This document shows positions 1-64,000 of a stretch of 64,000 nucleotides of DNA, piece after piece. This DNA is from an uncultured Schlesneria sp. (GTDB lineage Bacteria; Planctomycetota; Planctomycetia; Planctomycetales; Planctomycetaceae), in assembly GCA_903899985.1 (NCBI GenBank), contig CAIULL010000254.1, positions 1-64,000 on the forward strand, given 5' to 3'. Both the position numbers and the translations under genes were made by a program. Positions within the stretch are counted from its first letter, which is position 1; each line of letters begins with the position of its first letter. A model generated the notes under the pieces. It saw only the letters and a program-made list of their open reading frames with translations. It was not told the DNA's origin and ran no database searches.

Positions 1-1
1 C

Positions 2-931
2 GTCAGTGCGGACAATCGTGCGAAAACGATCCTCGCCATGAGCGATCCGACGAGCAAAGCCTCCGACTTTGTTCGACCAGGACACATCAACCCATTGCTG
101 GCAAAAGATGGTGGTGTGTTGCGACGAACGGGTCACACGGAAGCGACGGTCGATTTGATGAGACTTGCCGGCTTGAAACCTGTTGGAGTCCTGATTGAAA
201 TTCTCAGCGAGCAGGGCGGGGGGATGGCTGAGCTTGATGAACTTCGCACCTTGGCCCAGAAATACACGATTCCTCTGATCTCGATCGACCAGATTATTCG
301 TTATCGCCGACGACGGGAACAGTTAGTCACGAGGGAAGTCGAGACTCCCTTTGAAACCCGTGACTATGGAAAATTCAAAGTCATCGCCTACAGCGTCCAA
401 TACGAAGATCAGCAACCGCTGGCGATTGTCTGGGGTGATCTCAGTTCCGTCGCGGCACCGTTGGTGCGTGTCCATTCCTCCTGCTTTACGGGGGACGTGC
501 TCGATTCGCTGCGCTGCGACTGCGGCGATCAACTCCATATGGCGATGCGGATGATTAATGAAGAAGGGACCGGCGCGGTCATCTACCTGCCACAGGAAGG
601 ACGCGGGATCGGACTCTTGGCAAAATTGAAGGCTTATCAGTTGCAGGACCAGGGCTACGACACGGTCGAAGCCAATCACAAACTGGGGTTCAAAGCCGAT
701 TCGCGGGATTACGGAGTTGGCCTGCAGATCCTGAAGGACCTGGGGTTATCATCCGTCAGACTACTGACCAATAACCCGCAGAAGATCAACGCTTTTCCCG
801 GCTTCGATCTGAAGGTTGTGGAACAGATCCCGATCATCGCGCCCCCCGAAAAGCAGCGAGAATTCTATCTCGCGACGAAACGAGACAAGCTCGGGCACAC
901 GCTTCCTGGTGGTACGACCTCAGCGGACTAG
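2..931 (+). CDS. ribBA: RibBA, 3,4-dihydroxy-2-butanone-4-phosphate synthase / GTP cyclohydrolase II (5' end outside window)
   Basis: Bifunctional riboflavin enzyme. The RibB half makes dihydroxybutanone phosphate from ribulose 5-phosphate, and the RibA half opens GTP; both feed lumazine synthesis in the cytosol. The reading frame is open from base 2, and the codons before the first ATG at 38 already encode RibB sequence, so the true start lies upstream of the window. RibB motifs seen are RPGHINPL and GHTEATVDLMRLAG. The GTP cyclohydrolase II half carries the zinc cysteines in SSCFTGDVLDSLRCDCGDQ, then LPQEGRGIGL and LLTNNPQKI, and ends shortly after the usual domain boundary. Nothing suggests degeneration. 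Confidence 0.97.
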   Translation, partial: VSADNRAKTILAMSDPTSKASDFVRPGHINPLLAKDGGVLRRTGHTEATVDLMRLAGLKPVGVLIEILSEQGGGMAELDELRTLAQKYTIPLISIDQIIRYRRRREQLVTREVETPFETRDYGKFKVIAYSVQYEDQQPLAIVWGDLSSVAAPLVRVHSSCFTGDVLDSLRCDCGDQLHMAMRMINEEGTGAVIYLPQEGRGIGLLAKLKAYQLQDQGYDTVEANHKLGFKADSRDYGVGLQILKDLGLSSVRLLTNNPQKINAFPGFDLKVVEQIPIIAPPEKQREFYLATKRDKLGHTLPGGTTSAD

Positions 932-1023
932 TTCTGACAATAGTAGAGACCCTGCAAGAAAAAACTTCGGAAAAACGGAATGAATCGTTTTAGCAGGGCA
1001 ATCGCAGGCGCTTTGCTGCCGAT

Positions 1024-1917
1024 TCAATCTTTTCGTCGTGCGGACCATGATTCACAATCGTAACGTACATTAATCCGGTCGATCGAATGGTTTTCGAGAT
1101 GTTCGGAGAGCTCTTCAAAAAAGGCTGCAAAACGAATCGGGCCTGCAATCGTATTCAGCCGGTTATGGCTTTTCCAAAGCTGTAGAAACCTTTCGCGGGA
1201 CATGGGAATTGTGTGGCTGACGTTTCGCTGAGTCACAACCTTAAAGTCGCCGGTTGATTCCAAAATCCCTTTCCACGGGCGATTCCGATAGGCTTCATCA
1301 AATTCTGGAACATGACGCCTGATCGCCGCATCGGTCCAACTTACGGTGTCGTCTGCCAGTTTGGCTCGATTATTCCACAGGACCGTGAATAGGCAGCCGG
1401 GTTGTAACACCCGACGAATTTCCGGTAACGCTCGCAATGGATCGGCCCAGTGAAACGCCTGGGCCGCAACCGCCCAACGCTGAGAAGCGGGTTCTAATAA
1501 ACTTTGTTCAAACGTCCCAGCCACCCAACGCACGTCAGTGACTTCTGCTCGTGACCGCATTGATTCATTCGGTTCGATCGCGGAAACAACAAATCCGCGT
1601 TCGATCAGCATGCGAGTCATAATGCCCGTTCCGGCACCGAAATCGGCCACAGGATCGCCGGGAGCGAGACAGGCATCGGCGACGAGCATATCGATCAGTT
1701 CATCAGGATAGGCGGGGCGAGACCGTCGATAGGCATCGGCTTGCTCAGTAAAATCTCCTAATTGCACGTGGTCGATCCTCGATATTTTTCGGGCTTCCTG
1801 GATGTCATGATACGGGATTCTCTCGTTACGCCAATGACGAACGCAAGCGACACGCTGGGGATCGCAGGATGAAAGCATTGTCGACTCGTCGCCGCACTCG
1901 TTCTCCCGCGACAACAC
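1024..1917 (-). CDS. Class I SAM-dependent methyltransferase
   Basis: A small soluble methyltransferase; the substrate cannot be read from sequence. SAM-binding motif I is VADFGAGTGIM near residue 90, followed by an acidic post-I position in AIEPNESM, and a FHWADPLRALPEIRRVLQPG segment typical of the UbiE/Methyltransf_11 group. Homologous proteins usually begin close to LGDFTEQADAYRRSRPAYP. The 50 residues before that look unlike a domain, so translation may really start at an in-frame GTG at 1767, which has an AGG about ten bases upstream. It is transcribed away from the HEAT-repeat gene at 2021. The fold is clear; the start is uncertain. Confidence 0.85.
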   Translation of the reverse strand: MLSRENECGDESTMLSSCDPQRVACVRHWRNERIPYHDIQEARKISRIDHVQLGDFTEQADAYRRSRPAYPDELIDMLVADACLAPGDPVADFGAGTGIMTRMLIERGFVVSAIEPNESMRSRAEVTDVRWVAGTFEQSLLEPASQRWAVAAQAFHWADPLRALPEIRRVLQPGCLFTVLWNNRAKLADDTVSWTDAAIRRHVPEFDEAYRNRPWKGILESTGDFKVVTQRNVSHTIPMSRERFLQLWKSHNRLNTIAGPIRFAAFFEELSEHLENHSIDRINVRYDCESWSARRKD

Positions 1918-2020
1918 TTCGCTTCACCCCGATGACTTGACAGAAAGTTTGCTATGCGACACCAGACGCGTTAGCCTTTTAGCCCCGTCCAACATTTGAC
2001 CAATTCTAAGGGCAAACACC

Positions 2021-4072
2021 ATGAGATCTGCGACAGGCGGTAATCTGGGTGAACGAATTCACAGCCTGATGTCAGGCTTTCTTCAACGGAAGCTGACTTC
2101 TTTCGGTCGATTTCCCGGACCAGTGCACGTGATTGTCAGGATGATTGTCGGCGGCCTGATACTGTTCGCGATGAGTGCGAATTCACCACTTAACGCTCAG
2201 CAAACGCAGCCTCAAAAGAACGATGATGCGGACGCACTAAAGAAGGATGGCGGAAGACAGATCGATTCAAAGAGGTTCGTCGCACAACTGACGCCGAAAC
2301 TGAGCGTTGAGTTAATCGCCGTAACGATGCCGGAATTTACCGAAGAGACTGATGATTCCAAGCCAGGGGATGCCGCTCATCACCAGTGGTGGCAGCCAGA
2401 CGGGACGCCACTGGAAGTCGCTCCTGCGGCACCAGCCGGTAAGAAAATCTCGTTACGCGCGACGCGTGGCAGCGAATTGATTCGCGAGTTTCTCATTCGG
2501 ATTGAAGGACTGGATCATCCGCATTCGCTCTGGGGTGCGACGGGTCGTGGCGGTGGTTTTGTTGATGAGGGAAAAGATTCTGCTAAGGAACCCGTGGTTC
2601 TCAGGCTGACTGAAAAAGGGGAGACCGCAGCACGAACTACGGACGTCGTGATCGCGTTGGCTCACGAGGCGTGGGGACCAATCCAGAAGCTGAGTCCCGA
2701 TGCCAGACCCATTAATGCGATTGAACCGCCAGAAAGTTATGGTTTCCTTTACGAGGAATTTCAACTGCGACGCTTCAAAGATGGCTATCGACGCACCGGT
2801 TTCTGGTTCAATCCGCTTGCCGATTCCTGTGGACCGATCATGGACTTCCGAATCGAAGGGTTCGATCAGGATGGTGACTCTCTGGCCTGCAATATTCATT
2901 CGCCGCGATACCCATCCACGACCAATTATTACCCGTTCACGGCCACATTTCAGGACCAACCAAAGCCAGTTGCGCGCGTCGAATACAAGCTTCGACCGTT
3001 TCGGCATAAGGTGACTTTCAAGAATGTCTCGCTCGTATCGAGCCGTGACACAACGGTTAAAATTGAAGCGGCGACTCTTGAGGAAAACATGCGAGCGTGG
3101 CCGGGCAAATCCGCCCCACACATGCCCGACGAGTTCGACCAGGGATTCACCGACGCCCGTGGCGCCCTGAATGACATGACCATGTTACAGGTTACTAACA
3201 TGCCATTTCGCGATGTGCTCGATTACCTCGAGGACCTTCATCACATTAAGATCGAACTCAGCGAGGGGGCAAAGGAATTTCATCAGGATCTCGATACCAA
3301 AGTGGTGACGCTCAATTCAAAGCACCAATCGCTAAAAGACGCCGTTATATTGCTTCTCCATCCATTCAAACTGAGTTATCTCGTTGAGGATGGAAAACTC
3401 GTTATCGCAACGCCACTTGAGGTTCGACAGCGAGGTGCCGAACTGCCGCTTAACTTCAACCAGATCCTGGTCCAGTTGTCCGACTACCCGACGGTAAAAT
3501 GGGAGGGTATTCTACGGGGCGAGATCAATGACGTGGATGCCAAAACGATCTCGAAACTCGAAGCCGCAATCCTTGACGAGGATCCCATCATTCAACGGCA
3601 AGCGGCAAACGCATTGTACGCTGTCGCCAAGTCGGCCAAATCGGCGATACCCCACCTTAAAAAGTTAACAACATCGAACGACTGGCAATTACGCCGCGCG
3701 GCCTATTGGGCGCTGGCAGCCATCGGAAGTGATGACTTGAGTACGCTTCCGATGCTCATCGAAGCCTACCCAAAGGATGAGGTTGTTCAACACGACTTGG
3801 CCGGGTTAATTCGCGAATTCCCTGAACGAGAAGTCGCTGTGGAATTGGAAAAGTATTATCCCACCGGTTCACCAAGTCTTCGTATTGCGTTACTCCAAGG
3901 CATTCATGGAAGGGCCAAGTCGGCCGAAAAACTGGTCCTGCTTGGCTTGTCCGATGCCGAAGAACGGATACGTCAATTCAGCTTTCATTTGGCAAAAGAA
4001 CTCGAAAAGTCGGACACGGTTGAGGAAGCGATTCGGAACTATTCCAAGAGTGAGGGTGTACCCATCAAATGA
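2021..4072 (+). CDS. Exported STN-like and HEAT-repeat protein of unknown function
   Basis: 683 residues. The N-terminus has a basic stretch, then a hydrophobic segment at about residues 38-55 ending near an ANSPLNAQ cleavage-like site, so the protein is probably exported or anchored. Residues 60-370 show no family I recognise. Residues about 384-474 (VTNMPFRDVLDYLEDLH to KLVIATPLEV) resemble an STN/secretin-N-like small domain, which planctomycete proteins often carry. Residues about 510-683 form helical HEAT-like repeats (RQAANALYAVAKSAKSAIPHL, RRAAYWALAAIG). AAGGG at -12 supports the start at 2021; an internal Met at residue 41 is an alternative. A scaffold or envelope role is inference. 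Confidence 0.7.
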   Translation: MRSATGGNLGERIHSLMSGFLQRKLTSFGRFPGPVHVIVRMIVGGLILFAMSANSPLNAQQTQPQKNDDADALKKDGGRQIDSKRFVAQLTPKLSVELIAVTMPEFTEETDDSKPGDAAHHQWWQPDGTPLEVAPAAPAGKKISLRATRGSELIREFLIRIEGLDHPHSLWGATGRGGGFVDEGKDSAKEPVVLRLTEKGETAARTTDVVIALAHEAWGPIQKLSPDARPINAIEPPESYGFLYEEFQLRRFKDGYRRTGFWFNPLADSCGPIMDFRIEGFDQDGDSLACNIHSPRYPSTTNYYPFTATFQDQPKPVARVEYKLRPFRHKVTFKNVSLVSSRDTTVKIEAATLEENMRAWPGKSAPHMPDEFDQGFTDARGALNDMTMLQVTNMPFRDVLDYLEDLHHIKIELSEGAKEFHQDLDTKVVTLNSKHQSLKDAVILLLHPFKLSYLVEDGKLVIATPLEVRQRGAELPLNFNQILVQLSDYPTVKWEGILRGEINDVDAKTISKLEAAILDEDPIIQRQAANALYAVAKSAKSAIPHLKKLTTSNDWQLRRAAYWALAAIGSDDLSTLPMLIEAYPKDEVVQHDLAGLIREFPEREVAVELEKYYPTGSPSLRIALLQGIHGRAKSAEKLVLLGLSDAEERIRQFSFHLAKELEKSDTVEEAIRNYSKSEGVPIK

Positions 4073-4149
4073 CGAGTTCGAGGGCGGGCCGAAGCGGCAG
4101 AAAGTCGCAATGAGAGCGCAGTGAGTAGAGAATACGGCAAGAGTCCGAG

Positions 4150-4470
4150 GGCTGACGCACCTCGGCTCGCCTCGATCTACGCGAGAATGATAGCGCTATT
4201 CTGAACCCATTATCTGACGCGCGTGAACCGGCTGTGCCGGACGGCTCGCTTCGGTTAACGCGCGAACGATATCACTATTCTGCCCCCGTGATCCCACCAC
4301 GCGGATAAAACGGTGATGCCGGACAGCTCGCCTCGATCAACGCGCGAACGAAGTTCCTACTCTGAACCCGTTATCCCACGCGCATAAACCGGCTATGGCG
4401 GATGGATCGCTTCGTTCAACGCGCGAACGATTTTCTATTCTAATCCCGTCGTCCGACGCGCGTGAAAACT
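4150..4470. repeat. Degenerate ~80-bp tandem repeat, about four copies
   Basis: The 398-base gap between two convergent genes is mostly a direct repeat with a period of about 80 bases. Each unit carries CTATTCTGAACCC or a close variant (at about 4195, 4275, 4355 and 4435), then a GACGCGCGTGAACCGGC-like stretch, then CTCGCCTCG or CTCGCTTCG, then ACGCGCGAACGA. Copies differ by roughly a fifth of positions by eye. No continuous ORF on either strand explains it. Confidence 0.8.
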
Positions 4471-5508
4471 TTAGGCCAAACCTCGGCGTTTTAGTTCGGC
4501 GACGACGGCTTGGACGATGGTGGAAACTTCCTTCGGATTGCTTGATCCGCCGATTCCGGTGGGGCAGCCGCTGATCGGTTCGTCGGTGAAGCCATGCTGC
4601 GAGAGCATGCATTGCAGCTTGTTGGCCAGTGTTGCCAGATCGGCCTGTTGATCATCGGACAGTGGTTGTCGGCCGACCCCTGTGTCGAAACCACGCAGAC
4701 GGACTGCCGTTCGGAATCCGTCGGGGAACTCGGCCGAAAAGAGCATCGCATCGAATAGAGTGACGATGTCGTATTGCAGCGATCTCGCTTCATCGATCCG
4801 ATAGGCGACCGTCAGGTCGTAAAGTTTGCGAGTCAATTCGGGGACGACACCCGAGCTCGCGTTTGTTCCGCCGTCGCAACCGATTAACAGCATCGGCATC
4901 AGCGCCGCGTCCCAACCGGTGAGGAAGCTGAAGTCTGGTCGCGAGGGTCGAACCGCTTGAATCATGCGGATCATGTTCGGGATGTCACCCGATGAATCTT
5001 TGATCCCGACCACTTTCGGACATTCTTCGGCGAGTCGTTTGACAGTTGGAACGTCGATCGGGCTGGCGAACATCGGGATGTTGTACAGCGTCACATCAAT
5101 CGGAGTGTTGTCGGCAATCTCTTTGAAGTAGGCGTAAACCGCTCGCGGGCTGAGCTTGTAGTAATACGGTGCGACGATGGCGACGGCCGTCGCCCCCATC
5201 TCATAATATTTTTCGCAGGCACGTACGGTTTCTTTGACGTTGGCTTCGGCGGCACCGGCCAGGACCGGAACACGGCCTCGAACCTGGTGACAGATGATCT
5301 CCATGATCCGAATACGTTCTTCGACCGTGAAACGAGTGAACTCACCGGTTGAACCGTTCGGATAGAGACCATGCACACCCTTGGCGATCAGCCAGTCGAC
5401 ATACCGCCGCAGTTCGCTCTCGTGGATCTCGCCCTTGGCGTTGAGAGGAACGATATTGGGTGTATAGATGCCTTGCAGTTTGCCGCGTGGTGGCATGGGA
5501 GAGCTCAT
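4471..5508 (-). CDS. DapA / N-acetylneuraminate lyase family protein
   Basis: Class I Schiff-base aldolase or lyase of the dihydrodipicolinate synthase superfamily, cytosolic TIM barrel. The pyruvate-binding GSTGE is at residues 52-56, the catalytic tyrosine in LYNIP at 142, and the Schiff-base lysine in [10 protein letters not shown] at 170. At 345 residues it is about 45 longer than typical DapA; the extra part is a C-terminal tail containing [13 protein letters not shown]. No lysine-pathway gene is adjacent, so a sugar-acid or sialic-acid-type substrate is as likely as lysine synthesis. An ATG at 5496 is an alternative start. Family is sure, substrate is not. Confidence 0.9.
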
Positions 5509-5762
5509 AGTTTGTCAATTTGGCGAGTTTTGGAAGTTTCTGTCGATCGGGGTGAATTTACCGTTTTCTAGCGCAACGTTCACCTTCGACACCGTCGAAT
5601 TTTAAGATCGGTCCTACAAGAGACGATTCGCCAGTAGTTTCCGTGGTCGACATCACAATGGCTGCGACCAGTACGAACGAAAGCGTAAAGTCCAAATTTT
5701 CACTGCGAAAACTGAAACAGGATCGGTGCCAACATCAGTCCCATAGGTCTCATGTGTCGCAT

Positions 5763-5790
5763 AAGTCCCATCACCCGCGCGATGGGACTT
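5763..5790. terminator. Perfect 10-bp hairpin with ATAAGTCCCAT repeat motif
   Basis: AAGTCCCATC (5763-5772) pairs perfectly with GATGGGACTT (5781-5790) across an 8-base loop, just downstream of the histidine kinase gene read on the minus strand. There is no T-run, so it may be a dispersed repeat rather than a true terminator. An imperfect second copy (AGTCCCATAGG) lies near 5737. The rest of 5509-5762 shows nothing else. Confidence 0.55.
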
Positions 5791-5805
5791 AACCGAAACG
5801 GACCG

Positions 5806-6537
5806 CTAAGAAGAGAGGGGCCAGACGATCTTTACAGTTGTCGGCCCGGAAGGTGACGACTGAATTTCAATCTGACCAGAATGTTGATCGATAATTCGCC
5901 AGCATTTTGGCAATCCGAAACCCAGCCCGCGGCCCGCTTGTCTTCCCGAAAAGAAGGGATCAAAGGCGTGTTCCCTTTCGTCGTCTCGAAATCCGACGCC
6001 CCGGTCGGTCAATTCGATGAAGGCCTTTTCCGCATCCGCCGTTGCTGAGATTTGAATTTCGCCGCCGCCGGGCTGCAAAGCTTGAAGAGCGTTTCGAAGC
6101 AATTCGCTCAGGACGATCGATAATTGGGTCGGGTCTGCCTTAAGCACGATCGATTCAGGGATCTGCATGGAAACCGTTGAGCACCCGTTTTCTAAATCGG
6201 CTTTGTGTTTGGTCACGACTCGGTCAACAACTTCTGCCAGGTTGATGACCTGAAACTCAGGGCAGGGGGGGCGTCCGAACAGCATCGTATCGCCGATCAT
6301 GTCACGGATGCGGTAAGCCTGAGCCCCGATCGACATCAGCATCTGGCGTTTTTGAGGATCGGTCTCGTCTTTCAACAACATCTGAGCGCGGCCAATAATG
6401 GTGGCCAGAGGGTTGTTGATTTCATGCCCGGCACCAGCCGCGAATTCCGCCAGGGCTTCGAGTTTGCTTCGATCCGGCGAAACAATAAAACTCACGTCAG
6501 GGCGTGAGTCAGAGCAACCGTCAGTTGTGTCTGGCAT
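5806..6537 (-). CDS. Soluble sensor-less histidine kinase
   Basis: 243-residue HisKA plus HATPase_c kinase without a transmembrane or recognisable sensor domain. The phospho-acceptor is His38 in GHEINNPLA, the N-box asparagine is N149 in ELLRNALQAL, the G1 box is DRGVGF (178-183) and the G2 box GRGLGFGL (202-209). Kinases with this short N-terminus usually receive their signal from a partner protein. The response regulator at 6810-7388 lies upstream on the same strand and is a plausible partner, but a strong terminator separates them, so co-transcription is unlikely. All ATP-binding motifs look intact. Confidence 0.92.
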   Translation of the reverse strand: MPDTTDGCSDSRPDVSFIVSPDRSKLEALAEFAAGAGHEINNPLATIIGRAQMLLKDETDPQKRQMLMSIGAQAYRIRDMIGDTMLFGRPPCPEFQVINLAEVVDRVVTKHKADLENGCSTVSMQIPESIVLKADPTQLSIVLSELLRNALQALQPGGGEIQISATADAEKAFIELTDRGVGFRDDEREHAFDPFFSGRQAGRGLGFGLPKCWRIIDQHSGQIEIQSSPSGPTTVKIVWPLSS

Positions 6538-6749
6538 AGTACCAATGCCTTGTTGATAATCTCAATTCGATACAACGTGACCCGCAGAGACCGATATGTA
6601 ACGATGTTCTTTCCGCCAAAGTACAGTTGTTTTTGCAAAACAAGAATGACGAACCGCAAGCTGGTGGCATGGGCTTTTGCCCGTGCAGCACGACATTGTG
6701 AGCGTGGAAGCCCGTAACTACAATAACGGACGACCGTTTTGCGAGCACG

Positions 6750-6781
6750 AAAAAGCCCGATGGGTTGCCATCGGGCTTTTT
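6750..6781 (-). terminator. Rho-independent terminator of the response regulator gene
   Basis: AAAAAGCCCGATGG (6750-6763) pairs with CCATCGGGCTTTTT (6768-6781) over a 4-base loop. The A-run on one side and T-run on the other make it usable in both directions. It sits 29 bases past the stop of the minus-strand response regulator. The remainder of 6538-6809 holds a small GGGCTTTTGCCC hairpin near 6670 and no gene. Confidence 0.85.
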
Positions 6782-6809
6782 TGTTAGTTTATTGGGGATT
6801 CCGGTGTAT

Positions 6810-7388
6810 TCACGCTTCGACCGGTTCGACGTCGAGAAGTTTGCACATGCGTTCGACGAGCGATTCGATTTCGAACGGTTTTTGCATGAAATCGTTGGCA
6901 CCTGATGCTTTCAGGTCCGCGATTTTGTCCTGCTCGACCATGCCGCTGATGCAGATGATCTGAGTCCCGTCGAGAGCGGAATCCATCCGTACTCGCTGAC
7001 AGACTTCTTTCCCGTTGATATCTGGTAGCATGACATCCAGGACAATGATGTCAGGTCTGTATTCTTTGACCATCATTCCGGCGTCGAAACCGTTGTTCGC
7101 GACGCGGACTTCGAATCGACCGTCTGCTTCGAGCGCGTCCCGGATCAATTCGACCAGTTCTTCGTCATCGTCGACGATCAATGCTTTACGGCGACCACTT
7201 TCCAGTGCGTCGGTCGGAATGCCGTTTTCTTTCATGAACCGATAAAGGATGTCTCGCGGAATACGGCGGAAACGAGATCCAGGTACGCGAAACCCACGAA
7301 GCTGCCCCGAGTCAAAGCAACGTATGATCGTTTGCTGACTGACTTTGCAGATCTTGGCGGCTTCGCCCGTTGTAAAGACGGTTTTCAT
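6810..7388 (-). CDS. Response regulator with N-terminal excisionase/MerR-type HTH and C-terminal receiver domain
   Basis: 192 residues from the ATG at 7386-7388, chosen because GGAGGAG lies about 8 bases upstream; a longer frame to 7460 lacks such a site. Residues 4-50 (FTTGEAAKICKVSQQTIIRC to RFRRIPRDILYRFM) match the excisionase/MerR-like DNA-binding fold. Residues 68-185 are a complete receiver: acidic pocket DDD at 73-75, phospho-acceptor D118 in IIVLDVMLP, S148 in CISGM, and K170 in MQKPFE. The order HTH then REC reverses the common layout. It probably binds DNA and answers a histidine kinase, perhaps the one at 5806-6537. Confidence 0.9.
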   Translation of the reverse strand: MKTVFTTGEAAKICKVSQQTIIRCFDSGQLRGFRVPGSRFRRIPRDILYRFMKENGIPTDALESGRRKALIVDDDEELVELIRDALEADGRFEVRVANNGFDAGMMVKEYRPDIIVLDVMLPDINGKEVCQRVRMDSALDGTQIICISGMVEQDKIADLKASGANDFMQKPFEIESLVERMCKLLDVEPVEA

Positions 7389-7710
7389 ACGGCAGCTCCT
7401 CCATCCTTTGCAGGGGCGCACCCGCGGAATCCCCCCACGGGCTGAAAGACGATCCCGCAATCGTGCGACATCGTTCTTTCACAGTTTTCCGAACTTGAAG
7501 GCAGCGAATTTGCAATCCGTCAATTCGCCAGATCACCATCCACTATGCCGAGACTTCGTCAACCACGGCATCGGTTGATAGTGCGGAACCTTCCGAATCT
7601 TCCGTGCGTACCGATTGTAACCATTCTGACAAATCGGTCAACGTTCGTTTGCCTGTTTATAACTCCAGGTAGGAAAACTCAACCAAGATTACCCAATGGC
7701 TCAGGGCGCA
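7389..7710. other. Intergenic region between mnmG and the response regulator
   Basis: 322 bases between two minus-strand genes. I see no hairpin with a T-run, no RNA gene and no ORF with a credible ribosome-binding site. It presumably holds the promoter of the response regulator, but no clear -35/-10 pair stood out. Confidence 0.5.
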
Positions 7711-9573
7711 TCAAATGTCACTGGCGAGCCGGTCTGGCTCTTTTAGGTAGAGCAGAAGGATCGTGAGGTCAGCAGGAGTAATTCCGCTGATTCGACTGGC
7801 TTGACCCAGGTCAGCGGGACGAACTTTCGTCAGTTTCTCTTTGGCTTCGCGACGTAACTGTGCGACAGCTTGAAAGTTAAACGATTCTGGAATACGCACA
7901 AATTGAATTTTATGTTGCCGTTCGATATCGGCTGTCTGGCGACGGATATAACCCGCATACTTGGTTTCAATCTCCACTTGCTGTTTCGCAAGGACTCCGA
8001 TCGTCAACCCGGCCAATTCAGATGACATCGACTCCAGTTCAGTCCAGGTAATTTCTGGACGACGCAGCCATTCCTCAAATGTCGCACCCTGGTGTCTAAG
8101 TTGCTCAATCAATTCAGAAGCGCGAGCAATATCTGCTTCATGTTTTTCAAATTGTTGCCAGCGGTGGTCGGAAACAAGACCAATGCGGCGACCAACCGGG
8201 GTCAGGCGTCGATCCGCATTGTCCTGTCTCAACAGCAATCGGTATTCGGATCGCGATGTGAACATCCGATACGGCTCATCGACACCTTTGGTAACCAGGT
8301 CATCGATCAGCACCCCCAGATATCCCTGGCTGCGATCGATGACTAACGGTGGCTGCTTCGCCAATTTCAATGCCGCGTTGATCCCGGCAAGTAGTCCCTG
8401 GCCGGCCGCCTCCTCATAACCGGTCGTCCCATTGATCTGACCCGCGAAATAAAGCCCTTCAACACGCTTTGTTTCCAATGACGTTTTTAGTTGAGTCGGA
8501 GGGGCGAAGTCGTATTCGACCGCGTAGCCGTACCGCATGATTTCGGCTCGTTCGAGTCCCTTGATCGAACGGACCAGTTCATCTTGAACGTCCCTCGGCA
8601 GACTCGTCGAGATTCCATTGCAGTAGTACTCCCACGTATTTCGCCCTTCAGGTTCAAGAAAAATGTGGTGAGATGACTTATCTGAGAATCGAACGACCTT
8701 ATCTTCAATTGACGGACAGTATCTCGGACCAGTGGACTGGATCTGGCCACTGTACATCGGCGCACGATGAAGATTCGCTCGAATCAGTTCGTGAACGTGC
8801 TCGTTTGTTTCCGTCAACCAGCACGGCATTTGTGTCTGCGAAAGCTGGCTCGTTAAAAACGAAAACGGCTGTGGATCGGGGTCACCCGGCTGTTCGGCGC
8901 AGGCGGAAAAATCGATTGTCCGTCCGTTCAGACGACAAGGGGTTCCCGTCTTGAATCGTTGTAATTCAAAGCCAAGTCCCCTGAGGCAATCGGACAATGT
9001 TCCCGTCGTTCCATCGCCAGCTCGGCCTCCTGCCGTCTTAGCCTCACCGGTATGCATGATCGCCTGAAGGAATGTCCCTGTGGTGATCACGACTGCACGA
9101 CAGCGATATAAACCTCCGCCACGAACGCGGACACCGGAAACTCTATTCACCGCTTCGTCGCTCGACGAACCATCACCTTCAACGAGGATTTCCTCAACCA
9201 ATTCCTGCCGCAACGTGAGTCCTGGCTGGGCTTCAATCCGATATTTCATTTCGAACTGATAGGCTTTTTTATCGGCCTGGGCGCGGGGGCTGTGCATCGC
9301 CGCCCCTTTGCTTCGATTAAGCATGCGAAACTGAATTCCGGTCGCATCAATCACCCGGCCCATTTCACCGCCGAGCGCATCAATCTCGCGAACGATCTGC
9401 CCCTTGGCGACACCACCGATCGCGGGGTTGCAACTCATTTGCCCCACGCTGTCGCAGTTCATTGTCAGCAGGACAGTTCTGGCTCCAAGTCGCGCTGCGG
9501 CGAGCGCAGCCTCACAGCCAGCGTGCCCCGCTCCAATCACAGCCACATCGAAATCGTAGAAGCTTGTTTTCAT
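7711..9573 (-). CDS. mnmG: MnmG (GidA), tRNA uridine-5-carboxymethylaminomethyl modification enzyme
   Basis: FAD-dependent subunit that, with MnmE, modifies the wobble uridine (U34) of several tRNAs. 620 residues matches the family. The FAD-binding [17 protein letters not shown] is at residues 14-30, followed by [12 protein letters not shown] and [10 protein letters not shown], then [16 protein letters not shown]; the C-terminus carries the conserved IPESFNFQ and [18 protein letters not shown] segments. No mnmE gene is seen nearby, and tilS, another tRNA-modifying gene, lies far away at 62948. The ribosome-binding site is weak, but the residues right after the start fit the family. Confidence 0.97.
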
Positions 9574-9747
9574 TCGAGCAGATTACCAAATTTGTCACAG
9601 GACTTCAGCATGCGACATCGTTTTTGGGCGAGCTAGCCGACGCGGTGTAAACGAGTTAAATTATCGCCAGACGGAAATGACCGAGTTTCCGCTACCACAC
9701 TTCATCTCGGTTCCCACACTCGATCATCAACCAAGAAGGATCGACTC

Positions 9748-10248
9748 ATGTCATTACGGTCAAACGAACGTCAGCTGGTCTGGTTATTATTCGGAATTAT
9801 TGGCGGACTTTGTCTTGCCTACTTCTGGCCGCATGAGCATGTTCTGGCAAGTGCGACGGATCGCGATGCAAAATTCGCAATCTGCACGGTTGAAGTCGGC
9901 GCTGGGAGTCCTGACGCGGTATTTGTCCTCGACTTCACCACAGGTCGGTTGCAAGGGGGAATGCTGAATCCTCAGGCTCAAGCCTTTACGAATTTCTGGT
10001 TCGCCAACGTTGCTCAGGATTTCAAGGTCGGAAAGAATGGAAAATACACAATGATTCCCGGGAGTGGACTCTTGAATGCACCAGCAGGGGGGGGCGGCGG
10101 AGCCATCGCGTCGGGAGTGATCTACATCGCTGAAGTTACAACGGGAATGGTCGGCTGCTATCGATTCAGCTACGTGAACTCGCCACAGCCATTGCCACCC
10201 AGTCCGTTGCAGCCTGTGGATGTTTTCCCCTTCCGCGAATCGAAGTAA
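9748..10248 (+). CDS. Membrane-anchored hypothetical protein
   Basis: 166 residues, not recognised. A single hydrophobic segment at about residues 10-26 (VWLLFGIIGGLCLAYFW) suggests an N-terminal anchor or uncleaved signal. The rest is a small beta-rich domain (FAICTVEVGAGSPDAVFVLDF), a GGGGG run in the middle and a proline-rich C-terminus (PQPLPPSPLQP). AAGGA about 7 bases before the ATG supports the start. It is divergent from mnmG and has its own strong hairpin behind it, so it is probably a single-gene transcript. Confidence 0.7.
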   Translation: MSLRSNERQLVWLLFGIIGGLCLAYFWPHEHVLASATDRDAKFAICTVEVGAGSPDAVFVLDFTTGRLQGGMLNPQAQAFTNFWFANVAQDFKVGKNGKYTMIPGSGLLNAPAGGGGGAIASGVIYIAEVTTGMVGCYRFSYVNSPQPLPPSPLQPVDVFPFRESK

Positions 10249-10254
10249 ATCCTT

Positions 10255-10290
10255 CTCCACCGGGTCGGAACAGACTCCGACCCGGTGGAG
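10255..10290 (+). terminator. Strong hairpin after the 9748 gene
   Basis: CTCCACCGGGTCGGA (10255-10269) pairs with TCCGACCCGGTGGAG (10276-10290): 15 base pairs with a 6-base loop, starting 7 bases after the stop. The downstream tract TGATCTTGTTTG is only moderately T-rich. Confidence 0.7.
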
Positions 10291-10326
10291 TGATCTTGTT
10301 TGCGTCTCACTGGATCGCAAGTCATC

Positions 10327-10498
10327 GTTTAACCGCGCCTCGCAGAGAAGCGAGTCGTGCGGGGTCGCTGACGAACCCGAGGCGTCATTGAGCGTTTGAC
10401 TATTGCCGTCGTCTTTCACATTGTTGGAAGACGCTCGGCAACATTCGAAGAGATCGGCTGAACGCCGATCAGCCTGCGCCGATGGCTGCGGGTTAAAC
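10327..10498. repeat. 172-bp repeat with inverted ends, copy 1
   Basis: Starts GTTTAACCGCGCC and ends CTGCGGGTTAAAC, so the tips are near-perfect inverted repeats. The inside contains short hairpins such as CGCAGAGAAGCG-like and GGCTGAACGCCGATCAGCC. A near-identical copy follows after 18 bases. On the minus strand it reads open for about 57 codons, giving a protein-like but spurious string. Confidence 0.85.
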
Positions 10499-10516
10499 GA
10501 CGAATCTGTTTTCATC

Positions 10517-10688
10517 GTTTAACCGCGCCTCGCAGAGAAGCGAGTCGTGCGGGGTCGCTGACGAACCCGAGGCGTCGTTGACCGTTTGGCGATTGCCGTC
10601 GTCTTTCACATTGTTGGAAGATGCTCGGCAACGATCGAAGAGATCGACTGAACGCCGATCAGCCTGCGCCGATGGCTGCGGGTTAAAC
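10517..10688. repeat. 172-bp repeat with inverted ends, copy 2
   Basis: Same length, same orientation and about 95 percent identical to the copy at 10327-10498 by eye, offset by exactly 190 bases. The 18-base spacer between the two and the short GAATCTGTTTTCATC-like flank suggest tandem duplication of a unit larger than the repeat itself. Confidence 0.85.
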
Positions 10689-10730
10689 AAAGCGATCTGG
10701 TCGCTGTGCTTCTGGCGACCCGTTAGATTT

Positions 10731-12833
10731 TCACTTCGACGCGGGTTTCGAAGAACTCAACGGATTTGGAGCGGGCTTCAAGCCCCAAATGCTGAAGAAC
10801 CAGCGCGCGGGTATGGTTGTGTCACGTTCGATCCATCGCGCATCCGGGGGCAAATCCGGGATTTCAATTTCAGTCAGGGGTGTTCCGTTTGGTGAAAACT
10901 CCGCAGCTGCCACCAAATCTTGATGGCCCTCAGTGATCCCCAATAATTCACCAGTTGTCACGCTCCAACGAGCAACCCGCCCCTGACGATCCGCGCTGAT
11001 CAATGACTCGCCATCGGCCCGAAAAGCGACCGAGGCTGCCGGCGAATTCCAATTCATGGAAACCCGCTCATTCCCGCTGTGGAACTCGATCAATGCGATT
11101 CGGCCCGAATCAGGTGTCAACCAGTCTCCGGTTGCCACGGCGAGTAATTCGCCGTCCGGAGAAAATCTCACGCAGTTCACTGGTCCCAATTCGCGTGGTA
11201 ATTCGCGAACTGGATGATCGCTGTTCCGATTCCAGATCCGGACGATTCCATCGCGACCTCCCGTCACCATCCAGTTTCCATCGGAAGAGATATCAATCGA
11301 CTTCGCCGAGCCGCTGGGTATCTGCCAGTCACGAGTCGCCTGACACGTTTCCGCATCACACAAAAAAATTACCCCTTCCGCCCCGATCGCCACGAATTCG
11401 GACGTGTTTTGGGCAAACGAGATTGCTTGTAATCCAAGGTGATTTAAACTGAATTCATGCCCCGTTTCCAAATCGAATAAGCACTGGTTTGATTGGTTTC
11501 CAATTACCACAAATCGCCCATCCATCGAATGCGATCGAATTTCTGACCCGCTCCACGAAGATTGCGTTTTCGAGTTTTGGATCGAAATCGGTCGCTCGGC
11601 AAGCCAAGCTTCAGACGGCCCGCCAGCAGCGGAATCAAATGCGACAGGAACCAATGGAGCCAGCTTAACCTGCGGCTGATGTGTCGACTGGCTCAATTGC
11701 CGAGCGGTCTGGCTTATTGGAGGACGAGCGGCGAGCCACGACGGCTGAAGTGGCAGAGCACACGCCAGCAAAAGGCAAATGAATCGACCGCAATAGCCAA
11801 AGTCCTGACGCCGAGGACCACGCATGATCCACGTTAATCGTTGACGAAGGAAGGGGACTTGACCCAGACCCGTGGCCAGTGCCGGCATTCGCAATGGGCG
11901 TTCAGCAATAAAATCCACTACTTCGAGAATGGCTTGTGCATAACGTTTGGGAACTTCAGGCGAGGCCGCGACAACCATCGCGTCGCAACACTCCTCCTCG
12001 ACCGACTCGATTTCGCAACGAGCCCACCAGACGACGGGATGCCACCAGAAAAAACCCGTTGCCAGCAGTTCAACCACTCGTACCCAATGGTCACGACGCC
12101 GATAATGAGCCAATTCGTGCATTAACAACGTCCCTGTGGCCGAGTCGTCCAGCCGGTCAAGTAACCGTTCAGGAAAAATCAGAAATAATGATTGCCCGCT
12201 CCCCCACAACATCGGGGACATGACACCCGGCATCAGCCAGACTGTCGGCGAATACGGCAAACCCATTCGACGCGCCAGACGGTCCGCGAATCGCTGAAGG
12301 TCCAGACACGCAGCATCGCCATGCCTCAATGACCAGCGAAACCTGACGCAGCGAATTCCCTGAATCACAAACCACACCAGTGCGCCAACGGCCCAGACAA
12401 CCAGCACAACGGCCATCAACGCTTGCCGAAAGTTTTCACTTCGAATCCAGCTTGCGGCGACCGTACTGAATGAGCGTTTTGAAGCGTTCAGTTGCTTATC
12501 GATCTCTGCCAGCGTTCTGGGGCGGGATTTCAATTTCGCCAGATTCTGGTTTGGTAACTCATCTGGCACGAACGATCGACGTGAACCGAACTCGATCTGA
12601 CCGACGTCGAAGATGACCCGGGGAAGCAATTGTCGAGATGTTGAGACCACCCAGTCACGGTCGATTAACGGGATCTGCCAGATCGGCGGCATCACAAGTT
12701 TGATAAGAATCAGCACCCACAAAAAATGGGTCAGTGCTGGACGGCGAAAAACCCGTCCGAAGGACTCGGCGACCAGCGCGAGCGGGACAATCATCAGCGC
12801 ATTGATGAGTGCGATCTCGAGGTACGAAAGCAC
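10731..12833 (-). CDS. M56 (BlaR1/MecR1-like) membrane metallopeptidase fused to WD40 repeats
   Basis: 700 residues. Hydrophobic segments near 5-21, 34-56, 138-158 and 351-370 match the BlaR1 membrane architecture. The zinc motif HELAH is at 239-243 and the third-ligand region EIESVEEECCD at 284-294. Where BlaR1 has a penicillin-binding sensor, this protein has WD40-type blades from about residue 420 (SIDISSDGNWMVTGGRDG, CVRFSPDGELLAVATGD, AASVAFRADGESLISADRQG). It lies 86 bases behind a BlaI-type repressor gene, the classic sensor-protease/repressor pairing. The signal sensed by a WD40 periplasmic domain is unknown. Beta-lactam sensing is not supported. Confidence 0.88.
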   Translation of the reverse strand: MLSYLEIALINALMIVPLALVAESFGRVFRRPALTHFLWVLILIKLVMPPIWQIPLIDRDWVVSTSRQLLPRVIFDVGQIEFGSRRSFVPDELPNQNLAKLKSRPRTLAEIDKQLNASKRSFSTVAASWIRSENFRQALMAVVLVVWAVGALVWFVIQGIRCVRFRWSLRHGDAACLDLQRFADRLARRMGLPYSPTVWLMPGVMSPMLWGSGQSLFLIFPERLLDRLDDSATGTLLMHELAHYRRRDHWVRVVELLATGFFWWHPVVWWARCEIESVEEECCDAMVVAASPEVPKRYAQAILEVVDFIAERPLRMPALATGLGQVPFLRQRLTWIMRGPRRQDFGYCGRFICLLLACALPLQPSWLAARPPISQTARQLSQSTHQPQVKLAPLVPVAFDSAAGGPSEAWLAERPISIQNSKTQSSWSGSEIRSHSMDGRFVVIGNQSNQCLFDLETGHEFSLNHLGLQAISFAQNTSEFVAIGAEGVIFLCDAETCQATRDWQIPSGSAKSIDISSDGNWMVTGGRDGIVRIWNRNSDHPVRELPRELGPVNCVRFSPDGELLAVATGDWLTPDSGRIALIEFHSGNERVSMNWNSPAASVAFRADGESLISADRQGRVARWSVTTGELLGITEGHQDLVAAAEFSPNGTPLTEIEIPDLPPDARWIERDTTIPARWFFSIWGLKPAPNPLSSSKPASK

Positions 12834-12875
12834 AGCGCCCTCCGGCCCGAAGGTCAGCGATGTGAATTATGAACA

Positions 12876-12904
12876 GGGCCGGGAACAACGCTTATTCCCG
12901 GCCC
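12876..12904 (-). terminator. Hairpin between the BlaI and M56-WD40 genes
   Basis: GGGCCGGGAA (12876-12885) pairs with TTCCCGGCCC (12895-12904) in the 86-base gap inside the putative operon. No T-run follows on the minus strand, so it could attenuate or stabilise the mRNA and lower M56 expression relative to BlaI. Confidence 0.55.
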
Positions 12905-12919
12905 AAAACTGCGATTTGA

Positions 12920-13309
12920 TTAACGGCCTTTTTCTCGATCCAGATCATCGAGTAGGTCACGCAACGAACCAAGTTGATCTTCACTGAGTTTGGCTTTGAC
13001 CAGATGAGACAGCAACGGCGCCAGCGATCCCTCACACAACTTGTCAGCGGTGGCCTGCAACCGACGACCGATCAGCTCTTCACGATCAATCTTCGGCTCG
13101 AACATGTGTGGCCAGGGCTTGCGGTCACGTTTGACGAACTTTTTCAGTTCCAGCCGCTCTAACAGTTTTTGTACGGTGGCGTAGTGGGCACCAGTACCAC
13201 CAGGGTAAAGCGTGTCTGTCAGATCGCGGACAGTCGTTCGACCTCGCTCCCACAGCAGGTTGATGACCGCTAACTCCGCGTCGGTAATGTCTTGCGGTGT
13301 TCGTGCCAT
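12920..13309 (-). CDS. BlaI/MecI/CopY-family transcriptional repressor
   Basis: 129 residues, normal for the family. A winged helix at about residues 8-75 (LTDAELAVINLLWERG-like start, then GAHYATVQKLLERLELKKFVKR) is followed by the helical dimerisation tail (LSHLVKAKLSEDQLGSLRDLLDDL). Such repressors bind operators as dimers and are cleaved or displaced when a partner M56 protease is activated. The M56-WD40 gene directly downstream fits that role. GGGCGAG lies about 7 bases before the ATG. Confidence 0.93.
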   Translation of the reverse strand: MARTPQDITDAELAVINLLWERGRTTVRDLTDTLYPGGTGAHYATVQKLLERLELKKFVKRDRKPWPHMFEPKIDREELIGRRLQATADKLCEGSLAPLLSHLVKAKLSEDQLGSLRDLLDDLDREKGR

Positions 13310-13352
13310 AAGTTTCTCGCCCCAAAAAAGATACCAAATAATATCACTCGAT

Positions 13353-13382
13353 AGGATAAGACGCGATGTCTCCTAAAGTCAA
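13353..13382 (-). promoter_or_regulatory. Candidate sigma70-type promoter of the BlaI-M56 operon
   Basis: On the minus strand TTGACT (13382-13377) is followed 18 bases later by TATCCT (13358-13353), about 45 bases before the BlaI start codon. The spacing and hexamers are acceptable. No clear BlaI-type palindromic operator is visible next to it. Confidence 0.4.
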
Positions 13383-13490
13383 TCGTTTCCCTGGAAAGCT
13401 TTTGGTGTGCTTCGGGAAATCGTTGGGACCAGGTGAATGCCTTGACCTCAATTCCATGCGGAAGTGGGGTTCGCGCCTTTGCATCGGCAC

Positions 13491-13575
13491 GTGCTAACAT
13501 TCACCAATGAGTTGCAAGGCAAATTGCTAGGGCAAAGGCCCGTTAACCACCCCCGCAGGGGGGGTGGGGTTTTAG
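13491..13575 (+). repeat. Dispersed ~85-bp repeat, copy A
   Basis: Contains CATTCACCAATGAG, CTAGGGCAAAGGCCCGTTAA and a CCACCCCCGCAGGGGGGGTGG hairpin followed by GGTTTT. Copy B (16840-16922) is the same sequence in the opposite orientation; shorter copies lie at 59195 and 59275. The stop codon and last eight or so codons of the gene at 13543-14709 lie inside this copy. Confidence 0.85.
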
Positions 13576-14709
13576 CTCTACGTTACCGGGCCACAACGTG
13601 ATCGGCCAGTTTGTGACGCTCGTCAGCGACTTTGCTGATTCAAAATCCGGAACGAACAGGATCACGTCGTCCGATGTCAGGTCCTGCAGGCTGACGTCTC
13701 CGGCCGCTCGCCATTCTTGTTCGACCGTCCAGTCAATCCCCGATTCTCCGACGGCCAATTGAAAAAACGGACGCTCGTCCTCGGTCAGCGATTGCCAGAG
13801 GGACTCATCACCGTAACGCACTGGCCGAACACCTCGACTTTCCAGCCATGAACGCCTGATACACAGACCGTAAGGTTCAAAATCCCATCGGACACGATGA
13901 GTGCGATACCGATGAAGTGCGGGAAGATTTTCGAGTGGACAGGCGGTGAAGCTGACTGCTGGGGAGCCACCGCGAATCGTTTTTCCCGAAGCAATCAATC
14001 GCTTTTGAACCAGAATTCGCCGAAAGGTACTCAACGTGGAATGGTCGGCGTCAGTACGAGATTCAGCCAGATTGTCCGCATATTGTTCAAACGATTCATC
14101 AGGCCAGGGACCAGGACATGCCCGGGTCGTGTGAGCTAAAAACTCCCAACCGTCGCCAGAAGGAAACGGAACGATCTCGTAAACGCGAGGCTGAATCGAA
14201 TAACAATCGTCGTCTTGTCCTTCTTCAGGCGATGAATCGGAATCAAGTGGCCGACATTCTTCCGTCGTGGGTCGCCAGATTTCTACACCCGCTTTAAGAA
14301 GTTCGTCCTTGACGGAATCAGGCTGCAAACCAGGAAGATCAACAAGAACAATCCCGCCGCGATGCTGCTCGATCCGTTCTTTCAGCAACCGATGCAGATT
14401 CCCTTCAGGCCTCAGTTGAAGGACGTAAACAGTGTCCGCGTTAACGACCAACGCTCGATCACGCAAAGGAATATCGTCGCTGTTCGAACGGCCGTTATTC
14501 GAAACATCAATGACCTGGCAACCAACGTTTAGTCGCAACGCAAAATGTCGTACAAAATCGGTTCCCGCAGTTCCATCAACGACGATCAGATTCGATTGAT
14601 CAACGGCGATTTTTCGCAACGTACCGCGCAACCCCGCCAACCACGGCTCATCAGGAACCACAAGTCGCCTCAGTCGTGACATGACGACAGCAACCGTTGG
14701 CGACCTCAT
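13543..14709 (-). CDS. Unknown protein with AbiGi-like C-terminal domain
   Basis: 388 residues. The N-terminal half (about 1-150) looks like an alpha/beta nucleotide- or Rossmann-type fold (NLIVVDGTAGTDFVRHFALRL, GGIVLVDLPGLQPDSV) without a clear P-loop. The C-terminal third carries a pattern I associate with proteins annotated AbiGi-like: YGLCIRRSWLESRGVRPVRYGDE, then FFQLA, then EQEWRAAGDVSL and ILFVPDFESA. AbiGi was named for abortive phage resistance; a defence role here is inference only. The last residues PHPPCGGG are encoded by dispersed repeat copy A, so the native C-terminus may have been replaced. CGGGAG about 8 bases upstream supports the start. Confidence 0.6.
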   Translation of the reverse strand: MRSPTVAVVMSRLRRLVVPDEPWLAGLRGTLRKIAVDQSNLIVVDGTAGTDFVRHFALRLNVGCQVIDVSNNGRSNSDDIPLRDRALVVNADTVYVLQLRPEGNLHRLLKERIEQHRGGIVLVDLPGLQPDSVKDELLKAGVEIWRPTTEECRPLDSDSSPEEGQDDDCYSIQPRVYEIVPFPSGDGWEFLAHTTRACPGPWPDESFEQYADNLAESRTDADHSTLSTFRRILVQKRLIASGKTIRGGSPAVSFTACPLENLPALHRYRTHRVRWDFEPYGLCIRRSWLESRGVRPVRYGDESLWQSLTEDERPFFQLAVGESGIDWTVEQEWRAAGDVSLQDLTSDDVILFVPDFESAKSLTSVTNWPITLWPGNVELKPHPPCGGG

Positions 14710-14756
14710 TCACGGACTCCCGCAAGTGCTTAACGTGAACCTCAAATCCACGGTGT

Positions 14757-14870
14757 GGGCATCGCCCGCACGACAATTTAAGAGGAAGAGTTTGACCACG
14801 AATCTCACAGCGCGGGCATCGCCCGCAACCCTATAACGAGAAGAAATTTAACCACGAAATACACCAAATA
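14757..14870. repeat. Two 57-bp degenerate direct repeats with a GGGCATCGCCCGC hairpin
   Basis: GGGCATCGCCCGC occurs at 14757 and 14814, each followed by an A-rich stretch ending in TGACCACGAA or TAACCACGAA. The second leads into ACACCAAATACACGAAAAAA. Similar ACCACGAA...ACACGAA words are common interspersed sequence in many bacterial genomes. No gene is seen between 14710 and 15292. Confidence 0.65.
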
Positions 14871-15147
14871 CACGAAAAAACAATCGAGGCGAACCGGGGT
14901 GCGTCAGCCGGACTCATTTCTTCTACAAATTCTTCGCGCCGCGCGACGATATAAAATGTTAGTAGTACGAATTACACGAATAAAAATCTGAAGATCAAGA
15001 AGCTGACTGGTTCATATTTTACGGCCTCGTTTTTTTCTAATTCAAGCACGCAAGCGGTGTTTCACCTTTTCTTAACTCTTATTCCTGAGATTAGTGGTCA
15101 ACCACTCTTTTAAAATGCCTGTTTTTGCAGAGAGTAATGCGGGTTTA

Positions 15148-15257
15148 GAACACTAATCTTCACTAATTGACGCTAATCAGAAATTTCAAGATATTGACGA
15201 TCGTTTCCTTTTCCTGATTTATTCTTATTAGCGCAGATTAGCGAAGATGAGTGTTCC
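15148..15257. repeat. Imperfect 33-bp inverted repeat
   Basis: GAACACTAATCTTCACTAAT... (15148-15180) pairs with ...ATTAGCGAAGATGAGTGTTCC (15225-15257) with about five mismatches, across a 44-base A+T-rich loop. It ends 36 bases past the stop of the PQQ propeller gene at 15293 (minus strand). It could act as a terminator-like structure or be a mobile-repeat footprint. Confidence 0.7.
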
Positions 15258-15292
15258 AAAACTCTTTCTTCTCTTTCCGCCTCGTTCAACTG

Positions 15293-16738
15293 TCATTTCA
15301 AGCCGAAACAGTAAAGCCCGCCTGACGTTCGGAGATAAATCCGACCATCCACGATTGCGGGTGTTGCGTAGACGTCTTCTTTCATTTCGGTCGTGTGCAG
15401 TAGTTTCAAGTCTTCCGTGGCTGAGACAACCGTCAGTCGGCCTGTTTCATCCACCAGGTAGACTTTGTCGTCGCCAGCGACTGGTGATGCGTAGTAATTT
15501 CCATTCGCTTCCAGACGTAGCGGCTTGGCCACCTTTCCAGTGTTCGCATTCAGGCATTGCAGGATGCCGCCGTCTTTAATCGTGAACAGCAACCCGTTGA
15601 ACAACAGCGGCGAAGCACAAAACGGAACTTGTTTGGGATAAGTCCAGCGGACATGCGTTTCCGTCGCGTCGCCGACGGCACCCGGTTTGATGCTTAGCAG
15701 CAGATTCTTCCCCTGATCAAACAGACTACGGAAGAGTTCGTATTCTGTCCGCGTCAAATGACCGTCTTTATTCCGATCGGCTTGCGAGTACCGTTGATAG
15801 ACAGGACCTTCACTCAGTTCCGCTTCTTCAATCGTTCCGTTCTGATCTTTGTCTTTCACTACGACAACGTCATCAAATGGTTCGACGCGGATTCGTTCAG
15901 CCTCATCGCCTCCGGCGGCCCAACCCGCCAGATACAGATTTCCGTCGAGCCCGACAGTCGGAGAACTAACGACCGTGCGAGAGATGCCGCGGACTGTCCA
16001 GGCTTCCTTACCCGTTTCAAGATCATACCCAACAACCCTTAGCGTCGCGGCGACAACGATTTGCAGGCGGCCTTCGTTGTTCCATAAAACCGGAGTACAC
16101 GAATTCCGCAGAAATTCGGATCGGTCCGTCTTCCACGTGATGTCGCCAGTCCGTCGGTCGACACACAACAGGAAGGAATCGAGATCATGATCCTGACAGA
16201 GAATCAGTCGCTCGCCGACGAGAATCGGTGAACTGGCCGCACCAAAATCATTGACGAACGGACCCATCAACTTCTTCCAGATCAGTTTGCCGCTATGGTC
16301 GTGACAATACAGGCCGCTCGAACCAAAAAAGCTAAACACATAATCGGCGTCAGCACAGGGAGTGCTCTGGGTATAACTGCCGATGCGATGAATCGATTCC
16401 AGCCGTTCGTAAGGGGCTTCCGATTCCCATTGTTGTTTGCCCGTCTGACGATCCAGCCCGATCGTCAATAACTTTTTGTCACGGACTCCCGTCAAGAAAA
16501 TTCGGCTGCCGACGACGATCGGTGAAGAATGTCCTGGCGGAAGGGGCGTTTTCCAAATCTGATTTTGATCGGGACCAATTTCCGCAGGCAATTTGTCACC
16601 GGACGGATCAAAGGCCGAACCGGACCGACCACGAAACTGAGGCCAGTCGCCGGCATCGACGCGCGCAATCGCCAAACCACTAACAAGTAACAAAAAAATC
16701 CCGGTCAGGAATCGAACGAGTAAAAGAATCCGGGACAT
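15293..16738 (-). CDS. Exported PQQ-type beta-propeller protein with two EF-hands
   Basis: 481 residues with a clear signal peptide (residues 1-29, hydrophobic 4-25, ending VDAG). The mature protein begins DWPQFRGRSGSAF, a hallmark of the planctomycete PQQ-like/BamB-like propeller family, with blade motifs such as LLTIGLDRQTGKQQWES, LCVDRRTGDITWKT and VGYDLETGKEAWTV. Two EF-hand loops are inserted in the ring: DKDQNGTIEEAE (296-307) and DRNKDGHLTRTE (321-332), both with intact calcium-ligand positions. Enzyme activity is not implied; a periplasmic binding or assembly role is likely. The gene sits alone between two inverted repeat copies with its AbiGi-like neighbour. Confidence 0.88.
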   Translation of the reverse strand: MSRILLLVRFLTGIFLLLVSGLAIARVDAGDWPQFRGRSGSAFDPSGDKLPAEIGPDQNQIWKTPLPPGHSSPIVVGSRIFLTGVRDKKLLTIGLDRQTGKQQWESEAPYERLESIHRIGSYTQSTPCADADYVFSFFGSSGLYCHDHSGKLIWKKLMGPFVNDFGAASSPILVGERLILCQDHDLDSFLLCVDRRTGDITWKTDRSEFLRNSCTPVLWNNEGRLQIVVAATLRVVGYDLETGKEAWTVRGISRTVVSSPTVGLDGNLYLAGWAAGGDEAERIRVEPFDDVVVVKDKDQNGTIEEAELSEGPVYQRYSQADRNKDGHLTRTEYELFRSLFDQGKNLLLSIKPGAVGDATETHVRWTYPKQVPFCASPLLFNGLLFTIKDGGILQCLNANTGKVAKPLRLEANGNYYASPVAGDDKVYLVDETGRLTVVSATEDLKLLHTTEMKEDVYATPAIVDGRIYLRTSGGLYCFGLK

Positions 16739-16839
16739 GGGCCGACTCCAGGAAGAATAATTTCAAGACTCATTATGAGAAATCAGACATCATCGAAGTC
16801 GTTTTGACAAGGATCGCCATTTTTCAGATTTAAACGAAA

Positions 16840-16922
16840 CTAAACCCCACCTCCCCCGCGAGGGTGGTTAACGGGCCTTTGCCCTAGGAAATTGCATCTC
16901 ATTGGTGAACGTTGGCTAGCAC
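16840..16922 (-). repeat. Dispersed ~85-bp repeat, copy B (inverted relative to copy A)
   Basis: The reverse complement of this stretch repeats copy A: TTCACCAATGAG, CTAGGGCAAAGGCCCGTTAA, CCACCCTCGCGGGGGAGGTGG, GGTTTAG. It abuts a different palindrome that begins at 16922. Together with copy A it brackets two genes and 3.3 kb. Confidence 0.85.
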
Positions 16923-17070
16923 ACAGTCAAGACTTAAAGTTCGGGTTGTGTGCCACTGCATCGGAGTCTTCGGAGACGCAGTGTCTTCTCTTTTTTTCGA
17001 GACAATCGAAGAACACTGGGTGACCGAAGACGGTCATCCAGTGGCACCCGAATCTTTAGCTTTGACTGTG
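16922..17070. repeat. 149-bp palindromic element with CACAGTCAA/TTGACTGTG ends
   Basis: Perfect 9-base inverted ends (16922-16930 and 17062-17070) continue as an imperfect long stem, with TTCGGG / CCCGAA and TGCCACTG / CAGTGGCA pairs. Inside are smaller hairpins (AGTCTTCGGAGAC and GACCGAAGACGGTC). It ends two bases before the stop codon of the M56-SurA-like gene, so the gene's terminator may be supplied by it. Confidence 0.7.
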
Positions 17071-17072
17071 CA

Positions 17073-19655
17073 TTAGTCCTTGCGATAGATAGGCGACGAG
17101 TTCGTCGATCCCTCGTTCGAGCCGCCGGATGGTCCCTCGTCGTAAAACTTGGGCAATGAGTATTGCGTCTCGATCTTCGCCGTTGAAAAGACTTCTCTCA
17201 TGAACTTCTCTGCGCAAGTTTGCCTTTTCTTAACGTCCAACTTCTGGCGAATTTGGTCCTGAACTTCAGCGAGTGCCTTTCGGCTGCCCTCTTCCCGAGC
17301 AGTCACGCGAACCAAGGAGTACGTGGTTGCTTTCCCGCTGACTTTACTCCATTGATTCAATGGCATCGAAAACAATTGCGATTCGAGTTCCGCATCTTTG
17401 AGACTCGCCAGCGGCAATCTGCTATAGGAATATTTTGAATATCTCGGATCAATCTTTTTGCGTTCGAAGGGGTCGCTGTCGTTGAATTCAACGAGCAAAT
17501 CGTCGAGTCTTTTTGTCGCTTCGGCATCGCTTAGTTCGGGTGAAATCGACAGTGCAATCTCCTGCCAAGATACCGTCTTCGGAATGCTAAACAGGTCAAC
17601 ATGTGAGTCATAATAGGCCGCGATCTCGGGCGCCTCCGTCGGTGTCAACGAGTCCGCCTTCGCCACGAAACATTCAGTGGACAATCGATCGAGCGTAAAA
17701 CTCTCTTTTACCTTTTGTAATGTCGATCCCTTTGTCTTCAGCTCGCGTTCAAGTTCTTCGATTGTCGCGACGTGGAGCTCTTGCTTGAGTCGATCGCACT
17801 GTTTCTCAAAGAGCTGATCAATGTGCCGATTCGATTCAACGATCTGATATTGTGTCAAGCCCGACATCATGTGTTGCACGAGGGCGACCTTTTGAATGTA
17901 ACTGGCAATATCTCGTTGAATCAATGTGCGGCGGAACTTGTCGAAATCGTCGCGGGTCGGTATCGGTTGTCCCGGTGGTGTCTTGCTCGGCTCGCCTGCC
18001 ATCGACAGCATTTGCTCACGAACGCTGATGAGATAACCGGCATAACGATCGAGGATCGCCCCGTTAAGAATGGGTTGGCCATTGACTGTCGCAGCGACTG
18101 CCGCGTTGAATTCCTCCGTGTCGTCTTTCCAATTGGCCCATTCGATCGGTTTCCGTTTACGGGGCGATTGCATTCGCTGAGTCGTCCACGCATCCAACGG
18201 CTGTTGTTTTGGATCAAATTTCGAGACTTGCTGATAATAGCCGTCCGCTTGAATTTGTAAGTTGATTTCGTCAGCTGAACGGCACGTGACGTCACCAACA
18301 GAAATTTTATAAGAGCCGTCGCTGTCCGTCGCAGCCGTCCACTCGATTTTGTCAAAGGGATTATTCGATCGATAGATGCTGAGTGTGACGTTCGCATCGC
18401 GCAGGGCATCGCCGTTTTCATCGGTAACGAATCCGCTGATTGTCTGTGGCAGTCGCATGAGTTCTGTGGCGTTCTGCGCGTCATTTGGTTCGATCATGTC
18501 GGGCTGATTCGAGGCCTCGACTGCCAATCGCGTTGATTTCGGCGGCGGCACTCGTACGGTCAACATGCCAACGACGATGATCCCGAGCGCGCACGTTGCC
18601 ATTCCAACCACCAGTGCGTCTCTGATTCGACCGGATCTTGAGTGCGGCTCTGTTTTAAATTCATTGATGTCGTGTAGGCGTCGGCGGAGCGACGACCGCT
18701 GTGCCATCGCCATTCCAAGTGCAATTGTCGGGACGTGAGCAGAACGAGCCGCGATTCGAACCAAGGCCAGCGCATATGCGTCTCGGCCAAGCGACCGGGA
18801 ACAGAACTGATCACAAATTCGTTCCCGAAGAATTTCGGCCTCTCGGCGAACGAACCAGGCGAGCGGGTGAATCCAATACAGCGTCGCCATGCACTGAGTC
18901 ATGACCTGCCAGAAAAAGTCACCGTTTTTGATATGCGTCAATTCGTGAATCAGGATTGCGTCTCGCTCGATTCGATCGCTGGAAATCAGGCAGTCGTGTG
19001 GAACGAGGATTACCGGTTTTCGCCATCCGAACGTGAGGGGAACCGAGCAAGAATTGGAAACTCGTAATTCAACATGACGCCGTACACCAAGCGATCTTGT
19101 CCAATGTCCCAACGATTCCAGCCAATCCGCATCGGCGACAACAGAACTTGACCGCTTCAGAAGTTGAAGTCCACGCCACGCTCCGATGAACCGCACGATC
19201 AACACGCTGAGAAAAAATCCGTAGGCTAGCGCGAGGCCAGCAATCAGAATCTTTTTCAACGAAAATCGTCGAATGACCGGTGTAGCGGAAGCCGTCGTTG
19301 CTGGAATCCTGGGGGTGACGTTCAACGCTTCAAAACCGACGTCTGACAAAAGGGTTAGCGGATCAATTTCATGGGGAAATATTTGGGCGTGCGGCGGAAT
19401 CGGCTTCTCTGAACCGGTCGTGTCGTGTCTGACACGATTGGAATTCGGGGAAGGGGAGAGCACCGGAATTTCAATTGGCGGGAGGCACCAGGCCGCCATC
19501 GGCAAAATCAGCAATGCCACCACTCCGACTCGTTTCCAGGCCATACAGGAGTACGCCCAGTAACGGCCCGCAATGTAGGCCAGTACCGTAACAATTCCCA
19601 GAATCAACGTCGATTTGCATCCGATGGAAAGAAACGCGGCCTGAAGATCCGTCAT
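17073..19655 (-). CDS. M56 membrane metallopeptidase fused to a carboxypeptidase-regulatory domain and a SurA/parvulin-like region
   Basis: 860 residues. N-terminal membrane part has hydrophobic segments near 10-30, 43-58, 135-158 and 350-368, with the zinc motif HELTH at 237-241 and EAEILRERICDQFC downstream. Residues about 405-480 (ISGFVTDENGDALRDANVTL to DSDGSYKISVGD) form a carboxypeptidase-regulatory-like beta domain. Residues about 520-835 resemble SurA/PpiC chaperones: VNGQPILNGAILDRYAGY, a long helical stretch, then a parvulin-like core (SIPKTVSWQEIALSISPELSDAEATKRLDDLL to YSLVRVTAREEG). The start overlaps the BlaI-type gene's stop (ATGA), implying coupled translation. The tail should lie outside the cytoplasm. 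Parvulin catalytic residues could not be judged by eye. Confidence 0.85.
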   Translation of the reverse strand: MTDLQAAFLSIGCKSTLILGIVTVLAYIAGRYWAYSCMAWKRVGVVALLILPMAAWCLPPIEIPVLSPSPNSNRVRHDTTGSEKPIPPHAQIFPHEIDPLTLLSDVGFEALNVTPRIPATTASATPVIRRFSLKKILIAGLALAYGFFLSVLIVRFIGAWRGLQLLKRSSSVVADADWLESLGHWTRSLGVRRHVELRVSNSCSVPLTFGWRKPVILVPHDCLISSDRIERDAILIHELTHIKNGDFFWQVMTQCMATLYWIHPLAWFVRREAEILRERICDQFCSRSLGRDAYALALVRIAARSAHVPTIALGMAMAQRSSLRRRLHDINEFKTEPHSRSGRIRDALVVGMATCALGIIVVGMLTVRVPPPKSTRLAVEASNQPDMIEPNDAQNATELMRLPQTISGFVTDENGDALRDANVTLSIYRSNNPFDKIEWTAATDSDGSYKISVGDVTCRSADEINLQIQADGYYQQVSKFDPKQQPLDAWTTQRMQSPRKRKPIEWANWKDDTEEFNAAVAATVNGQPILNGAILDRYAGYLISVREQMLSMAGEPSKTPPGQPIPTRDDFDKFRRTLIQRDIASYIQKVALVQHMMSGLTQYQIVESNRHIDQLFEKQCDRLKQELHVATIEELERELKTKGSTLQKVKESFTLDRLSTECFVAKADSLTPTEAPEIAAYYDSHVDLFSIPKTVSWQEIALSISPELSDAEATKRLDDLLVEFNDSDPFERKKIDPRYSKYSYSRLPLASLKDAELESQLFSMPLNQWSKVSGKATTYSLVRVTAREEGSRKALAEVQDQIRQKLDVKKRQTCAEKFMREVFSTAKIETQYSLPKFYDEGPSGGSNEGSTNSSPIYRKD

Positions 19656-20029
19656 GGTTTGCGTCCTTGCTTAAATTGTTGGATCAGATCCTGCAGATCG
19701 GCTGCGGAAAGTTGCTCTTCTTCCAGAAGTCGCAACACAAGGTCTTGCGGAGAACCGGAAAAGAACCGGCGAATGACGTTGCTCAACGTCTTCTGCTGGA
19801 CCTTTTCCCGTTGAATCACCGGTCGATAAACGAAGCTTCGCCCGTTACGCTCATGGCTGACAAAGCCTTTTTCTTCGAGGATTCTCAGCATGGTTCGAAC
19901 CGTGGAATCGTGCGGTTCGTCAGGCAACGTCATGCGGATCTGTTCCGCAGACGCCGTACCGAGTTCCCAAAGCCGACTCATGATCTCGGCTTCGCGTTCG
20001 GTCAAACTATTGGCAGGTGTCGGTTCCAT
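19652..20029 (-). CDS. BlaI/MecI/CopY-family transcriptional repressor
   Basis: 125 residues from the ATG at 20027-20029, chosen over a longer frame to 20089 because family members begin near SLTEREAEIMSRLWELG and AGGA lies just upstream. The winged helix includes STVRTMLRILEEKGFVSHERNGRSFVYRP, followed by the helical dimerisation region (TLSNVIRRFFSGSPQDLVLRLLEE). The stop overlaps the M56 gene start by four bases, so the two are translated together as a repressor/protease pair. It is divergent from the LolD-like ATPase at 20245. Confidence 0.93.
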   Translation of the reverse strand: MEPTPANSLTEREAEIMSRLWELGTASAEQIRMTLPDEPHDSTVRTMLRILEEKGFVSHERNGRSFVYRPVIQREKVQQKTLSNVIRRFFSGSPQDLVLRLLEEEQLSAADLQDLIQQFKQGRKP

Positions 20030-20095
20030 CAGTCGTCCTGTTAGTGTTTTAACAGTTCGGATGGTATTCACAGAGTCGTTTCGGATCAAGGGAAG

Positions 20096-20111
20096 TGTTA
20101 AACATTTAACA
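20096..20111. promoter_or_regulatory. Palindrome TGTTAAA-CA-TTTAACA, candidate BlaI operator
   Basis: Perfect 7-base arms with a 2-base centre, 67 bases upstream of the BlaI-type start and 134 bases upstream of the divergent ATPase gene. A partial half-match (TGTTTTAACA) lies at 20045-20054. BlaI-family operators are short dyads in such positions; binding is inferred. Confidence 0.45.
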
Positions 20112-20114
20112 AAT

Positions 20115-20143
20115 GGATTCGAACCAACAGCCGATTGCTCTGT
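20115..20143 (-). pseudogene. tRNA-Asn-like relic
   Basis: Minus strand reads AGAGCAATCGGCTGTT directly followed by GGTTCGAATCC. The first part matches the D-arm/anticodon-arm portion of many bacterial tRNA-Asn(GUU) genes, the second the T-loop. The anticodon 3' half and variable region appear deleted, consistent with loss between short TGTT direct repeats. A TCCTGATA-like stretch 15 bases further upstream could be the acceptor start. No acceptor pairing remains, so it cannot be functional. Confidence 0.4.
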
Positions 20144-20244
20144 AACGTATCAGGACATATCCTCAAGATCTTGCCACCCGAACCTGCGACTCTACCGAGA
20201 CCAGCTCGCGGACTGCGAAGAATGAGCCAACGTAAGGAACTGTA

Positions 20245-20928
20245 ATGTCTCTGGAATTGCGAAACGTGACGAAGACCTACCGTGACCCGAGCGGCGGTCG
20301 AGTTCCCGTCTTGAATGTCGCTGATTTCAAGCTGGCCACTGGCGAGCAAGTGGCGCTAGTCGGTTCGAGCGGTGGTGGCAAGACAACACTGCTCAACATC
20401 ATCGCCGGGATCACCTCGGCCGACGCAGGGGAAGTCGTGATTGCCGGTACGAACATCGCACGACTCTCCGAAGCCTCACGCGACCGTTTTCGAGCGGAGC
20501 GAATCGGATATGTATTCCAGACATTCAACCTGCTGGCCGCTTTCACTGCGCTGGAAAACGTTCTGCTGGGGATGAGTTTCGGCGGACGAAAAGCGGATCG
20601 TGTTCACGCCAAAAAGCTACTCGAACGAGTTGGTCTCGGTCACCGCTTGAATCACAAGCCTTCACAAATGTCGGTCGGAGAACAGCAACGAACGTCGGTC
20701 GCTCGGGCACTGGCAAATACTCCACGTCTGCTGCTGGCAGACGAGCCAACCGCCAATGTCGATGTTGCCAACCAGCAAACCGTTCTGCAATTATTGCGCG
20801 ATTCCTGTCGCGAGAACAACGTTTCACTGCTGCTTGTCACGCATGCTCAAGACGTCGCAGCACAATTTGATCGAGTTGAAAAACTGTCGGATTTCAATCG
20901 ACCGGCTGATGCCAATCCGTTGAATTAG
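20245..20928 (+). CDS. ABC transporter ATP-binding protein, LolD/MacB type
   Basis: 227 residues, the usual size for the LolD/MacB/FtsE-type ATPases that drive mechanotransmission or lipoprotein release. Walker A GSSGGGKTT is at residues 39-47, the Q-loop in YVFQTFNLL, the signature SVGEQQR (LSGGQ variant) near 143-149, and Walker B LLLADEPT shortly after. The D-loop and H-loop (LLVTH) are present. AAGGAA precedes the ATG. No permease follows on this strand, so the partner must lie elsewhere. It shares a 215-base upstream region with the divergent BlaI gene, which may regulate it. Confidence 0.93.
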   Translation: MSLELRNVTKTYRDPSGGRVPVLNVADFKLATGEQVALVGSSGGGKTTLLNIIAGITSADAGEVVIAGTNIARLSEASRDRFRAERIGYVFQTFNLLAAFTALENVLLGMSFGGRKADRVHAKKLLERVGLGHRLNHKPSQMSVGEQQRTSVARALANTPRLLLADEPTANVDVANQQTVLQLLRDSCRENNVSLLLVTHAQDVAAQFDRVEKLSDFNRPADANPLN

Positions 20929-20959
20929 TGTCCCGTTTGACACGTCTCGTTCATGTCCG

Positions 20960-21243
20960 GTCTTTACGCCAACGGCGTTGCATATCAAAGCCCAGGGTAG
21001 ATCGCCTTGCGATCCACCCTGGGTCGCGACGATGGAAATCGGATTTACCCCAACGGGGTTACATCATTCTTCGGGCGACACGAATCTGTGAATCACAATT
21101 GGATGGTCGATAAGCACGCGAATCGGGAAAAGAGCGGTGTAACACCTTCGGTGTAAAACGCGTTCATTGGGTCTTACCCAGGGTGCGCTCGCTGATGCTC
21201 GCAACCCAGGGCTTTGATATGAAACGCCGTTGGCGTAAAGACA
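20960..21243. repeat. 284-bp structure with 39-bp inverted ends
   Basis: GTCTTTACGCCAACGGCGTT... (20960-20998) is almost perfectly inverted at 21205-21243 (...AACGCCGTTGGCGTAAAGAC). Each end runs on into a CCCAGGGT-type hairpin: CCCAGGGT..ATCGC..GCGAT..ACCCTGGG on the left, and an ACCCAGGGTGCGCTCGC-type one on the right. Further small hairpins (CCCCAACGGGG, ACACCTTCGGTGT) lie between. No ORF is credible in the whole gap 20929-21305. A related smaller unit lies at 54545-54579. Confidence 0.8.
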
Positions 21244-21305
21244 ACCTGACGAAGTCCGCAGAATGACCAACGTACCCTGTCTCCCAGGACGACTGACGGT
21301 TTGAA

Positions 21306-22016
21306 TCAATTCTCTTTCCGGCTTGATTTGGTCGGCGGAAGTTTCTTAACTCCGGAAGTTTTCACAACTCCATCCGGAAGCAGTTCGATGGAAATTCCAT
21401 CGCCCATGTCGTTAAAGCAAGATTCTGCCGTTGGGTCTGATTGGATCGATCTGATCTCCACACTGGACGAAGTGACTTTTTCTGACAGACAGTCATATTC
21501 CGAAACGTGAATATAAGTTTTCGCCGAGCGTCCGTCCGCGATCGGACCAAGCGTTTTTTTACCTTCTTTGGAGATCACCTCGAAGCTCGCAACTTCATGC
21601 CCCGTTTGATTGACGACTACGATCAAGTAACGAGTCCGAACTTCGTCGACCGATTTTATGATAAATCCTGCAGCTGGAAAATTTGCCAGCAACGAGATGC
21701 CGATCGCGAATTTCCGAGCCCAATTTCTTCGACCGCATTTGGAGAGCCACAAATCAGAAAGTAACAAAAGGCACCCGACCAGAAACAACAGCGTTCCCAT
21801 CAGGATCATCCAGATTCCCGCCCATTCGAGATCGCGCGAATATGTCAGTCGCCACAACACGTAGATTGACGTCCCAACAGTCAGTGGAATCCCCGCGCAG
21901 GCGATTGCCAGTTTCTCTTGGGTCGACAGCGGATTGCTCAAAAATTGATTCCTTCGAAAAAAACGGTAGATATAAACAATGGGAGGTCGAGAGTTCAGGC
22001 ATTTCGGGCGTGCCAC
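21306..22016 (-). CDS. Three-helix membrane protein of unknown function
   Basis: 236 residues, not recognised. Three hydrophobic segments (about 37-58, 66-90, 101-121) are followed by a soluble C-terminal domain of about 110 residues with beta-strand-like segments (YLIVVVNQTGHEVASFEVI, GDGISIELLPDGVV). The N-terminal 28 residues look unnatural for a protein start; an in-frame TTG at residue 26 (LSNPLSTQEKL), preceded by a GAAGGA, is a credible alternative. The gene stands alone between two repeat-filled gaps. Confidence 0.6.
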   Translation of the reverse strand: MARPKCLNSRPPIVYIYRFFRRNQFLSNPLSTQEKLAIACAGIPLTVGTSIYVLWRLTYSRDLEWAGIWMILMGTLLFLVGCLLLLSDLWLSKCGRRNWARKFAIGISLLANFPAAGFIIKSVDEVRTRYLIVVVNQTGHEVASFEVISKEGKKTLGPIADGRSAKTYIHVSEYDCLSEKVTSSSVEIRSIQSDPTAESCFNDMGDGISIELLPDGVVKTSGVKKLPPTKSSRKEN

Positions 22017-22085
22017 AATTCCGACTTACTTTACCCACCTGGGCTCCTGAGATAGCAGTCCGTAGAGGACTACAAGAATGTGACC

Positions 22086-22125
22086 AGGACCTCAGTGTCA
22101 CATAAGTCCCATCAAAGCCGGTCGC
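22086..22125 (+). repeat. ATAAGTCCCAT repeat motif
   Basis: ATAAGTCCCATC (22102-22113) repeats the motif at 5761-5772, here preceded by TGTCAC and followed by an AAAGCCGGTCGCGGCTTT hairpin. It lies in the gap behind the SDR gene's stop. Confidence 0.5.
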
Positions 22126-22158
22126 GGCTTTGCGGTACTCGCGCCACACCCCACAATT

Positions 22159-22929
22159 TCAAAACGTCTTACAGAGCGTTCCGCCGTCGACGAGCAATGT
22201 CGTTCCGGTGATGTAGCTACCGGCATCGCTTGCCAGCAGCAGGGCAGGGCCGGCCAGTTCGCGGGGATCAGCCCAGCGACCGAGTGCCGTTCGCTGGGCG
22301 AAGGTTTCCAGTTCGACCGGGCTGAGAACGCTGGCAGGCAGGTCCGTCAAAAACGGGCCAGGGGCAATACAGTTACAGGTAATACCAAACGGACCAAGGT
22401 CGAGAGCCATGGCGCGGGCCAGGCCGATGAGTGCCGCCTTGGTCGCTGAGTAGCTGCTGCGTCCCGATTTGGAAGTCAGTCCCATGACGCTGGAAATATG
22501 AATAATCCGTCCCCATTTTCGCTGTTTCATCTGGGGAATCAATGCGCGAGAAAGGCTCATACATGACGTGAGATTCAGTTCAATAATCCGATCCCATTTG
22601 TCATCTTCAACTTCGTCGATCTGTTGTGGAATATTAGAGCCGGCGTTGTTCACCAGGATGTCAACGCGTCCCATCACTTCCAGTGCCGATTTTGCCAGGG
22701 ATTCGACTTCGTCCCGGTTGGTCATATCGGTCACAAAGGAACGGCCACGAACCGACGTCCCTTGAAGGATCTCAGGAAGCGCTTGTTCGAGTTCGTCGGC
22801 ATGACGACTGCAAATCACGATGTCAGCTCCGGCTTCGGCAAAACCGCGTGCCATCGCTTTTCCCAACCCCTTACTGCCGCCGGTGATAAGCGCCACTTTG
22901 CCGGTTAAGTTAAAAAGCGGAGTTGTCAT
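22159..22929 (-). CDS. SDR-family oxidoreductase (FabG / gluconate 5-dehydrogenase type)
   Basis: 256 residues from the ATG at 22927-22929, preferred because AGGAATT lies 8 bases upstream and the cofactor motif then begins at the usual distance. An upstream ATG at 22989 overlaps the preceding gene's stop (ATGA), so coupled initiation there is possible. NAD(P)-binding TGGSKGLG is at 16-23, NNAG at 94-97, and the catalytic set N119, S147, Y160 and K164 is intact. The C-terminus ends LLVDGGTLCKTF. It probably reduces a keto or sugar-acid substrate; no neighbour identifies it. Confidence 0.93.
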   Translation of the reverse strand: MTTPLFNLTGKVALITGGSKGLGKAMARGFAEAGADIVICSRHADELEQALPEILQGTSVRGRSFVTDMTNRDEVESLAKSALEVMGRVDILVNNAGSNIPQQIDEVEDDKWDRIIELNLTSCMSLSRALIPQMKQRKWGRIIHISSVMGLTSKSGRSSYSATKAALIGLARAMALDLGPFGITCNCIAPGPFLTDLPASVLSPVELETFAQRTALGRWADPRELAGPALLLASDAGSYITGTTLLVDGGTLCKTF

Positions 22930-22985
22930 CTTGTGAATTCCTGAACCATGATGTGAAGGTGAAAAATCGGGTTCAGGAGATCGTA

Positions 22986-23843
22986 TCATTGCTTCCGCGC
23001 GATTTCCGCCCTGAGCGTTTCCTTCTGGAAATCAGGAAAGGGGAGTTTGCGAAGATTTGGATCACGCAATTGCTTGTCCCAATTGTCGATAAGCTGCCTA
23101 TCCGTCTTCTGGAAATTCCAGGTCCATTCATGCTTTGCCTGCAGATGCAACACAGGTTCTGTTTCAGCTTTCAAGCTGACCGTGAGCGGTAGCAGACCAT
23201 GATTTCTGAGTTCCTGATTGAGTTTCAGGCGAGGGGCAGGGAACAGCGATTGCGGATGCAGGACGGAATTGAATTGAGCCATCCAGTCTGCAACGTGTAG
23301 ATATTTTGCGACAACTTCAGGGTTTTCAGGCTGAAATCCTTCGACCACATACTCAAAGTTGTCTGCCGTCAGTTTCAATTGTTGCTTGTCATGATCAAAG
23401 CTCGCAGCGAAGTCCGGCTGAATCTGGAAACGAAGAAACTCCAAAGCCTTACGAGCCGACGCAGACGATTCGTCGGGCACGAAACCGAATCGCTTTTGAG
23501 CTTCGTCCTCGGCTCGCCCCAGAAAATGGCGAATTTCGTCTTGCGTCAATTCCGAACAAAGCCGACGCCGTGGATTCAAGATCGTAAATCGACGATGTGC
23601 GGGCTCATAGACGGTGACTTCTCTGGCGGGTTCGATGTAATCATAGATCTTCCCGGCGTGAAACAGCATCAGGCTGCGAACAACAACCGGAGCATGTTCT
23701 GTGTTCACCGACGAAGACTGTCCTGAAAGATCGCGAATCGTGGTGTAAACGCGGATTTCCTGCGCGGTCACCGTATGGCTTACCGCCACAGCCAGGCAGG
23801 CCACCAGAGCGAAACAGGCAAATCGAATCGATCGCGTCATCAT
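22986..23843 (-). CDS. Secreted protein of unknown function
   Basis: 285 residues from the ATG at 23841-23843, supported by CAGGTGGA about 7 bases upstream. A signal peptide covers about residues 1-27 (FACFALVACLAVAVSHTVTAQ), so the protein is exported. The mature part (IRVYTTIRDLSGQ, then YIEPAREVTVYEPAHRRFTILNPRRRL) reads like a beta-structured domain followed by a helical C-terminal half. It belongs to no family I can name, though this layout is common among planctomycete secreted proteins. It is upstream of and possibly co-transcribed with the SDR gene. Confidence 0.75.
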   Translation of the reverse strand: MMTRSIRFACFALVACLAVAVSHTVTAQEIRVYTTIRDLSGQSSSVNTEHAPVVVRSLMLFHAGKIYDYIEPAREVTVYEPAHRRFTILNPRRRLCSELTQDEIRHFLGRAEDEAQKRFGFVPDESSASARKALEFLRFQIQPDFAASFDHDKQQLKLTADNFEYVVEGFQPENPEVVAKYLHVADWMAQFNSVLHPQSLFPAPRLKLNQELRNHGLLPLTVSLKAETEPVLHLQAKHEWTWNFQKTDRQLIDNWDKQLRDPNLRKLPFPDFQKETLRAEIARKQ

Positions 23844-24498
23844 GTTTCCACCTGAATCTTGGTACACGCCAGCGAATGGAATGACCAGCTTCCTCGAAGA
23901 TCGGGCAATTCAGTGGGACATTAAGGACGGATTCATCAGCGAACAAGACGGATCAACCTCTGGACAACGTCATTTCGATGCGAGCGACAAAGGGAAAATC
24001 GGAGTTCGGCGAACAATGCCGAAAAAACAGGATTTTTAAATCAAAAGCGGATGTTCTGACGTTCGAAACGAATCAGCCAGTCAAACGCAAGATTTCGATG
24101 AGGTTCGCTTATTTTCTGAGTCTTATCGATCCCGTTCTTTTCCTCCGAAACAGCTCATTTTTGTCGAACCGACAGGTCAAAAACGGTTAAAAACGGCTTG
24201 AGTCTCACCCCGAAGAAGTCAGCGTTGATTGAATACCACCGCTCCTGACACTAAACTGGGACAGCTTGGCTGACTGTAGTGATTAGGAAAACATGTCGGC
24301 AAACGCCAACTCTGCAACGGATGTCAGAGTTCTAATTGACGAAGGTGGTACTTCCACCTGTCGTGCTCGTTTCAAGACGGAACGCGGACGATAAACAGCG
24401 CTGGCAAATGGAATTGCCGTCAATGGCGCTTCGTCCATGAACGATCGACCGGTAGTCGACGCCTTGGAATGAAACGAGTTTTTGTACGGAGTGAATTT
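23844..24498. other. Divergent intergenic region, 655 bases
   Basis: Lies between a minus-strand and a plus-strand gene and so should hold both promoters. I see only a short GGTGG-TACTT-CCACC hairpin near 24344 and A+T-rich stretches around 24050-24200. Small ORFs here have no ribosome-binding site and no protein-like composition. Confidence 0.5.
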
Positions 24499-26730
24499 AT
24501 GACGGATCGAACGAGTCGGGCGGTATGGATGTCCGAAAGATTCTGGCGAAAGAATCGCGTTGCACATGCATTTGCGCTTCTCAGCGTCGTGGCATTAGCC
24601 GCCACAGGGACCTTTGCGGTGGAAGAAGCCGCAAATCTTCATAGTCTGGGACTGAGCGGGATTTTCCCCTCCACGCCACCGGCGGACCTCAGCGAAGAGG
24701 AATTTGCCAAGCTGGACGGTAACTGGGCCGAGTGGTCCAAGGGTGCCGCAGCAACAGTCGCTGATTTCTATTCGAAATTGGAGGGGAGTGATGCCGTCGC
24801 GCAACGTCGTGCATTGGGCGCCCTGAAAGTCAAACAAGATGTGATACGGCGCGCGTTAAATGACTCATCGTACCGTTCACTTTATGGTCCACTGACATCA
24901 TTAAACAACAGTCTGAAGCTTCGAATTGATTATGCAGAAGCGGTGCTCGACACTCTCGAAATCGATGGCGCCCGGGTCGCAGAAGGCAAAATCAAATCTC
25001 GTGCCAGCTCGTTATTGTCTTCAATTCAGTCACTGGAAAATCAACTGAATTCCATTGGGAACGGTCACCTCTGGCTTCCTTATTTCAAAGTGCCTGAACT
25101 GAGAAATGCGCTGGCGCTGGAACCTGATGGTGCAAACGCGATTGCAGCGGCTTCAAAGTCTCAATCCCTGTTGAATGCCCGAGATTCGTTGCTTGATGAA
25201 AGCCAGAAAAGCTTTACGCATCGTGCAGCATTTGAAAACTTTTCGAATGCGATCGACCAATATCTTGCTGTCGCGGCGTGGAAAAATCCGGCTGAAGCGG
25301 CCAGTAAATTGCGAACCGAGATCAAAGAACTGACGACCGCGCTGGATTCTTATGCAGCGACGGGTGCGAAGGCGAAAGAACTTCGCGACGCTTTTTCAGA
25401 TGTCCGTTTCATCTCGGCGGATGGCGGTGATCGTCTCGCCTCGGCACTTCAAAGTCGACTTTTCAACTACAATCTTCGCGTTCTGGTAACAGAAGCGTTT
25501 CTCAACCGAATCATGTCCGACAGTCGTTCCGTCCAGGGGCCTGTCAATGACTTTATTCTGGGCGCGCAAGTAAACGGATCGCAAATCACAAACACGACGG
25601 TGAATGTCGATCTGCTGCCAAGCAACACGACAGCCCGTTTTGCTTTGCGGCTGAATGGAAACATTCAATCGAACACGGCGGGTGTCACGCCACAAGCGAC
25701 CGTTTACACAGCGGGAAATCACACGTTCAATGCCGCGAAGGAAGTCAATTTCGACGGTTTCAGGTTCGTGACATCCCCGGCCACGATTTCGGTGAATCCA
25801 CACAATACGACCACCGGAATTGCCACCCAGTTATCCGGCATCCCGATCCTCGGACGAATCGCACACAACATTGCCTCACAAGCCGTTGCCGAGAAAAAGG
25901 GACAATCGGAATCGATCGCTGCCAGTCGCGTCCAGGACGGGGTTTTACCACCGTTCAACCGAGAGGTTGATTCGTCATTCGCTACTGCGGGAGACAAGTT
26001 AGACCGCGAACTGTTCACGGGGCTTCGAGCAACCGGGCTGTTTCCAGATACTTTCACTTACCAAACATCAGATCAGCTGATGACGGTGAATGCTCGATTG
26101 ATGTCGTCCCATCAGGTTGCTGCAGATTTGCCGGAAAGCCGCTTGATGGCGGTGACCGGGGCGACCCTCCTTCTGCATGAAACGGCATTGAACAACGCGA
26201 TCGATAAGATCGGAATTGCCGGTCAGACTCTGACTGAGCCCGAACTGCGAGTGAAGATCGAATCATTTTTGAGTCAAGCACTCAATCGTCCGTTTAAATT
26301 TTCGGCACCTGCCCCATCACAGTCCGGTGATGGCAGTGACGATGAGAAGGCCTTGAACGCGATCATCTTCGCTCAGGAAGACCCAATTCGCATTCGGATC
26401 ACGAATGACGAATTGACGATTGTGATTCGCGCCGGTTTCAAGCAAGAAGGAAAAGACGACATTCCGAAGCGAGAGATTACAGTTCCCATCTCGCTGGAAG
26501 CCCAAGGGCGACAGATTATTGCCAAAGCGGGTCAAGTTCTGGTCGCAGCTGCAGACGGTGAAGGGGGCGGAGTGGCGACAAATGCCGTCGTCCGCAAGAA
26601 AATTCAGTCACTGCTTCCGGACCGAGTGGTTGATGGAAAAGTTGAACTGAAGACCCCTTCAAAAACAGTTGTCGCCTATGTTTCGACGCTCAACCTTGTC
26701 GATGGCTGGGTCGCAGTCGGGATTGATTAA
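24499..26730 (+). CDS. Large exported protein of unknown function
   Basis: 743 residues from the ATG at 24499, chosen because GGAGTG lies 6 bases upstream; the ATG at 24469 has no such site. A signal-like hydrophobic segment at about residues 23-40 (AFALLSVVALAATGTFA) follows a basic start. Residues 55-320 are strongly helical and charged (many Ala, Leu, Glu, Lys), coiled-coil-like. The middle (VNGSQITNTTVNVDLLPSNTTARFALRLNG) is beta-rich with Asn/Thr repeats. The C-terminal part (IRIRITNDELTIVIRAGFKQ) is beta-rich too. I know no named family; a cell-envelope role is inference. Confidence 0.75.
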   Translation: MTDRTSRAVWMSERFWRKNRVAHAFALLSVVALAATGTFAVEEAANLHSLGLSGIFPSTPPADLSEEEFAKLDGNWAEWSKGAAATVADFYSKLEGSDAVAQRRALGALKVKQDVIRRALNDSSYRSLYGPLTSLNNSLKLRIDYAEAVLDTLEIDGARVAEGKIKSRASSLLSSIQSLENQLNSIGNGHLWLPYFKVPELRNALALEPDGANAIAAASKSQSLLNARDSLLDESQKSFTHRAAFENFSNAIDQYLAVAAWKNPAEAASKLRTEIKELTTALDSYAATGAKAKELRDAFSDVRFISADGGDRLASALQSRLFNYNLRVLVTEAFLNRIMSDSRSVQGPVNDFILGAQVNGSQITNTTVNVDLLPSNTTARFALRLNGNIQSNTAGVTPQATVYTAGNHTFNAAKEVNFDGFRFVTSPATISVNPHNTTTGIATQLSGIPILGRIAHNIASQAVAEKKGQSESIAASRVQDGVLPPFNREVDSSFATAGDKLDRELFTGLRATGLFPDTFTYQTSDQLMTVNARLMSSHQVAADLPESRLMAVTGATLLLHETALNNAIDKIGIAGQTLTEPELRVKIESFLSQALNRPFKFSAPAPSQSGDGSDDEKALNAIIFAQEDPIRIRITNDELTIVIRAGFKQEGKDDIPKREITVPISLEAQGRQIIAKAGQVLVAAADGEGGGVATNAVVRKKIQSLLPDRVVDGKVELKTPSKTVVAYVSTLNLVDGWVAVGID

Positions 26731-26758
26731 TTCCTGTCGGTGAAAACGGACTCTCGAA

Positions 26759-26791
26759 AGTCAGCCGAAGGGATGGTACCTTCGGCTGACT
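26759..26791 (+). terminator. Terminator after the 24499 gene
   Basis: AGTCAGCCGAAGG (26759-26771) pairs with CCTTCGGCTGACT (26779-26791), 13 perfect base pairs with a 7-base loop, followed by TCGTTTGTTT. Confidence 0.8.
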
Positions 26792-26819
26792 TCGTTTGTT
26801 TCACTGAAATGAGGGACTT

Positions 26820-27296
26820 ATGCTGCTTGAAGCTCGTCCGGCCGGATGGTTCACCTCAAATGTTGAACTGCGTTTGAATGGCGATCTGCTGGGAATTGTT
26901 CGAAATCACTGGCTCAACGAGGGAATGGATCTCGATCTGATGAGACTTCCCGTCAGGTTTGAAAAGCCTTCATGGCTTAAAAGTCATTTTGTACTGAAAG
27001 ACGCCGTAGGAAATGAACTCGGTTCCGTGACAGCACGCGGTTTTTTCTCGTCATCCTGGGAAATGGACCTCAAGTCAGGGCCTGGAACCCTCGAGCGAGC
27101 CGGCTGGTTGACACGGGGTTACGTCTTGAGACAAGGTACTGAAATCACGGCCCGGATCGGTCCGACAGGCTGGTTTTCTCGTGAGTGGAAGGTCGAGGCC
27201 GACGATTCACTTCCGGCTGTCGATGTTTTGCTGGCTGGTTTGACCTACCTGACAATCCGCCGACGAGAAGCACATCAAAATTCGGCCGCCAGTTGA
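26820..27296 (+). CDS. Small protein built of four WF/WL-containing beta repeats
   Basis: 158 residues, no signal peptide. Four similar segments alternate: AGWFTSNVELRLNGDLLG, PSWLKSHFVLKDAVGNELG, AGWLTRGYVLRQGTEITAR and TGWFSREWKVEADDSLPA. The pattern (aromatic, then a strand ending in a polar turn) recalls tubby/LURP-one-like phospholipid scramblase-fold proteins, but this is only a resemblance. The C-terminus is hydrophobic (VDVLLAGLTYLTI). GAGGG 5 bases before the ATG is a good ribosome-binding site, and terminators bound the gene on both sides. Confidence 0.75.
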   Translation: MLLEARPAGWFTSNVELRLNGDLLGIVRNHWLNEGMDLDLMRLPVRFEKPSWLKSHFVLKDAVGNELGSVTARGFFSSSWEMDLKSGPGTLERAGWLTRGYVLRQGTEITARIGPTGWFSREWKVEADDSLPAVDVLLAGLTYLTIRRREAHQNSAAS

Positions 27297-27334
27297 ATTC
27301 CCAGGCGACTTTGAGGTGGCCAGCAAAAACAATT

Positions 27335-27371
27335 CGCCAATTCCCTGTTGAGGAATTGGCGAGTGTATTTT
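27335..27371 (+). terminator. Terminator between convergent genes
   Basis: CGCCAATTCC (27335-27344) pairs with GGAATTGGCG (27352-27361), followed by AGTGTATTTT. It can serve the 26820 gene. Confidence 0.75.
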
Positions 27372-27400
27372 GCGGCTCTGGTCTTATCGAATCACGACAG

Positions 27401-28843
27401 TTACTTTTTCTTCAAGAATGGCGTGTAGACTTCACGCAGCTTTGCTTCCAGATTTGACGCATCAAGGTTTGTTTCGGCCACGATTCCATTGGGATCGAGC
27501 AACCAGATCGTAGGCAGCATATTGACACCGTAGTAGGCGGCAATCGGCGAATTCCAACCGCGCTGGCCGCGACCAGGAAAGAAGATTTGCTGCCAGTCAA
27601 GATGTTGACGTTCAACGAAGTCTTCGACCGCCTTTTCATCGGTATCAATATTCACACCGATCACAGTGCAGTACTTTTTGTATTTTGCCGTAACCTCAAG
27701 AATCTTTGGAAGTTGCTGAACGAATGGTTGAGCATTCGATGCCCAGAACACGATCAGGACCATTTTTCCTTTGAAGGCTTTGACATCGATGTCATTTCCA
27801 TCGATGCCTGGTCCTGACAGATCGAGTTCCTGCCCCTTCAACTGCAACCGTCTCAGGGTTCCTTGTGCCTGCAAACCTTGCGGCGTTTGCGCGAACCTGG
27901 AACTGATTAATGAATAGCAAGTTTTTGCTTCTTCAGCCTGGCCATTGTTTTCACAGCTACGTGCGGCGGCCATCAGCAGTGGGACTGACCGAGGGGCTTC
28001 ATCGGGGAACCGGGAAGCGTACACTTGAGCTCGCTTCGAGAATTCTTTGAGCCAGCGGGGATCCTTACTTCCGTAGCGAAGCGCGTTCGCATGTGCGAGG
28101 TTGACGAGGGTTAATGCCGACTCCGTCGCGGAATCTGATTTGGGATTTCGCTCAAAAAGAACTTTTTCAGCTTCGTACAGAGCTTCGATGCTCGCCGTAT
28201 CACCTTGTAATGCCAACTGCAATCGTGCGTCGAGCAGATTGTGAACGGCAGCAGAGAAGATCGGTTCCTGTTCAGGATTCTTGCTGGTTTTTTGGAGACA
28301 TTCTTCTGCGAGCTTGATGATCTGAAAATTACGTTCTCTGCGAATTGCTCTCGTTTTCTCGATCTCTTCAGCGAACTTCTTTTCTTGCGCAGGGGTCAAG
28401 GGTTGTTCTTCTTCATCGGATTCATCCGATTCATTTTCATTTTCTGCTTCACGTGGCAGTGGCAACAAACGGACGCGCTGAATTTCGTTCAGCAACCATT
28501 CAGGAGACCCTTTTTCAGCGACTTTTCGAGGGGCCGGCTCTTCCTCGACCTCGGGCGCATTCTGCTGTTGCGGGGCTTTCTTCCCGAACAATCCCTTCGG
28601 CAAAAGGCCAGGGGCTGACTTCGCCGCAGTCTGGGTCACTTTACTCGACTTATTGGGTGACTTCCCGTCATCTGGACCGGGAACGGCCAGTAACGGAAGT
28701 CCCCCCTTGGTTTCTGACATTTCTGCCATCAAGGGGTCGTCCGTATTCAGTTCGGCGACAGGTGCTGATTGGGTTCCGCAGCCAGTGAATAATGCCGTCG
28801 CTGCCAGGAAACTGTACATTGAATTACGAAAAGCAAGTCGCAT
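27401..28843 (-). CDS. TlpA/thioredoxin-fold lipoprotein lacking the CXXC motif
   Basis: 480 residues from the ATG at 28841-28843 (GGAGAGG about 5 bases upstream); the longer frame to 28876 is less likely. Residues 1-21 form a lipoprotein signal with lipobox LFTGC. Residues 30-110 are low-complexity, 110-330 helical (TPR-like), and 335-475 are a TlpA/redoxin domain (GKMVLIVFWASNAQPFVQQLP, then VIGVNIDTDEKAV, then MLPTIWLLDPNGIV). In redox-active relatives the motif after FWA is WCGPC; here it is SNAQPF, so both cysteines are lost and thiol chemistry is not expected. It may have become a binding or structural domain on the outer face of the inner membrane. Confidence 0.85.
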   Translation of the reverse strand: MRLAFRNSMYSFLAATALFTGCGTQSAPVAELNTDDPLMAEMSETKGGLPLLAVPGPDDGKSPNKSSKVTQTAAKSAPGLLPKGLFGKKAPQQQNAPEVEEEPAPRKVAEKGSPEWLLNEIQRVRLLPLPREAENENESDESDEEEQPLTPAQEKKFAEEIEKTRAIRRERNFQIIKLAEECLQKTSKNPEQEPIFSAAVHNLLDARLQLALQGDTASIEALYEAEKVLFERNPKSDSATESALTLVNLAHANALRYGSKDPRWLKEFSKRAQVYASRFPDEAPRSVPLLMAAARSCENNGQAEEAKTCYSLISSRFAQTPQGLQAQGTLRRLQLKGQELDLSGPGIDGNDIDVKAFKGKMVLIVFWASNAQPFVQQLPKILEVTAKYKKYCTVIGVNIDTDEKAVEDFVERQHLDWQQIFFPGRGQRGWNSPIAAYYGVNMLPTIWLLDPNGIVAETNLDASNLEAKLREVYTPFLKKK

Positions 28844-29214
28844 GACCTCTCCATCCCTTGAGAGACCGAAAAACACGGTCGGACCGAACGAACGATAATC
28901 GCATCCAGTATCCGCTTCGGGGTTTTAGGCCAAAACCGGCAAATATTGCAAGATGAAGAAATTCCCCTGGTTAATTTTTCTGAATCTCAACAGCATTTCG
29001 TTTTCGGACTCGTGAAACGTTACGGTAGCGAGGTTGAAACTCATACGTCACACTTGAGAAGGTAAAGGTGATCGTTCCACGCATTCGTGTTGGACAAAAC
29101 AATTGACCGCCTGATTCGATTTGAAATGACGCACATTAAGCGTGTTATTCATGTCGCCTGAAGTTTCTTTGGAAGAGAAGAATTGGAATTGGATGAGTGG
29201 ACGGTGGACAGAAA
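28844..29214. other. Divergent intergenic region, 371 bases
   Basis: Separates the minus-strand lipoprotein gene from the plus-strand uracil-DNA glycosylase gene. It is A+T-rich around 28950-29000. No repeat family seen elsewhere in the window and no RNA gene was recognised. Confidence 0.5.
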
Positions 29215-30138
29215 ATGGATGAAAAGAATTTAAACGGTGATCAGATCCGGTTGGCAGTCATTCAACAGCTGGAAGGACTTCGTCGAGCCGGTGTGACTCA
29301 CTGGAAGCGAATCGATCCGATTTCTCCACCCAAAACCTCACAAAACTCGATCACTCAGGTGCAAACAACTGCGATTAAGTCGGTTACGGCACAGAATCCT
29401 GAAAAGAATCCCGCACCAGTTGTTTCAACCGCTATCGCAAACAGTCATACCCCAACCCGTACTTTGGTTGAGACAGAGAGTTCCGAATTGGCCAAGAAAA
29501 AAAACGCATCACCCCCGCTCGTCCCAATTCCTTTTCACCCATTGGATCTTCCATTAGCTGACCGCATTGCAGGATTGGCCGCGCTGGCGGAACGGGTCAA
29601 AGGTTGTACGCGATGCCACGAACTCGCTTCCACGCGAACGCAAACTGTATTCGGCGTCGGAAACCCTCAGGCAAGAATCGTGTTTGTGGGTGAAGCACCG
29701 GGCGCGGACGAAGATGCTCAAGGGGAACCGTTCGTGGGACGAGCGGGCCAGCTTTTGAACGATATTATCAAAGCGTGTCGTATGCGAAGGGAAGATATCT
29801 ACATCTGTAACGTGCTCCGATGTCGGCCGCCGGGTAACCGGCTTCCTGCGCCGGAAGAAGCAACAAATTGCCGCGAGTTTCTCGACGGACAACTGGCCCA
29901 TGTCAACCCGGAATACATCGTTTGCTGGGGGGCGTGTGCCGCTCAGAATCTTCTTGGCTCGACGGAAACGATTGGCAAATTGCGTCGGAAATTTTTTACT
30001 TACGGGCGATCAAAGGTCCTTTGCACCTACCACCCCGCGTACCTGATGCGTAATCCGGCAGCCAAAAAGGATGTTTGGGAAGATATGAAAATGCTCTTTC
30101 TCGACATGGGAATTGACCTGGCAGCGAAGTCAAAGTGA
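29215..30138 (+). CDS. Family 4 uracil-DNA glycosylase
   Basis: Removes uracil from DNA in base excision repair; cytosolic iron-sulfur enzyme. 307 residues from the ATG at 29215; a GTG at 29197 is an alternative. Residues 1-105 are a polar low-complexity extension not typical of minimal family members. The catalytic domain has GEAPGADED (159-167), LRCRPPGNR and the HPAYLMRN motif with His273. Candidate 4Fe-4S cysteines are C131, C134, C203 and C219, spaced as in type 4 enzymes. Stand-alone gene. Confidence 0.93.
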
Positions 30139-30558
30139 ACGTGACGGCGTAGAAACATTCTTTCCGCCCTCAAAAACGGACATCCAATGTGTCGTCTTTC
30201 CGTCAGGACCAGAGTCCGGCTTTCACGATTTTTGACCAGTCGGCAGAACCATTGACAGCGGAGTTCGAATTCCGTTTTCAGTTTTTAGGAAACTTTCGAA
30301 AAAAAACTGAATTTCGCTTCCAACGAAACAGGATCGGAAAATAAAAAGGGACACTTGCAACGAAGAAGGGCACCTTTTGATATCATGTGCGGCATGACAG
30401 TTGCCTTTAAAGGTAATGTCGTCGAAATTGCCCTACATAAGTATTTTCTGCCGATTCACTGAGCGACGAATGCCTGAACTTTAGGCCGTTTAAATGGAGT
30501 TCAACGAACTTAGGGGCAAAAGTCGACAATTTCAGAGTCTCCATCAGAAAGACGAGAA
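30139..30558. other. Gap before the ATP-grasp cluster, 420 bases
   Basis: Probably holds the promoter of the five-gene ATP-grasp/transglutaminase cluster. A+T-rich at 30280-30350, with a weak inverted repeat TTCAGTTTTT / AAAAAACTGAA near 30279-30313. A 25-codon ORF (30385-30462) has no ribosome-binding site and is not called. Confidence 0.5.
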
Positions 30559-32052
30559 ATGCTCGCTGCCACCGATTCTTCAACTCAATCAATGCCTGCT
30601 GATTTGGCATTTCACAATTATGAGACTGTCGGCTTTTACGATGAGATGTTTCTCGAAGGGGGGCAGCCACGCCCACGTGGGGAATTGCTCGCATCGCGGT
30701 TGAAAGGATTGACCGACGGCGAATTGATTCGTCGGCAGCGTGTGGCAGACCAGGCGTTACTGAATATGGGGATCACCTTTAACGTCTATGGGCATGAAGC
30801 CGGGACGGAAAAAATCTGGCCATTCGATCTGATCCCACGAATCATCGAGAGTGCCGAATGGCGGTATATCGATTCTGGCTTAAAACAGCGGATCAAAGCG
30901 CTGAATCTCTTCATTGATGACATTTATCACGATCAGAAAATTGTTAAGGAAGGAATTTTTCCGGAATACATGGTTCGTTCGAGCCGGAATTTTCTGAAAC
31001 AGTGTGTCGGACTGAATCCACCTGGCGGTATCTGGTGTCATATCACGGGAACCGACCTCGTTCGAGACGCCGATGGCACCGTTTACGTCTTAGAAGACAA
31101 TCTGCGGTGTCCTTCGGGAGTCTCGTATGTTCTCGAAAATCGCGAGGTTATGAAGCGGACTTTCCCACAATTGTTCAACGGATTGTCGGTGATGCCCGTC
31201 GAGGATTATCCCGAGCAATTGTTGAAAATGTTGCAACACATTGCCCCTCCGACGACCGAGGAGCCGACCGTCGTCGTCATGACACCAGGCATTTACAACT
31301 CGGCGTATTTCGAACACTGCTTCCTCGCACAGCAAATGGGTGTGGAGCTGGTTCAAGGTTCGGATCTTGTTGTGACGAACGGTTTTGTTCATATGCGAAC
31401 AACAAGAGGTCTGGAACGAGTCGACGTCATTTACCGTCGAATTGACGACGAATTCCTCGATCCTCTGACATTCCGTGCCGACTCCACGCTCGGTGTTCCA
31501 GGCCTGATGGACGTTTATCGAGCCGGCCGAATTGCGCTGGCAAACGCACCAGGAACTGGCATCGCCGATGACAAGGCCGTTTACGCTTACGTCCCGCAAA
31601 TGATCAAGTACTACCTTGGCGAAGAGATGATTTTGCCAAACGTCCCCACGTACCTTTGTGCGAACGACGAGCAACGACAATATGTCCTCGAGCATATCGC
31701 TGAACTGGTGATCAAACCGGCCAACGAATCGGGGGGATATGGCATTCTGGTGGGGCCACGAGCAACCCGTGAGCAGCTTGATAAATACAAAGAATTAATC
31801 ACATCGAACCCAAGAAACTATGTTGCGCAGCCGACTTTGTCGTTGTCGCGAGTCCCCACGATCGTCGGTGATCGACTGGAAGGTCGACATGTCGACCTGC
31901 GACCCTACATCCTCTATGGGGAGGATATTTACATTTTGCCGGGGGGGTTGACTCGAGTCGCTCTTGTGAAGGGATCGCTGGTTGTCAATTCATCTCAAGG
32001 AGGAGGAAGCAAGGATACTTGGGTCTTGAAAAATGGAACGCCGCGTGTTTGA
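30559..32052 (+). CDS. Circularly permuted ATP-grasp ligase (DUF404/DUF407 type)
   Basis: 497 residues. ATP-dependent carboxylate-amine ligase family predicted to form amide bonds on peptides or small molecules; cytosolic. Motifs seen are [19 protein letters not shown] near residue 180, [52 protein letters not shown] and [17 protein letters not shown] near 385. The EDN of the first motif, expected to bind metal or ATP, is intact, unlike in the fused paralogue at 37072. First gene of five on the same strand; an alpha-E gene follows after 230 bases. Confidence 0.93.
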
Positions 32053-32282
32053 AGTATCTTGTTTGAATCAAACAGCACATGGATGTTGGACCATCTGTTC
32101 GCTTATCCACTTTTCGAGCTGGGAACAACTCATGTGATTTCGAAGTGACGCCGAAAACGTTTGACTTGTTCTTCGCCCGACAATCGAGAAAGCATGACGT
32201 TCCCGTGCGGAAACGAGCCTGAGCATTTTTTCCGCCTTCGTGTCCCAGCAAACCTGAACTTTCATCGTTACGAGATATAAAA

Positions 32283-33329
32283 ATGCTGAGCCGCGTTGCC
32301 GACTCGATTTACTGGATGAGCCGATACGTGGAACGAGCCGAAAATGTGGCCCGGTTCATCGATGTCAATTTAAATCTGGCCCTGGATGTGGGCCCCGAAA
32401 TGGAACGTCATTGGGACCCCCTGATCTACACCACAGGGGACCATGATGATTTTCAAAAGCGTTATCCGGAAGGAACACAACAAAACGTCATCCAGTTTTT
32501 GACGTTTGACACCCAGAATCCCAACTCAATTCTTTGCTGTTTACGAACGGCGCGAGAGAATGCACGAACCGTTCGCGACATGATCAGTTCGCCAATGTGG
32601 GAAGAATTGAACAAATTCTTCCTGCTGGTAAAGACCGCATCGCAACCACAGGTCCTCGGGTCTCCCTTCGATTTTTTTGCTCAAATCAAGTTGTCCGCCT
32701 ACACGCTGGATGGCGCTGTTCAATCAACGCTCTCACACAACGAAGCCTGGCATTTTCATCGCATGGGACAATTGATTGAGCGGGCGGATAAGACATCCCG
32801 AATTCTCGACGTCAAGTATTATCTGTTGCTGCCTCAGGTTTCGGACGTCGGGACGCAACTCGATACCAATCAGTGGTCTGCGCTCTTGAAGTCAGCAAGT
32901 GCTCTCGAAATGTATCGCAAAGCCCACGGCCGAATGACGCCGCAGCAAGTGGCCGAGTTCCTGTTACTGGACCGTGAATTTCCGCGCGCCGTCCGCTTCT
33001 GTGTCAGTCGAGCCGAGCATTCGTTACTGACGATTACGGGTGGGACACGTGGGAATTTTGAAAATCGAGCGGAACAGTATCTTGGCCGCTTGCGCTCGGA
33101 ACTCGACTACACCAACATTGACGAGATCTTTGCAACGGGTTTGCACGAGTTCATTGATCAGTTTCAAGGAAAGATGAATGAAGTCGGAAACGCGATTTCC
33201 GACACATTTTTTGCCGTCGAGCCGATCGTCAAGCCATCGAAAGCGACGCGGAAATCCTACGGAAAAAGCACTTCATTACCCGAAAGTGGCGGACAAATAC
33301 AAGATGCCAGCAGCCAGTCTCAAGGATGA
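32283..33329 (+). CDS. Alpha-E domain protein (DUF403)
   Basis: 348 residues, all-helical by composition. It opens with the family signature MLSRVADSIYWMSRYVERAENVAR and repeats the WHFHRMGQLIERADKTSRILD-type pattern in the middle; TTGTRG-like and LGRLRSELDY segments follow. Alpha-E proteins are almost always encoded with circularly permuted ATP-grasp ligases and transglutaminases, as here, and are thought to assist the ligase. Biochemical activity is unknown. The last 35 residues are polar and probably disordered. Confidence 0.93.
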   Translation: MLSRVADSIYWMSRYVERAENVARFIDVNLNLALDVGPEMERHWDPLIYTTGDHDDFQKRYPEGTQQNVIQFLTFDTQNPNSILCCLRTARENARTVRDMISSPMWEELNKFFLLVKTASQPQVLGSPFDFFAQIKLSAYTLDGAVQSTLSHNEAWHFHRMGQLIERADKTSRILDVKYYLLLPQVSDVGTQLDTNQWSALLKSASALEMYRKAHGRMTPQQVAEFLLLDREFPRAVRFCVSRAEHSLLTITGGTRGNFENRAEQYLGRLRSELDYTNIDEIFATGLHEFIDQFQGKMNEVGNAISDTFFAVEPIVKPSKATRKSYGKSTSLPESGGQIQDASSQSQG

Positions 33330-33415
33330 TCAAACCCTGATGCGTTGAACAAGACACTCCTCCTGGTGGGTTGTGCTCAAAACAAGGCCCGGATTTACAC
33401 ACAAGAAAATCGATC

Positions 33416-36400
33416 ATGACCATTCGCGTTGCCCTGCATCACAAAACGACCTATACATACGATCGACTCGTCAATCTGTCGCCGCAAGTCATTCGACTGC
33501 GTCCGGCGCCACATTGCCGGACTCCGATTCTCAGTTACTCGCTGAAAGTACTGCCAGAAAAACAGTTTTTGAACTGGCAACAAGATCCCTACGGCAATTT
33601 CCTGGCTCGGCTCGTCTTTCCCGACAAAACCAGGCAACTCTCGGTCGAGGTTGATCTGGTCGCCGACATGACGGTGATCAATCCGTTCGATTTCTTTCTT
33701 GAACCTGAAGCAACGAATTTCCCGTTCTCATATACTGCGGCTCTGAAGTCGCAATTGCAGCCGTATCTCGTGACCGAACCTCTCTCAACCGTGATGCAAT
33801 CATTTGTTGAGAAAGCACCTCGGCATTCCATCACCACGAATGACTGTATCGTCGATTTTAATCAGTATGTGCAGAAGGCCGTGGGCTATGTCATTCGTAT
33901 GGAACCCGGTGTCCAGACCTGCGAAGAAACGCTGACAAAGAAAACCGGTTCGTGCCGTGACTCAGCGTGGTTGCTGGTCCAATTGCTGCGACACGTTGGC
34001 CTCGCGTCGCGCTTCGTCTCGGGATACTTGTTGCAGCTGAAACCTGACGTTGCTTCGCTGGACGGACCTTCCGGTGCCGCGACCGACTTCACAGACTTGC
34101 ATGCATGGGCGGAAGTATTTTTACCGGGTGCCGGTTGGGTCGGACTCGACCCAACGTCAGGGTTACTGGCGGGCGAAGGGCATATTCCTCTGGCGGCAAC
34201 CCCTGATCCTCAATCGGCCTCACCGATCTCTGGCGGCGTCGACAAATGTGAGGTCGAATTTGGGTTCGAAATGACAATTACGCGGGTCCACGAAGATCCG
34301 CGAGTGACGAAGCCCTATACTGAAGAGCAGTGGGCTGACATTGAACAACTCGGTGATTACGTTGACCGTGAGCTGGCGATCGGCCCCCGCTCGTTCACGA
34401 TGGGGGGCGAACCAACTTTCGTTTCCATCGATCATCGGGACGAACCCGAATGGAATACCGCCGCGCTGGGAGCAACCAAGCGAAAGCTGGGTGGAACTCT
34501 GTTCCGCCGGTTGGCGAATCGATTTGCTAACGGACCGCTGCTTCACTTCGGTCAGGGGAAATGGTATCCCGGCGAATCACTGCCGCGCTGGGCTCTTGGT
34601 TGTTACTGGAGGAAGGACACAGAGCCCGTATGGACTCGCCCTGATCTGATTGCCGACGATGATCGCGATTATGGCTACGGTGAAAAGGAAGCTCGAGAAT
34701 TTATTACGATGCTGGCGGATCAGCTGCAGGTCCAGTCCGAACACGTCGTCCCCGGCTATGAGGATACGTGGTATTACCTTTGGAAGGCGAGAAAGTTACC
34801 CGTCAATGTCGATCCATTCGACTCGAAACTCGACAACGAAGAAGACCGCGCGAGACTGGCTCGTGTGTTCGAACAGGGATTGGCCAGCACCGTCGGTTTT
34901 GTGTTGCCGATCATGCCGAACTATGCATCGAATGCACTGACTCGGTGGACCAGCGGCCCCTGGTTTTTACGACAGGGCCGTATGTTTCTCGTGCCTGGTG
35001 ATTCACCGATGGGATATCGCCTGCCGCTCGACTCGTTACCCTGGCTTCGCCCAGAGGAACGGCCCGAGGTTGTCGAACTTGACCCAATGGCCGAGCGAGG
35101 CGACTTGCCTCGACCGAATCTTAACGGGCAGCTTGCCCATCAGACTCATCCGAATGGCTTCGATTTAAAGGCATTGAAACCCGATCTGGCAGTGCCTCGT
35201 GTCCTGCAAACTCGAGGTCGAATTCTCGACTACGTAAAACGTTCGCTTGAAGACCTGGAACCTGTGTTAGCAGGCGCAGCGGACGAAGCAACAGCACGAC
35301 TGAGGAACAACGAATCAAGCTCGCGACGACCGTTGTATAACGGAAGTTCCGGCCACGGGACATGGGCTGATGATGGTTCCTCAAATGGCGATCATGGTGC
35401 AGACCTCGAAAGTGCAAACGGTCAGGGCCTTTCGTCAAATTTTGAACCAATCGTTCGCACAGCGTTATGTGTTGAGCCTCGAGGTGGTGTGCTTCATATC
35501 TTTATGCCTCCCTTGGATCGAATCGAACAATATCTCGATCTGGTTTCAGCGATTGAAGCAACGGCAGACGAACTGTCGATGCCGGTGCGAATCGAAGGCT
35601 ATCCCCCTCCGTATGACTATCGGGTCGATCATTTCAAAGTGACTCCTGACCCTGGTGTGATTGAAGTTAATCTGCAGCCGTCGCGCAGCTGGAAAGAGCT
35701 GGTGCGTAACACGACCGTCCTGTATGAAGAAGCTCATTTATCTCGGCTCAGTACCGAAAAGTTCATGCTTGATGGTCGCCATACGGGAACCGGTGGGGGT
35801 AACCACATTGTCATGGGTGGGCCGTCCCCGGCACAAAGTCCATTTCTGCGGCGGCCTGATCTGCTGCGAAGCCTCGTTTCGTACTGGAACAACCGCCCAT
35901 CGTTGTCTTACCTGTTCTCGGGGCTGTTCATCGGCCCGACAAGCCAGGCACCGCGATTGGACGAAGCTCGTCATGAAAACTTGTACGAGATGGAGATTGC
36001 CTGCTCGCAACTGCCAGAGAACGGTCCGTGCCCACCGTGGCTGGTCGACCGCGTGTTTCGGCACTTGTTGACAGACTTGACGGGAAACACACATCGAGCC
36101 GAGTTCTGTATCGATAAACTGTTCTCACCAGACAGTTCGAGTGGTCGATTGGGTCTTGTCGAGATGCGTGGCTTCGAGATGCCGCCACACGAGCGAATGA
36201 GCTTGACGCAACAGCTTCTAGTTCGAGCGTTGATCGCACGATTCTGGAACAAACCCTATCGCGAGTCGCTTGTCCGCTGGGGCACGACATTGCACGACCG
36301 GTTCATGTTGCCTCACTTTGTTGAGCAGGACTTTAACGAAGTCCTGGATGACTTGAATGAATCGGGATTCCGATTTGAGAACAAATGGTTCGCTCCCCAT

Positions 36401-36952
36401 GTCGAGTTCAGATTCCCGTTAATTGGTGAGTTGACAATTTCTGGAGTGCAGATTGAATTGCGTCAGGCAATTGAACCATGGCACGTACTGGGCGAAGAGT
36501 TCGGCGGAACGGGAGCCGCTCGTTATGTCGATTCGTCTGTGGAACGAGTTCAGGTCAAAGTTCGCGGACTGACTGATCCACGATTCGTGATTACCTGTAA
36601 CGGGCGACGCGTGCCGCTCCATCCGACAGGAACAAAAGGGGAATTTGTGGCTGGTGTCCGTTTCCGAGCGTGGCAACCACCGTCGTGTCTGCACCCGACG
36701 ATTGGAGTTCATTCGCCGCTGGTGTTTGACCTGCTCGACATGTGGAACAAGCGGTCACTCGGTGGCTGTACCTGGCACGTTTCTCATCCAGGTGGTCGGC
36801 ATTATGCAACCTTCCCGGTGAATGCATACGAAGCGGAAAGTCGTCGAGTGGCAAGATTCTTCCAAATCGGTCACACTCCTGGACTTCAGTTGATCCCAGA
36901 GAACGAAAAGAACGTTGACTATCCATTTACGTTGGATATGAGAAGGAGCTGA
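33416..36952 (+). CDS. Transglutaminase-like cysteine peptidase fused to DUF2126
   Basis: 1178 residues from the ATG at 33416; a longer frame from a TTG at 33371 is rejected because the family starts MTIRVALHHKTTYTYD. Residues 1-90 are the bacterial transglutaminase-like N-terminal domain. The papain-like core has Cys180 (TGSCRDSAW), His229 (DLHAWAEVF) and Asp245 (WVGLDPTSG), a complete triad. Residues about 300-1178 form DUF2126, a large domain of unknown enzymology, containing GGEPTFVSID, HFGQGKWYPGE, GSSGHGTWADD and TGGGNHIVMGGPSP. The triad suggests peptide hydrolysis or transamidation. Third gene of the cluster. Confidence 0.93.
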   Translation: MTIRVALHHKTTYTYDRLVNLSPQVIRLRPAPHCRTPILSYSLKVLPEKQFLNWQQDPYGNFLARLVFPDKTRQLSVEVDLVADMTVINPFDFFLEPEATNFPFSYTAALKSQLQPYLVTEPLSTVMQSFVEKAPRHSITTNDCIVDFNQYVQKAVGYVIRMEPGVQTCEETLTKKTGSCRDSAWLLVQLLRHVGLASRFVSGYLLQLKPDVASLDGPSGAATDFTDLHAWAEVFLPGAGWVGLDPTSGLLAGEGHIPLAATPDPQSASPISGGVDKCEVEFGFEMTITRVHEDPRVTKPYTEEQWADIEQLGDYVDRELAIGPRSFTMGGEPTFVSIDHRDEPEWNTAALGATKRKLGGTLFRRLANRFANGPLLHFGQGKWYPGESLPRWALGCYWRKDTEPVWTRPDLIADDDRDYGYGEKEAREFITMLADQLQVQSEHVVPGYEDTWYYLWKARKLPVNVDPFDSKLDNEEDRARLARVFEQGLASTVGFVLPIMPNYASNALTRWTSGPWFLRQGRMFLVPGDSPMGYRLPLDSLPWLRPEERPEVVELDPMAERGDLPRPNLNGQLAHQTHPNGFDLKALKPDLAVPRVLQTRGRILDYVKRSLEDLEPVLAGAADEATARLRNNESSSRRPLYNGSSGHGTWADDGSSNGDHGADLESANGQGLSSNFEPIVRTALCVEPRGGVLHIFMPPLDRIEQYLDLVSAIEATADELSMPVRIEGYPPPYDYRVDHFKVTPDPGVIEVNLQPSRSWKELVRNTTVLYEEAHLSRLSTEKFMLDGRHTGTGGGNHIVMGGPSPAQSPFLRRPDLLRSLVSYWNNRPSLSYLFSGLFIGPTSQAPRLDEARHENLYEMEIACSQLPENGPCPPWLVDRVFRHLLTDLTGNTHRAEFCIDKLFSPDSSSGRLGLVEMRGFEMPPHERMSLTQQLLVRALIARFWNKPYRESLVRWGTTLHDRFMLPHFVEQDFNEVLDDLNESGFRFENKWFAPHVEFRFPLIGELTISGVQIELRQAIEPWHVLGEEFGGTGAARYVDSSVERVQVKVRGLTDPRFVITCNGRRVPLHPTGTKGEFVAGVRFRAWQPPSCLHPTIGVHSPLVFDLLDMWNKRSLGGCTWHVSHPGGRHYATFPVNAYEAESRRVARFFQIGHTPGLQLIPENEKNVDYPFTLDMRRS

Positions 36953-37071
36953 AGTACGTTTTTCTTGCTTGAGCTTTCCGTTGCGAAAGATATCCACCGT
37001 GAAATTTTTGGCCGACGACGTAAGGTTCAGAAAAGAAAGCGGGATACTGACTTTCTGGAGTCTGCGTAACA

Positions 37072-39645
37072 ATGAATGACAGTACCGGTACGGTGAGTGC
37101 TCATCCGGCCGGCGATATCGTGTCACAGTATCAGCCGCCGAATCAGCTCTTTGATGAGATGCTGGGATCGGGGGGAGTTGTACGCCCCGCGTGGTCGCGA
37201 TTAGCCCAAAGCCTGAATGAAGAAGGGTCAGCAGGTCTCGGTCGCCGTAGCGACCAAGCTCGCCATCTCCTTCGTGAAAATGGTGTGACTTATAACGTCT
37301 ATGGGGCGGCCAAGGATCTGGAGCGGCCGTGGGAACTCGATCCCATTCCGCTGATGATTCCGATCGAAGAATGGAAGCGGCTGGAAGACGCCCTCAAGCA
37401 GCGCGCCCGGTTGTCGAACCGGATTCTCGCCGATGTCTATGGCCCGCAAGAGCTGATGCAGTCGGGCATTCTGCCTCCCAACAGCTTGTTTGAACACCCG
37501 AATTATCTTTTGCCCTGTGTGGGAATTAAGCCTCCAGGCGGGATCTTTGTTCACTGGTATGCCGCTCAGTTGGCGCGAGATGCAAGCGGCCAGTGGATCG
37601 CACTTGGTGATCGATCACAGGGCCCGTCTGGAGCAGGATACGCGGTTGAGAACCGGATTGTTATCTCTCGCACTTTGCCCGAAGAATTTCAAAGTTTAAA
37701 CGTCGTCCGACTTGCCTCGTTTTTCATCGCGTTGCAGAACACCCTTGCGAGCTTGTCTCGCAGCCATCGCGAGAATCCCCGCGTTGTTCTGCTGTCTCCC
37801 GGCCCCAAAAGCTCCCGCTACTTCGAGGATGTTTATCTCGCACGGTATCTTGGCTATACGCTGGTCGAAGGGGGCGATCTGACAGTCCGCGGCGACGGCG
37901 TCTACTTAAAGACCCTCGGCGGGTTACTTGAAGTCGATGTCATCTTCCGACGAATGGCTGATGGACGTTGCGATCCGCTCGAATTGCGTCCTGATTCCCG
38001 AGCAGGAATTCCGGGACTGATCCAGGTCGTACGAGACGGCCAGGTTGTCGTCGCGAACGCTTTGGGAAGTGGATTCCTTGAAGCCCCGTTACTTCAGGCA
38101 TTTCTTCCTGCGGCCTGTCGATTTCTGCTCGGAGAAGACCTCAAACTCCCTTCCGTCCCGACATGGTGGTGCGGACGAAATGAAGACCTGAGATACGTTG
38201 AAGCGAATCTCGATCGTCTGGTCATTCGTCACGCTTTTCGACACCACAACACAAAGGTCTATATTGGAAGTAACCTGGCGTACGACGAGCGAGCCAGATT
38301 AATTTCAGAAATGCGTTCTAAGCCCAGTCAATTCGTGGCCCAGGAACCTGTCGTGGGGTCGACAGCCCCGGTCTGGTGTAATGATCGAATGCAGCCATGG
38401 CATGTGACATTACGGGCCTTCGCCGTCGCGACCGATGGCGACTATCAGGTGATGCCGGGAGGCTTGTCACGCGTTGCAACTCGATCCGAAACACTGACGG
38501 AATCGATGGCGGCCGGGCAGCGAAGTAAAGACGTCTGGGTACTTGCCGATGGCCCGGTTGAACCGGTGTCATTGCTTCGCCCGAAACAAACCGCATTGGA
38601 ACTTCGCCGGAGCGCGAACGACTTACCAAGCCGAGCGGCCGACCATTTGTTCTGGCTGGGGCGCTCGATCGAAAGGACAGAGGCCAAGGTTCGCCATGCA
38701 CGCAGTGTTGTGGCTCGCATGACGAGCGAATTGCAACCGGCTCGATTGTCAGATCTTCATTTACTGGTCCTGGCGATCGACGACCCGGGCGAATCACCAT
38801 TGGCTGCGAATACTGATGAAAACGGGCTTTGGCAAGCCCTGGTCGAATCGGTCTGGTCGTTTCTTCACGATCCTTATCGGAAGGCCGGTTTATTCGACGC
38901 CATTGAGACGACTCACCGGACGGCATCGATCGTTCGAGATCGTATTTCTGTCGATGGCTGGCGAATCATCAATCAATTGAAATTTCCGCAATCACGTCAA
39001 GTCACAGCCCCCAGGACATCGGCCGACCTTGCTGAAGCATTAGCCCCGTTAAATCAATTGTTGACTTCGCTTTCAGCGTTCAGCGGCCTCTGTAACGACA
39101 GCATGACGCGCGGGCCCGGTTGGCGATTTCTTGATATCGGACGGCGAATTGAACGGGCTTTGCAAACGCTTCGAGTCATCCGTGGTTTGCTGGTCGATGG
39201 TCAGGCGGACGTTTTGCCTCGACTCGAAGCGATGCTTGAAATTGCGGATAGTTCGATGACTTACCGTTACCGGTATCTCACGACGCTTCAGTTGGCGCCG
39301 GTTCTCGATCTCGTATTAGCCGACGAGTCGAACCCAAGAGCCGTTGGCTTTCAACTGATGGCATTATCTGAGCATGTGCGAAGTCTTGCGCGAGACGAAT
39401 CAGAAATGGTCCGTACTTCGGAACAAAAGCTTGTGCTGTCGGCTCAAGCCTCTCTGAGATTGGCCGACGTGGAATCCTTTTGCGCAGTGAATGGAGCAGG
39501 TGATCGTCGACAATTGGATAAGTTTTTAGCCCTGCTGACTTCCGATCTTCGTGCTCTGTCCGATAGCATTACGCATACGTATCTCACGCACACGGTTGAT
39601 TCAAGGCAACTTGAGGTCCAACTTCAGATTCCAAGACGAGCATGA
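37072..39645 (+). CDS. Fused circularly permuted ATP-grasp and alpha-E protein
   Basis: 857 residues. Residues 1-500 align with the ligase at 30559 (VTYNVYG, CVGIKPPGGIFVHW, GIPGLIQVVRDGQVVVANALGSG), and 520-857 with the alpha-E protein (ADHLFWLGRSIERTEAKVRHAR, GWRFLDIGRRIERALQTLR). The ligase motif corresponding to [11 protein letters not shown] in the split version reads ALGDRSQGPSG here, so two acidic/amide positions differ. This fused class is known elsewhere, so the change may mark a different substrate or loss of catalysis. It is followed directly by a second transglutaminase, forming a second module. Confidence 0.93.
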   Translation: MNDSTGTVSAHPAGDIVSQYQPPNQLFDEMLGSGGVVRPAWSRLAQSLNEEGSAGLGRRSDQARHLLRENGVTYNVYGAAKDLERPWELDPIPLMIPIEEWKRLEDALKQRARLSNRILADVYGPQELMQSGILPPNSLFEHPNYLLPCVGIKPPGGIFVHWYAAQLARDASGQWIALGDRSQGPSGAGYAVENRIVISRTLPEEFQSLNVVRLASFFIALQNTLASLSRSHRENPRVVLLSPGPKSSRYFEDVYLARYLGYTLVEGGDLTVRGDGVYLKTLGGLLEVDVIFRRMADGRCDPLELRPDSRAGIPGLIQVVRDGQVVVANALGSGFLEAPLLQAFLPAACRFLLGEDLKLPSVPTWWCGRNEDLRYVEANLDRLVIRHAFRHHNTKVYIGSNLAYDERARLISEMRSKPSQFVAQEPVVGSTAPVWCNDRMQPWHVTLRAFAVATDGDYQVMPGGLSRVATRSETLTESMAAGQRSKDVWVLADGPVEPVSLLRPKQTALELRRSANDLPSRAADHLFWLGRSIERTEAKVRHARSVVARMTSELQPARLSDLHLLVLAIDDPGESPLAANTDENGLWQALVESVWSFLHDPYRKAGLFDAIETTHRTASIVRDRISVDGWRIINQLKFPQSRQVTAPRTSADLAEALAPLNQLLTSLSAFSGLCNDSMTRGPGWRFLDIGRRIERALQTLRVIRGLLVDGQADVLPRLEAMLEIADSSMTYRYRYLTTLQLAPVLDLVLADESNPRAVGFQLMALSEHVRSLARDESEMVRTSEQKLVLSAQASLRLADVESFCAVNGAGDRRQLDKFLALLTSDLRALSDSITHTYLTHTVDSRQLEVQLQIPRRA

Positions 39646-39724
39646 ACTTGGCTTGTTTTTTTTGATTTGAGGGTAATCGAATCCGTGTTCGTTGGTTTTG
39701 TCTCCTCGTCATTAAAAACTTCTG

Positions 39725-40612
39725 ATGCACTATACCGTTCGACATACAACGACGTATTCGTACACTGACCCAGTGTCAATCTGTCAGAACGATGTTCATT
39801 TGACCCCCCGCCAGACTCCGTTTCAAACAACGGCCGGGTTCCTGTTAGAAGTTTCTCCTGAACCAATGCTTCAGCGCTCGTGGATCGACACGTTCGGCAA
39901 TGAGGTACGCTATTTCTCACTGGAAGAACCACATCAGGAACTGCGAGTCACTGCGCGAAGCCGTATCACCGTAATGAAGCGAGAACTCCCTTCAGCGTTC
40001 GAAACGTGCCCCTGGGAATCAGCTCGCGACATGATTGCCGCTGCTGAAACTCCTGAAATGCGAAAGTTGTCCCAGTTTCGATTTGAGTCTCCTTATGTGC
40101 GGTATCTGAATGAAGCCCGCGATTATGCACTACCAAGTTTCACGCCGGGTCGCCCCATTCTCGACGCGGCACTCGATCTGACCTCGAGGATTTATCACGA
40201 GTTCGAGTACGCTCCTGCTGCAACGAGCATCAGCACACCAACGAAGGAAGTGCTCGAAAAGAAACGCGGAGTTTGCCAGGACTTCGCACATCTTCAGATT
40301 ACGGCTTTGAGAACTCTGGGTTTGGCGGCGCGCTATGTCAGCGGATATCTTGTCACTGCTCCTCCACCAGGCAAACCAAGACTCGTCGGAGCCGACGCTT
40401 CGCATGCGTGGCTGGCAGTCTTTTGCCCGGGACATGGATGGATCGACCTTGACCCTACGAATAACGTGATTCCCCAGGAGCGACACATTACCATCGGTTG
40501 GGGCCGCGACTATGGCGATGTGTGTCCAATTCAGGGGGTCCTGACCGGCGGGGGCTCCCATGTGTTGACCGTCTCAGTTGATGTCGCTCCAGTGCCGATT
40601 GACGCCACATGA
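39725..40612 (+). CDS. Stand-alone transglutaminase-like cysteine peptidase
   Basis: 295 residues, start ATG at 39725. Begins with the family N-terminal strand MHYTVRHTTTYSYTDPV, shared with the fused protein at 33416. Catalytic Cys184 in RGVCQDFAHL, His227 in ASHAWLAVF and Asp243 in DLDPTNN are present. No signal peptide. It pairs with the ATP-grasp/alpha-E fusion just upstream (79 bases apart), giving a ligase plus peptidase set. Target peptides are unknown. Confidence 0.93.
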   Translation: MHYTVRHTTTYSYTDPVSICQNDVHLTPRQTPFQTTAGFLLEVSPEPMLQRSWIDTFGNEVRYFSLEEPHQELRVTARSRITVMKRELPSAFETCPWESARDMIAAAETPEMRKLSQFRFESPYVRYLNEARDYALPSFTPGRPILDAALDLTSRIYHEFEYAPAATSISTPTKEVLEKKRGVCQDFAHLQITALRTLGLAARYVSGYLVTAPPPGKPRLVGADASHAWLAVFCPGHGWIDLDPTNNVIPQERHITIGWGRDYGDVCPIQGVLTGGGSHVLTVSVDVAPVPIDAT

Positions 40613-40636
40613 TGCGGTCCCTATAAACACCCCCTT

Positions 40637-40667
40637 CTTCGACTTACCGGTCGAAGCTGTTATTTTT
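40637..40667 (+). terminator. Short hairpin after the cluster
   Basis: CTTCGAC (40637-40643) pairs with GTCGAAG (40650-40656), followed by CTGTTATTTTT. A weak terminator separating the ATP-grasp cluster from thrS. Confidence 0.55.
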
Positions 40668-40711
40668 GCTTTGCCTTCGGTCCAATCCCTTTGTCTAGGA
40701 TTGCCCTCGCC

Positions 40712-42913
40712 ATGCTTCAAGTCAAATTGCCGGACGGTACGATTGTTGATCATCCAGATCATGCCACAGCCTATGATGTCGCCTCGGCCATCAGCCCACG
40801 GCTCGCTTCGGCGGCGATCGGGGCCGTCGTTGCCGGTCAGGTCACGGATATTCTGAGACCACTGAGTGAAGCCACGGATGAGCGACCCGTGCCATTACAG
40901 CTCTTAACCGAAAAGGATCCAGCCTCACTGGCAATCCTGCGACACTCGTGTGCCCACATTATGGCACGTGCCGTGATGCGATTATGGCCAGGCGTCGAGT
41001 TGGCATTTGGACCGACAACGGGGCATGGTTATTACTATGACATCGCCTGTTCGCACACGATCAGCGAAGACGACTTCCCCCGAATCGAAGCCGAAATGCA
41101 GCGGATTGTCGACATGGGAGAACCGTTCGAACGGTTCATTTGTGATCGCGAAGAAGCACTGAAACTTGTCGATGGAATGTCTCAATCCCTGAAGGTTGAA
41201 CACATCAACACAGGCCTCGCCACACATCCGACTGTCAGTTTTTACCGACAGGGTGAGTTCGTTGACCTCTGCCGTGGACCACATATTCCCGATGCAAAAC
41301 GCGTGAAGGCGTTCAAGTTACTCTCAGTGGCAGGAGCCTACTGGAAAGGTGATGCCAGCGGGAAACAATTGCAGCGACTGTACGGTACGGCCTGGTTTTC
41401 GCAAAAGGACCTGGATTCGTACCTTGACCAGGTCAACGAAGCCAAGCGTCGAGACCACCGCGTGCTCGGCAAACAGTTGAACTTGTTCGCCATCAGTCAA
41501 GAAGTTGGGCAGGGGCTTTGCTTGTGGCTTCCGAAAGGTGCAACAATCCGCGCAACGCTTGAAGACTTTATCAAGCGGGAACTGATCGCGCGTGGCTATC
41601 AGCCGGTCTACTCACCGCATATTGGTCGAGTCGACATGTACGAAACCAGCGGGCATTTCCCTTATTACCGCGAATCGCAGTTTGCTCCGATTTTCGGTCA
41701 CGACGCAGGAGCACTGGTCGACTACTGGGTCCGTCGCCTGGAGGCCCTGATTACCGATGGAACTGCTTTTTCTCCTGAGGATGAAAAGAAGCTGGCGGAT
41801 TCAGCGAAGCTGATGGGGATGGAGCTTGCCGATTTCCCTTCGAATGGGACTCCGACCGCACGTAAAGAATTTTTGCGGACTTGGGAAAAACAGCAGGAGC
41901 GATATCTGCTCAAGCCGATGAACTGCCCGCATCACGTGCAGATTTATAAGGCTCAACAGCGAAGTTATCGCGACCTTCCCGTACGATTGGCAGAATTCGG
42001 TACCGTCTATCGGCACGAACAGTCGGGCGAACTGAATGGAATGTTGCGAGTCCGAGGCCTCACCCAGGACGACGCACATCTGTTCGTCACGCCCGATCAA
42101 GTTCTGGAGGAGTTCAAGTCGACGCTGGAACTGGTCAAATTCGTGCTTGCCAGCGTTGGCCTGAACGACTATCGCGTTCAACTCTCCTGTCGTGATTCGA
42201 AGAACAAGTCGAAGTATGTCGGTACGGATGAAGGCTGGGAAAACGCCCAGAATTCGTTGCGAAAAGTGCTTACCGAAATGCAGATGCCGTTCGTCGAGCG
42301 AGAAGGTGAAGCGGCATTCTACGGACCGAAGACCGACTTTATGGTTCGCGACTGCATCGGTCGCGAATGGCAACTCGGTACCGTCCAGCTCGACTTCAAT
42401 CTCCCGGAACGTTTTCAATTGGAATACGTCGGTGCGGACAATCAGACCCACCGCCCGGTCATGATCCATCGCGCACCGTTTGGTTCAATGGAACGATTCA
42501 CCGGTATGTTGATCGAGCATTTCGCCGGGGCATTTCCACTCTGGCTGGCTCCCGAGCAGATTCGAGTCATGTCGATCAGCGACAAGTTCGAAGACTATGC
42601 GAAGCAGGTCGAAGCCCGTTTCCGCGCGGCGGGTTTCCGCGTGACAACCGATCTACGCGGCGCCAAGATCAACGCCAAAGTTCGTGATGCGCAAGTCGAA
42701 CTGATCCCCTACATGCTGATCGTTGGCGGTCGAGACGTTGAAAACGGCACAGTATCAATCCGCGACCGTATCGAAGGTGACCTCGGTGCCATGCCTCTGG
42801 AGGCGGCTCTGACCAAGCTTCAAAATGAAGTCGCTGAACGAACAATCCGCCAAGTAAGCGAGAAGAAGTTTCAGCAATTTGACGAGGCAGGCGAAGCGGC
42901 AAACGAATACTGA
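40712..42913 (+). CDS. thrS: Threonyl-tRNA synthetase with an extra insertion
   Basis: Charges tRNA-Thr; class II synthetase. 733 residues from the ATG at 40712; the TTG at 40691 is rejected because [13 protein letters not shown] is the usual TGS start. TGS at 1-65, the editing domain with [17 protein letters not shown], then the catalytic core with NCPHHVQIY (zinc cysteine), [27 protein letters not shown] and motif 3 in [11 protein letters not shown]. Escherichia coli ThrS is about 640 residues; the excess lies mainly at residues about 329-397, between the FGHDAG and LLKPMNCP segments, where the usual sequence is nearly contiguous. Confidence 0.96.
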
Positions 42914-43033
42914 ATCAGTATTTGAAACGAAATGCGATCGGCAGGTAACGCGACGGCGTAAACGACGAACGTCACCTGGGTTTGGTATTTGACTGAGCAA
43001 ATACAACTCTCGAATCGATGGGAGTCTGTTGTC

Positions 43034-44260
43034 ATGCGAAAAAACAAACCGTCGTTTTCAGCCGCTTGGTTCGCCCTCATCTCATTGACAGTCAGCTATT
43101 TGGCGTCCGCAACGTTGTCGGAAGCCGCTGAACCTGCGCCGGTGGCTCCAAGCGCACAGAATGACGACCCGCTGCAAATGGGCTTGCCGCCCATAATCTT
43201 CGCTGTGGCCGGGATCGAAGCAAACATCTATTTTGACAACGTGGTTCTCACGCTGAACACGGCAAATTATGCGTTCGATGTGACATGTCCCAAGGGCAAA
43301 CAACAGGCCGAAAGATGGACCTGGACACCAACTGAGGCCGACGTTGGCGATGTTCCGCTCCAGTTGGAAGTCCGTGATGATCAGAACCGGGTTGTCTCAC
43401 GCGGAAGCACGACTATCAAAGTTTCGGCAACCAAATCAGACAAGAACAATTCACTCTCTTTGTTACTCATCGGTGACAGCCTGACACATGCCTCAGTCTA
43501 TTCACAGCATTTACTCGATCTCGCAGGCAAACCGGGCCAGCGAGCTCTAAAATTGATCGGGTCTCACGGCGTGGCACCAACGTTGGGGCCGAACCGCCAC
43601 GAGGGATACGGCGGATGGACGGCTCAACGATTCGTCACTCATTTTGCGGAGACTGCACGACAAGGAGACTATTCAAAACGAGGTAGCCCGTTTCTGTACA
43701 AGCAGTCTGATGGCACCGTGAAGCTCGAATTCCAGCACTATTGCCAGGATGTGAATGAGGGACGATATCCAGACGCGGTGACGATCTTCCTTGGTCCCAA
43801 CGACATCTTTTCGTATCAGGACGAGACCATCGCAGGCGGAATCCAGGAGATGTTAGGTCACTACGATAAGTTGATCGAGATGGTCAAAGCAGCCAGTCCC
43901 GCCACACGGATTGGCGTCATGCTTCCCGTTCCTCCAGCAGCCAGTCAGGATGCGTTCGGCAGCAACTATGCGAATGGCCAGACACGCTGGCAGTACAAAC
44001 GAAACCAGCATTTTCTGGTATCGGCGATGATCAAGCGGTATGGAAGTCGACAATCCGAATCAGTTCATCTGGTCCCGACACACGTAAACTTGGATACCGT
44101 TCACAATTATCCGACCGAAACGGTGTCACCTAATGCTCATGCGGAATTGAAGGTCGTCCGGCAGAACAATGGAGTTCATCCAGCGGCGACAGGTTATCGC
44201 CAAATCGGGGACACGGTTTTCGCCTGGCTCGCTTCGCTCAGTACCGCAGAAGCTCCGTGA
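43034..44260 (+). CDS. Exported SGNH/GDSL-type hydrolase
   Basis: 408 residues from the ATG at 43034, chosen for GGGAG about 9 bases upstream over the upstream frame at 42989. Signal peptide about 1-32 (SAAWFALISLTVSYLASATLSEAA). An Ig-like or linker domain (to about 140) precedes the hydrolase. SGNH blocks: LLLIGDSLTHASVY, then GYGGWTAQRF, then FLGPNDIFSY, and VRQNNGVHPAATGYRQIG. The last block normally has Asp three residues before the His; here it is Asn. The Ser and His remain, so activity may be reduced or altered. Likely an esterase on envelope or external polysaccharide. Confidence 0.88.
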   Translation: MRKNKPSFSAAWFALISLTVSYLASATLSEAAEPAPVAPSAQNDDPLQMGLPPIIFAVAGIEANIYFDNVVLTLNTANYAFDVTCPKGKQQAERWTWTPTEADVGDVPLQLEVRDDQNRVVSRGSTTIKVSATKSDKNNSLSLLLIGDSLTHASVYSQHLLDLAGKPGQRALKLIGSHGVAPTLGPNRHEGYGGWTAQRFVTHFAETARQGDYSKRGSPFLYKQSDGTVKLEFQHYCQDVNEGRYPDAVTIFLGPNDIFSYQDETIAGGIQEMLGHYDKLIEMVKAASPATRIGVMLPVPPAASQDAFGSNYANGQTRWQYKRNQHFLVSAMIKRYGSRQSESVHLVPTHVNLDTVHNYPTETVSPNAHAELKVVRQNNGVHPAATGYRQIGDTVFAWLASLSTAEAP

Positions 44261-44346
44261 GGTCGTGAAAAACATACTGGCTCCGATCGGTTCACCAGGT
44301 CATATAGGACCGTTGAATTCAATAAGGTGACCGCGTTTCCTTGCCG

Positions 44347-45801
44347 TTACCCCAACACACCAGGAATCGTCTTCCAGCTTTGGGCAACGCCCGTCAACCG
44401 TTCTTGCCGACCATTCGTTTCGAAGAACAGGTCATCTGGCCGTAGTCCTAATGCGGTCAGAATCGTTGCATGCAGGTTTTTGACGGGTTGCGGCTGGTCG
44501 ACGGCTCGCAGGCCAATTTCGTCAGTTGCACCAATTGCTTGCCCTGACTTTACACCACCACCCGCCATCCAGATTGTAAACCCATAGGGGTTATGGTTGC
44601 GTCCGTTATTCCCCTGCATCATCGGAGTACGACCGAATTCGCCAGCCCAGACAACCAGCGTCGTCTCTAACAACCCGCGTTGCTTAAGATCAGCCAATAA
44701 CGCGGCAATCGGTTGATCCGTTTGAGCCGCATTTCGCTGGTGGTAATCGGTGTTGTTATCATGTCCATCCCAGCCCAGCTTGTCGACGGCATTATAAAGC
44801 TGGACGAAGCGGACGCCTTTCTCAATTAATCGACGCGACAACAGGCACATTCGTCCGAACAGGACCTTGTTCTTATTCTCGTCATTCAGCCCGTATGCGT
44901 TTTGCGTCTGCTGCGTCTCTTGAGCCAATTCGCCGACATCGATTGCTTCAGACTGCATTCGATAGGCCAGTTCGTACGAAGCGATTCGACCATCCAGTTC
45001 CAGGACACCGGGCCGTTGTACAGCATGCATTCGATTGAGTTCCTGAACGACATCAAGCGTCGAACGTTGAACGCCAACCAGATCTGCTGGAGGCTCCAGA
45101 TTCAGTGCCAGAGGGCCTTCGTAACGGAACTGAGTCCCCTGAAACGCCGCAGGAAGAAAACCATTACTCCAGTTGGCCGACCCGCCCAAGCCTCCAACTT
45201 TATATAACAAGACATAGCCGGGCAGGTTCTGGTTGACCGAACCAAGACCATAGGTCACCCACGATCCCATGCTCGGCTTGCCGCTCAGAATTGATCCCGT
45301 ATTCATCAAATAGGTCGCGGGAGCGTGGTTCGAGCTGTCACTATACATCGACCGAACCAGGCACAATTCGTCTGCATGTTGAGCTGTATGTGGCAGCAAA
45401 TCCGAAAACCACAAACCGCTTTCACCATGCTGAGCCCATTTCCAGGGGCCGGACATCAGTTCGTCCTTACAGTGATTGAGGACGCCACCGACCTTGTCGT
45501 TCTGATTTTTGAACGATTCGGGAACCGGTTGCCCATTCAGCCGGATCAATTCGGGTTTGTAATCGATCAGATCAAACGTCGAAGGACCTCCGTATTGAAA
45601 CAGAAAGATGACCTGTTTCGCCCTTGAGGCAACGTGCGACAAACGCTCAATCAAGGGATTCAACGGATCAATCGTTGTCTGTTGCGGTGATGCAGCACGA
45701 GTGTCCTCCGCGAGCAAAGCGGCCAATGCGACGCTACCGAAGCCAGCTCCAGACCGCTGAAGAAAGTCTCGACGATTAAAATTAAGGTTTTCAAGTGGCA
45801 T
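44347..45801 (-). CDS. DUF1501 (sulfatase-fold) Tat-exported protein
   Basis: 484 residues from the ATG at 45799-45801; the ATG at 45825 is an alternative. The N-terminus has a Tat signal (NRRDFLQRSGAGFGSVALAALLA). DUF1501 belongs to the alkaline-phosphatase-like sulfatase fold. Characteristic segments are VIFLFQYGGPSTFDLIDYKPE, then VRFVQLYNA, then DGHDNNTDYH and VWAGEFGRTPMMQGNNGRNHNP. In planctomycetes it is almost always encoded directly after a PSCyt/DUF1549/DUF1553 protein, as here (24 bases). Function unknown. Confidence 0.93.
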   Translation of the reverse strand: MPLENLNFNRRDFLQRSGAGFGSVALAALLAEDTRAASPQQTTIDPLNPLIERLSHVASRAKQVIFLFQYGGPSTFDLIDYKPELIRLNGQPVPESFKNQNDKVGGVLNHCKDELMSGPWKWAQHGESGLWFSDLLPHTAQHADELCLVRSMYSDSSNHAPATYLMNTGSILSGKPSMGSWVTYGLGSVNQNLPGYVLLYKVGGLGGSANWSNGFLPAAFQGTQFRYEGPLALNLEPPADLVGVQRSTLDVVQELNRMHAVQRPGVLELDGRIASYELAYRMQSEAIDVGELAQETQQTQNAYGLNDENKNKVLFGRMCLLSRRLIEKGVRFVQLYNAVDKLGWDGHDNNTDYHQRNAAQTDQPIAALLADLKQRGLLETTLVVWAGEFGRTPMMQGNNGRNHNPYGFTIWMAGGGVKSGQAIGATDEIGLRAVDQPQPVKNLHATILTALGLRPDDLFFETNGRQERLTGVAQSWKTIPGVLG

Positions 45802-45825
45802 AACGGACTCTGAATGAGAGAACAA

Positions 45826-48375
45826 TCAATCGATATACATGAACTCGTTCAGATTAAGAACTGCTCGACACAGATCGCGCAGTGCCAATAATTCCGCTTG
45901 ATCCTCAGCACCATCGATCCGATGTTGATCGGTATGGCGACGGAGGAGATCCAGGCAGATCGCTTTTTCTTTCGCGTCGGGGGATCGGCTTAGCGCTCGT
46001 TGAAACAAGACTTCGACTCGTCTATCTGAATCGTGACCAGTCTCTTCAGCCACTCGTTCTGCCAGGATCGACGCAAAGCGAATGGATTCAGGACTGTTGA
46101 ACAACATCAACGCTTGAGGCGCCACAACAGTCGTATCACGGCGAGCACACGAAACCGTCGTGTCAGGAAGGTCGAAAGCTTGCAGGAACGGAATCGGCAT
46201 CGCTCGTTTGCGGACGAGAAACACACTGCGGACATCCGTTTCTTCAACGGGATCTTCGTACCAGCCTTGCATCCGCCCCCCGTCCCCGCCGTCCTTTGCT
46301 TCTAGGATTCCCGGTTGAGCATGCAGTAAATCGATCGGCACATTCGGCCAGCGTGGCTTGCCCGAATCGGCTGACTTCAATGCGCCGGATACCGAAAGCA
46401 AACTGTCACGCAACGTCTCGGCATCAAGACGAACAACGTTTTGTCGCCAAAGCAGCCTGTTTTCCGGATCTTTTTCCTGATTGCGGCCATTGTCATGCGA
46501 CCCCATATCAGGACGAGTTGCATTGCTGGTTTGCCGATAAGTCGCAGAACAGACGATCGCACGATGCAGTTTCTTGATCGACCACCCATCGTTGATAAAA
46601 GCGATGGCAAGCCAGTCGAGTAACTCGGGGTGTGTCGGCCGCGCGCCACTAAAGCCAAAATCATTTGCAGTCGCGACAAGCCCCACTCCAAAGTGATGCT
46701 GCCAGACGCGGTTGACCAGCGTTCGAGCTGTCCACGGATTTTCCGATGAGGCAATCCAGTTGGCCAACGCCAGCCTACGGCCCGTCGTATCAGCTCGGGG
46801 TGGTTCGATCGTTGCCGGATTTGGATCAAGAACCGAGACGAATCCGGGTGGAACTTCTTCGCGCGGTTGCGAAAAGTCACCTTGATAAAACACATGCGTC
46901 TCCGGAGCTTCCGCACCGGAATCGGTCGCTCCCATGGCCATACGGGTCGAACGTTTCTTCGTTTCGATCTGGGCGATCGTTTTACTGAGTTCGTCGTATC
47001 GAGGCTGATCCTCGCTCTTGTCCTTATCCAGCTTCGACTGTTCCTCTTTCAGCGGTGCCGACTCTTCATCAACTGCGGCGTTGTGCCTGGCGATCTCTTC
47101 CAGATCATCAGCCAATTCAATCACCAGATCGTTTCGAGGAGTCACACCCGCGAAGAACGCCCGCAGGCGAAAGTGGTCAGCCTGTGAGAGCGGATCATAC
47201 TTATGATCATGACATTGGCAGCACGAAAAGGTTAATCCCAGAAAGGCCGAACCCGTTGTGTTTGTCAGGTCTGCCAATTGCTGGTCCCGATGTCGAACTT
47301 CTTCCTGGAAAATCGGGGCGGTACTGTCCCATTGGCCCAGTCTCAAGAATCCCGTGGCAATTAACTTGTCGGCTTCATTAGCGTTCTTCGCCGGACCATC
47401 AACGAGCTCGTCCCCAGCGAGTTGCTCTCGAATGAACTGGTCATAGGGCTTATCCTGGTTGAACGAGCGAATGACATAATCGCGGTATTGCCAAGCTAAT
47501 GGCCGGTATTCATCACGTTCAAATCCTTCGGTATCGGCATAGCGAACAACATCGAGCCAATGTCGCGCCCAACGCTCGCCATAACGTGGGGAATCCAACA
47601 GTCGGTCGACCAGGTTTTCGTACGCGTTTGACGATGAATCCTCAACAAAACTTCGCACGTCATCGGGTGTCGGCGGCAATCCAGTCAGGTCAAAACTCAA
47701 TCGACGGATTAAGGTTCGTTTGTCCGCTTGAACTGAAGGAACGATCCCCGCATCAGTCAGGCGTTTTCGGATTAACCAGTCGATCAATCCAGGAGCGAGG
47801 TGTTGTACTGATTCCGCAGCCAGACCCTCGGGCCCCTTGAAACACGATTCATCAATCACTGGCTTTTTTAAAGACCACAAGTCGAGTCTCTCACCGCCAA
47901 ATATTTTTCGAATCGGGTTGTTCGCATCGGTAAAAGCATTCCCCATTGGTATGGCTTGCCGTGATTCATCTTCGACAGGCAGCATCGCTTGCACAGGCCA
48001 ATAAGCTCCCGACTCGACCCAGTGTTCCAGAACTTTGATTTCCCGGTCTGACAGCCGGGACTTGGGTGGCATCTGCAAGTCAGGATTTCTGAACCGTACG
48101 GCTTCAATCAGTCGACTTTTCGCGAGATCCCCGGGGATGATCGCAGGCCCGGTATCGCCCCCACGCTTTGCTGCCGTCAGCGAATCAAGTCGTAAACCAC
48201 CTTCTTGCTTCTCCACACCGTGGCAGGAAATGCATTTCGATTGAAGCAGTGGTTGAACGACTTCGACAAATTCTTTGGTTTTTATGTCTTCATTTGCGAA
48301 CACGAACGTCGATGAAAACACGAACGCTGCAACGAGCGAAATGGTGTGATGACGGTTGAAGCACTGATGTTTCAT
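45826..48375 (-). CDS. Planctomycete cytochrome c-type (PSCyt1) / DUF1549 / DUF1553 protein
   Basis: 850 residues from the ATG at 48373-48375; a start at 48396 is possible. Signal peptide about 1-28. The N-terminal PSCyt1 domain has the haem-c site CISCHG and a distal methionine region (LQMPPKSRLSD). DUF1549 follows (LIRRLSFDLTGLPPTPDDV, then RYGERWARHWLDVVRYADTEGFERDE) and DUF1553 is C-terminal (RLALANWIASSENPWTARTLVNRVWQHHFG, YRQTS). It is the first gene of a two-gene operon with the DUF1501 protein. A link to polysaccharide breakdown is proposed in the literature but not shown here. Confidence 0.95.
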   Translation of the reverse strand: MKHQCFNRHHTISLVAAFVFSSTFVFANEDIKTKEFVEVVQPLLQSKCISCHGVEKQEGGLRLDSLTAAKRGGDTGPAIIPGDLAKSRLIEAVRFRNPDLQMPPKSRLSDREIKVLEHWVESGAYWPVQAMLPVEDESRQAIPMGNAFTDANNPIRKIFGGERLDLWSLKKPVIDESCFKGPEGLAAESVQHLAPGLIDWLIRKRLTDAGIVPSVQADKRTLIRRLSFDLTGLPPTPDDVRSFVEDSSSNAYENLVDRLLDSPRYGERWARHWLDVVRYADTEGFERDEYRPLAWQYRDYVIRSFNQDKPYDQFIREQLAGDELVDGPAKNANEADKLIATGFLRLGQWDSTAPIFQEEVRHRDQQLADLTNTTGSAFLGLTFSCCQCHDHKYDPLSQADHFRLRAFFAGVTPRNDLVIELADDLEEIARHNAAVDEESAPLKEEQSKLDKDKSEDQPRYDELSKTIAQIETKKRSTRMAMGATDSGAEAPETHVFYQGDFSQPREEVPPGFVSVLDPNPATIEPPRADTTGRRLALANWIASSENPWTARTLVNRVWQHHFGVGLVATANDFGFSGARPTHPELLDWLAIAFINDGWSIKKLHRAIVCSATYRQTSNATRPDMGSHDNGRNQEKDPENRLLWRQNVVRLDAETLRDSLLSVSGALKSADSGKPRWPNVPIDLLHAQPGILEAKDGGDGGRMQGWYEDPVEETDVRSVFLVRKRAMPIPFLQAFDLPDTTVSCARRDTTVVAPQALMLFNSPESIRFASILAERVAEETGHDSDRRVEVLFQRALSRSPDAKEKAICLDLLRRHTDQHRIDGAEDQAELLALRDLCRAVLNLNEFMYID

Positions 48376-48646
48376 GCGGTCATGCTCACGAATCAACGTT
48401 GTGCCCGAAAAACTGCCTGAGGGTCATCTATTCAAGGAAATGCAGCCGAGGCATGGTGCGTTTAACGCCCCCTTCTGATTCTAATCAATCGGCTTCGTAA
48501 TTGTCGGCATCCATCACAACTCATAGAAATAAAAGAATTGATAATTGACGGTTTTTGCTTTGATCGGTACGTTTGCGGCGAGCGAAAAGTCGTAGCGAAC
48601 GGCTTGAACCGGTTTCTGCGGTATGATACCTCAGCGGGAAAATCTC

Positions 48647-49762
48647 ATGGCCCAAGTTCGTGTTCTTGTCGGTACGCGTAAAGGTGCATTCATCCTCACT
48701 TCCGATGGGAAACGCGAAAAATGGGATGTCAACGGTCCCTTTTTCGGCGGTTGGGAAATCTATCATCTAAAGGGTTCTCCCGTTGATCCGAATCGAATTT
48801 ATGCGTCTCAATCAAGCAGTTGGTTCGGGCAATTAATTCAGCGTTCCAACGATGGTGGCAAAACTTGGGAACCGGTCGATAACAAATTTGTCTACGACGG
48901 TATTCCTGGGACTCATCAATGGTACGATGGCACACCGCACCCCTGGGAATTCAAACGAGTCTGGCATCTCGAACCTTCCTTATCCGATCCCGATACGGTT
49001 TACGCTGGAGTTGAGGACGCCGCCTTGTTTCGGACCAGTGATGGCGGAAAGTCATGGCACGAACTTTCGGGGCTTCGAACACAAGGGACTGGAGCCAACT
49101 GGATGCCCGGTGCAGGGGGGATGTGCCTGCATACCATCCTGATCGATCCGGTTGACCCACGAAGAATCTTCATCGCCATTTCGGCTGCAGGGGCATTTCG
49201 AACGGATGATGGTGGCCAGACATGGAAGCCGATCAATCGAGGCCTCAGGTCAAACCATATTCCTGATCCGACGGCCGAAGTCGGCCATTGCGTTCACCGG
49301 ATTGCCGCACATCGATCACGTCCCAACGTCCTGTTCATGCAGAAACATTGGGATGTGATGCGCAGTGACGACGCCGGAGACTCGTGGCACGAGGTCAGCG
49401 GTAACCTGCCAACTGACTTTGGATTTACCATTGATGTCCACGCTCATGAACCCGAAACGGTTTACGTCGTCCCGATCAAGAGTGACTCGGAACACTATCC
49501 GCTGGACGGAAAGCTGCAGGTCTTTCGCAGTCGAACGGGTGGAAACGATTGGGAAGCACTCACGAATGGGCTTCCACAACGCGACTGTTATGTCAACGTA
49601 TTGCGCGACGCGATGGCCGTTGATTCGCTTGATCAATGCGGAGTGTACTTCGGCACAACCGGAGGCCAGGTATATGCCTCAGCCGATTCCGGAGACCATT
49701 GGATGCCGATCGTGCGGGATCTTCCTCCAGTGGTTGCGGTTGAGGTCCAGACGCTGCCATGA
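48647..49762 (+). CDS. BNR-repeat (sialidase/VPS10-like propeller) protein
   Basis: 371 residues from the ATG at 48647 (GCGGGA upstream). Asp-box/BNR repeats are clear: [44 protein letters not shown] and [11 protein letters not shown]. No signal peptide, so it appears cytosolic. Sialidase catalytic residues were not identified, so the old label exo-alpha-sialidase is not justified. Its last four bases overlap the start of a MoaD/ThiS-like gene (ATGA), implying coupled translation and perhaps a functional pair. Confidence 0.88.
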
Positions 49763-50055
49763 TTCGTATTGTTCTCCCGCCGCATCTGCAAACGTTAGCC
49801 AAAGTCGGAAGCGAGGTCACGGTTGAGGTCGAAGGGACCGCAACACGAAATGCGATTCTCGACAAACTTGAGGCTGATTATCCCTTGCTTCGCGGCACAA
49901 TTAGGGATCACGTGACGCTGAAGCGGAGACCTTTCCTGAGGTTCTTCGCTTGTGGCGAAGATCTTTCGTTTGAGCCGGCGGATATACCGTTACCTGACGC
50001 AGTCTTAGCGGGCGTTGAGCCCTTTTTTGTCGTGGGGGCGGTGGCGGGTGGATAA
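49759..50055 (+). CDS. MoaD/ThiS-family ubiquitin-like protein
   Basis: 98 residues with a beta-grasp pattern ([38 protein letters not shown]) and the decisive C-terminal GAVAGG, whose free di-glycine is needed for adenylation and thiocarboxylation in sulfur carriers. It could serve molybdopterin, thiamine or another pathway; none of those genes is nearby. Translationally coupled to the BNR-repeat gene. Confidence 0.88.
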
Positions 50056-50102
50056 CGCCGCCGTTGTGCAAGAACCTTCTGGCTGCACGGGCCTGACCTG
50101 CA

Positions 50103-50175
50103 GTAATGGGACCAATAGGACTTATGGGACGATGGGCGAATGATGTCCTTTCAAATAAGTCCAAACTGTCCCATC
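50103..50175. repeat. ATAAGTCCCAT-family palindromic repeat, rearranged copy
   Basis: AATGGGACCAATAGGACTTATGGGAC (shown in parts) near 50105 and ATAAGTCC...GTCCCATCATT near 50155 are inverted forms of the motif at 5761 and 22102. The gap 50056-50383 has no other structure or gene. Confidence 0.55.
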
Positions 50176-50383
50176 ATTCCAATTCGTTTTTTCAACGAAT
50201 TGTTTGGGCTCTGATCGTGCTGATGTTTACTCGAAAGGGAGGCTTGGCGTTATCGTCGATGGCTGATTAACAGGCGTTTGGCTTTCCGAAGATGCCGCAT
50301 CTCATGTCGTCCGTATCATTGGCGGTTCGACTCGGCCGCTCTCATAATATGAATTGTCGATTACTTAACTGGAAATCCAATAC

Positions 50384-51829
50384 ATGAACCGAGTCAAAAC
50401 CCCTCAAAGTCGGTGTCTTGCTGGCGTCGCTCGTTGTGATGTGACCCCCGTCGTCGGGACATTCCATCGCATGTGGGGAGCCGCCACACACAACCGATCC
50501 ACCGGAGTGCATCGGCCGCTAACGGCGACGGTACTGTATTTGCAAAGCTTGTCCGACGATGGGCAACCGCCCGTCGTGTTGACGGCCTTGGATCACTGCT
50601 TGTTATGGCCGAAGGAGATGAATCAGTTGCTTGACTCGATCAGTGCTGCGACGGGATTGGGTCGTGAATCACTGATCGTCTTTTTTTCTCATACGCACGG
50701 TGCGGGGTTGATGGGACTGGAACGAAAGGATCTTCCGGGGGGCGACTTGATTGAACCCTACCTGAAAGATCTTGCGACGAAGATCAGTGATCTCGTTCGG
50801 GAGTCTCAGCGTCGCTCTGTCCCAGCGACGATTGTGTATGGCCAAGGCCGCTGCAGCCTGGCGCAGAATCGTGATTACTTCGATGCCGAACGTGGCCGAT
50901 ACGTATGCGGTTACAACCCCGATGGCGTGACAGACGAGACGGTCATTATCGGACGCGTCACCTCCGATACAGGGTCTTCCATCGCGACATTCGTGAACTA
51001 CGCATGTCATCCGACGACGTTAGCATGGGAGAATACACTCATCAGCCCGGACTATATCGGTGCCATGCGTGAAGTCATTGAAGCGGCGACTCATGCTCCT
51101 TGCCTTTTTATCCAGGGGGCTTCGGGTGACATCGGTCCGAAACACGGCTTTGTTGGTGATGTCGACGTTGCGGATCGGAATGGTCGGGAATTGGGATATG
51201 CAGCGCTGGCGGCCCTGGAATCCCTGCCTGTCCCCGGTGTCGAGTTTGAATATGTCGGGCCTGTGATTTCCGGCGCAACTCTCGGCATCTGGAAGTACTC
51301 TCCGGAGCCTGTCGAACGTGCCTCACAACATTCACGGTGGATTGTTCGGCAAGACCTAGTGCCGCTCAAATACCGCAGCGACCTACCTTCTCGTGCGGAC
51401 CTCGAACAGGAAGAATTGCAGCATCGAGCTGAAGAACAGGCGGTGATTGCCAAAGGAGATGCCGAAGCGATTCGTAATGCTCATGCGATGGTCGAACGAA
51501 CCACCAGGCGTTTGATTCGCTTTGCACCGCTACCGCCAGGCGAAAGTTATCCGTATCCAGTGATCGCGTGGCGGATCGGCGATGCCGTCTGGCTGGCTCT
51601 GGACGGCGAACACTATAATGTTCTGCAACGAACGTTACGCACGCGATTTCCAAATGTTCCCTTGATCATCGGAACGATCGCTAACGGCTCGACTGTCTGG
51701 TATCTGCCTGAAACGACAAGTTACGGACTCGGGCTGTACGAAGAGGAGGTTTCGGTACTCGCTCAAGGGTGTCTTGAAGCGGTTATTGAAGCGGCGACGA
51801 ATGTAATACAAAAACTGATTGAGGCTTGA
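50384..51829 (+). CDS. Neutral/alkaline ceramidase-like protein
   Basis: 481 residues, no signal peptide. Begins LAGVARCDVTPVVGTFHRMWG and continues with SHTHGAGLMG, FVNYACHPTTLAWENTLISPDY and FIQGASGDIGPKHGF, the metal- and substrate-site pattern of the ceramidase N-terminal domain superfamily. Many planctomycete members of this family act on unknown amides. It is 6 bases upstream of the Prc-type protease frame. Confidence 0.88.
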   Translation: MNRVKTPQSRCLAGVARCDVTPVVGTFHRMWGAATHNRSTGVHRPLTATVLYLQSLSDDGQPPVVLTALDHCLLWPKEMNQLLDSISAATGLGRESLIVFFSHTHGAGLMGLERKDLPGGDLIEPYLKDLATKISDLVRESQRRSVPATIVYGQGRCSLAQNRDYFDAERGRYVCGYNPDGVTDETVIIGRVTSDTGSSIATFVNYACHPTTLAWENTLISPDYIGAMREVIEAATHAPCLFIQGASGDIGPKHGFVGDVDVADRNGRELGYAALAALESLPVPGVEFEYVGPVISGATLGIWKYSPEPVERASQHSRWIVRQDLVPLKYRSDLPSRADLEQEELQHRAEEQAVIAKGDAEAIRNAHAMVERTTRRLIRFAPLPPGESYPYPVIAWRIGDAVWLALDGEHYNVLQRTLRTRFPNVPLIIGTIANGSTVWYLPETTSYGLGLYEEEVSVLAQGCLEAVIEAATNVIQKLIEA

Positions 51830-51961
51830 TTTGCGATGCAAGTCTTGCCGCTAAGGTGTGAACGACGTATTCTTCATTCATCGAAGATTCACAATTCGGC
51901 GATGCCGGATGCGAGCAAATCGAGGGAACGACTGATCGAACTGAGCGAAGGAAATGAGATG

Positions 51962-53434
51962 ATGCAGTGGCGGCAATTTGGGTTGACGGTTCTGTTGATC
52001 GTGGTCGGCAGCGGGTTGTTTGTGAATTCGGCCCGTGCAGCAACCGAAGATGAATACTACGAATTGATGAAGGTCTTCGTAGATACCTTCGAACAGATTG
52101 ACCGCAATTACGTCACTCAAGTCGACAAGCGCGAATTGATCGAAGCCGCGATGCGAGGCATGCTTCTGAAACTCGATCCCTATTCGTCGTACATCGACAA
52201 ACAGGAGTTACGAAGTTTTACGGAACATGTCGAACAGGAATTCGGTGGGATCGGTATCCAGGTCACGATTGATCCACGGACACGTCAGCTGATGGTTATG
52301 ACCCCTCTACCGGGGACCCCCGCTTACAAGGCAGGTGTGCTTGCAGGTGACCGTATTCTGGAAATCGACGACAAATTGACCGCCGACTTCCAGGAAGGTC
52401 GCGAAATGGATTCTGCGATCTCGCTGATGCGTGGCAAGCCAGGAGCATCAGTGAAAATCAAATTACAGCACGAAGGTTCTGAGACTCCTGTAACCATCGA
52501 AGTCACCCGAGATGTCATCAAGACCCCAACCGTTCTGGGCGACCATTACGATGCCAAAGGGGAGTGGTCATTCATGCTCGATGAAAAGGAAAAAATCGGC
52601 TACATCCGCCTGACCAGTTTCGGACGCAACAGTGCCGAAGAAATCCACGACGCCTTAACGAAACTCCAAAAAGAGGGGATGCGGGCACTGGTTCTGGATA
52701 TGCGGTTCAATCCCGGTGGCCTGTTGACCGCTGCGACTGCCATCGCTGATTTCTTTATCTCGAACGGAGTGATCGTCAGCACGAAGGGACGCAACACAGA
52801 AGAACACTTCGTTGAAGCCAAGAAAGCCGGAACTTTCAGTGGTTTTCCAATGGCCGTGCTCGTCAATCGCTATAGCGCGTCAGCGGCCGAAATCGTCAGC
52901 GCCTGCCTGCAGGACTATAAGCGCGCGATTATCGTTGGTGAACGGACCTGGGGAAAAGGAAGTGTGCAGAACGTGGTTGAACTGGAAGGGGGCCAGAGCG
53001 CATTGAAACTGACAACCGCCAGTTACCACCGACCGAGCGGCAAGAACATCCACCGGTTCCCTAAAGCGACAGAAAAAGACGAATGGGGCGTCATGCCTGA
53101 CCCTGGGTATGAATATAAGATGACATTCGACGAAATGCGTGATTTGGATAATTCCCGACGTGAACGCGAAGTCATTCGCAAGGATGGAACGGTTCCACAA
53201 TCGACGTTCGTGGATAAACAACTGAATTCAGCACTCGATGGAATTAAAAAACAATTGGCTGAAGGAAAGCCGATTGTCGAACAACCCGTTGAACGAGCTG
53301 CTGACCCCGAGAAAAAGGGGGTGGAAAAGAAAGCTGCAGGAATCATCAACCCCGCAAAATCACCAGTCCCGTTTGTTGACGCGATTCTCGAATACTGGCG
53401 AGTGCAATCAGACCGGCGAGTTCAATTCCTGTGA
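51962..53434 (+). CDS. Carboxyl-terminal processing protease (S41, Prc/CtpA)
   Basis: 490 residues from the ATG at 51962, supported by GAAGGAAATGAG; the frame runs open from 51836. A signal anchor covers about 7-25 (GLTVLLIVVGSGLFVNSARA). PDZ domain at about 88-180 (FGGIGIQVTID, AGDRILEIDD). The protease core has MRFNPGGLL, the serine in NRYSASAAEIVSACLQDY, and the lysine in TWGKGSVQ, a Ser-Lys dyad. It processes exported protein C-termini. The DUF58 gene follows by 28 bases. Confidence 0.96.
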   Translation: MQWRQFGLTVLLIVVGSGLFVNSARAATEDEYYELMKVFVDTFEQIDRNYVTQVDKRELIEAAMRGMLLKLDPYSSYIDKQELRSFTEHVEQEFGGIGIQVTIDPRTRQLMVMTPLPGTPAYKAGVLAGDRILEIDDKLTADFQEGREMDSAISLMRGKPGASVKIKLQHEGSETPVTIEVTRDVIKTPTVLGDHYDAKGEWSFMLDEKEKIGYIRLTSFGRNSAEEIHDALTKLQKEGMRALVLDMRFNPGGLLTAATAIADFFISNGVIVSTKGRNTEEHFVEAKKAGTFSGFPMAVLVNRYSASAAEIVSACLQDYKRAIIVGERTWGKGSVQNVVELEGGQSALKLTTASYHRPSGKNIHRFPKATEKDEWGVMPDPGYEYKMTFDEMRDLDNSRREREVIRKDGTVPQSTFVDKQLNSALDGIKKQLAEGKPIVEQPVERAADPEKKGVEKKAAGIINPAKSPVPFVDAILEYWRVQSDRRVQFL

Positions 53435-53462
53435 GTGATTTCTCTTTGTAACGCATCGACTC

Positions 53463-54377
53463 ATGTTTGGCTCAAAAACTCCGGCATCGCTTGACGATCC
53501 AACGGCACTCGCTCGATTTGGCGGGCTGGAAGTCGTCGCCAAGATGATCGTCGAAGGTTACATGATCGGGCAGCACAAAAGCCCTTTCAAAGGCTCGAGT
53601 GTCGAATTCGTTGAACATCGGCAGTACTACCCCGGTGATGAGATCCGGCATATCGACTGGCGAGCCTACGGCAAAACGGGTCATTACTACGTCAAGGAAT
53701 ACGAAGAAGAAACGAATCTTCGTGCGTACCTGCTCGTCGATTGTTCGGGCAGCATGGCGTTTCGAGGTAAGACGATCAGCAAGTTCGACTATGCTCGACA
53801 ACTGGCGGCATCGCTTGCCTATCTTTTGCTGAGCCAGCGCGATGGATGTGGGTTGATCACGTTCGACACGAAGGTGAAAGACCGGTGGGAACCATCCACG
53901 AATCGCGAGACGTTCGGGCAGATCGTCAGGTTGCTTGAAGCTAGAAGCCCAGGGCAGGAAGGGAGTCTGGGAAACGTCGTCGCTCAGATTCTGCCGTCAT
54001 TGAAACGGCGGTGTCTGGTATTTCTATTCACCGATGGTTTTGACAATCTGGAATCATTTGCAGCGGCTTTAAAGCAATTGCGGATGGCACGCCATGAAGT
54101 GATTCTTTTTCAAATCACAGCCCCGGAAGAAGAAGAGTTCCCCTATACCCAGCCAACTCAATTCCGAAACCTCGAAAAAACAGGCCAGGAGATCCTGGCC
54201 GACCCGCATCGATTGCGAAAACTGTATCTGTCACGATTCAAGGCGTTTCGCGAGGGGCTGATCAAACAATGCGGTTCAGCCGGAATCGATTTTCTGTCAC
54301 TGACGACCGAACAACCCTACCAAAAAGCATTGGGAGAATTTCTCTCAATGCGAGTTCAACGCAAACGGCAGAGATAG
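53463..54377 (+). CDS. DUF58 protein with vWA-like domain
   Basis: 304 residues. Begins KMIVEGYMIGQHKSPFKGSSVEFVEHRQY, then PGDEIRHIDWRAYGKTG, the DUF58 signature. A metal-ion-dependent adhesion site is present in LVDCSGSMAF (D93, S95, S97). DUF58 proteins normally accompany a MoxR AAA ATPase; none is seen in the window, so its partner lies elsewhere or is lost. Linked by 28 bases to the protease gene. Confidence 0.93.
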   Translation: MFGSKTPASLDDPTALARFGGLEVVAKMIVEGYMIGQHKSPFKGSSVEFVEHRQYYPGDEIRHIDWRAYGKTGHYYVKEYEEETNLRAYLLVDCSGSMAFRGKTISKFDYARQLAASLAYLLLSQRDGCGLITFDTKVKDRWEPSTNRETFGQIVRLLEARSPGQEGSLGNVVAQILPSLKRRCLVFLFTDGFDNLESFAAALKQLRMARHEVILFQITAPEEEEFPYTQPTQFRNLEKTGQEILADPHRLRKLYLSRFKAFREGLIKQCGSAGIDFLSLTTEQPYQKALGEFLSMRVQRKRQR

Positions 54378-54382
54378 CCGTA

Positions 54383-54403
54383 GTGGAGGCTTCCAGCCTC
54401 CAC
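54383..54403. terminator. Hairpin after the DUF58 gene
   Basis: GTGGAGGC (54383-54390) pairs with GCCTCCAC (54396-54403) 6 bases past the stop. The sequence is a common planctomycete interspersed hairpin and has no T-run. Confidence 0.5.
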
Positions 54404-54544
54404 ATAAGAATTCCCGCAGTAGCTCATAGTTAACGGATGAAACATGGTATTCGCTTGAAGATGTTTTATTGCGTCAAAAAGGCATCGTTCTAGAAGGCAT
54501 CACCCTAAAAGGACTTATTGCCCTGAATGGGCAACAGATACCAG

Positions 54545-54579
54545 CCCAGGGCAAGCTCGTCTTCGAGCGCCGCCCTGGG
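54545..54579. repeat. CCCAGGGC/GCCCTGGG hairpin related to 20960-21243
   Basis: CCCAGGGC (54545-54552) pairs with GCCCTGGG (54572-54579), with an inner GCTCG-TCTT-CGAGC stem. The nested layout matches the ends of the 284-bp element. The rest of 54404-54676 has no gene. Confidence 0.6.
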
Positions 54580-54676
54580 TGAGGATCACACAAAACGTGG
54601 CTTGCCCTGAAGGGGCTCGACGACCTGTCTCTTTTGATCAACGTCAAATCGTAAATGAAAAAAGAAAGTCAAACCA

Positions 54677-55258
54677 ATGTCAGCTAAGAAACTGTTGCTC
54701 CTCGCCGGAGATTTCGTCGAAGATTACGAAATCATGGTTCCATTCCAGGCGTTGTCGTTTGTCGGCTATCAAGTTGACGCCGTCTGTCCCGGTAAAAAAG
54801 CCGGAGACAAAGTCCGCACAGCGATCCATGATTTTGAAGGGGATCAAACCTACAGCGAAAAGCCGGGTCACAATTTCACGTTGAATGCAACGTTTGCGGA
54901 AATCAAAGCCAGCGATTACGCCGGGTTGGTGATTCCCGGTGGTCGAGCTCCCGAGTATCTGCGTTTGAACGAAGATGTTCTGAATCTAATCCGATCATTC
55001 GCCAAGGATCAAAAACCGATCGCCGCGATCTGTCATGGTGCTCAGTTACTGACCGCTGCCGGAGTCATCAAAGGCCGTCGCTGCACGGCCTATCCCGCCT
55101 GCGGACCGGAAATCACCGCAGCAGGGGGGCAATATGTCGCCGTCCCCGTCGATCATTCTTATGTCGACGGGAATTTTGTCACAGCCCCCGCTTGGCCGGC
55201 TCATCCTGCCTGGCTAAGAGACTTCGCCAAAGTGCTGGGAGCGAAGTTCGAGATTTAA
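54677..55258 (+). CDS. DJ-1/PfpI-family protein
   Basis: 193 residues. Conserved core: [16 protein letters not shown] with Glu15, then [14 protein letters not shown], then [15 protein letters not shown] with nucleophile Cys119 and His120. Members act as deglycases, chaperones or proteases in stress; exact activity cannot be assigned. Confidence 0.93.
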
Positions 55259-55488
55259 TGAACCGGACCTGACAAATGCCGCAATTGTTGTTGATTGCGA
55301 TCAACTGCAGTTTTAGAATTAACCGTCCCGAACGCTTTACGAGAAAACCGCGATTCTGACGTTACGTTCCATTTCATTCGTCGTAAAACGGATTTTCGAT
55401 TCGTGTTCTGGTTGTTTTTCATCGCGTTGTCCGTGATTTCTCATAGACGCGAACCCCATTCTCGTAGCTCTTTTCCAACGCATCGGCC

Positions 55489-57483
55489 ATGAACTATTCG
55501 TACAAATTGCTGTGGAACTTAAGCTGGTTGTCTCCGCAGCTAATCGTTGACATCATCCTCTTGGCAATAACCTTTTCTCGCGTGCGCGTTAATAAGAATG
55601 TAAGAGCTTGGGCAAGTCTGGCTTTTGTCACAGTGCTACTTTCGCATTTGCTGGTCGGAGGCGGTATTTTTGTGGAGGATTGGTACGACCATGCCAACAA
55701 CGAAATTGGGCTTGAAGAGGAAGTCGATGGAGCGGCGACAAAGAGGGACACGGACAAACAAGCGCAATTCTGGAGTAACCAAGAGAGTCGGCACTTTTGG
55801 ATGTGGACTTTTTGGTACGGTGAGACGTTACTAGATTCGTTCGCTCTGATCGCGCTACTTGTCGGAATTTATGCGATCGGAACCACAGTGGAGACAAACG
55901 GGTCGGAACGAGAAAATTCAACACACGAGAACAAAGCGGTTTTTGGTAATCGTGCTGCATTTGAGTGTTTTACTGGTATTATTTTACTGGGGCTCTGGGT
56001 AATCTACATTTGCTATTTTGGCGAGAAACTGCGTCGATTATCGGAGCCATCCTTTACCTGGTGGTCAATAGATATGACCTGCCGCTCGTTACCTTATTTA
56101 GCCGTATTATGTGGTGGGATAATTGGACTATCGTTATCGAAAACCACAGATGTACGCATAGGACAAGTTGCGCTTTGCGGACTTATTTTAAAGGCGGTTA
56201 ACTATGTGTTTCTTGTAATATTAGGGCCTGCTATTGCATATAGCTCTTTTAAAGGCAATATCAATTCTGACGTCGTAGATGTTATATCGACATTGAGCCG
56301 CATCATCGTAATGTTTTTGGACGTCACATCGAACTTATTTCTTTGGTTCGCGTTGATGTCCGAGCAACAGCATGAGAAGTGCATCCCCTCGTCCAGCATC
56401 ATCGAACTAGAAGATCCACTGTTTGAATTGCGTTTCTTGATTCGAAGAATTGGCTTTGTGATTATCGGACTCGCATGGATAAGCGTACTGTTGACGGCGG
56501 TTTGTTTTTGGGCCGTCGAAAAAGTCGTTATTGCTGCAATGATTGCATTTTTAATTACCATCGGAGTATGGATGAAGGCGATCGTGATGACTTTTATGAT
56601 GCCAAATCAGAAGCCTAACGCGATCTATCTTCGATCATTTCGAAATGATTTGGCGTCGTATCCTGTTCGGATCGCTATTCAAGAGGCGCTTGGTCCTCAA
56701 TTTCGATTGACGGGTATCAGAGATCCGCGAAAAAGAAAGATTGCGGTATGGGGGTATGTCATTGGTCCAGCGATCTGGGCGTATCGATACTGTACTCCGA
56801 AATACATGGACCTTGAGGCCGGCGAAGATTGGAAAGCACGCCTTTGGAACTCCCTGCAATCCGCAAGAATTGCAATCCTCGATCTGACTGACGTTACTAG
56901 TTTTGTCAGTGAAGAAATTAAACTTGCAAGTGACGCATTGGGGCATGGCCGGCTTTTATTTGTGATCGACGAGTCGCGCACACTGGACGAATGGGAGCAA
57001 TTTATCCACGCGAAAATCGAGCGTCGTCCTGAAGGTCAATTACAAATTGTTTGTTGGAACCATAAAGGACTTAGGTCGTTTAAAGAGAAGGTAGCCAATA
57101 TCGTTGTAAATCTGCCGGGCCCGATACGACATCGTTCCGCACCTAGTTCTTTGTGTGGTCCCACGTATCGAACGCGGTGGATTGAACGCCGCGCAATTGG
57201 ATTTCTTTTCACATTTGGGTCGCTTCAATTCCTCTTGACCGCCATCATGATTTCGGTGGCAATGCTTCCTGGCATTCCCGAAATCATGGGTGCAAAGGGA
57301 ACTGCCCGACTCTTGTCGCCTTTCTTCTGGGCGGAGACCGCAATGGCACTTTGGCTGCTATGGAATATGATCATATTTGCAAAAGAGGTTGGAGTTAACT
57401 ACGAACGTCGAAAAGCTGTGGCAGCAATTGTCGCATTGTCCGCAATTATTGTTGGCACTATTTTGTTAAGTTTTATTCGTTGA
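55489..57483 (+). CDS. Polytopic membrane protein with a TIR/SLOG-like cytosolic domain
   Basis: 664 residues. About nine hydrophobic segments lie before residue 375 (among them LIVDIILLAITF, DSFALIALLVGIYAIG, ECFTGIILLGLWVIYICY, VVIAAMIAFLITIGVWM) and three near 580-662. The soluble stretch between, about 378-560, has a pattern seen in TIR-like and SLOG-like sensors: PNAIYLRSFRNDLASYPVRIAI, FRLTGIRDPRKRK, DWKARLWNSLQSARIAILDLTD, EIKLASDALGHGRLLFVID. Which fold it is cannot be told by eye. The gene is visibly more A+T-rich than its neighbours and has no clear ribosome-binding site, hinting at transfer. Confidence 0.7.
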   Translation: MNYSYKLLWNLSWLSPQLIVDIILLAITFSRVRVNKNVRAWASLAFVTVLLSHLLVGGGIFVEDWYDHANNEIGLEEEVDGAATKRDTDKQAQFWSNQESRHFWMWTFWYGETLLDSFALIALLVGIYAIGTTVETNGSERENSTHENKAVFGNRAAFECFTGIILLGLWVIYICYFGEKLRRLSEPSFTWWSIDMTCRSLPYLAVLCGGIIGLSLSKTTDVRIGQVALCGLILKAVNYVFLVILGPAIAYSSFKGNINSDVVDVISTLSRIIVMFLDVTSNLFLWFALMSEQQHEKCIPSSSIIELEDPLFELRFLIRRIGFVIIGLAWISVLLTAVCFWAVEKVVIAAMIAFLITIGVWMKAIVMTFMMPNQKPNAIYLRSFRNDLASYPVRIAIQEALGPQFRLTGIRDPRKRKIAVWGYVIGPAIWAYRYCTPKYMDLEAGEDWKARLWNSLQSARIAILDLTDVTSFVSEEIKLASDALGHGRLLFVIDESRTLDEWEQFIHAKIERRPEGQLQIVCWNHKGLRSFKEKVANIVVNLPGPIRHRSAPSSLCGPTYRTRWIERRAIGFLFTFGSLQFLLTAIMISVAMLPGIPEIMGAKGTARLLSPFFWAETAMALWLLWNMIIFAKEVGVNYERRKAVAAIVALSAIIVGTILLSFIR

Positions 57484-57558
57484 AACAACGCTCAACGGCA
57501 AACGCAACAGAGTCTTTTGCAGCGCGACTAAAACGCGTTCGAACGACCGAGATTTCAA

Positions 57559-58593
57559 TTATTTCGCCGGTAGCGCGAAATCGCCCGCCAGGTTTCGCCA
57601 CATCGAATGGACGTGATTGGCGTTGTTCTGGGTGTTGTTGTATTCGATGACGAAGGTCGGCCCCTGCACTCGGTAATGGTGTGCCTGATGCAGATCCGGT
57701 TCGCCGTACCAGGCAAACGTGATTTTATCCAGACCTGCTGAATTCAATGCGGTGCGACGCTCCGCTTCAACATCATCGGGAAGGTTCTTCAGGTATTCTC
57801 CCAAAAGTTCCTGCATCAATTTCTTCTGATCATCAGACATTTTGCTGACCGGAAGTCCGACCGCTTCGCCGACGACAGCTTGAGGATTTGGTTGAGCAGC
57901 GACGGGACCTAACGGAACTTCACCAGGGGCTTCTTTACTGACCCAGCACAACTTTTGTTGTTCGGGATTACAGAGCTTCAGGATCTGACGAGCGATGTCC
58001 TCTTCAGGTCCCAAGACACGGATCGTTCGGCCCTTACCAGCTTCGATTGTGCCAGGGTTGGCTCCGAAGAACTCGGGCGTGCTGCCAATCACCTTGCCGT
58101 CTTTGATGCTGAAATTGAGGCACAGGTGATGACCTTCGACGCGCCAACCCCACAGGCCGGTTTCGGAAGGTGTACCGAAAATACTGATATAGTACTTGCC
58201 GGGATCTCGGCGATCACGTCGATAGGCTCGTTCGCCCGGTTCGATCAGATACAGCACCTCTTCAAGGCTCATGACGTTCAACGCCTGATCGTAGCCCGCT
58301 TCCGACAGGCCACTACGGATCAGTTTTTGAGCGGCCTGGAGAGGTGCTCCTTCCAAGGCCTTGAGCGGCAATCCTTTTCTCTCGCGAGGAATAAAATGCC
58401 AGTTCAATCGCTCAGGGTCATCGTATTTGAACGACGTCACTTTGACCTGGTCAGGGGTAATTGCCGCGAGAAAACCCTTGGCCGCTTCGGTCATTCCAAG
58501 CCCCGTCTTGGGAACTGGTTGTGACTGAGCTACTAATAGTGCCCCCATTGCGAAGAGGACCGTAAAAGCAAGGATCAGCTTCCGAGTTGCCAT
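57559..58593 (-). CDS. Exported DUF3500 protein
   Basis: 344 residues with signal peptide (about 1-23, FTVLFAMGALLVAQ). DUF3500 signature: LNWHFIPRERKGLPLKAL, then YDQALNVMSLEEVLYLIE, YYISIFGTPSETGLWGWRVEGHHLCLNF, and C-terminal ITFAWYGEPDLHQAHHYRVQGPTFVIEYNN-type sequence with conserved HVHSMWRN. Function unknown; histidine clusters hint at metal binding. AGGAAA precedes the ATG. Confidence 0.93.
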   Translation of the reverse strand: MATRKLILAFTVLFAMGALLVAQSQPVPKTGLGMTEAAKGFLAAITPDQVKVTSFKYDDPERLNWHFIPRERKGLPLKALEGAPLQAAQKLIRSGLSEAGYDQALNVMSLEEVLYLIEPGERAYRRDRRDPGKYYISIFGTPSETGLWGWRVEGHHLCLNFSIKDGKVIGSTPEFFGANPGTIEAGKGRTIRVLGPEEDIARQILKLCNPEQQKLCWVSKEAPGEVPLGPVAAQPNPQAVVGEAVGLPVSKMSDDQKKLMQELLGEYLKNLPDDVEAERRTALNSAGLDKITFAWYGEPDLHQAHHYRVQGPTFVIEYNNTQNNANHVHSMWRNLAGDFALPAK

Positions 58594-58684
58594 GAATTTT
58601 TTCCTAAGGTGTGAAACATGAGGGTAGGGGGGATGGATCAGTCTGCTTAAATCTTCCGTGTGGTGTTGAACGGAGTATCTTTTG

Positions 58685-59020
58685 TTAACCCGGAGGCCAA
58701 CTGAGAGGTCGTCCGCCGAGCAGATGGATATGAAGGTGGTTCACCGATTGTCCTCCATTTCGGCCACAATTGATGACTGTTCGATAGCCATCAGTCAGTT
58801 GCAATTGAACAGCGAGTTTGCGGGCGACGCAAAGGAGATGTCCCAGCAATGGAGCATCGTCATCCGTCGAATCATCCAGCGAAGGGATTTCTTTCTTGGG
58901 GATGATCAAAACATGAGTCGGTGCCTGACCATTGATATCCCGAAACGCGAGGCATTGTTCATCTTCGAACAGGATTTCGGCAGGGATCTCACGATCAATG
59001 ATGCGTTTGAAAATCGTCAT
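58685..59020 (-). CDS. HIT-family nucleotide hydrolase (HINT-like)
   Basis: 111 residues, the usual HINT/PKCI length. Begins TIFKRIIDREIPAEILFEDE, with HVLIIPKKEI in the middle and the histidine triad HLHIHLLGGR at 95-104; the middle His97 is the expected nucleophile. It hydrolyses nucleotidyl-lysine or similar phosphoramidates. Minus strand behind the DUF3500 gene's promoter. Confidence 0.95.
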   Translation of the reverse strand: MTIFKRIIDREIPAEILFEDEQCLAFRDINGQAPTHVLIIPKKEIPSLDDSTDDDAPLLGHLLCVARKLAVQLQLTDGYRTVINCGRNGGQSVNHLHIHLLGGRPLSWPPG

Positions 59021-59194
59021 GTCTGCACGTCCCAGACCAAACGGTCTACAGAGATCCCAACATCAGCAAGGCAAGGGTGATTTCTCATGCGGACGTTAGC
59101 AAAAGCCCCGATGGAACTCAAACATTGGCCCACTCGTCAATTGCGTGAGCAATTATTTCGCCAGGAAACAACGATCAAGTGCGTGATAAAAACG

Positions 59195-59236
59195 AAACCC
59201 CACCCCCTCTGGGGTGGTTAACGGGCATTTGCCCTA
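59195..59236 (-). repeat. Dispersed repeat, copy C (short)
   Basis: Reverse orientation of the copy A core: hairpin CCACCCC-TCTG-GGGTGG, then TTAACGGGCATTTGCCCTAG. One of two facing copies in the gap 59021-59344, which has no gene. Confidence 0.75.
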
Positions 59237-59274
59237 GCGTCTTTATACTTGCGATTAAATCGAGAATAATTCTG

Positions 59275-59325
59275 GTTCACAGGGTCTTTAACCACCTCCG
59301 TGGAGGGGGTGGCGTTTTAGCCCTA
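59275..59325 (+). repeat. Dispersed repeat, copy D (partial)
   Basis: GGTCTTTAACCACCTCCGTGG then AGGGGGTGGCGTTTTAG, same orientation as copy A. It faces copy C across about 38 bases, so the pair could fold into one large hairpin. Confidence 0.65.
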
Positions 59326-59344
59326 GGTTGAAACATTTGCCGAC

Positions 59345-60523
59345 TTATGTCGATCGGGAAGCAGGTATCAATTCACCAATTTTCACGGCCAGAGTCGTTA
59401 CGACTTCCTCCGGCAGGTTGCTGTGCAGTGTAACCCGCAGCCGCGATGTTCCTGTAGGGACAGTCGGAGGACGGATCGCTCCGACCAGAAAACCGTGTTC
59501 CAGAAGTCGTTCGGCGACATTCATTGCCGCCTGAGGTTCTTGCAGAACAATGGGGACGATCGGCCCAACAGAACCAGGGAAGGGGACGACACAATTGCTG
59601 GCAAGCTGATCTCGAAACAGTCGGCAGAGGGCGTGAAGCCGGTCACGTCGCGACGGCTCTGACTTGATAATTTCCACGGCCGCAGTTGCAGCGGCACAAA
59701 GTAATGGTGGAAGGGAAGTCGAATAAATCTGTGTCCGGGCTTTGTTCCATAAGAAATCGATCAACGTCTGGCTGCCGGTCACGAATCCGCCAAGTGATCC
59801 GATGGCCTTACTTAATGTGCCAATCCGAACGCTGATCCGCTCTTCGACATTCAGCAGTTCCGCAACACCTCGACCTCGTTCGCCAAAAACGCCGGTTCCG
59901 TGAGCCTCGTCAAGGATCACTGTCGCATCATGCTTTTCAGCGATCTCGCACAGCTCGGGAAGCGGGGCCAGGTCGCCATCCATGCTGAATACGCTGTCCG
60001 TTACGAGAAACTTGCGCCGAGCCCTCTCCCGAGCCAATGACCGCTGTAGCCCCGGCAGATCATCGTGCCGATAGACACGAAGCCGAGCTCCTGAGAGTCT
60101 GCAACCGTCAACCAGGCTCGCATGGTTCCAGCGATCGCAAAAAACCACATCGCCGGCACCTGCTAATGCGGCCACCGTGCCGACATTGGCCGCCATTCCC
60201 GTCGGAAACAGGATGGCGGCTTCGGCCCCTTCGAACTCGGCTAAAGCGCGTTCAAGATTTACGTGCAGGTCTGTTCGACCCGATACCAGCGGACTGGCTT
60301 TTGACCCGACACCGCGCGAGCGAAGTCCCTCTGTTGCCGCCGCGACAACTCGCGGATCGTTGGCAAGACCGAGGTAGTCGTTGGAGGCGAAGTCCCAGGC
60401 ATCGCCTCCGTCAATTAATACCCGTCCATCCCCAATCGGCTTAACCTCGCGACGGCGTCGAAACAGTCCTTTTTCGGACAGTTTTTGAAGTTCGTCCGGA
60501 AGCCAGTTGAGCCGATCGTTCAT
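59345..60523 (-). CDS. bioF: 8-amino-7-oxononanoate synthase-type aminotransferase (alpha-oxoamine synthase)
   Basis: PLP enzyme joining an acyl-CoA or acyl-ACP to an amino acid; in the BioF case pimeloyl thioester plus alanine, for biotin. 392 residues fits. Motifs: FASNDYLGLAND, SPLVSGRTDLHVNLERALAEFEG, the stacking His134 in NHASLVDG, DEAHGTGVFGERGRG (D205, H208) and the Schiff-base Lys239 in TLSKAIGSLGG. No other bio gene is nearby, so a 2-amino-3-ketobutyrate CoA ligase role cannot be excluded. Confidence 0.9.
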   Translation of the reverse strand: MNDRLNWLPDELQKLSEKGLFRRRREVKPIGDGRVLIDGGDAWDFASNDYLGLANDPRVVAAATEGLRSRGVGSKASPLVSGRTDLHVNLERALAEFEGAEAAILFPTGMAANVGTVAALAGAGDVVFCDRWNHASLVDGCRLSGARLRVYRHDDLPGLQRSLARERARRKFLVTDSVFSMDGDLAPLPELCEIAEKHDATVILDEAHGTGVFGERGRGVAELLNVEERISVRIGTLSKAIGSLGGFVTGSQTLIDFLWNKARTQIYSTSLPPLLCAAATAAVEIIKSEPSRRDRLHALCRLFRDQLASNCVVPFPGSVGPIVPIVLQEPQAAMNVAERLLEHGFLVGAIRPPTVPTGTSRLRVTLHSNLPEEVVTTLAVKIGELIPASRST

Positions 60524-60593
60524 CTCAGCTTCTCGTTCAATTCCGATAGACGCGTGGCAATCATCATGGCACGTTCAGATTCATTGCAAAAAC

Positions 60594-60625
60594 AGCCGGG
60601 AGTATCATCTCAGATACTCCCGGCT
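60594..60625 (-). terminator. Terminator of the MFS gene
   Basis: AGCCGGGAGTATC (60594-60606) pairs with GATACTCCCGGCT (60613-60625), 13 perfect pairs, followed on the minus strand by GTTTTTG. It isolates the transporter from bioF. Confidence 0.85.
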
Positions 60626-60672
60626 GAAGAGAAGTTCAACTCATGTTGTCATGACTAAAACGAGGATCAGAG

Positions 60673-62706
60673 TCAGCTTTCGGCTGTTCCCAATGAAGTC
60701 CCCGATTCGATCGTTACCGGTTTGTAACCACCGATTGCCTTGAAGTAGATCAAAAGGCACAGATAGATCGCTGCCATCGTTGCTGGAATAACCGAATCGG
60801 CAACCAGTGTATCTCGGTCACCCTTGATACTGGATTCGATCAACTTGACACTGGATTCGATTGACTTGAAACTGGGTTCGATCAATTTGGTCAACTTTTG
60901 CTCAGCGGCCGCCATGGTTTCGGAAATTTCGGAATCAGCAACCGGGGCATCTCGGTCTACCTTGTTACTGATTTCGATCAACTTGATGCTGGATACGATT
61001 AAATCTATCACCTTGCGCTCTTCGCTCAACTTTCGCTCATCGGCGGTCATTGTTGCCGACGTACCGGAATCGGCAGTCGGTTTTTCTACGTCTCCCTTGA
61101 TACTGGATTCGATCAACTTAATGCTGGGTTTGATCAGCTTTTGCTCGTCGGCGGAAAGTTTTGCCAACGAAGCTTCTCCCATATCACCAATCTTGCGAAT
61201 CGTCTCCAGTACATTCCTTGGGAAATCAGGTTTGCGAATCGTGTCCATTACTTTCTGTTCGCCACCAATCTTGCGTAGGTCTTCGAGTGTCTTCTGTGCC
61301 GCACCAAGCTTCTTTCCGTCCAGGCCGTAAGCGTCCGGGAAAATCAGGAACTTACTGGACTTTTCGGCCTTGCTCGACGCGTACAACTCAGGACTCGCCT
61401 TTTGCAGGGCTTCACCCGAATATCGGTCCTTGAAATATCCCAGACCTGGCGAACCGATCAAACCGGCTGACATCATTCCAATTCCACCCATGATGCTGAT
61501 CGCGATCGCGCCCGTGCGGGGGAACCGGTCGGAGGCGACGGCGAGCATGGTTGGCCAGAAGAACGTTTTTCCAATGCCGTAAACGGTCAACGCAAGTAAT
61601 GCACCGCTGAATGCTTCGATGCGGCTGGTTAAGTTAAGGCCAATACAGGCCAGGATCGCACAAGTCAGCAGAAGTCCGACTGGTGAGACACCGATCTTCT
61701 TTTCGATGAAGTCGGCACAGAACCGCAAGGCAAACATTAATGCAGATGTAAACACGAACAGGATTTTACCTTGTTCAGACGACAGGATGTTTCCGGTGAT
61801 GTTCTGGATCCAGCCATCGGTCCCCAGCTCAACGGCACCGACGAGCGCGTGTGTGATGAACAAAATGAACAGCAGAATCGATCCCATCGAGAACTTCGTA
61901 ATGAATCCCACCGCGAGCAATAAGCCCGCTCCAACGGCGTACCCGATGTACTTGGCGTTGTCTTCACCCAATTGCGGAATACCCTTCAGAACGTCGCCCA
62001 GGAACATCGACAACAGGAAGCAAACAACAAGCCCACCGAGAATCCCGACGTCCTGGAGCATGTCACCCAGCTTCAGACCCTTCTTGGACGCTTCTGATTT
62101 TGGGAAGCTTTGACCCAGGAACATGATGCCGTAAATCACGGTTGGGATTAGATACAACGAGAGTTGAAGTTTCCAATCCAGCTTCATGCGATCGTCCAGT
62201 ACCCATCCGAGGATACCGCCGAGGATCAATCCGGCAGGCCAGCTGGCATGCAGAATGTTGAGATAGTGAGTTCGATTATTCGGGAAGAGGGTTGCCACTA
62301 GAGGATTGGCAACTGCTTCCAGGCAGCCGTTCGCCAAAGCAAACAGAAACATCCCCCAGAACAACATGTTGTATGCGTTATCAGGAGTTGAAGCACCGAA
62401 TGTGACGACGGCCGATAGAACGTGCAGGGCAAATGCTGTCGCGACCAGTTTTCCGTAACCAATCTTGTCACAGAGCACGCCGCCAATGATGATTCCGAAA
62501 CAGAATCCCGAAAAACCGGCACCACCGATTGCACCCAGTTGAGTACTCGAAAAGCCGTACGCCGCTTGCCAGTTGTCAAAAATTCCGCCGCGGATCGCGA
62601 ATCCGACGCCTGCGGCGAGAATCGCCATAAATCCCGCCCACAGCAGACGCTGTGCGTTGGGTGCCACACTCTCACTGTTTCCACCACTCATTGTTGTTTC
62701 CACCAT
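60673..62706 (-). CDS. MFS transporter (FucP-like) with a repeat-expanded cytoplasmic loop
   Basis: 677 residues; FucP-type sugar transporters are about 430. Twelve transmembrane segments can be placed: eleven before residue about 430 (starting [21 protein letters not shown], with [23 protein letters not shown]), and one at about 644-662 ([14 protein letters not shown]). Between them lies a 200-residue hydrophilic loop with at least three degenerate 40-residue repeats around [19 protein letters not shown]. The transport core is intact; the substrate is probably a sugar or related metabolite. Confidence 0.88.
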
Positions 62707-62947
62707 TAGAAGTTTTGAGAAGGCGCATCCTTGCGAACGACTCCGTTGCCGTCACTGACGGCCAGCCGCCAGTGAACCCGGCGAAAGGGATGGCATGCTA
62801 ACGGGTCGCGAGACATCTTTCCATGAATGGGAACGTAGTTCTTGATACGTCAGCACGAACTGATACCGTCATAATCGGTGCCACCGGAACAGAGACCTTC
62901 GTTCTGCCTGCAGTTTATGGCCGTTCGATGGGATCGCATTTTGTCGG

Positions 62948-63937
62948 TCAAACCCGGCGAAGCACCAGCAGGCAATCAGAATGAAACCGAGCTTCGATTC
63001 CATCGGGAAAATCAACTGACTTACGATTGGCCAGCATGTCGACCAATCTGTTCCAATGTGCAAACCCCATCGCCTGACGTGGCCAGTTTTGTATTTGCCA
63101 TAACTCACAAAACATCTCTCGAATCAAATGTCTCGGCTGGCCTGCTAATAATGTGACATCAAGGTGACACGAGTCTGGCTGCAGGTCCAACTGACAACGT
63201 GCGAGTAATTTTGAAGCGGTATCTTGGATCGCTTTTTCAATTTCCGTCGCTTGTTCCGCCAGCCTGCAAAGTGCGGCGTCGACCTGAGGATTGATTTCTT
63301 CCCGGAGCAGGGGGAGGACGACGTGGCGAAGTTTGTTACGAGTCATCGCTGTGTCGGAATTCGAATAATCCGTTCGATAGCTTTGACTTCGCTCCAACAG
63401 AAAGCCTTCAATTTCCCCTCGAATCACGGAAAGAATCGGGCGGACCAACAAGCGACCCGACGCGGTCGATCTCGTACGTGGTATACCGCACAATCCGGCG
63501 ATTCCTGTCCCACGAAGGATGTGATGCAATACCGTTTCCGCCTGATCGGTTGCCGTGTGAGCGAGAGCGACTGCGGGACATCTGAATTTTGCCGCTGAAA
63601 TCTCCAGAAATTCATATCGAAGTCGCCGAGCCTGCTCTTCGAGTCCGCTGGCATTTGCAGGGAGAATCCCATCCGGAATTTCTCCAATTTCACTGGGAAG
63701 ATTCAGTGATGCCGCAAGCTCACGGACCCAGACCGCATCTGCGTCGCTATCACGACCTCTTAACCGGTGGTTGAGATGAGCAACAAATAATTCCAGCGAG
63801 AATTCCGGGCTGAGATCGACCAGCCCCCGGAGCAGAGCCACACTGTCGGCACCTCCCGAAACGGCCACTAACAGCCGGGATTTACAAACATCGCATCGTT
63901 TCAGTCCGTCGCGAAGTTTTTCAAGGAAGTCAGACAT
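62948..63937 (-). CDS. tilS: tRNA(Ile)-lysidine synthase
   Basis: Converts the wobble cytidine of tRNA-Ile(CAU) to lysidine, preventing misreading of AUG. 329 residues with the PP-loop VAVSGGADSVALLRGLVDL (motif SGGADS at 27-32), AHLNHRLRG, ALAHTATDQAETVLHHILRGTGIAGL and RNKLRHVVLPLLRE. Length is that of a minimal TilS with a short C-terminal domain. The weak ribosome-binding site leaves the exact start a little open. Unrelated to neighbours. Confidence 0.95.
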   Translation of the reverse strand: MSDFLEKLRDGLKRCDVCKSRLLVAVSGGADSVALLRGLVDLSPEFSLELFVAHLNHRLRGRDSDADAVWVRELAASLNLPSEIGEIPDGILPANASGLEEQARRLRYEFLEISAAKFRCPAVALAHTATDQAETVLHHILRGTGIAGLCGIPRTRSTASGRLLVRPILSVIRGEIEGFLLERSQSYRTDYSNSDTAMTRNKLRHVVLPLLREEINPQVDAALCRLAEQATEIEKAIQDTASKLLARCQLDLQPDSCHLDVTLLAGQPRHLIREMFCELWQIQNWPRQAMGFAHWNRLVDMLANRKSVDFPDGIEARFHSDCLLVLRRV

Positions 63938-63964
63938 TTTAGTTTTCTTCGCGATCGCAAATCG

Positions 63965-64000
63965 TCAGGGCTTATCAGCAATTGCTGTCTTCATTGCGTC
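63965..64000 (-). CDS. Possible C-terminus of a gene beginning outside the window
   Basis: On the minus strand the frame entering at the edge reads DAMKTAIADKP and then a TGA stop at 63967-63965, 27 bases before tilS. Twelve codons are too few to judge; offered only as a candidate. Confidence 0.25.
   Translation of the reverse strand, partial: DAMKTAIADKP

Follow-up and report, generated by a model that had tools for sequence, protein, structure and literature searches.

The BlaI-BlaR1 and MecI-MecR1 systems of Staphylococcus are autoregulated. In both, as described in the parts of the literature available to us, a repressor gene is linked to that of an M56 zinc protease that sits in the membrane and carries its C-terminal domain outside the cytoplasm. 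In S. aureus, BlaR1 has an Nout-Cout topology and has been shown to cleave BlaI directly (available part of PMC9834060). This signalling scheme is also used outside antibiotic resistance. In the PetR-PetP system of Synechocystis, a BlaR1-family protease controls a BlaI-family regulator in response to a non-antibiotic signal, and cyanobacterial PetP is proposed to sense copper via a copper-dependent protease activity (commentary PMC7896320). The copper repressors CopY/CopR belong to the same repressor superfamily and bind a dyad with an ACA..TGT core; a study of CopY found that a 10-base box is a poor predictor of sites and that palindromes over-predict them (available part of PMC7253601).

The locus analysed here shares the linked repressor and M56 protease of BlaI-BlaR1, together with a C-terminal domain that is predicted to be extracytoplasmic. 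It differs in its sensor position, which holds a WD40 propeller where BlaR1/MecR1 have a penicillin-binding sensor, in its predicted operator (AGACANNNTGTCT, compared with TACA/TGTA for BlaI/MecI in the available part of PMC7253601), and in its predicted targets, which are DUF1549/DUF1553-DUF1501 and A3 genes where BlaI/MecI control a beta-lactamase or PBP2a. Unlike here, PetR-PetP responds to copper and has plastocyanin/cytochrome c6 as targets, and the commentary (PMC7896320) mentions no WD40 tail. Unlike CopY/CopR, the repressor has a protease partner and a dyad spacing of 3, not 2.

The BlaI and M56-WD40 gene pair

The window, the whole 64,000-nucleotide stretch of DNA that was analysed, is contig C254, part of a genome of 8.0 Mb, and a search with the M56-WD40 protein identified Schlesneria metagenome-assembled genomes (MAGs) as the nearest named relatives of the locus. 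The pair comprises the following features:

12920..13309, minus strand: blaI, a BlaI-family repressor gene, 129 aa (PF03965 Penicillinase_R, E = 1.4e-22)
10731..12833, minus strand: gene for an M56 membrane metalloprotease with a WD40 tail, 700 aa, GTG start (PF05569, E = 7.8e-28; PF00400, E = 1.5e-14)
12105..12119, minus strand: HELAH zinc motif, residues 239-243, invariant in aligned M56 domains
11727..11783, minus strand: predicted TM4, residues 351-369, between the cytosolic protease and the periplasmic tail (hydropathy, positive-inside count)
10869..11546, minus strand: region of the WD40 propeller, residues ~430-655, modelled with about five blades (Pfam, AlphaFold2, Foldseek, VIA-align)

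The M56-WD40 gene lies downstream of blaI on the same strand at a spacing of 89 nt. The Penicillinase_R winged-helix domain of the repressor scored 80.7 bits against a cut-off of 22.6, which places it in the BlaI/MecI family. It fell short of the CopY/TcrY model (TIGR02698; 45 bits against a cut-off of 121.95), and its 129 residues contain no CxC metal motif of the kind found at the C-terminus of CopY. In the protease, the Peptidase_M56 domain occupies residues 8-306 (97.9 bits, cut-off 31), and H239, E240, H243, E279 and E280 were invariant across 14 aligned M56 domains and in an alignment (A1) with seven relatives, so that the protein has the HExxH motif and downstream Glu ligand of a BlaR1-type M56 peptidase. 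When the M56 profile was compared with the PDB at E<=0.01, the BlaR1 structures 8exs (8.6e-6) and 8exp (3.1e-5) were the sole matches. The blaR1_generic model aligned to the protease part alone (54 bits against 400), and no penicillin-binding (transpeptidase-like) domain was present in M56-WD40 among the NCBIfam and Pfam matches listed (25 of 31 families). By its domain content, the protein would therefore not be a BlaR1/MecR1 beta-lactam sensor, as WD40 stands in place of the penicillin-binding domain. The pair proposed in the original prediction is thus borne out by Pfam, the intact HELAH motif and the propeller tail.

Linkage of the two genes extends well beyond the window. The M56-WD40 protein search returned 54 loci, with blaI directly 5' in 50; in the remaining four, no more than 118 nt separate the M56 gene from a contig end. 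Lack of co-conservation had been named in advance as grounds for abandoning the original prediction, and these counts show BlaI to be co-conserved with M56. After removal of duplicates (L130, L076, L099), 30 distinct M56-WD40 loci were retained. The 11 from the M56-seeded search all have blaI directly upstream. The other 19 are the window and loci retrieved via a BlaI or operator match, for which linkage is in part built into the selection. When BlaI was searched at family level, 54 of 120 genomes gave a match. Of these matches, 56 were fetched, a set that excludes the four nearest Schlesneria copies and the weakest matches; 50 have a complete or partial M56 gene within the fetched stretch, and six have none there (L074, L079, L083, L094, L115, L124). 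In this genome, four of the five M56 genes that pass the cut-off lie next to a BlaI gene. Judged by gene order, the locus has the linked repressor and protease genes expected of a BlaI-BlaR1 switch.

The two genes differ in their rate of change. BlaI identity to five relatives in Schlesneria (L001-L005) is 94-100%, with dN of at most 0.003 and dS of 0.38-0.49 relative to L001-L003. Compared with L001 and L002, dN rose from 0.003 in BlaI through ~0.07 in M56 to 0.14-0.20 in the tail (dS 0.4-1.2). By these estimates, the repressor hardly changes across relatives while the tail evolves fastest. The tail dN/dS was ~0.16-0.2 relative to L001 and L002, and 0.35 relative to L003, whose tail is partial. 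The possibility that the short propeller marks a decayed gene was ruled out by the first of these ratios and by conservation of the C-terminus in close relatives.

Fold, topology and variety of the tails

The PF00400 WD40 match scored 54.2 bits (cut-off 27), and propeller models cover residues ~430-655. Although the AlphaFold2 model of the whole protein had a low mean pLDDT (57), the propeller blocks reached 66-87, and the modelled propeller resembles WD40 structures over ~215 residues (Foldseek; VIA-align Z about 22). The tail thus combines WD40 repeats over the cut-off with a propeller fold, the latter as predicted. Since 19 strands of at least three residues were modelled, with both ends at pLDDT <50, about five blades are suggested, not seven.

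Hydropathy analysis identified four hydrophobic segments in M56-WD40. The topology test covered 27 homologous proteins (L003, L010, L076, L099 and L130 were left out), and none of the 27 had a TM segment over the threshold after TM4. In the 20 that had a segment over the threshold on both sides and could be measured, the mean number of K+R in the 25 aa flanking TM4 was 5.8 before and 2.0 after; in four of these 20 (L007, L082, L084, L097), TM2 was taken for TM3, and there the before/after contrast at TM4 alone is reliable. Because K/R residues are enriched on the protease side and no later TM segment follows, the WD40 tail is predicted to lie outside. This prediction is supported by the other M56 tails, which are envelope domains (POTRA, LTXXQ, PPIase, ExbD). 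The protease is thus predicted to be cytosolic and the propeller periplasmic, as in BlaR1. The original prediction had placed WD40 blades where the ligand sensor should be and would have fallen with a cytosolic WD40 region; hydropathy and the positive-inside count both favour the outside.

M56 tails are diverse. In this genome they are of WD40, PPIase, POTRA, LTXXQ and secretin-like types, with POTRA x4 on contig C18, LTXXQ on C188, and a secretin-like tail just under the cut-off on C87. Overall, the representatives scanned had WD40, PD40/HEAT, ExbD, HlyD or carboxypeptidase-regulatory repeats, several tails without a Pfam name, or none. M56-WD40 proteins range from those with one short propeller to L009, which has 1740 aa and 16 WD40 stretches. 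In a tree built from 73 M56 domains, the presence of WD40 required seven changes (bootstrap range 7-8), gains and losses counted together, of which at least four are forced by well-supported branches. This tree left out L095 (cut by a contig end), the long branches L054, L098 and L090, and the deep rows win_17076, L056, L057 and L119_5567, and kept four of 23 Phycisphaerales-tail rows. The duplicates L130, L076 and L099, plus L003 and L081, were dropped from the M56 distance comparison and from the dyad-symmetry analysis. The tail census and the tree support the earlier suggestion of domain shuffling on a common BlaI-M56 chassis.

The window contains a second such pair, which is a separate system:

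19652..20089, minus strand: second BlaI (PF03965, E = 5.2e-33)
17073..19655, minus strand: second M56 sensor, with a CarboxypepD_reg-like and PPIC-type PPIase tail (PF05569, E = 5.2e-27; PF13145 Rotamase_2, E = 2.9e-8)

The CarboxypepD_reg match in this protein scored 31.2 bits, just under the cut-off of 32.3. Pfam confirms the nearby pair with a SurA-like (PPIase) tail that had been predicted. Two further parts of that prediction did not hold. The two BlaIs are 29% identical, so the pairs are old, and the family spans planctomycetes and is not a local signalling family at this locus; recent local duplication was ruled out by the same figure and by the distance between the two M56 proteins. 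The label "one-component-like" does not suit a two-protein relay of BlaI and M56.

Nearly tail-less M56 relatives with blaI also exist, with tails of 17 aa (L020/L081), 46 aa (L077) or 6 aa (L116), and the WD40 tail is thus not essential to the pair. The tail could accordingly be a passive scaffold or oligomerisation module, with M56 sensing via its own membrane segments or a separate protein, in the way that PetP is proposed to sense copper through its protease activity (PMC7896320). L020/L081 and L077 retain both blaI and an operator with one mismatch, L116 keeps blaI even though its best dyad has three mismatches, and the tail is the fastest-evolving part of the protein. However, the tail occupies the BlaR1 sensor position and looks to be under purifying selection by the dN/dS ratios above, and many envelope-domain tail types recur at the same point. 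On balance, a passive tail appears unlikely, if well worth bearing in mind, and the propeller is preferred as the candidate sensor.

Predicted operator, promoter and target genes

A dyad upstream of blaI is conserved in the repressor clade, and the following elements are predicted:

13377..13382, minus strand: -35 of the blaI promoter, TTGACT (matches to at least 5 of 6 positions of TTGACA start 10-11 nt before the dyad at 34 of 72 sites)
13359..13371, minus strand: BlaI operator AGACATCGCGTCT (conserved dyad, conservation island)
13353..13358, minus strand: -10, TATCCT (assigned by position, after an 18-nt spacer containing the dyad)

The blaI promoter thus reads TTGACT-N18-TATCCT, with AGACATCGCGTCT inside the spacer. 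The consensus AGACANNNTGTCT was present at <=1 mismatch and within 150 nt of blaI for 55 of 83 BlaIs of at least 40% identity and absent at that stringency for 28. By identity, it accompanied 39 of 61 BlaIs at >=50%, 16 of 22 at 40-50% and 0 of 27 below 40%, compared with a random-window background of 1.6%. In these counts, rows that agreed in both identity and site were merged and BlaIs with <100 nt upstream were left out. The operator is common to the repressor clade under many M56 tail types. Palindromy exceeded that of shuffles at the outer core position ±6 (0/2000) and in the flanks at ±7 (3/2000) and ±8 (1/2000). Some BlaI paralogues have symmetric dyad variants (AGGCA..TGCCT, GGACA..TGTCC, AGTCA..TGACT), as would be expected if their specificities were insulated. 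Upstream of the second BlaI of the window, AGACANNNTGTCT is absent (best match, four mismatches), and a second dyad, at 16974-16986, is no better than chance expectation and lacks a -35 at a suitable spacing. Conservation and position together predict an autoregulated blaI promoter with a dyad operator.

Further predicted operator sites were found elsewhere. It was first believed that the system was autoregulatory only. A tighter promoter pattern with <=2 mismatches gave seven sites in this genome (reversed control, two), of which one was exact, at blaI, and six had two mismatches and were set aside by reading their surroundings; the AGACATNNCGTCTTA pattern gave one site each in eight of 15 genomes. 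A looser-core pattern across 15 Schlesneria genomes gave 27 sites and its reversed control 15, a sizeable background; the pattern located nine before blaI, 12 before DUF1549/DUF1553 (PSCyt2-PSD1) genes, one before A3 and five before none of these, although in one of the five A3 is the second gene behind the site. The DUF1549 sites overturned the first belief and indicate that the earlier patterns were too narrow. Across 297 genomes of the class, the promoter-embedded operator occurred at 32 sites (two for the reversed control). Among the 30 fetched, 19 precede blaI, three DUF1549/DUF1553, two A3 and six none of these, and one of the two that were not fetched stops 87 nt short of a match from the family-level BlaI search.

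In this genome, the second site (G000:C258:16289-16311) is on another contig, 64 nt before a PSCyt2-PSD1 (DUF1549/DUF1553) gene that is followed by a DUF1501 gene and then one for an EF-hand protein. In nine genomes, the DUF1549 site is conserved from -35 to dyad (1.00) and in the dyad (0.94), compared with 0.50-0.53 in the flanks; these nine look like one orthologous promoter, so the 12 DUF1549 sites do not represent 12 events. Few DUF1549 genes would be under the operator, since this genome alone has 72 DUF1549 matches. In five other genomes (L164, L165, L166, L201, L202), the genes behind the site continue towards DUF58 and BatA; MoxR is present in four of these clusters, A3 in three and a gene of DUF4175 type in two, with gene kinds assigned by similarity to the Pfam-scanned L202 proteins. 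Opposite-strand ORFs intervene in the L164 cluster.

A3 and A4 genes also adjoin the pair itself. Of 25 evaluable loci among the 30, 12 have A3 genes and/or one A4 gene in a row within 3 kb downstream of M56-WD40; L001, L003, L082, L086 and L093 (<1.5 kb downstream) were left out, and L010 (<1 kb), which shows A3, was kept. None of five A3 proteins scanned had a Pfam match, and A3 had no PDB match at E<=1; by the look of their N-termini, A3 proteins are secreted. A4 resembles the metacaspase/legumain fold (Foldseek E 6.5e-8; TM 0.47 query, 0.53 target; model pLDDT 64), and a sequence search against the PDB gave a weak metacaspase match only (E 0.35). In this caspase fold, His and Cys form the catalytic dyad. 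The His is invariant in eight aligned A4 members, and the position that we infer for the Cys holds Cys in one of the eight. The window lacks A3 and A4 ORFs, and a 177-nt direct repeat stands at the place where relatives have these genes.

The dyad might instead be the site of a different regulator controlling blaI and the DUF1549 genes, with BlaI acting elsewhere. One genome (G003) has a DUF1549 site and no BlaI match at E<=1e-15. Ten of the genus genomes have both BlaI and the site, three have BlaI and no site (G002, G009, G013) and one has neither, so that co-occurrence is not statistically telling. However, the restriction of the dyad to BlaIs of at least 40% identity, its similar distance to blaI and its fixed offset from the -35, the usual place for an autorepressor site, make another regulator improbable, and BlaI is preferred as the protein acting at the dyad. 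A classical BlaR1 sensor of beta-lactams or cell-wall antibiotics was ruled out as very improbable, since the BlaI and M56 families are present but no transpeptidase-like domain was among the families listed and no beta-lactamase or PBP was annotated behind the operator sites examined (representatives Pfam-scanned).

Proposed switch and its meaning in planctomycetes

Taken together, BlaI and M56-WD40 probably form a BlaR1-like proteolytic switch with its own promoter and the DUF1549/DUF1553 promoter as outputs. The computed basis of this model comprises the domains, gene order, predicted topology, clade-wide operator and conserved second targets; BlaI binding to the dyad, BlaI cleavage, the sensor role of the propeller and its ligand are inferred. 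BlaI would bind AGACATCGCGTCT between -35 and -10, repressing the blaI-M56 operon, and would also repress the promoter at G000:C258:16289-16311 before the DUF1549/DUF1553-DUF1501-EF-hand cluster. The periplasmic propeller on TM4 would report an envelope ligand or partner protein and thereby activate the cytosolic HELAH zinc protease, which would cleave BlaI and free both promoters. Relatives also encode A3 proteins and the caspase-fold A4 in this operon. The least secure step is the sensor role of the propeller, given the nearly tail-less relatives. From alignment with BlaR1 structures, a conserved ATGLGQ stretch (residues ~320-325) is our guess for the autocleavage loop.

In the literature available to us, partly as excerpts, no description of an M56-WD40/BlaI system was found, including for BlaI/BlaR1 in planctomycetes and BlaI with MoxR. 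What appears new here is the operator side, namely the predicted clade-wide operator and its DUF1549/DUF1553 targets. A transcriptional regulator has been proposed for a DUF1549/DUF1553 gene in R. baltica, where the ECF factor RB10049 is the proposed regulator of the PSCyt2/PSD1 gene RB10051 (available part of PMC2754498); RB10049 is an ECF sigma factor, whereas the regulator suggested here is a BlaI repressor with a protease.

A wider reading, which we put forward tentatively and with less than even confidence, is that BlaI-M56 switches form a wide family in planctomycetes, with exchangeable sensors in the periplasm (WD40, POTRA, LTXXQ, PPIase, ExbD, HEAT or none), and that one repressor clade, whose shared operator persists whatever the sensor, regulates PSCyt2-PSD1/DUF1501 modules, the MoxR-DUF58-BatA-A3 genes that follow some of these modules, and a caspase-fold protein. 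This would amount to envelope surveillance by repressor proteolysis, to be compared with the sigma-E and Cpx systems, in whose place repressor proteolysis would stand. The switch probably controls planctomycete-specific exported modules. DUF1549 and DUF1553 occur in many copies in planctomycetes (e.g., 41 of each in R. baltica; available part of PMC2754498) and are little understood. A named repressor, a 13-bp candidate operator and a linked protease would give a direct handle on the control of the DUF1549/DUF1553 module, and the BlaR1 architecture may serve as a general signalling chassis in which the sensor is swapped while the repressor and operator stay constant.

M56 and BlaI genes at other loci

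In the window's own genome, three further M56 membrane proteases carry tails of other kinds:

L055 (contig C87): M56 protein with a secretin-like tail
L056 (contig C188): M56 protein with an LTXXQ tail
L057 (contig C18): M56 protein with a POTRA x4 tail

No BlaI match was found in the 983 nt upstream of the L055 M56 gene. BlaI relatives also occur at L074 and L079 (identity about 80% and 74%), where an aminotransferase gene, or one whose product has a squalene-hopene-cyclase-like domain, lies alongside; no M56 was found in the fetched stretch of either locus, nor was the predicted operator dyad found for these two relatives. The M56-WD40 genes of L010 and L012 are broken across several frames, which may reflect sequencing error or decay.

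The region downstream of M56-WD40

Between M56-WD40 and a plus-strand ORF at 9748, the window carries a direct repeat with copies 95% identical, at the position occupied in relatives L004 and L005 by genes of the A3 or A4 families:

10322-10498 and 10512-10688: 177-nt direct repeat
L005:8170-9087, L007:9870-10856 and a further 8 loci: A4 protein, behind M56-WD40
L133:1162-2244 (window's own genome, contig C187): A4 relative, behind a GATase1-like gene

A4 proteins contain EF-hand-like motifs and have a predicted metacaspase/legumain-like fold; among 8 aligned, the presumed Cys position holds Cys in L005 only. The L133 protein, the sole A4 relative found in the window's genome, retains IGHG...INCASASG and so could have clan CD peptidase activity.

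A DUF1549 match and predicted promoter-operator sites

Of the 72 DUF1549 matches in this genome, one falls within the window, at 47143-47784. In genome G005, a predicted promoter-operator precedes a gene that is directly followed by an A3 gene:

L169:4944-10628: 1895-aa protein, first 499 aa with no Pfam match

Symmetric variants of the predicted operator (AGGCA/TGCCT, GGACA/TGTCC and AGTCA/TGACT) are present in the blaI upstream regions of L104, L111, L127 and L123, and suggest that repressor-operator pairs are insulated.

Follow-up and report, generated by a model that had tools for sequence, protein, structure and literature searches.

What does a BlaR1-type sensor protease detect when its tail resembles a periplasmic chaperone? 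The question is raised by a gene in the window (the whole 64,000-nucleotide stretch of DNA analysed here, from an uncultured Schlesneria sp.). For this gene a preliminary description, made from the letters alone, had claimed an M56 protease carrying a carboxypeptidase-regulatory domain and a SurA/parvulin-like tail, coupled to a BlaI repressor and apparently serving as a sensor of misfolded envelope proteins. Planctomycetes possess an outer membrane and, to our knowledge, their sensing of envelope stress is poorly understood; the work on BlaR1 and MecR1 that we know of deals almost wholly with beta-lactam sensing.

The gene is an intact reading frame of 860 codons with an ATG start, and its parts can be laid out as follows.

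17073-19655, minus strand: M56-SurA fusion gene (open reading frame with Pfam and NCBIfam matches)
18672-19229, minus strand: Peptidase_M56 domain, residues 143-328 (PF05569, 5.2e-27, above cut-off)
18933-18947, minus strand: HELTH zinc motif, residues 237-241, with Glu279 in RERICD as candidate third ligand (BlaR1 alignment)
18222-18443, minus strand: CarboxypepD_reg-like domain, residues 405-478 (Pfam 2.8e-7; beta strands in the models)
17631-18143, minus strand: SurA-type N-terminal chaperone domain, residues 505-675 (identity to the resident lipoprotein and fold search)
17256-17630, minus strand: parvulin (PPIC, Rotamase_2) domain, residues 676-800 (PF13145, 2.9e-8, above cut-off)
17406-17465, minus strand: degenerate parvulin active-site loop, residues 731-750 (alignment; SDG..A..GG motif absent)
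17151-17255, minus strand: C-terminal helix completing the SurA chaperone module, residues 801-835 (tail model and fold comparison)

In a PDB sequence search the fusion protein matched BlaR1 (3e-6), and Pfam, NCBIfam and the fold search gave no match to a penicillin-binding or class D beta-lactamase sensor domain in it. Residues 505-675 show the N-domain pattern of SurA and PrsA (VAATVNGQPIL...), lying N-terminal to the parvulin domain. A structure model of the tail, built from 22 sequences with a mean pLDDT of 79.5, combines N-domain, parvulin domain and C-helix in the architecture of a SurA-like chaperone. Its best Foldseek matches were LIC12922, SurA in BAM-SurA complexes and PEB4/Cj1289 (E-values to 4e-9), and VIA-align gave a Z of about 12 against SurA and related PPIases. 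The rmsd over the whole tail was large (14-18 A), which we read as a different placement of the domains in the model; the parvulin domain by itself superposes at 2.5-2.9 A. The SurA/parvulin-like tail of the preliminary description is thus confirmed both by profile and by fold, and its carboxypeptidase-regulatory domain is also found, at a Pfam score of 31.2 bits that lies 1.1 bits under the cut-off of 32.3.

The protease half also resembles BlaR1 in its predicted arrangement. Hydrophobic segments are predicted at about 7-34, 43-61, 136-166 and 347-365, and the HELTH motif is housed in the loop of 180 residues between the third and the fourth (167-346), which is basic (27 K/R). Glu279 aligns with Glu242 of BlaR1, the third zinc ligand, giving a HEXXH...E site. 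The loop is predicted to be cytoplasmic and the C-terminal domain to lie outside, which would match the N-out/C-out arrangement of BlaR1 (PMC9834060), so that the zinc site falls where the preliminary description expected it. A full-length fold model is consistent with this topology; its overall confidence is low (pTM 0.42) and it served for topology alone.

The gene stands second in a compact operon, the surroundings of which are listed here.

16832-20116, no strand: segment carrying precisely the BlaI/M56-SurA operon, missing in two close relatives
19652-20029, minus strand: BlaI/MecI-type repressor, 125 aa (PF03965, 5e-33; PDB MecI, 5e-12)
20039-20054, no strand: operator-like dyad TGTTAGTGTTTTAACA (match to the pattern TGTTA-N6-TAACA)
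20061-20089, minus strand: candidate promoter TTGATC-N17-TACCAT, amid the two dyads (found by eye; 8/12, weak)
20096-20111, no strand: operator-like dyad TGTTAAACATTTAACA (match to the same pattern)
20245-20928, plus strand: divergent lone LolD-like ABC ATPase, also present in relatives that lack the operon

The claimed coupling to a BlaI repressor is borne out by the PF03965 match and by a 4-bp overlap of the two genes (ATGA, 19652-19655). For the repressor itself, the ATG at 20029 is the more likely start and is preferred over the TTG at 20089, since with the latter one operator would fall within the coding region. The cleavage pair N-F of MecI aligns with R-L in the window BlaI, replacing with Leu a P1' Phe that is nearly invariant among BlaI/MecI cleavage sites (PMC9834060). 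The candidate promoter scores under the threshold of the promoter scan. The strict dyad TGTTA-N6-TAACA occurs at only three sites in the 8.0-Mb genome, two of them at the promoter region of this operon, and allowing up to two mismatches raises the number to 15, compared with 44 for a control pattern. On these counts we rejected the idea that BlaI governs many genes of this genome. The search for genes carrying the dyad, a check that the preliminary description had proposed, leaves a wide stress regulon unsupported. Because the dyad is restricted to its own operon, the repressor appears to control that operon and the loop looks self-regulating. A different operator in relatives, CTACTGG-N4-CCAGTAG, was also rejected as the mark of a wider regulon: its sole exact site is the operon of one relative (G012), and its total is lower than that of the control.

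The operon is also sharply bounded. In two close relatives, the 3.3 kb are replaced by about 40-50 bp between flanks that are 86-87% identical, and by this alignment the operon is a clean 3.3-kb gain or loss. A 54-nt dispersed intergenic repeat occurs in inverted orientation at 13519-13572 and 16842-16895 of the window, again at about 59190, and in several loci elsewhere in the genus. One of the copies borders the operon indel. On the other side, the LolD-like ATPase starts 133 bp from the nearer dyad. No permease gene lies alongside it in the window, and its orthologues in four relatives are 91-98% identical. Because it persists in relatives without the operon, it lies outside the unit gained or lost and is rejected as an obligate BlaI target; judged by position, it may or may not be affected by BlaI.

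Where did the tail come from? Its relatives place the organism among Schlesneria-type Planctomycetota. The same genome encodes a separate SurA-like lipoprotein, 49-50% identical to the window tail and a member of a family encoded in 166 of the order's 170 genomes. Fusions of M56 with SurA are far scarcer: there are three among 15 genomes of the genus (the window, L039 and L040) and no more in 170 genomes of the order and 392 of the phylum. Fourteen long frames with SurA-like matches in those order and phylum genomes had no M56 domain, and GTDB contigs yielded no named relative of the whole fusion protein. In the tail tree, the fast-evolving window protein is nested among the standalone proteins of its own genus branch (100/100), and the tails of L039 and L040 fall in another genus branch (88/85). 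A single origin of all three tails was rejected by the AU test (p=0.0014), a common origin of the L039 and L040 tails was not (p=0.35), and the M56 halves of the fusions likewise lie in different clades. The rejected single origin and the divided M56 halves together argue for at least two independent captures of the SurA-like chaperone, and we infer that the window tail was copied from the SurA-like lipoprotein resident in the same genome. Two further loci without M56 indicate that the CarboxypepD_reg domain and the SurA N-domain also travel jointly without the protease: a decayed copy of the pair in the same genome (L037 4420-4947, contig C62), and, in a relative, an intact pair accompanied by TPR repeats (L038 5527-7860).

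The SurA-like tail is one of many in the genus. Among about 100 M56 proteins that we collected, tail variety is large (CarboxypepD_reg in 40 of 100, WD40 in 15 of 100), and BlaI lies directly upstream in 82 of 110 M56 frames. The window holds a second BlaI-M56 pair itself (10731-13309, minus strand), with a WD40 beta-propeller tail and orthologues across the genus. Several other tails recall the assembly machinery of the outer membrane. Seven M56 proteins, one of them in the genome of the window (L005, contig C18), carry BamA-type POTRA arrays (PDB BamA, 2e-15; NCBIfam BamA, 9e-47). One array from G012 groups with the resident BamA (99/97), as does one from G006 (99/98), and a single clade of all seven tails was rejected (AU p=9e-10); by these trees, either POTRA arrays have been recaptured repeatedly or the tails have undergone gene conversion with the resident bamA. 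In G012, the genes for BlaI, M56-SurA and M56-POTRA form an uninterrupted row on the same strand, and M56-POTRA has no BlaI of its own there. SurA is known to pass unfolded outer-membrane proteins to BAM (PMC11366764), which would make the pairing of M56-SurA with M56-POTRA functionally logical. At L040, a protein with M56, four POTRA domains and HEAT repeats (6239-10633, plus strand), and by eye possibly an LptA/OstA-like stretch, is encoded directly downstream of the M56-SurA gene; its POTRA array is nearest to the BamA of its own genome.

Three more kinds of tail complete the set. OmpH/Skp-like coiled coils occur on two M56 proteins, from two genomes, with BlaI upstream, L146 (629-2719, plus strand) and L166 (363-2468, minus strand); the label comes from a Pfam OmpH match of 1.8e-8 alone for the former and from similarity for the latter, and a PDB sequence search with the Skp-like tail gave no match. 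L148 (644-2707, plus strand) joins M56 to a periplasmic adaptor of RND efflux (213 bits with TIGR01730, where the cut-off is 94.9), again with BlaI upstream. Finally, eight tails form a cluster (L075 659-2758, plus strand; L079, L080, L084, L090, L110, L132 and L160), and the tail of L075 matches a Secretin domain, from which it is possible that M56 proteins of this type sense type II/III or pilus secretins.

We can now return to what the window protein might detect. In comparison with the resident lipoprotein, the N-domain of the tail is 62% identical, the parvulin domain 36% and the active-site loop (718-760) only 23%, where two standalone proteins used as a control give 59, 53 and 52%, respectively. 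The SDG..A..GG motif, present in most homologues, is missing from the window protein. Retention of the chaperone N-domain and loss of the parvulin loop suggest binding rather than catalysis. Our preferred reading, to which we give a probability of about 45%, is that this is a BlaR1-type sensor-protease and repressor pair in which a SurA-like module is the sensor, monitoring the assembly of outer-membrane proteins. The tail would bind unfolded outer-membrane proteins as its clients, or whatever overflows from the resident chaperone and BAM; binding would shift the M56 zinc protease, which would then cleave BlaI. The operon would be derepressed and more of the chaperone-sensor made, in a self-inducing monitor. 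Architecture, predicted topology, the BlaI partner, operators confined to the promoter region of this operon, the source of the tail and the recurrent captures find their best explanation in such a sensor. Counting against it are R-L in place of N-F in the repressor, a search that found no regulon beyond the operon, the great variety of M56 tails in the genus, some of which may be general scaffolds, the rarity of the fusion (three genomes) and the fast evolution of the tail. The envelope-folding sensor of the preliminary description is therefore upheld in part: it gains from the repeated SurA captures, the POTRA and Skp-like fusions and the BlaI/M56-SurA/M56-POTRA cluster, and it loses by the P1' Leu and the apparently narrow regulon.

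The leading rival, which we think unlikely although it could hold together with a sensor role, takes the tail to be an output: a tethered chaperone resembling PpiD, with its level set by M56/BlaI autoregulation that senses, for example, via the membrane or the CarboxypepD_reg domain. Operators at this operon only would fit that arrangement, and so would a complete SurA module, since the chaperone activity of SurA lies in its N-terminal region and a short C-terminal sequence, and PpiD is a precedent for a SurA-like chaperone anchored in the inner membrane with an inactive parvulin domain (PMC2956729). However, the C-terminal domain of BlaR1, which occupies the same position, is a sensor (PMC9834060), and it is hard to see what POTRA or RND-adaptor tails would do as tethered output chaperones.

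Still less probable, in our judgement, is incidental shuffling, in which planctomycete M56 genes gather exported domains of many kinds and selection has given this tail no part in sensing. The great variety of M56 tails is what it would predict, as are the rarity of the M56-SurA fusion, its rapid divergence with loss of the parvulin loop, and the decayed CarboxypepD-SurA remnant in the same genome. Yet the frame is intact over 860 codons with its N-domain selectively retained, and at least two independent SurA captures stand beside several of POTRA, with the two joined in one cluster. Least likely of all is an integrated decoy, in which tails mimicking attacked envelope machines (BamA, SurA, Skp, RND adaptors) would report engagement by a toxin, phage or inhibitor: several distinct machines are copied, and the match of some POTRA tails to BamA from the same species is what a faithful decoy would show, but we saw no defence or immunity genes next to the window operon, and client sensing accounts equally well for the assembly-line theme.

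If the preferred reading, a SurA-like sensor of outer-membrane protein assembly, is true, M56/BlaI would be a general chassis for periplasmic sensing that uses copies of assembly machinery as sensor domains, and its inducers, clients and binding sites would be predictable from SurA and BAM biology. It would also offer a natural example in which sensor domains follow the resident gene from which they derive. More tentatively, and with less assurance than for the window protein alone, we suggest that Schlesneria holds a panel of such sensors, with M56/BlaI tails that copy SurA, a Skp-like protein, BamA POTRA domains and an RND adaptor, and that repeated recapture or gene conversion keeps fitted to the resident machine's clients or partners. 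Through such a panel the cell would read out its outer-membrane assembly line with one-component sensors distributed over several machines. In the open-access literature that was searched, we found no description of M56 with SurA, BamA, Skp-like or RND-adaptor tails. The M56/BlaI chassis is already known; what appears to be new is the SurA, Skp-like, POTRA and RND-adaptor tails and their unusual evolutionary pattern.

In comparison with known systems, the operon is closest in layout to BlaR1/MecR1 and BlaI/MecI, with which it shares an M56 gluzincin whose HEXXH...E site lies between TM3 and TM4, a predicted periplasmic C-terminal domain, a BlaI partner gene and two operators in the promoter region. 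Unlike those systems, it has a SurA-like tail in place of the penicillin-binding sensor, a different dyad and a repressor in which the N-F cleavage pair is unconserved, and no beta-lactamase gene was seen adjoining it. The tail has the N-domain, parvulin and C-helix module of SurA, PrsA and PEB4, with the resident SurA-like lipoprotein as its nearest relative. However, it is fused behind TM4 of the protease rather than secreted and has lost the parvulin loop, and the free lipoprotein form is a separate gene in this genome. PpiD is likewise a membrane-tethered SurA-like module, and its parvulin domain, as probably here, is inactive, but its anchor is a single TM helix, whereas the window protein is anchored by the four helices of an M56 protease that has a repressor as its partner. 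Finally, the proposed logic recalls DegS/RseA/sigma-E and Cpx, in that a periplasmic binder of unfolded outer-membrane proteins would gate a protease that removes a regulator of transcription. In contrast to those pathways, this would be a one-protein M56 sensor acting on BlaI, with neither an anti-sigma factor nor a kinase, and with a regulon that is apparently only itself.
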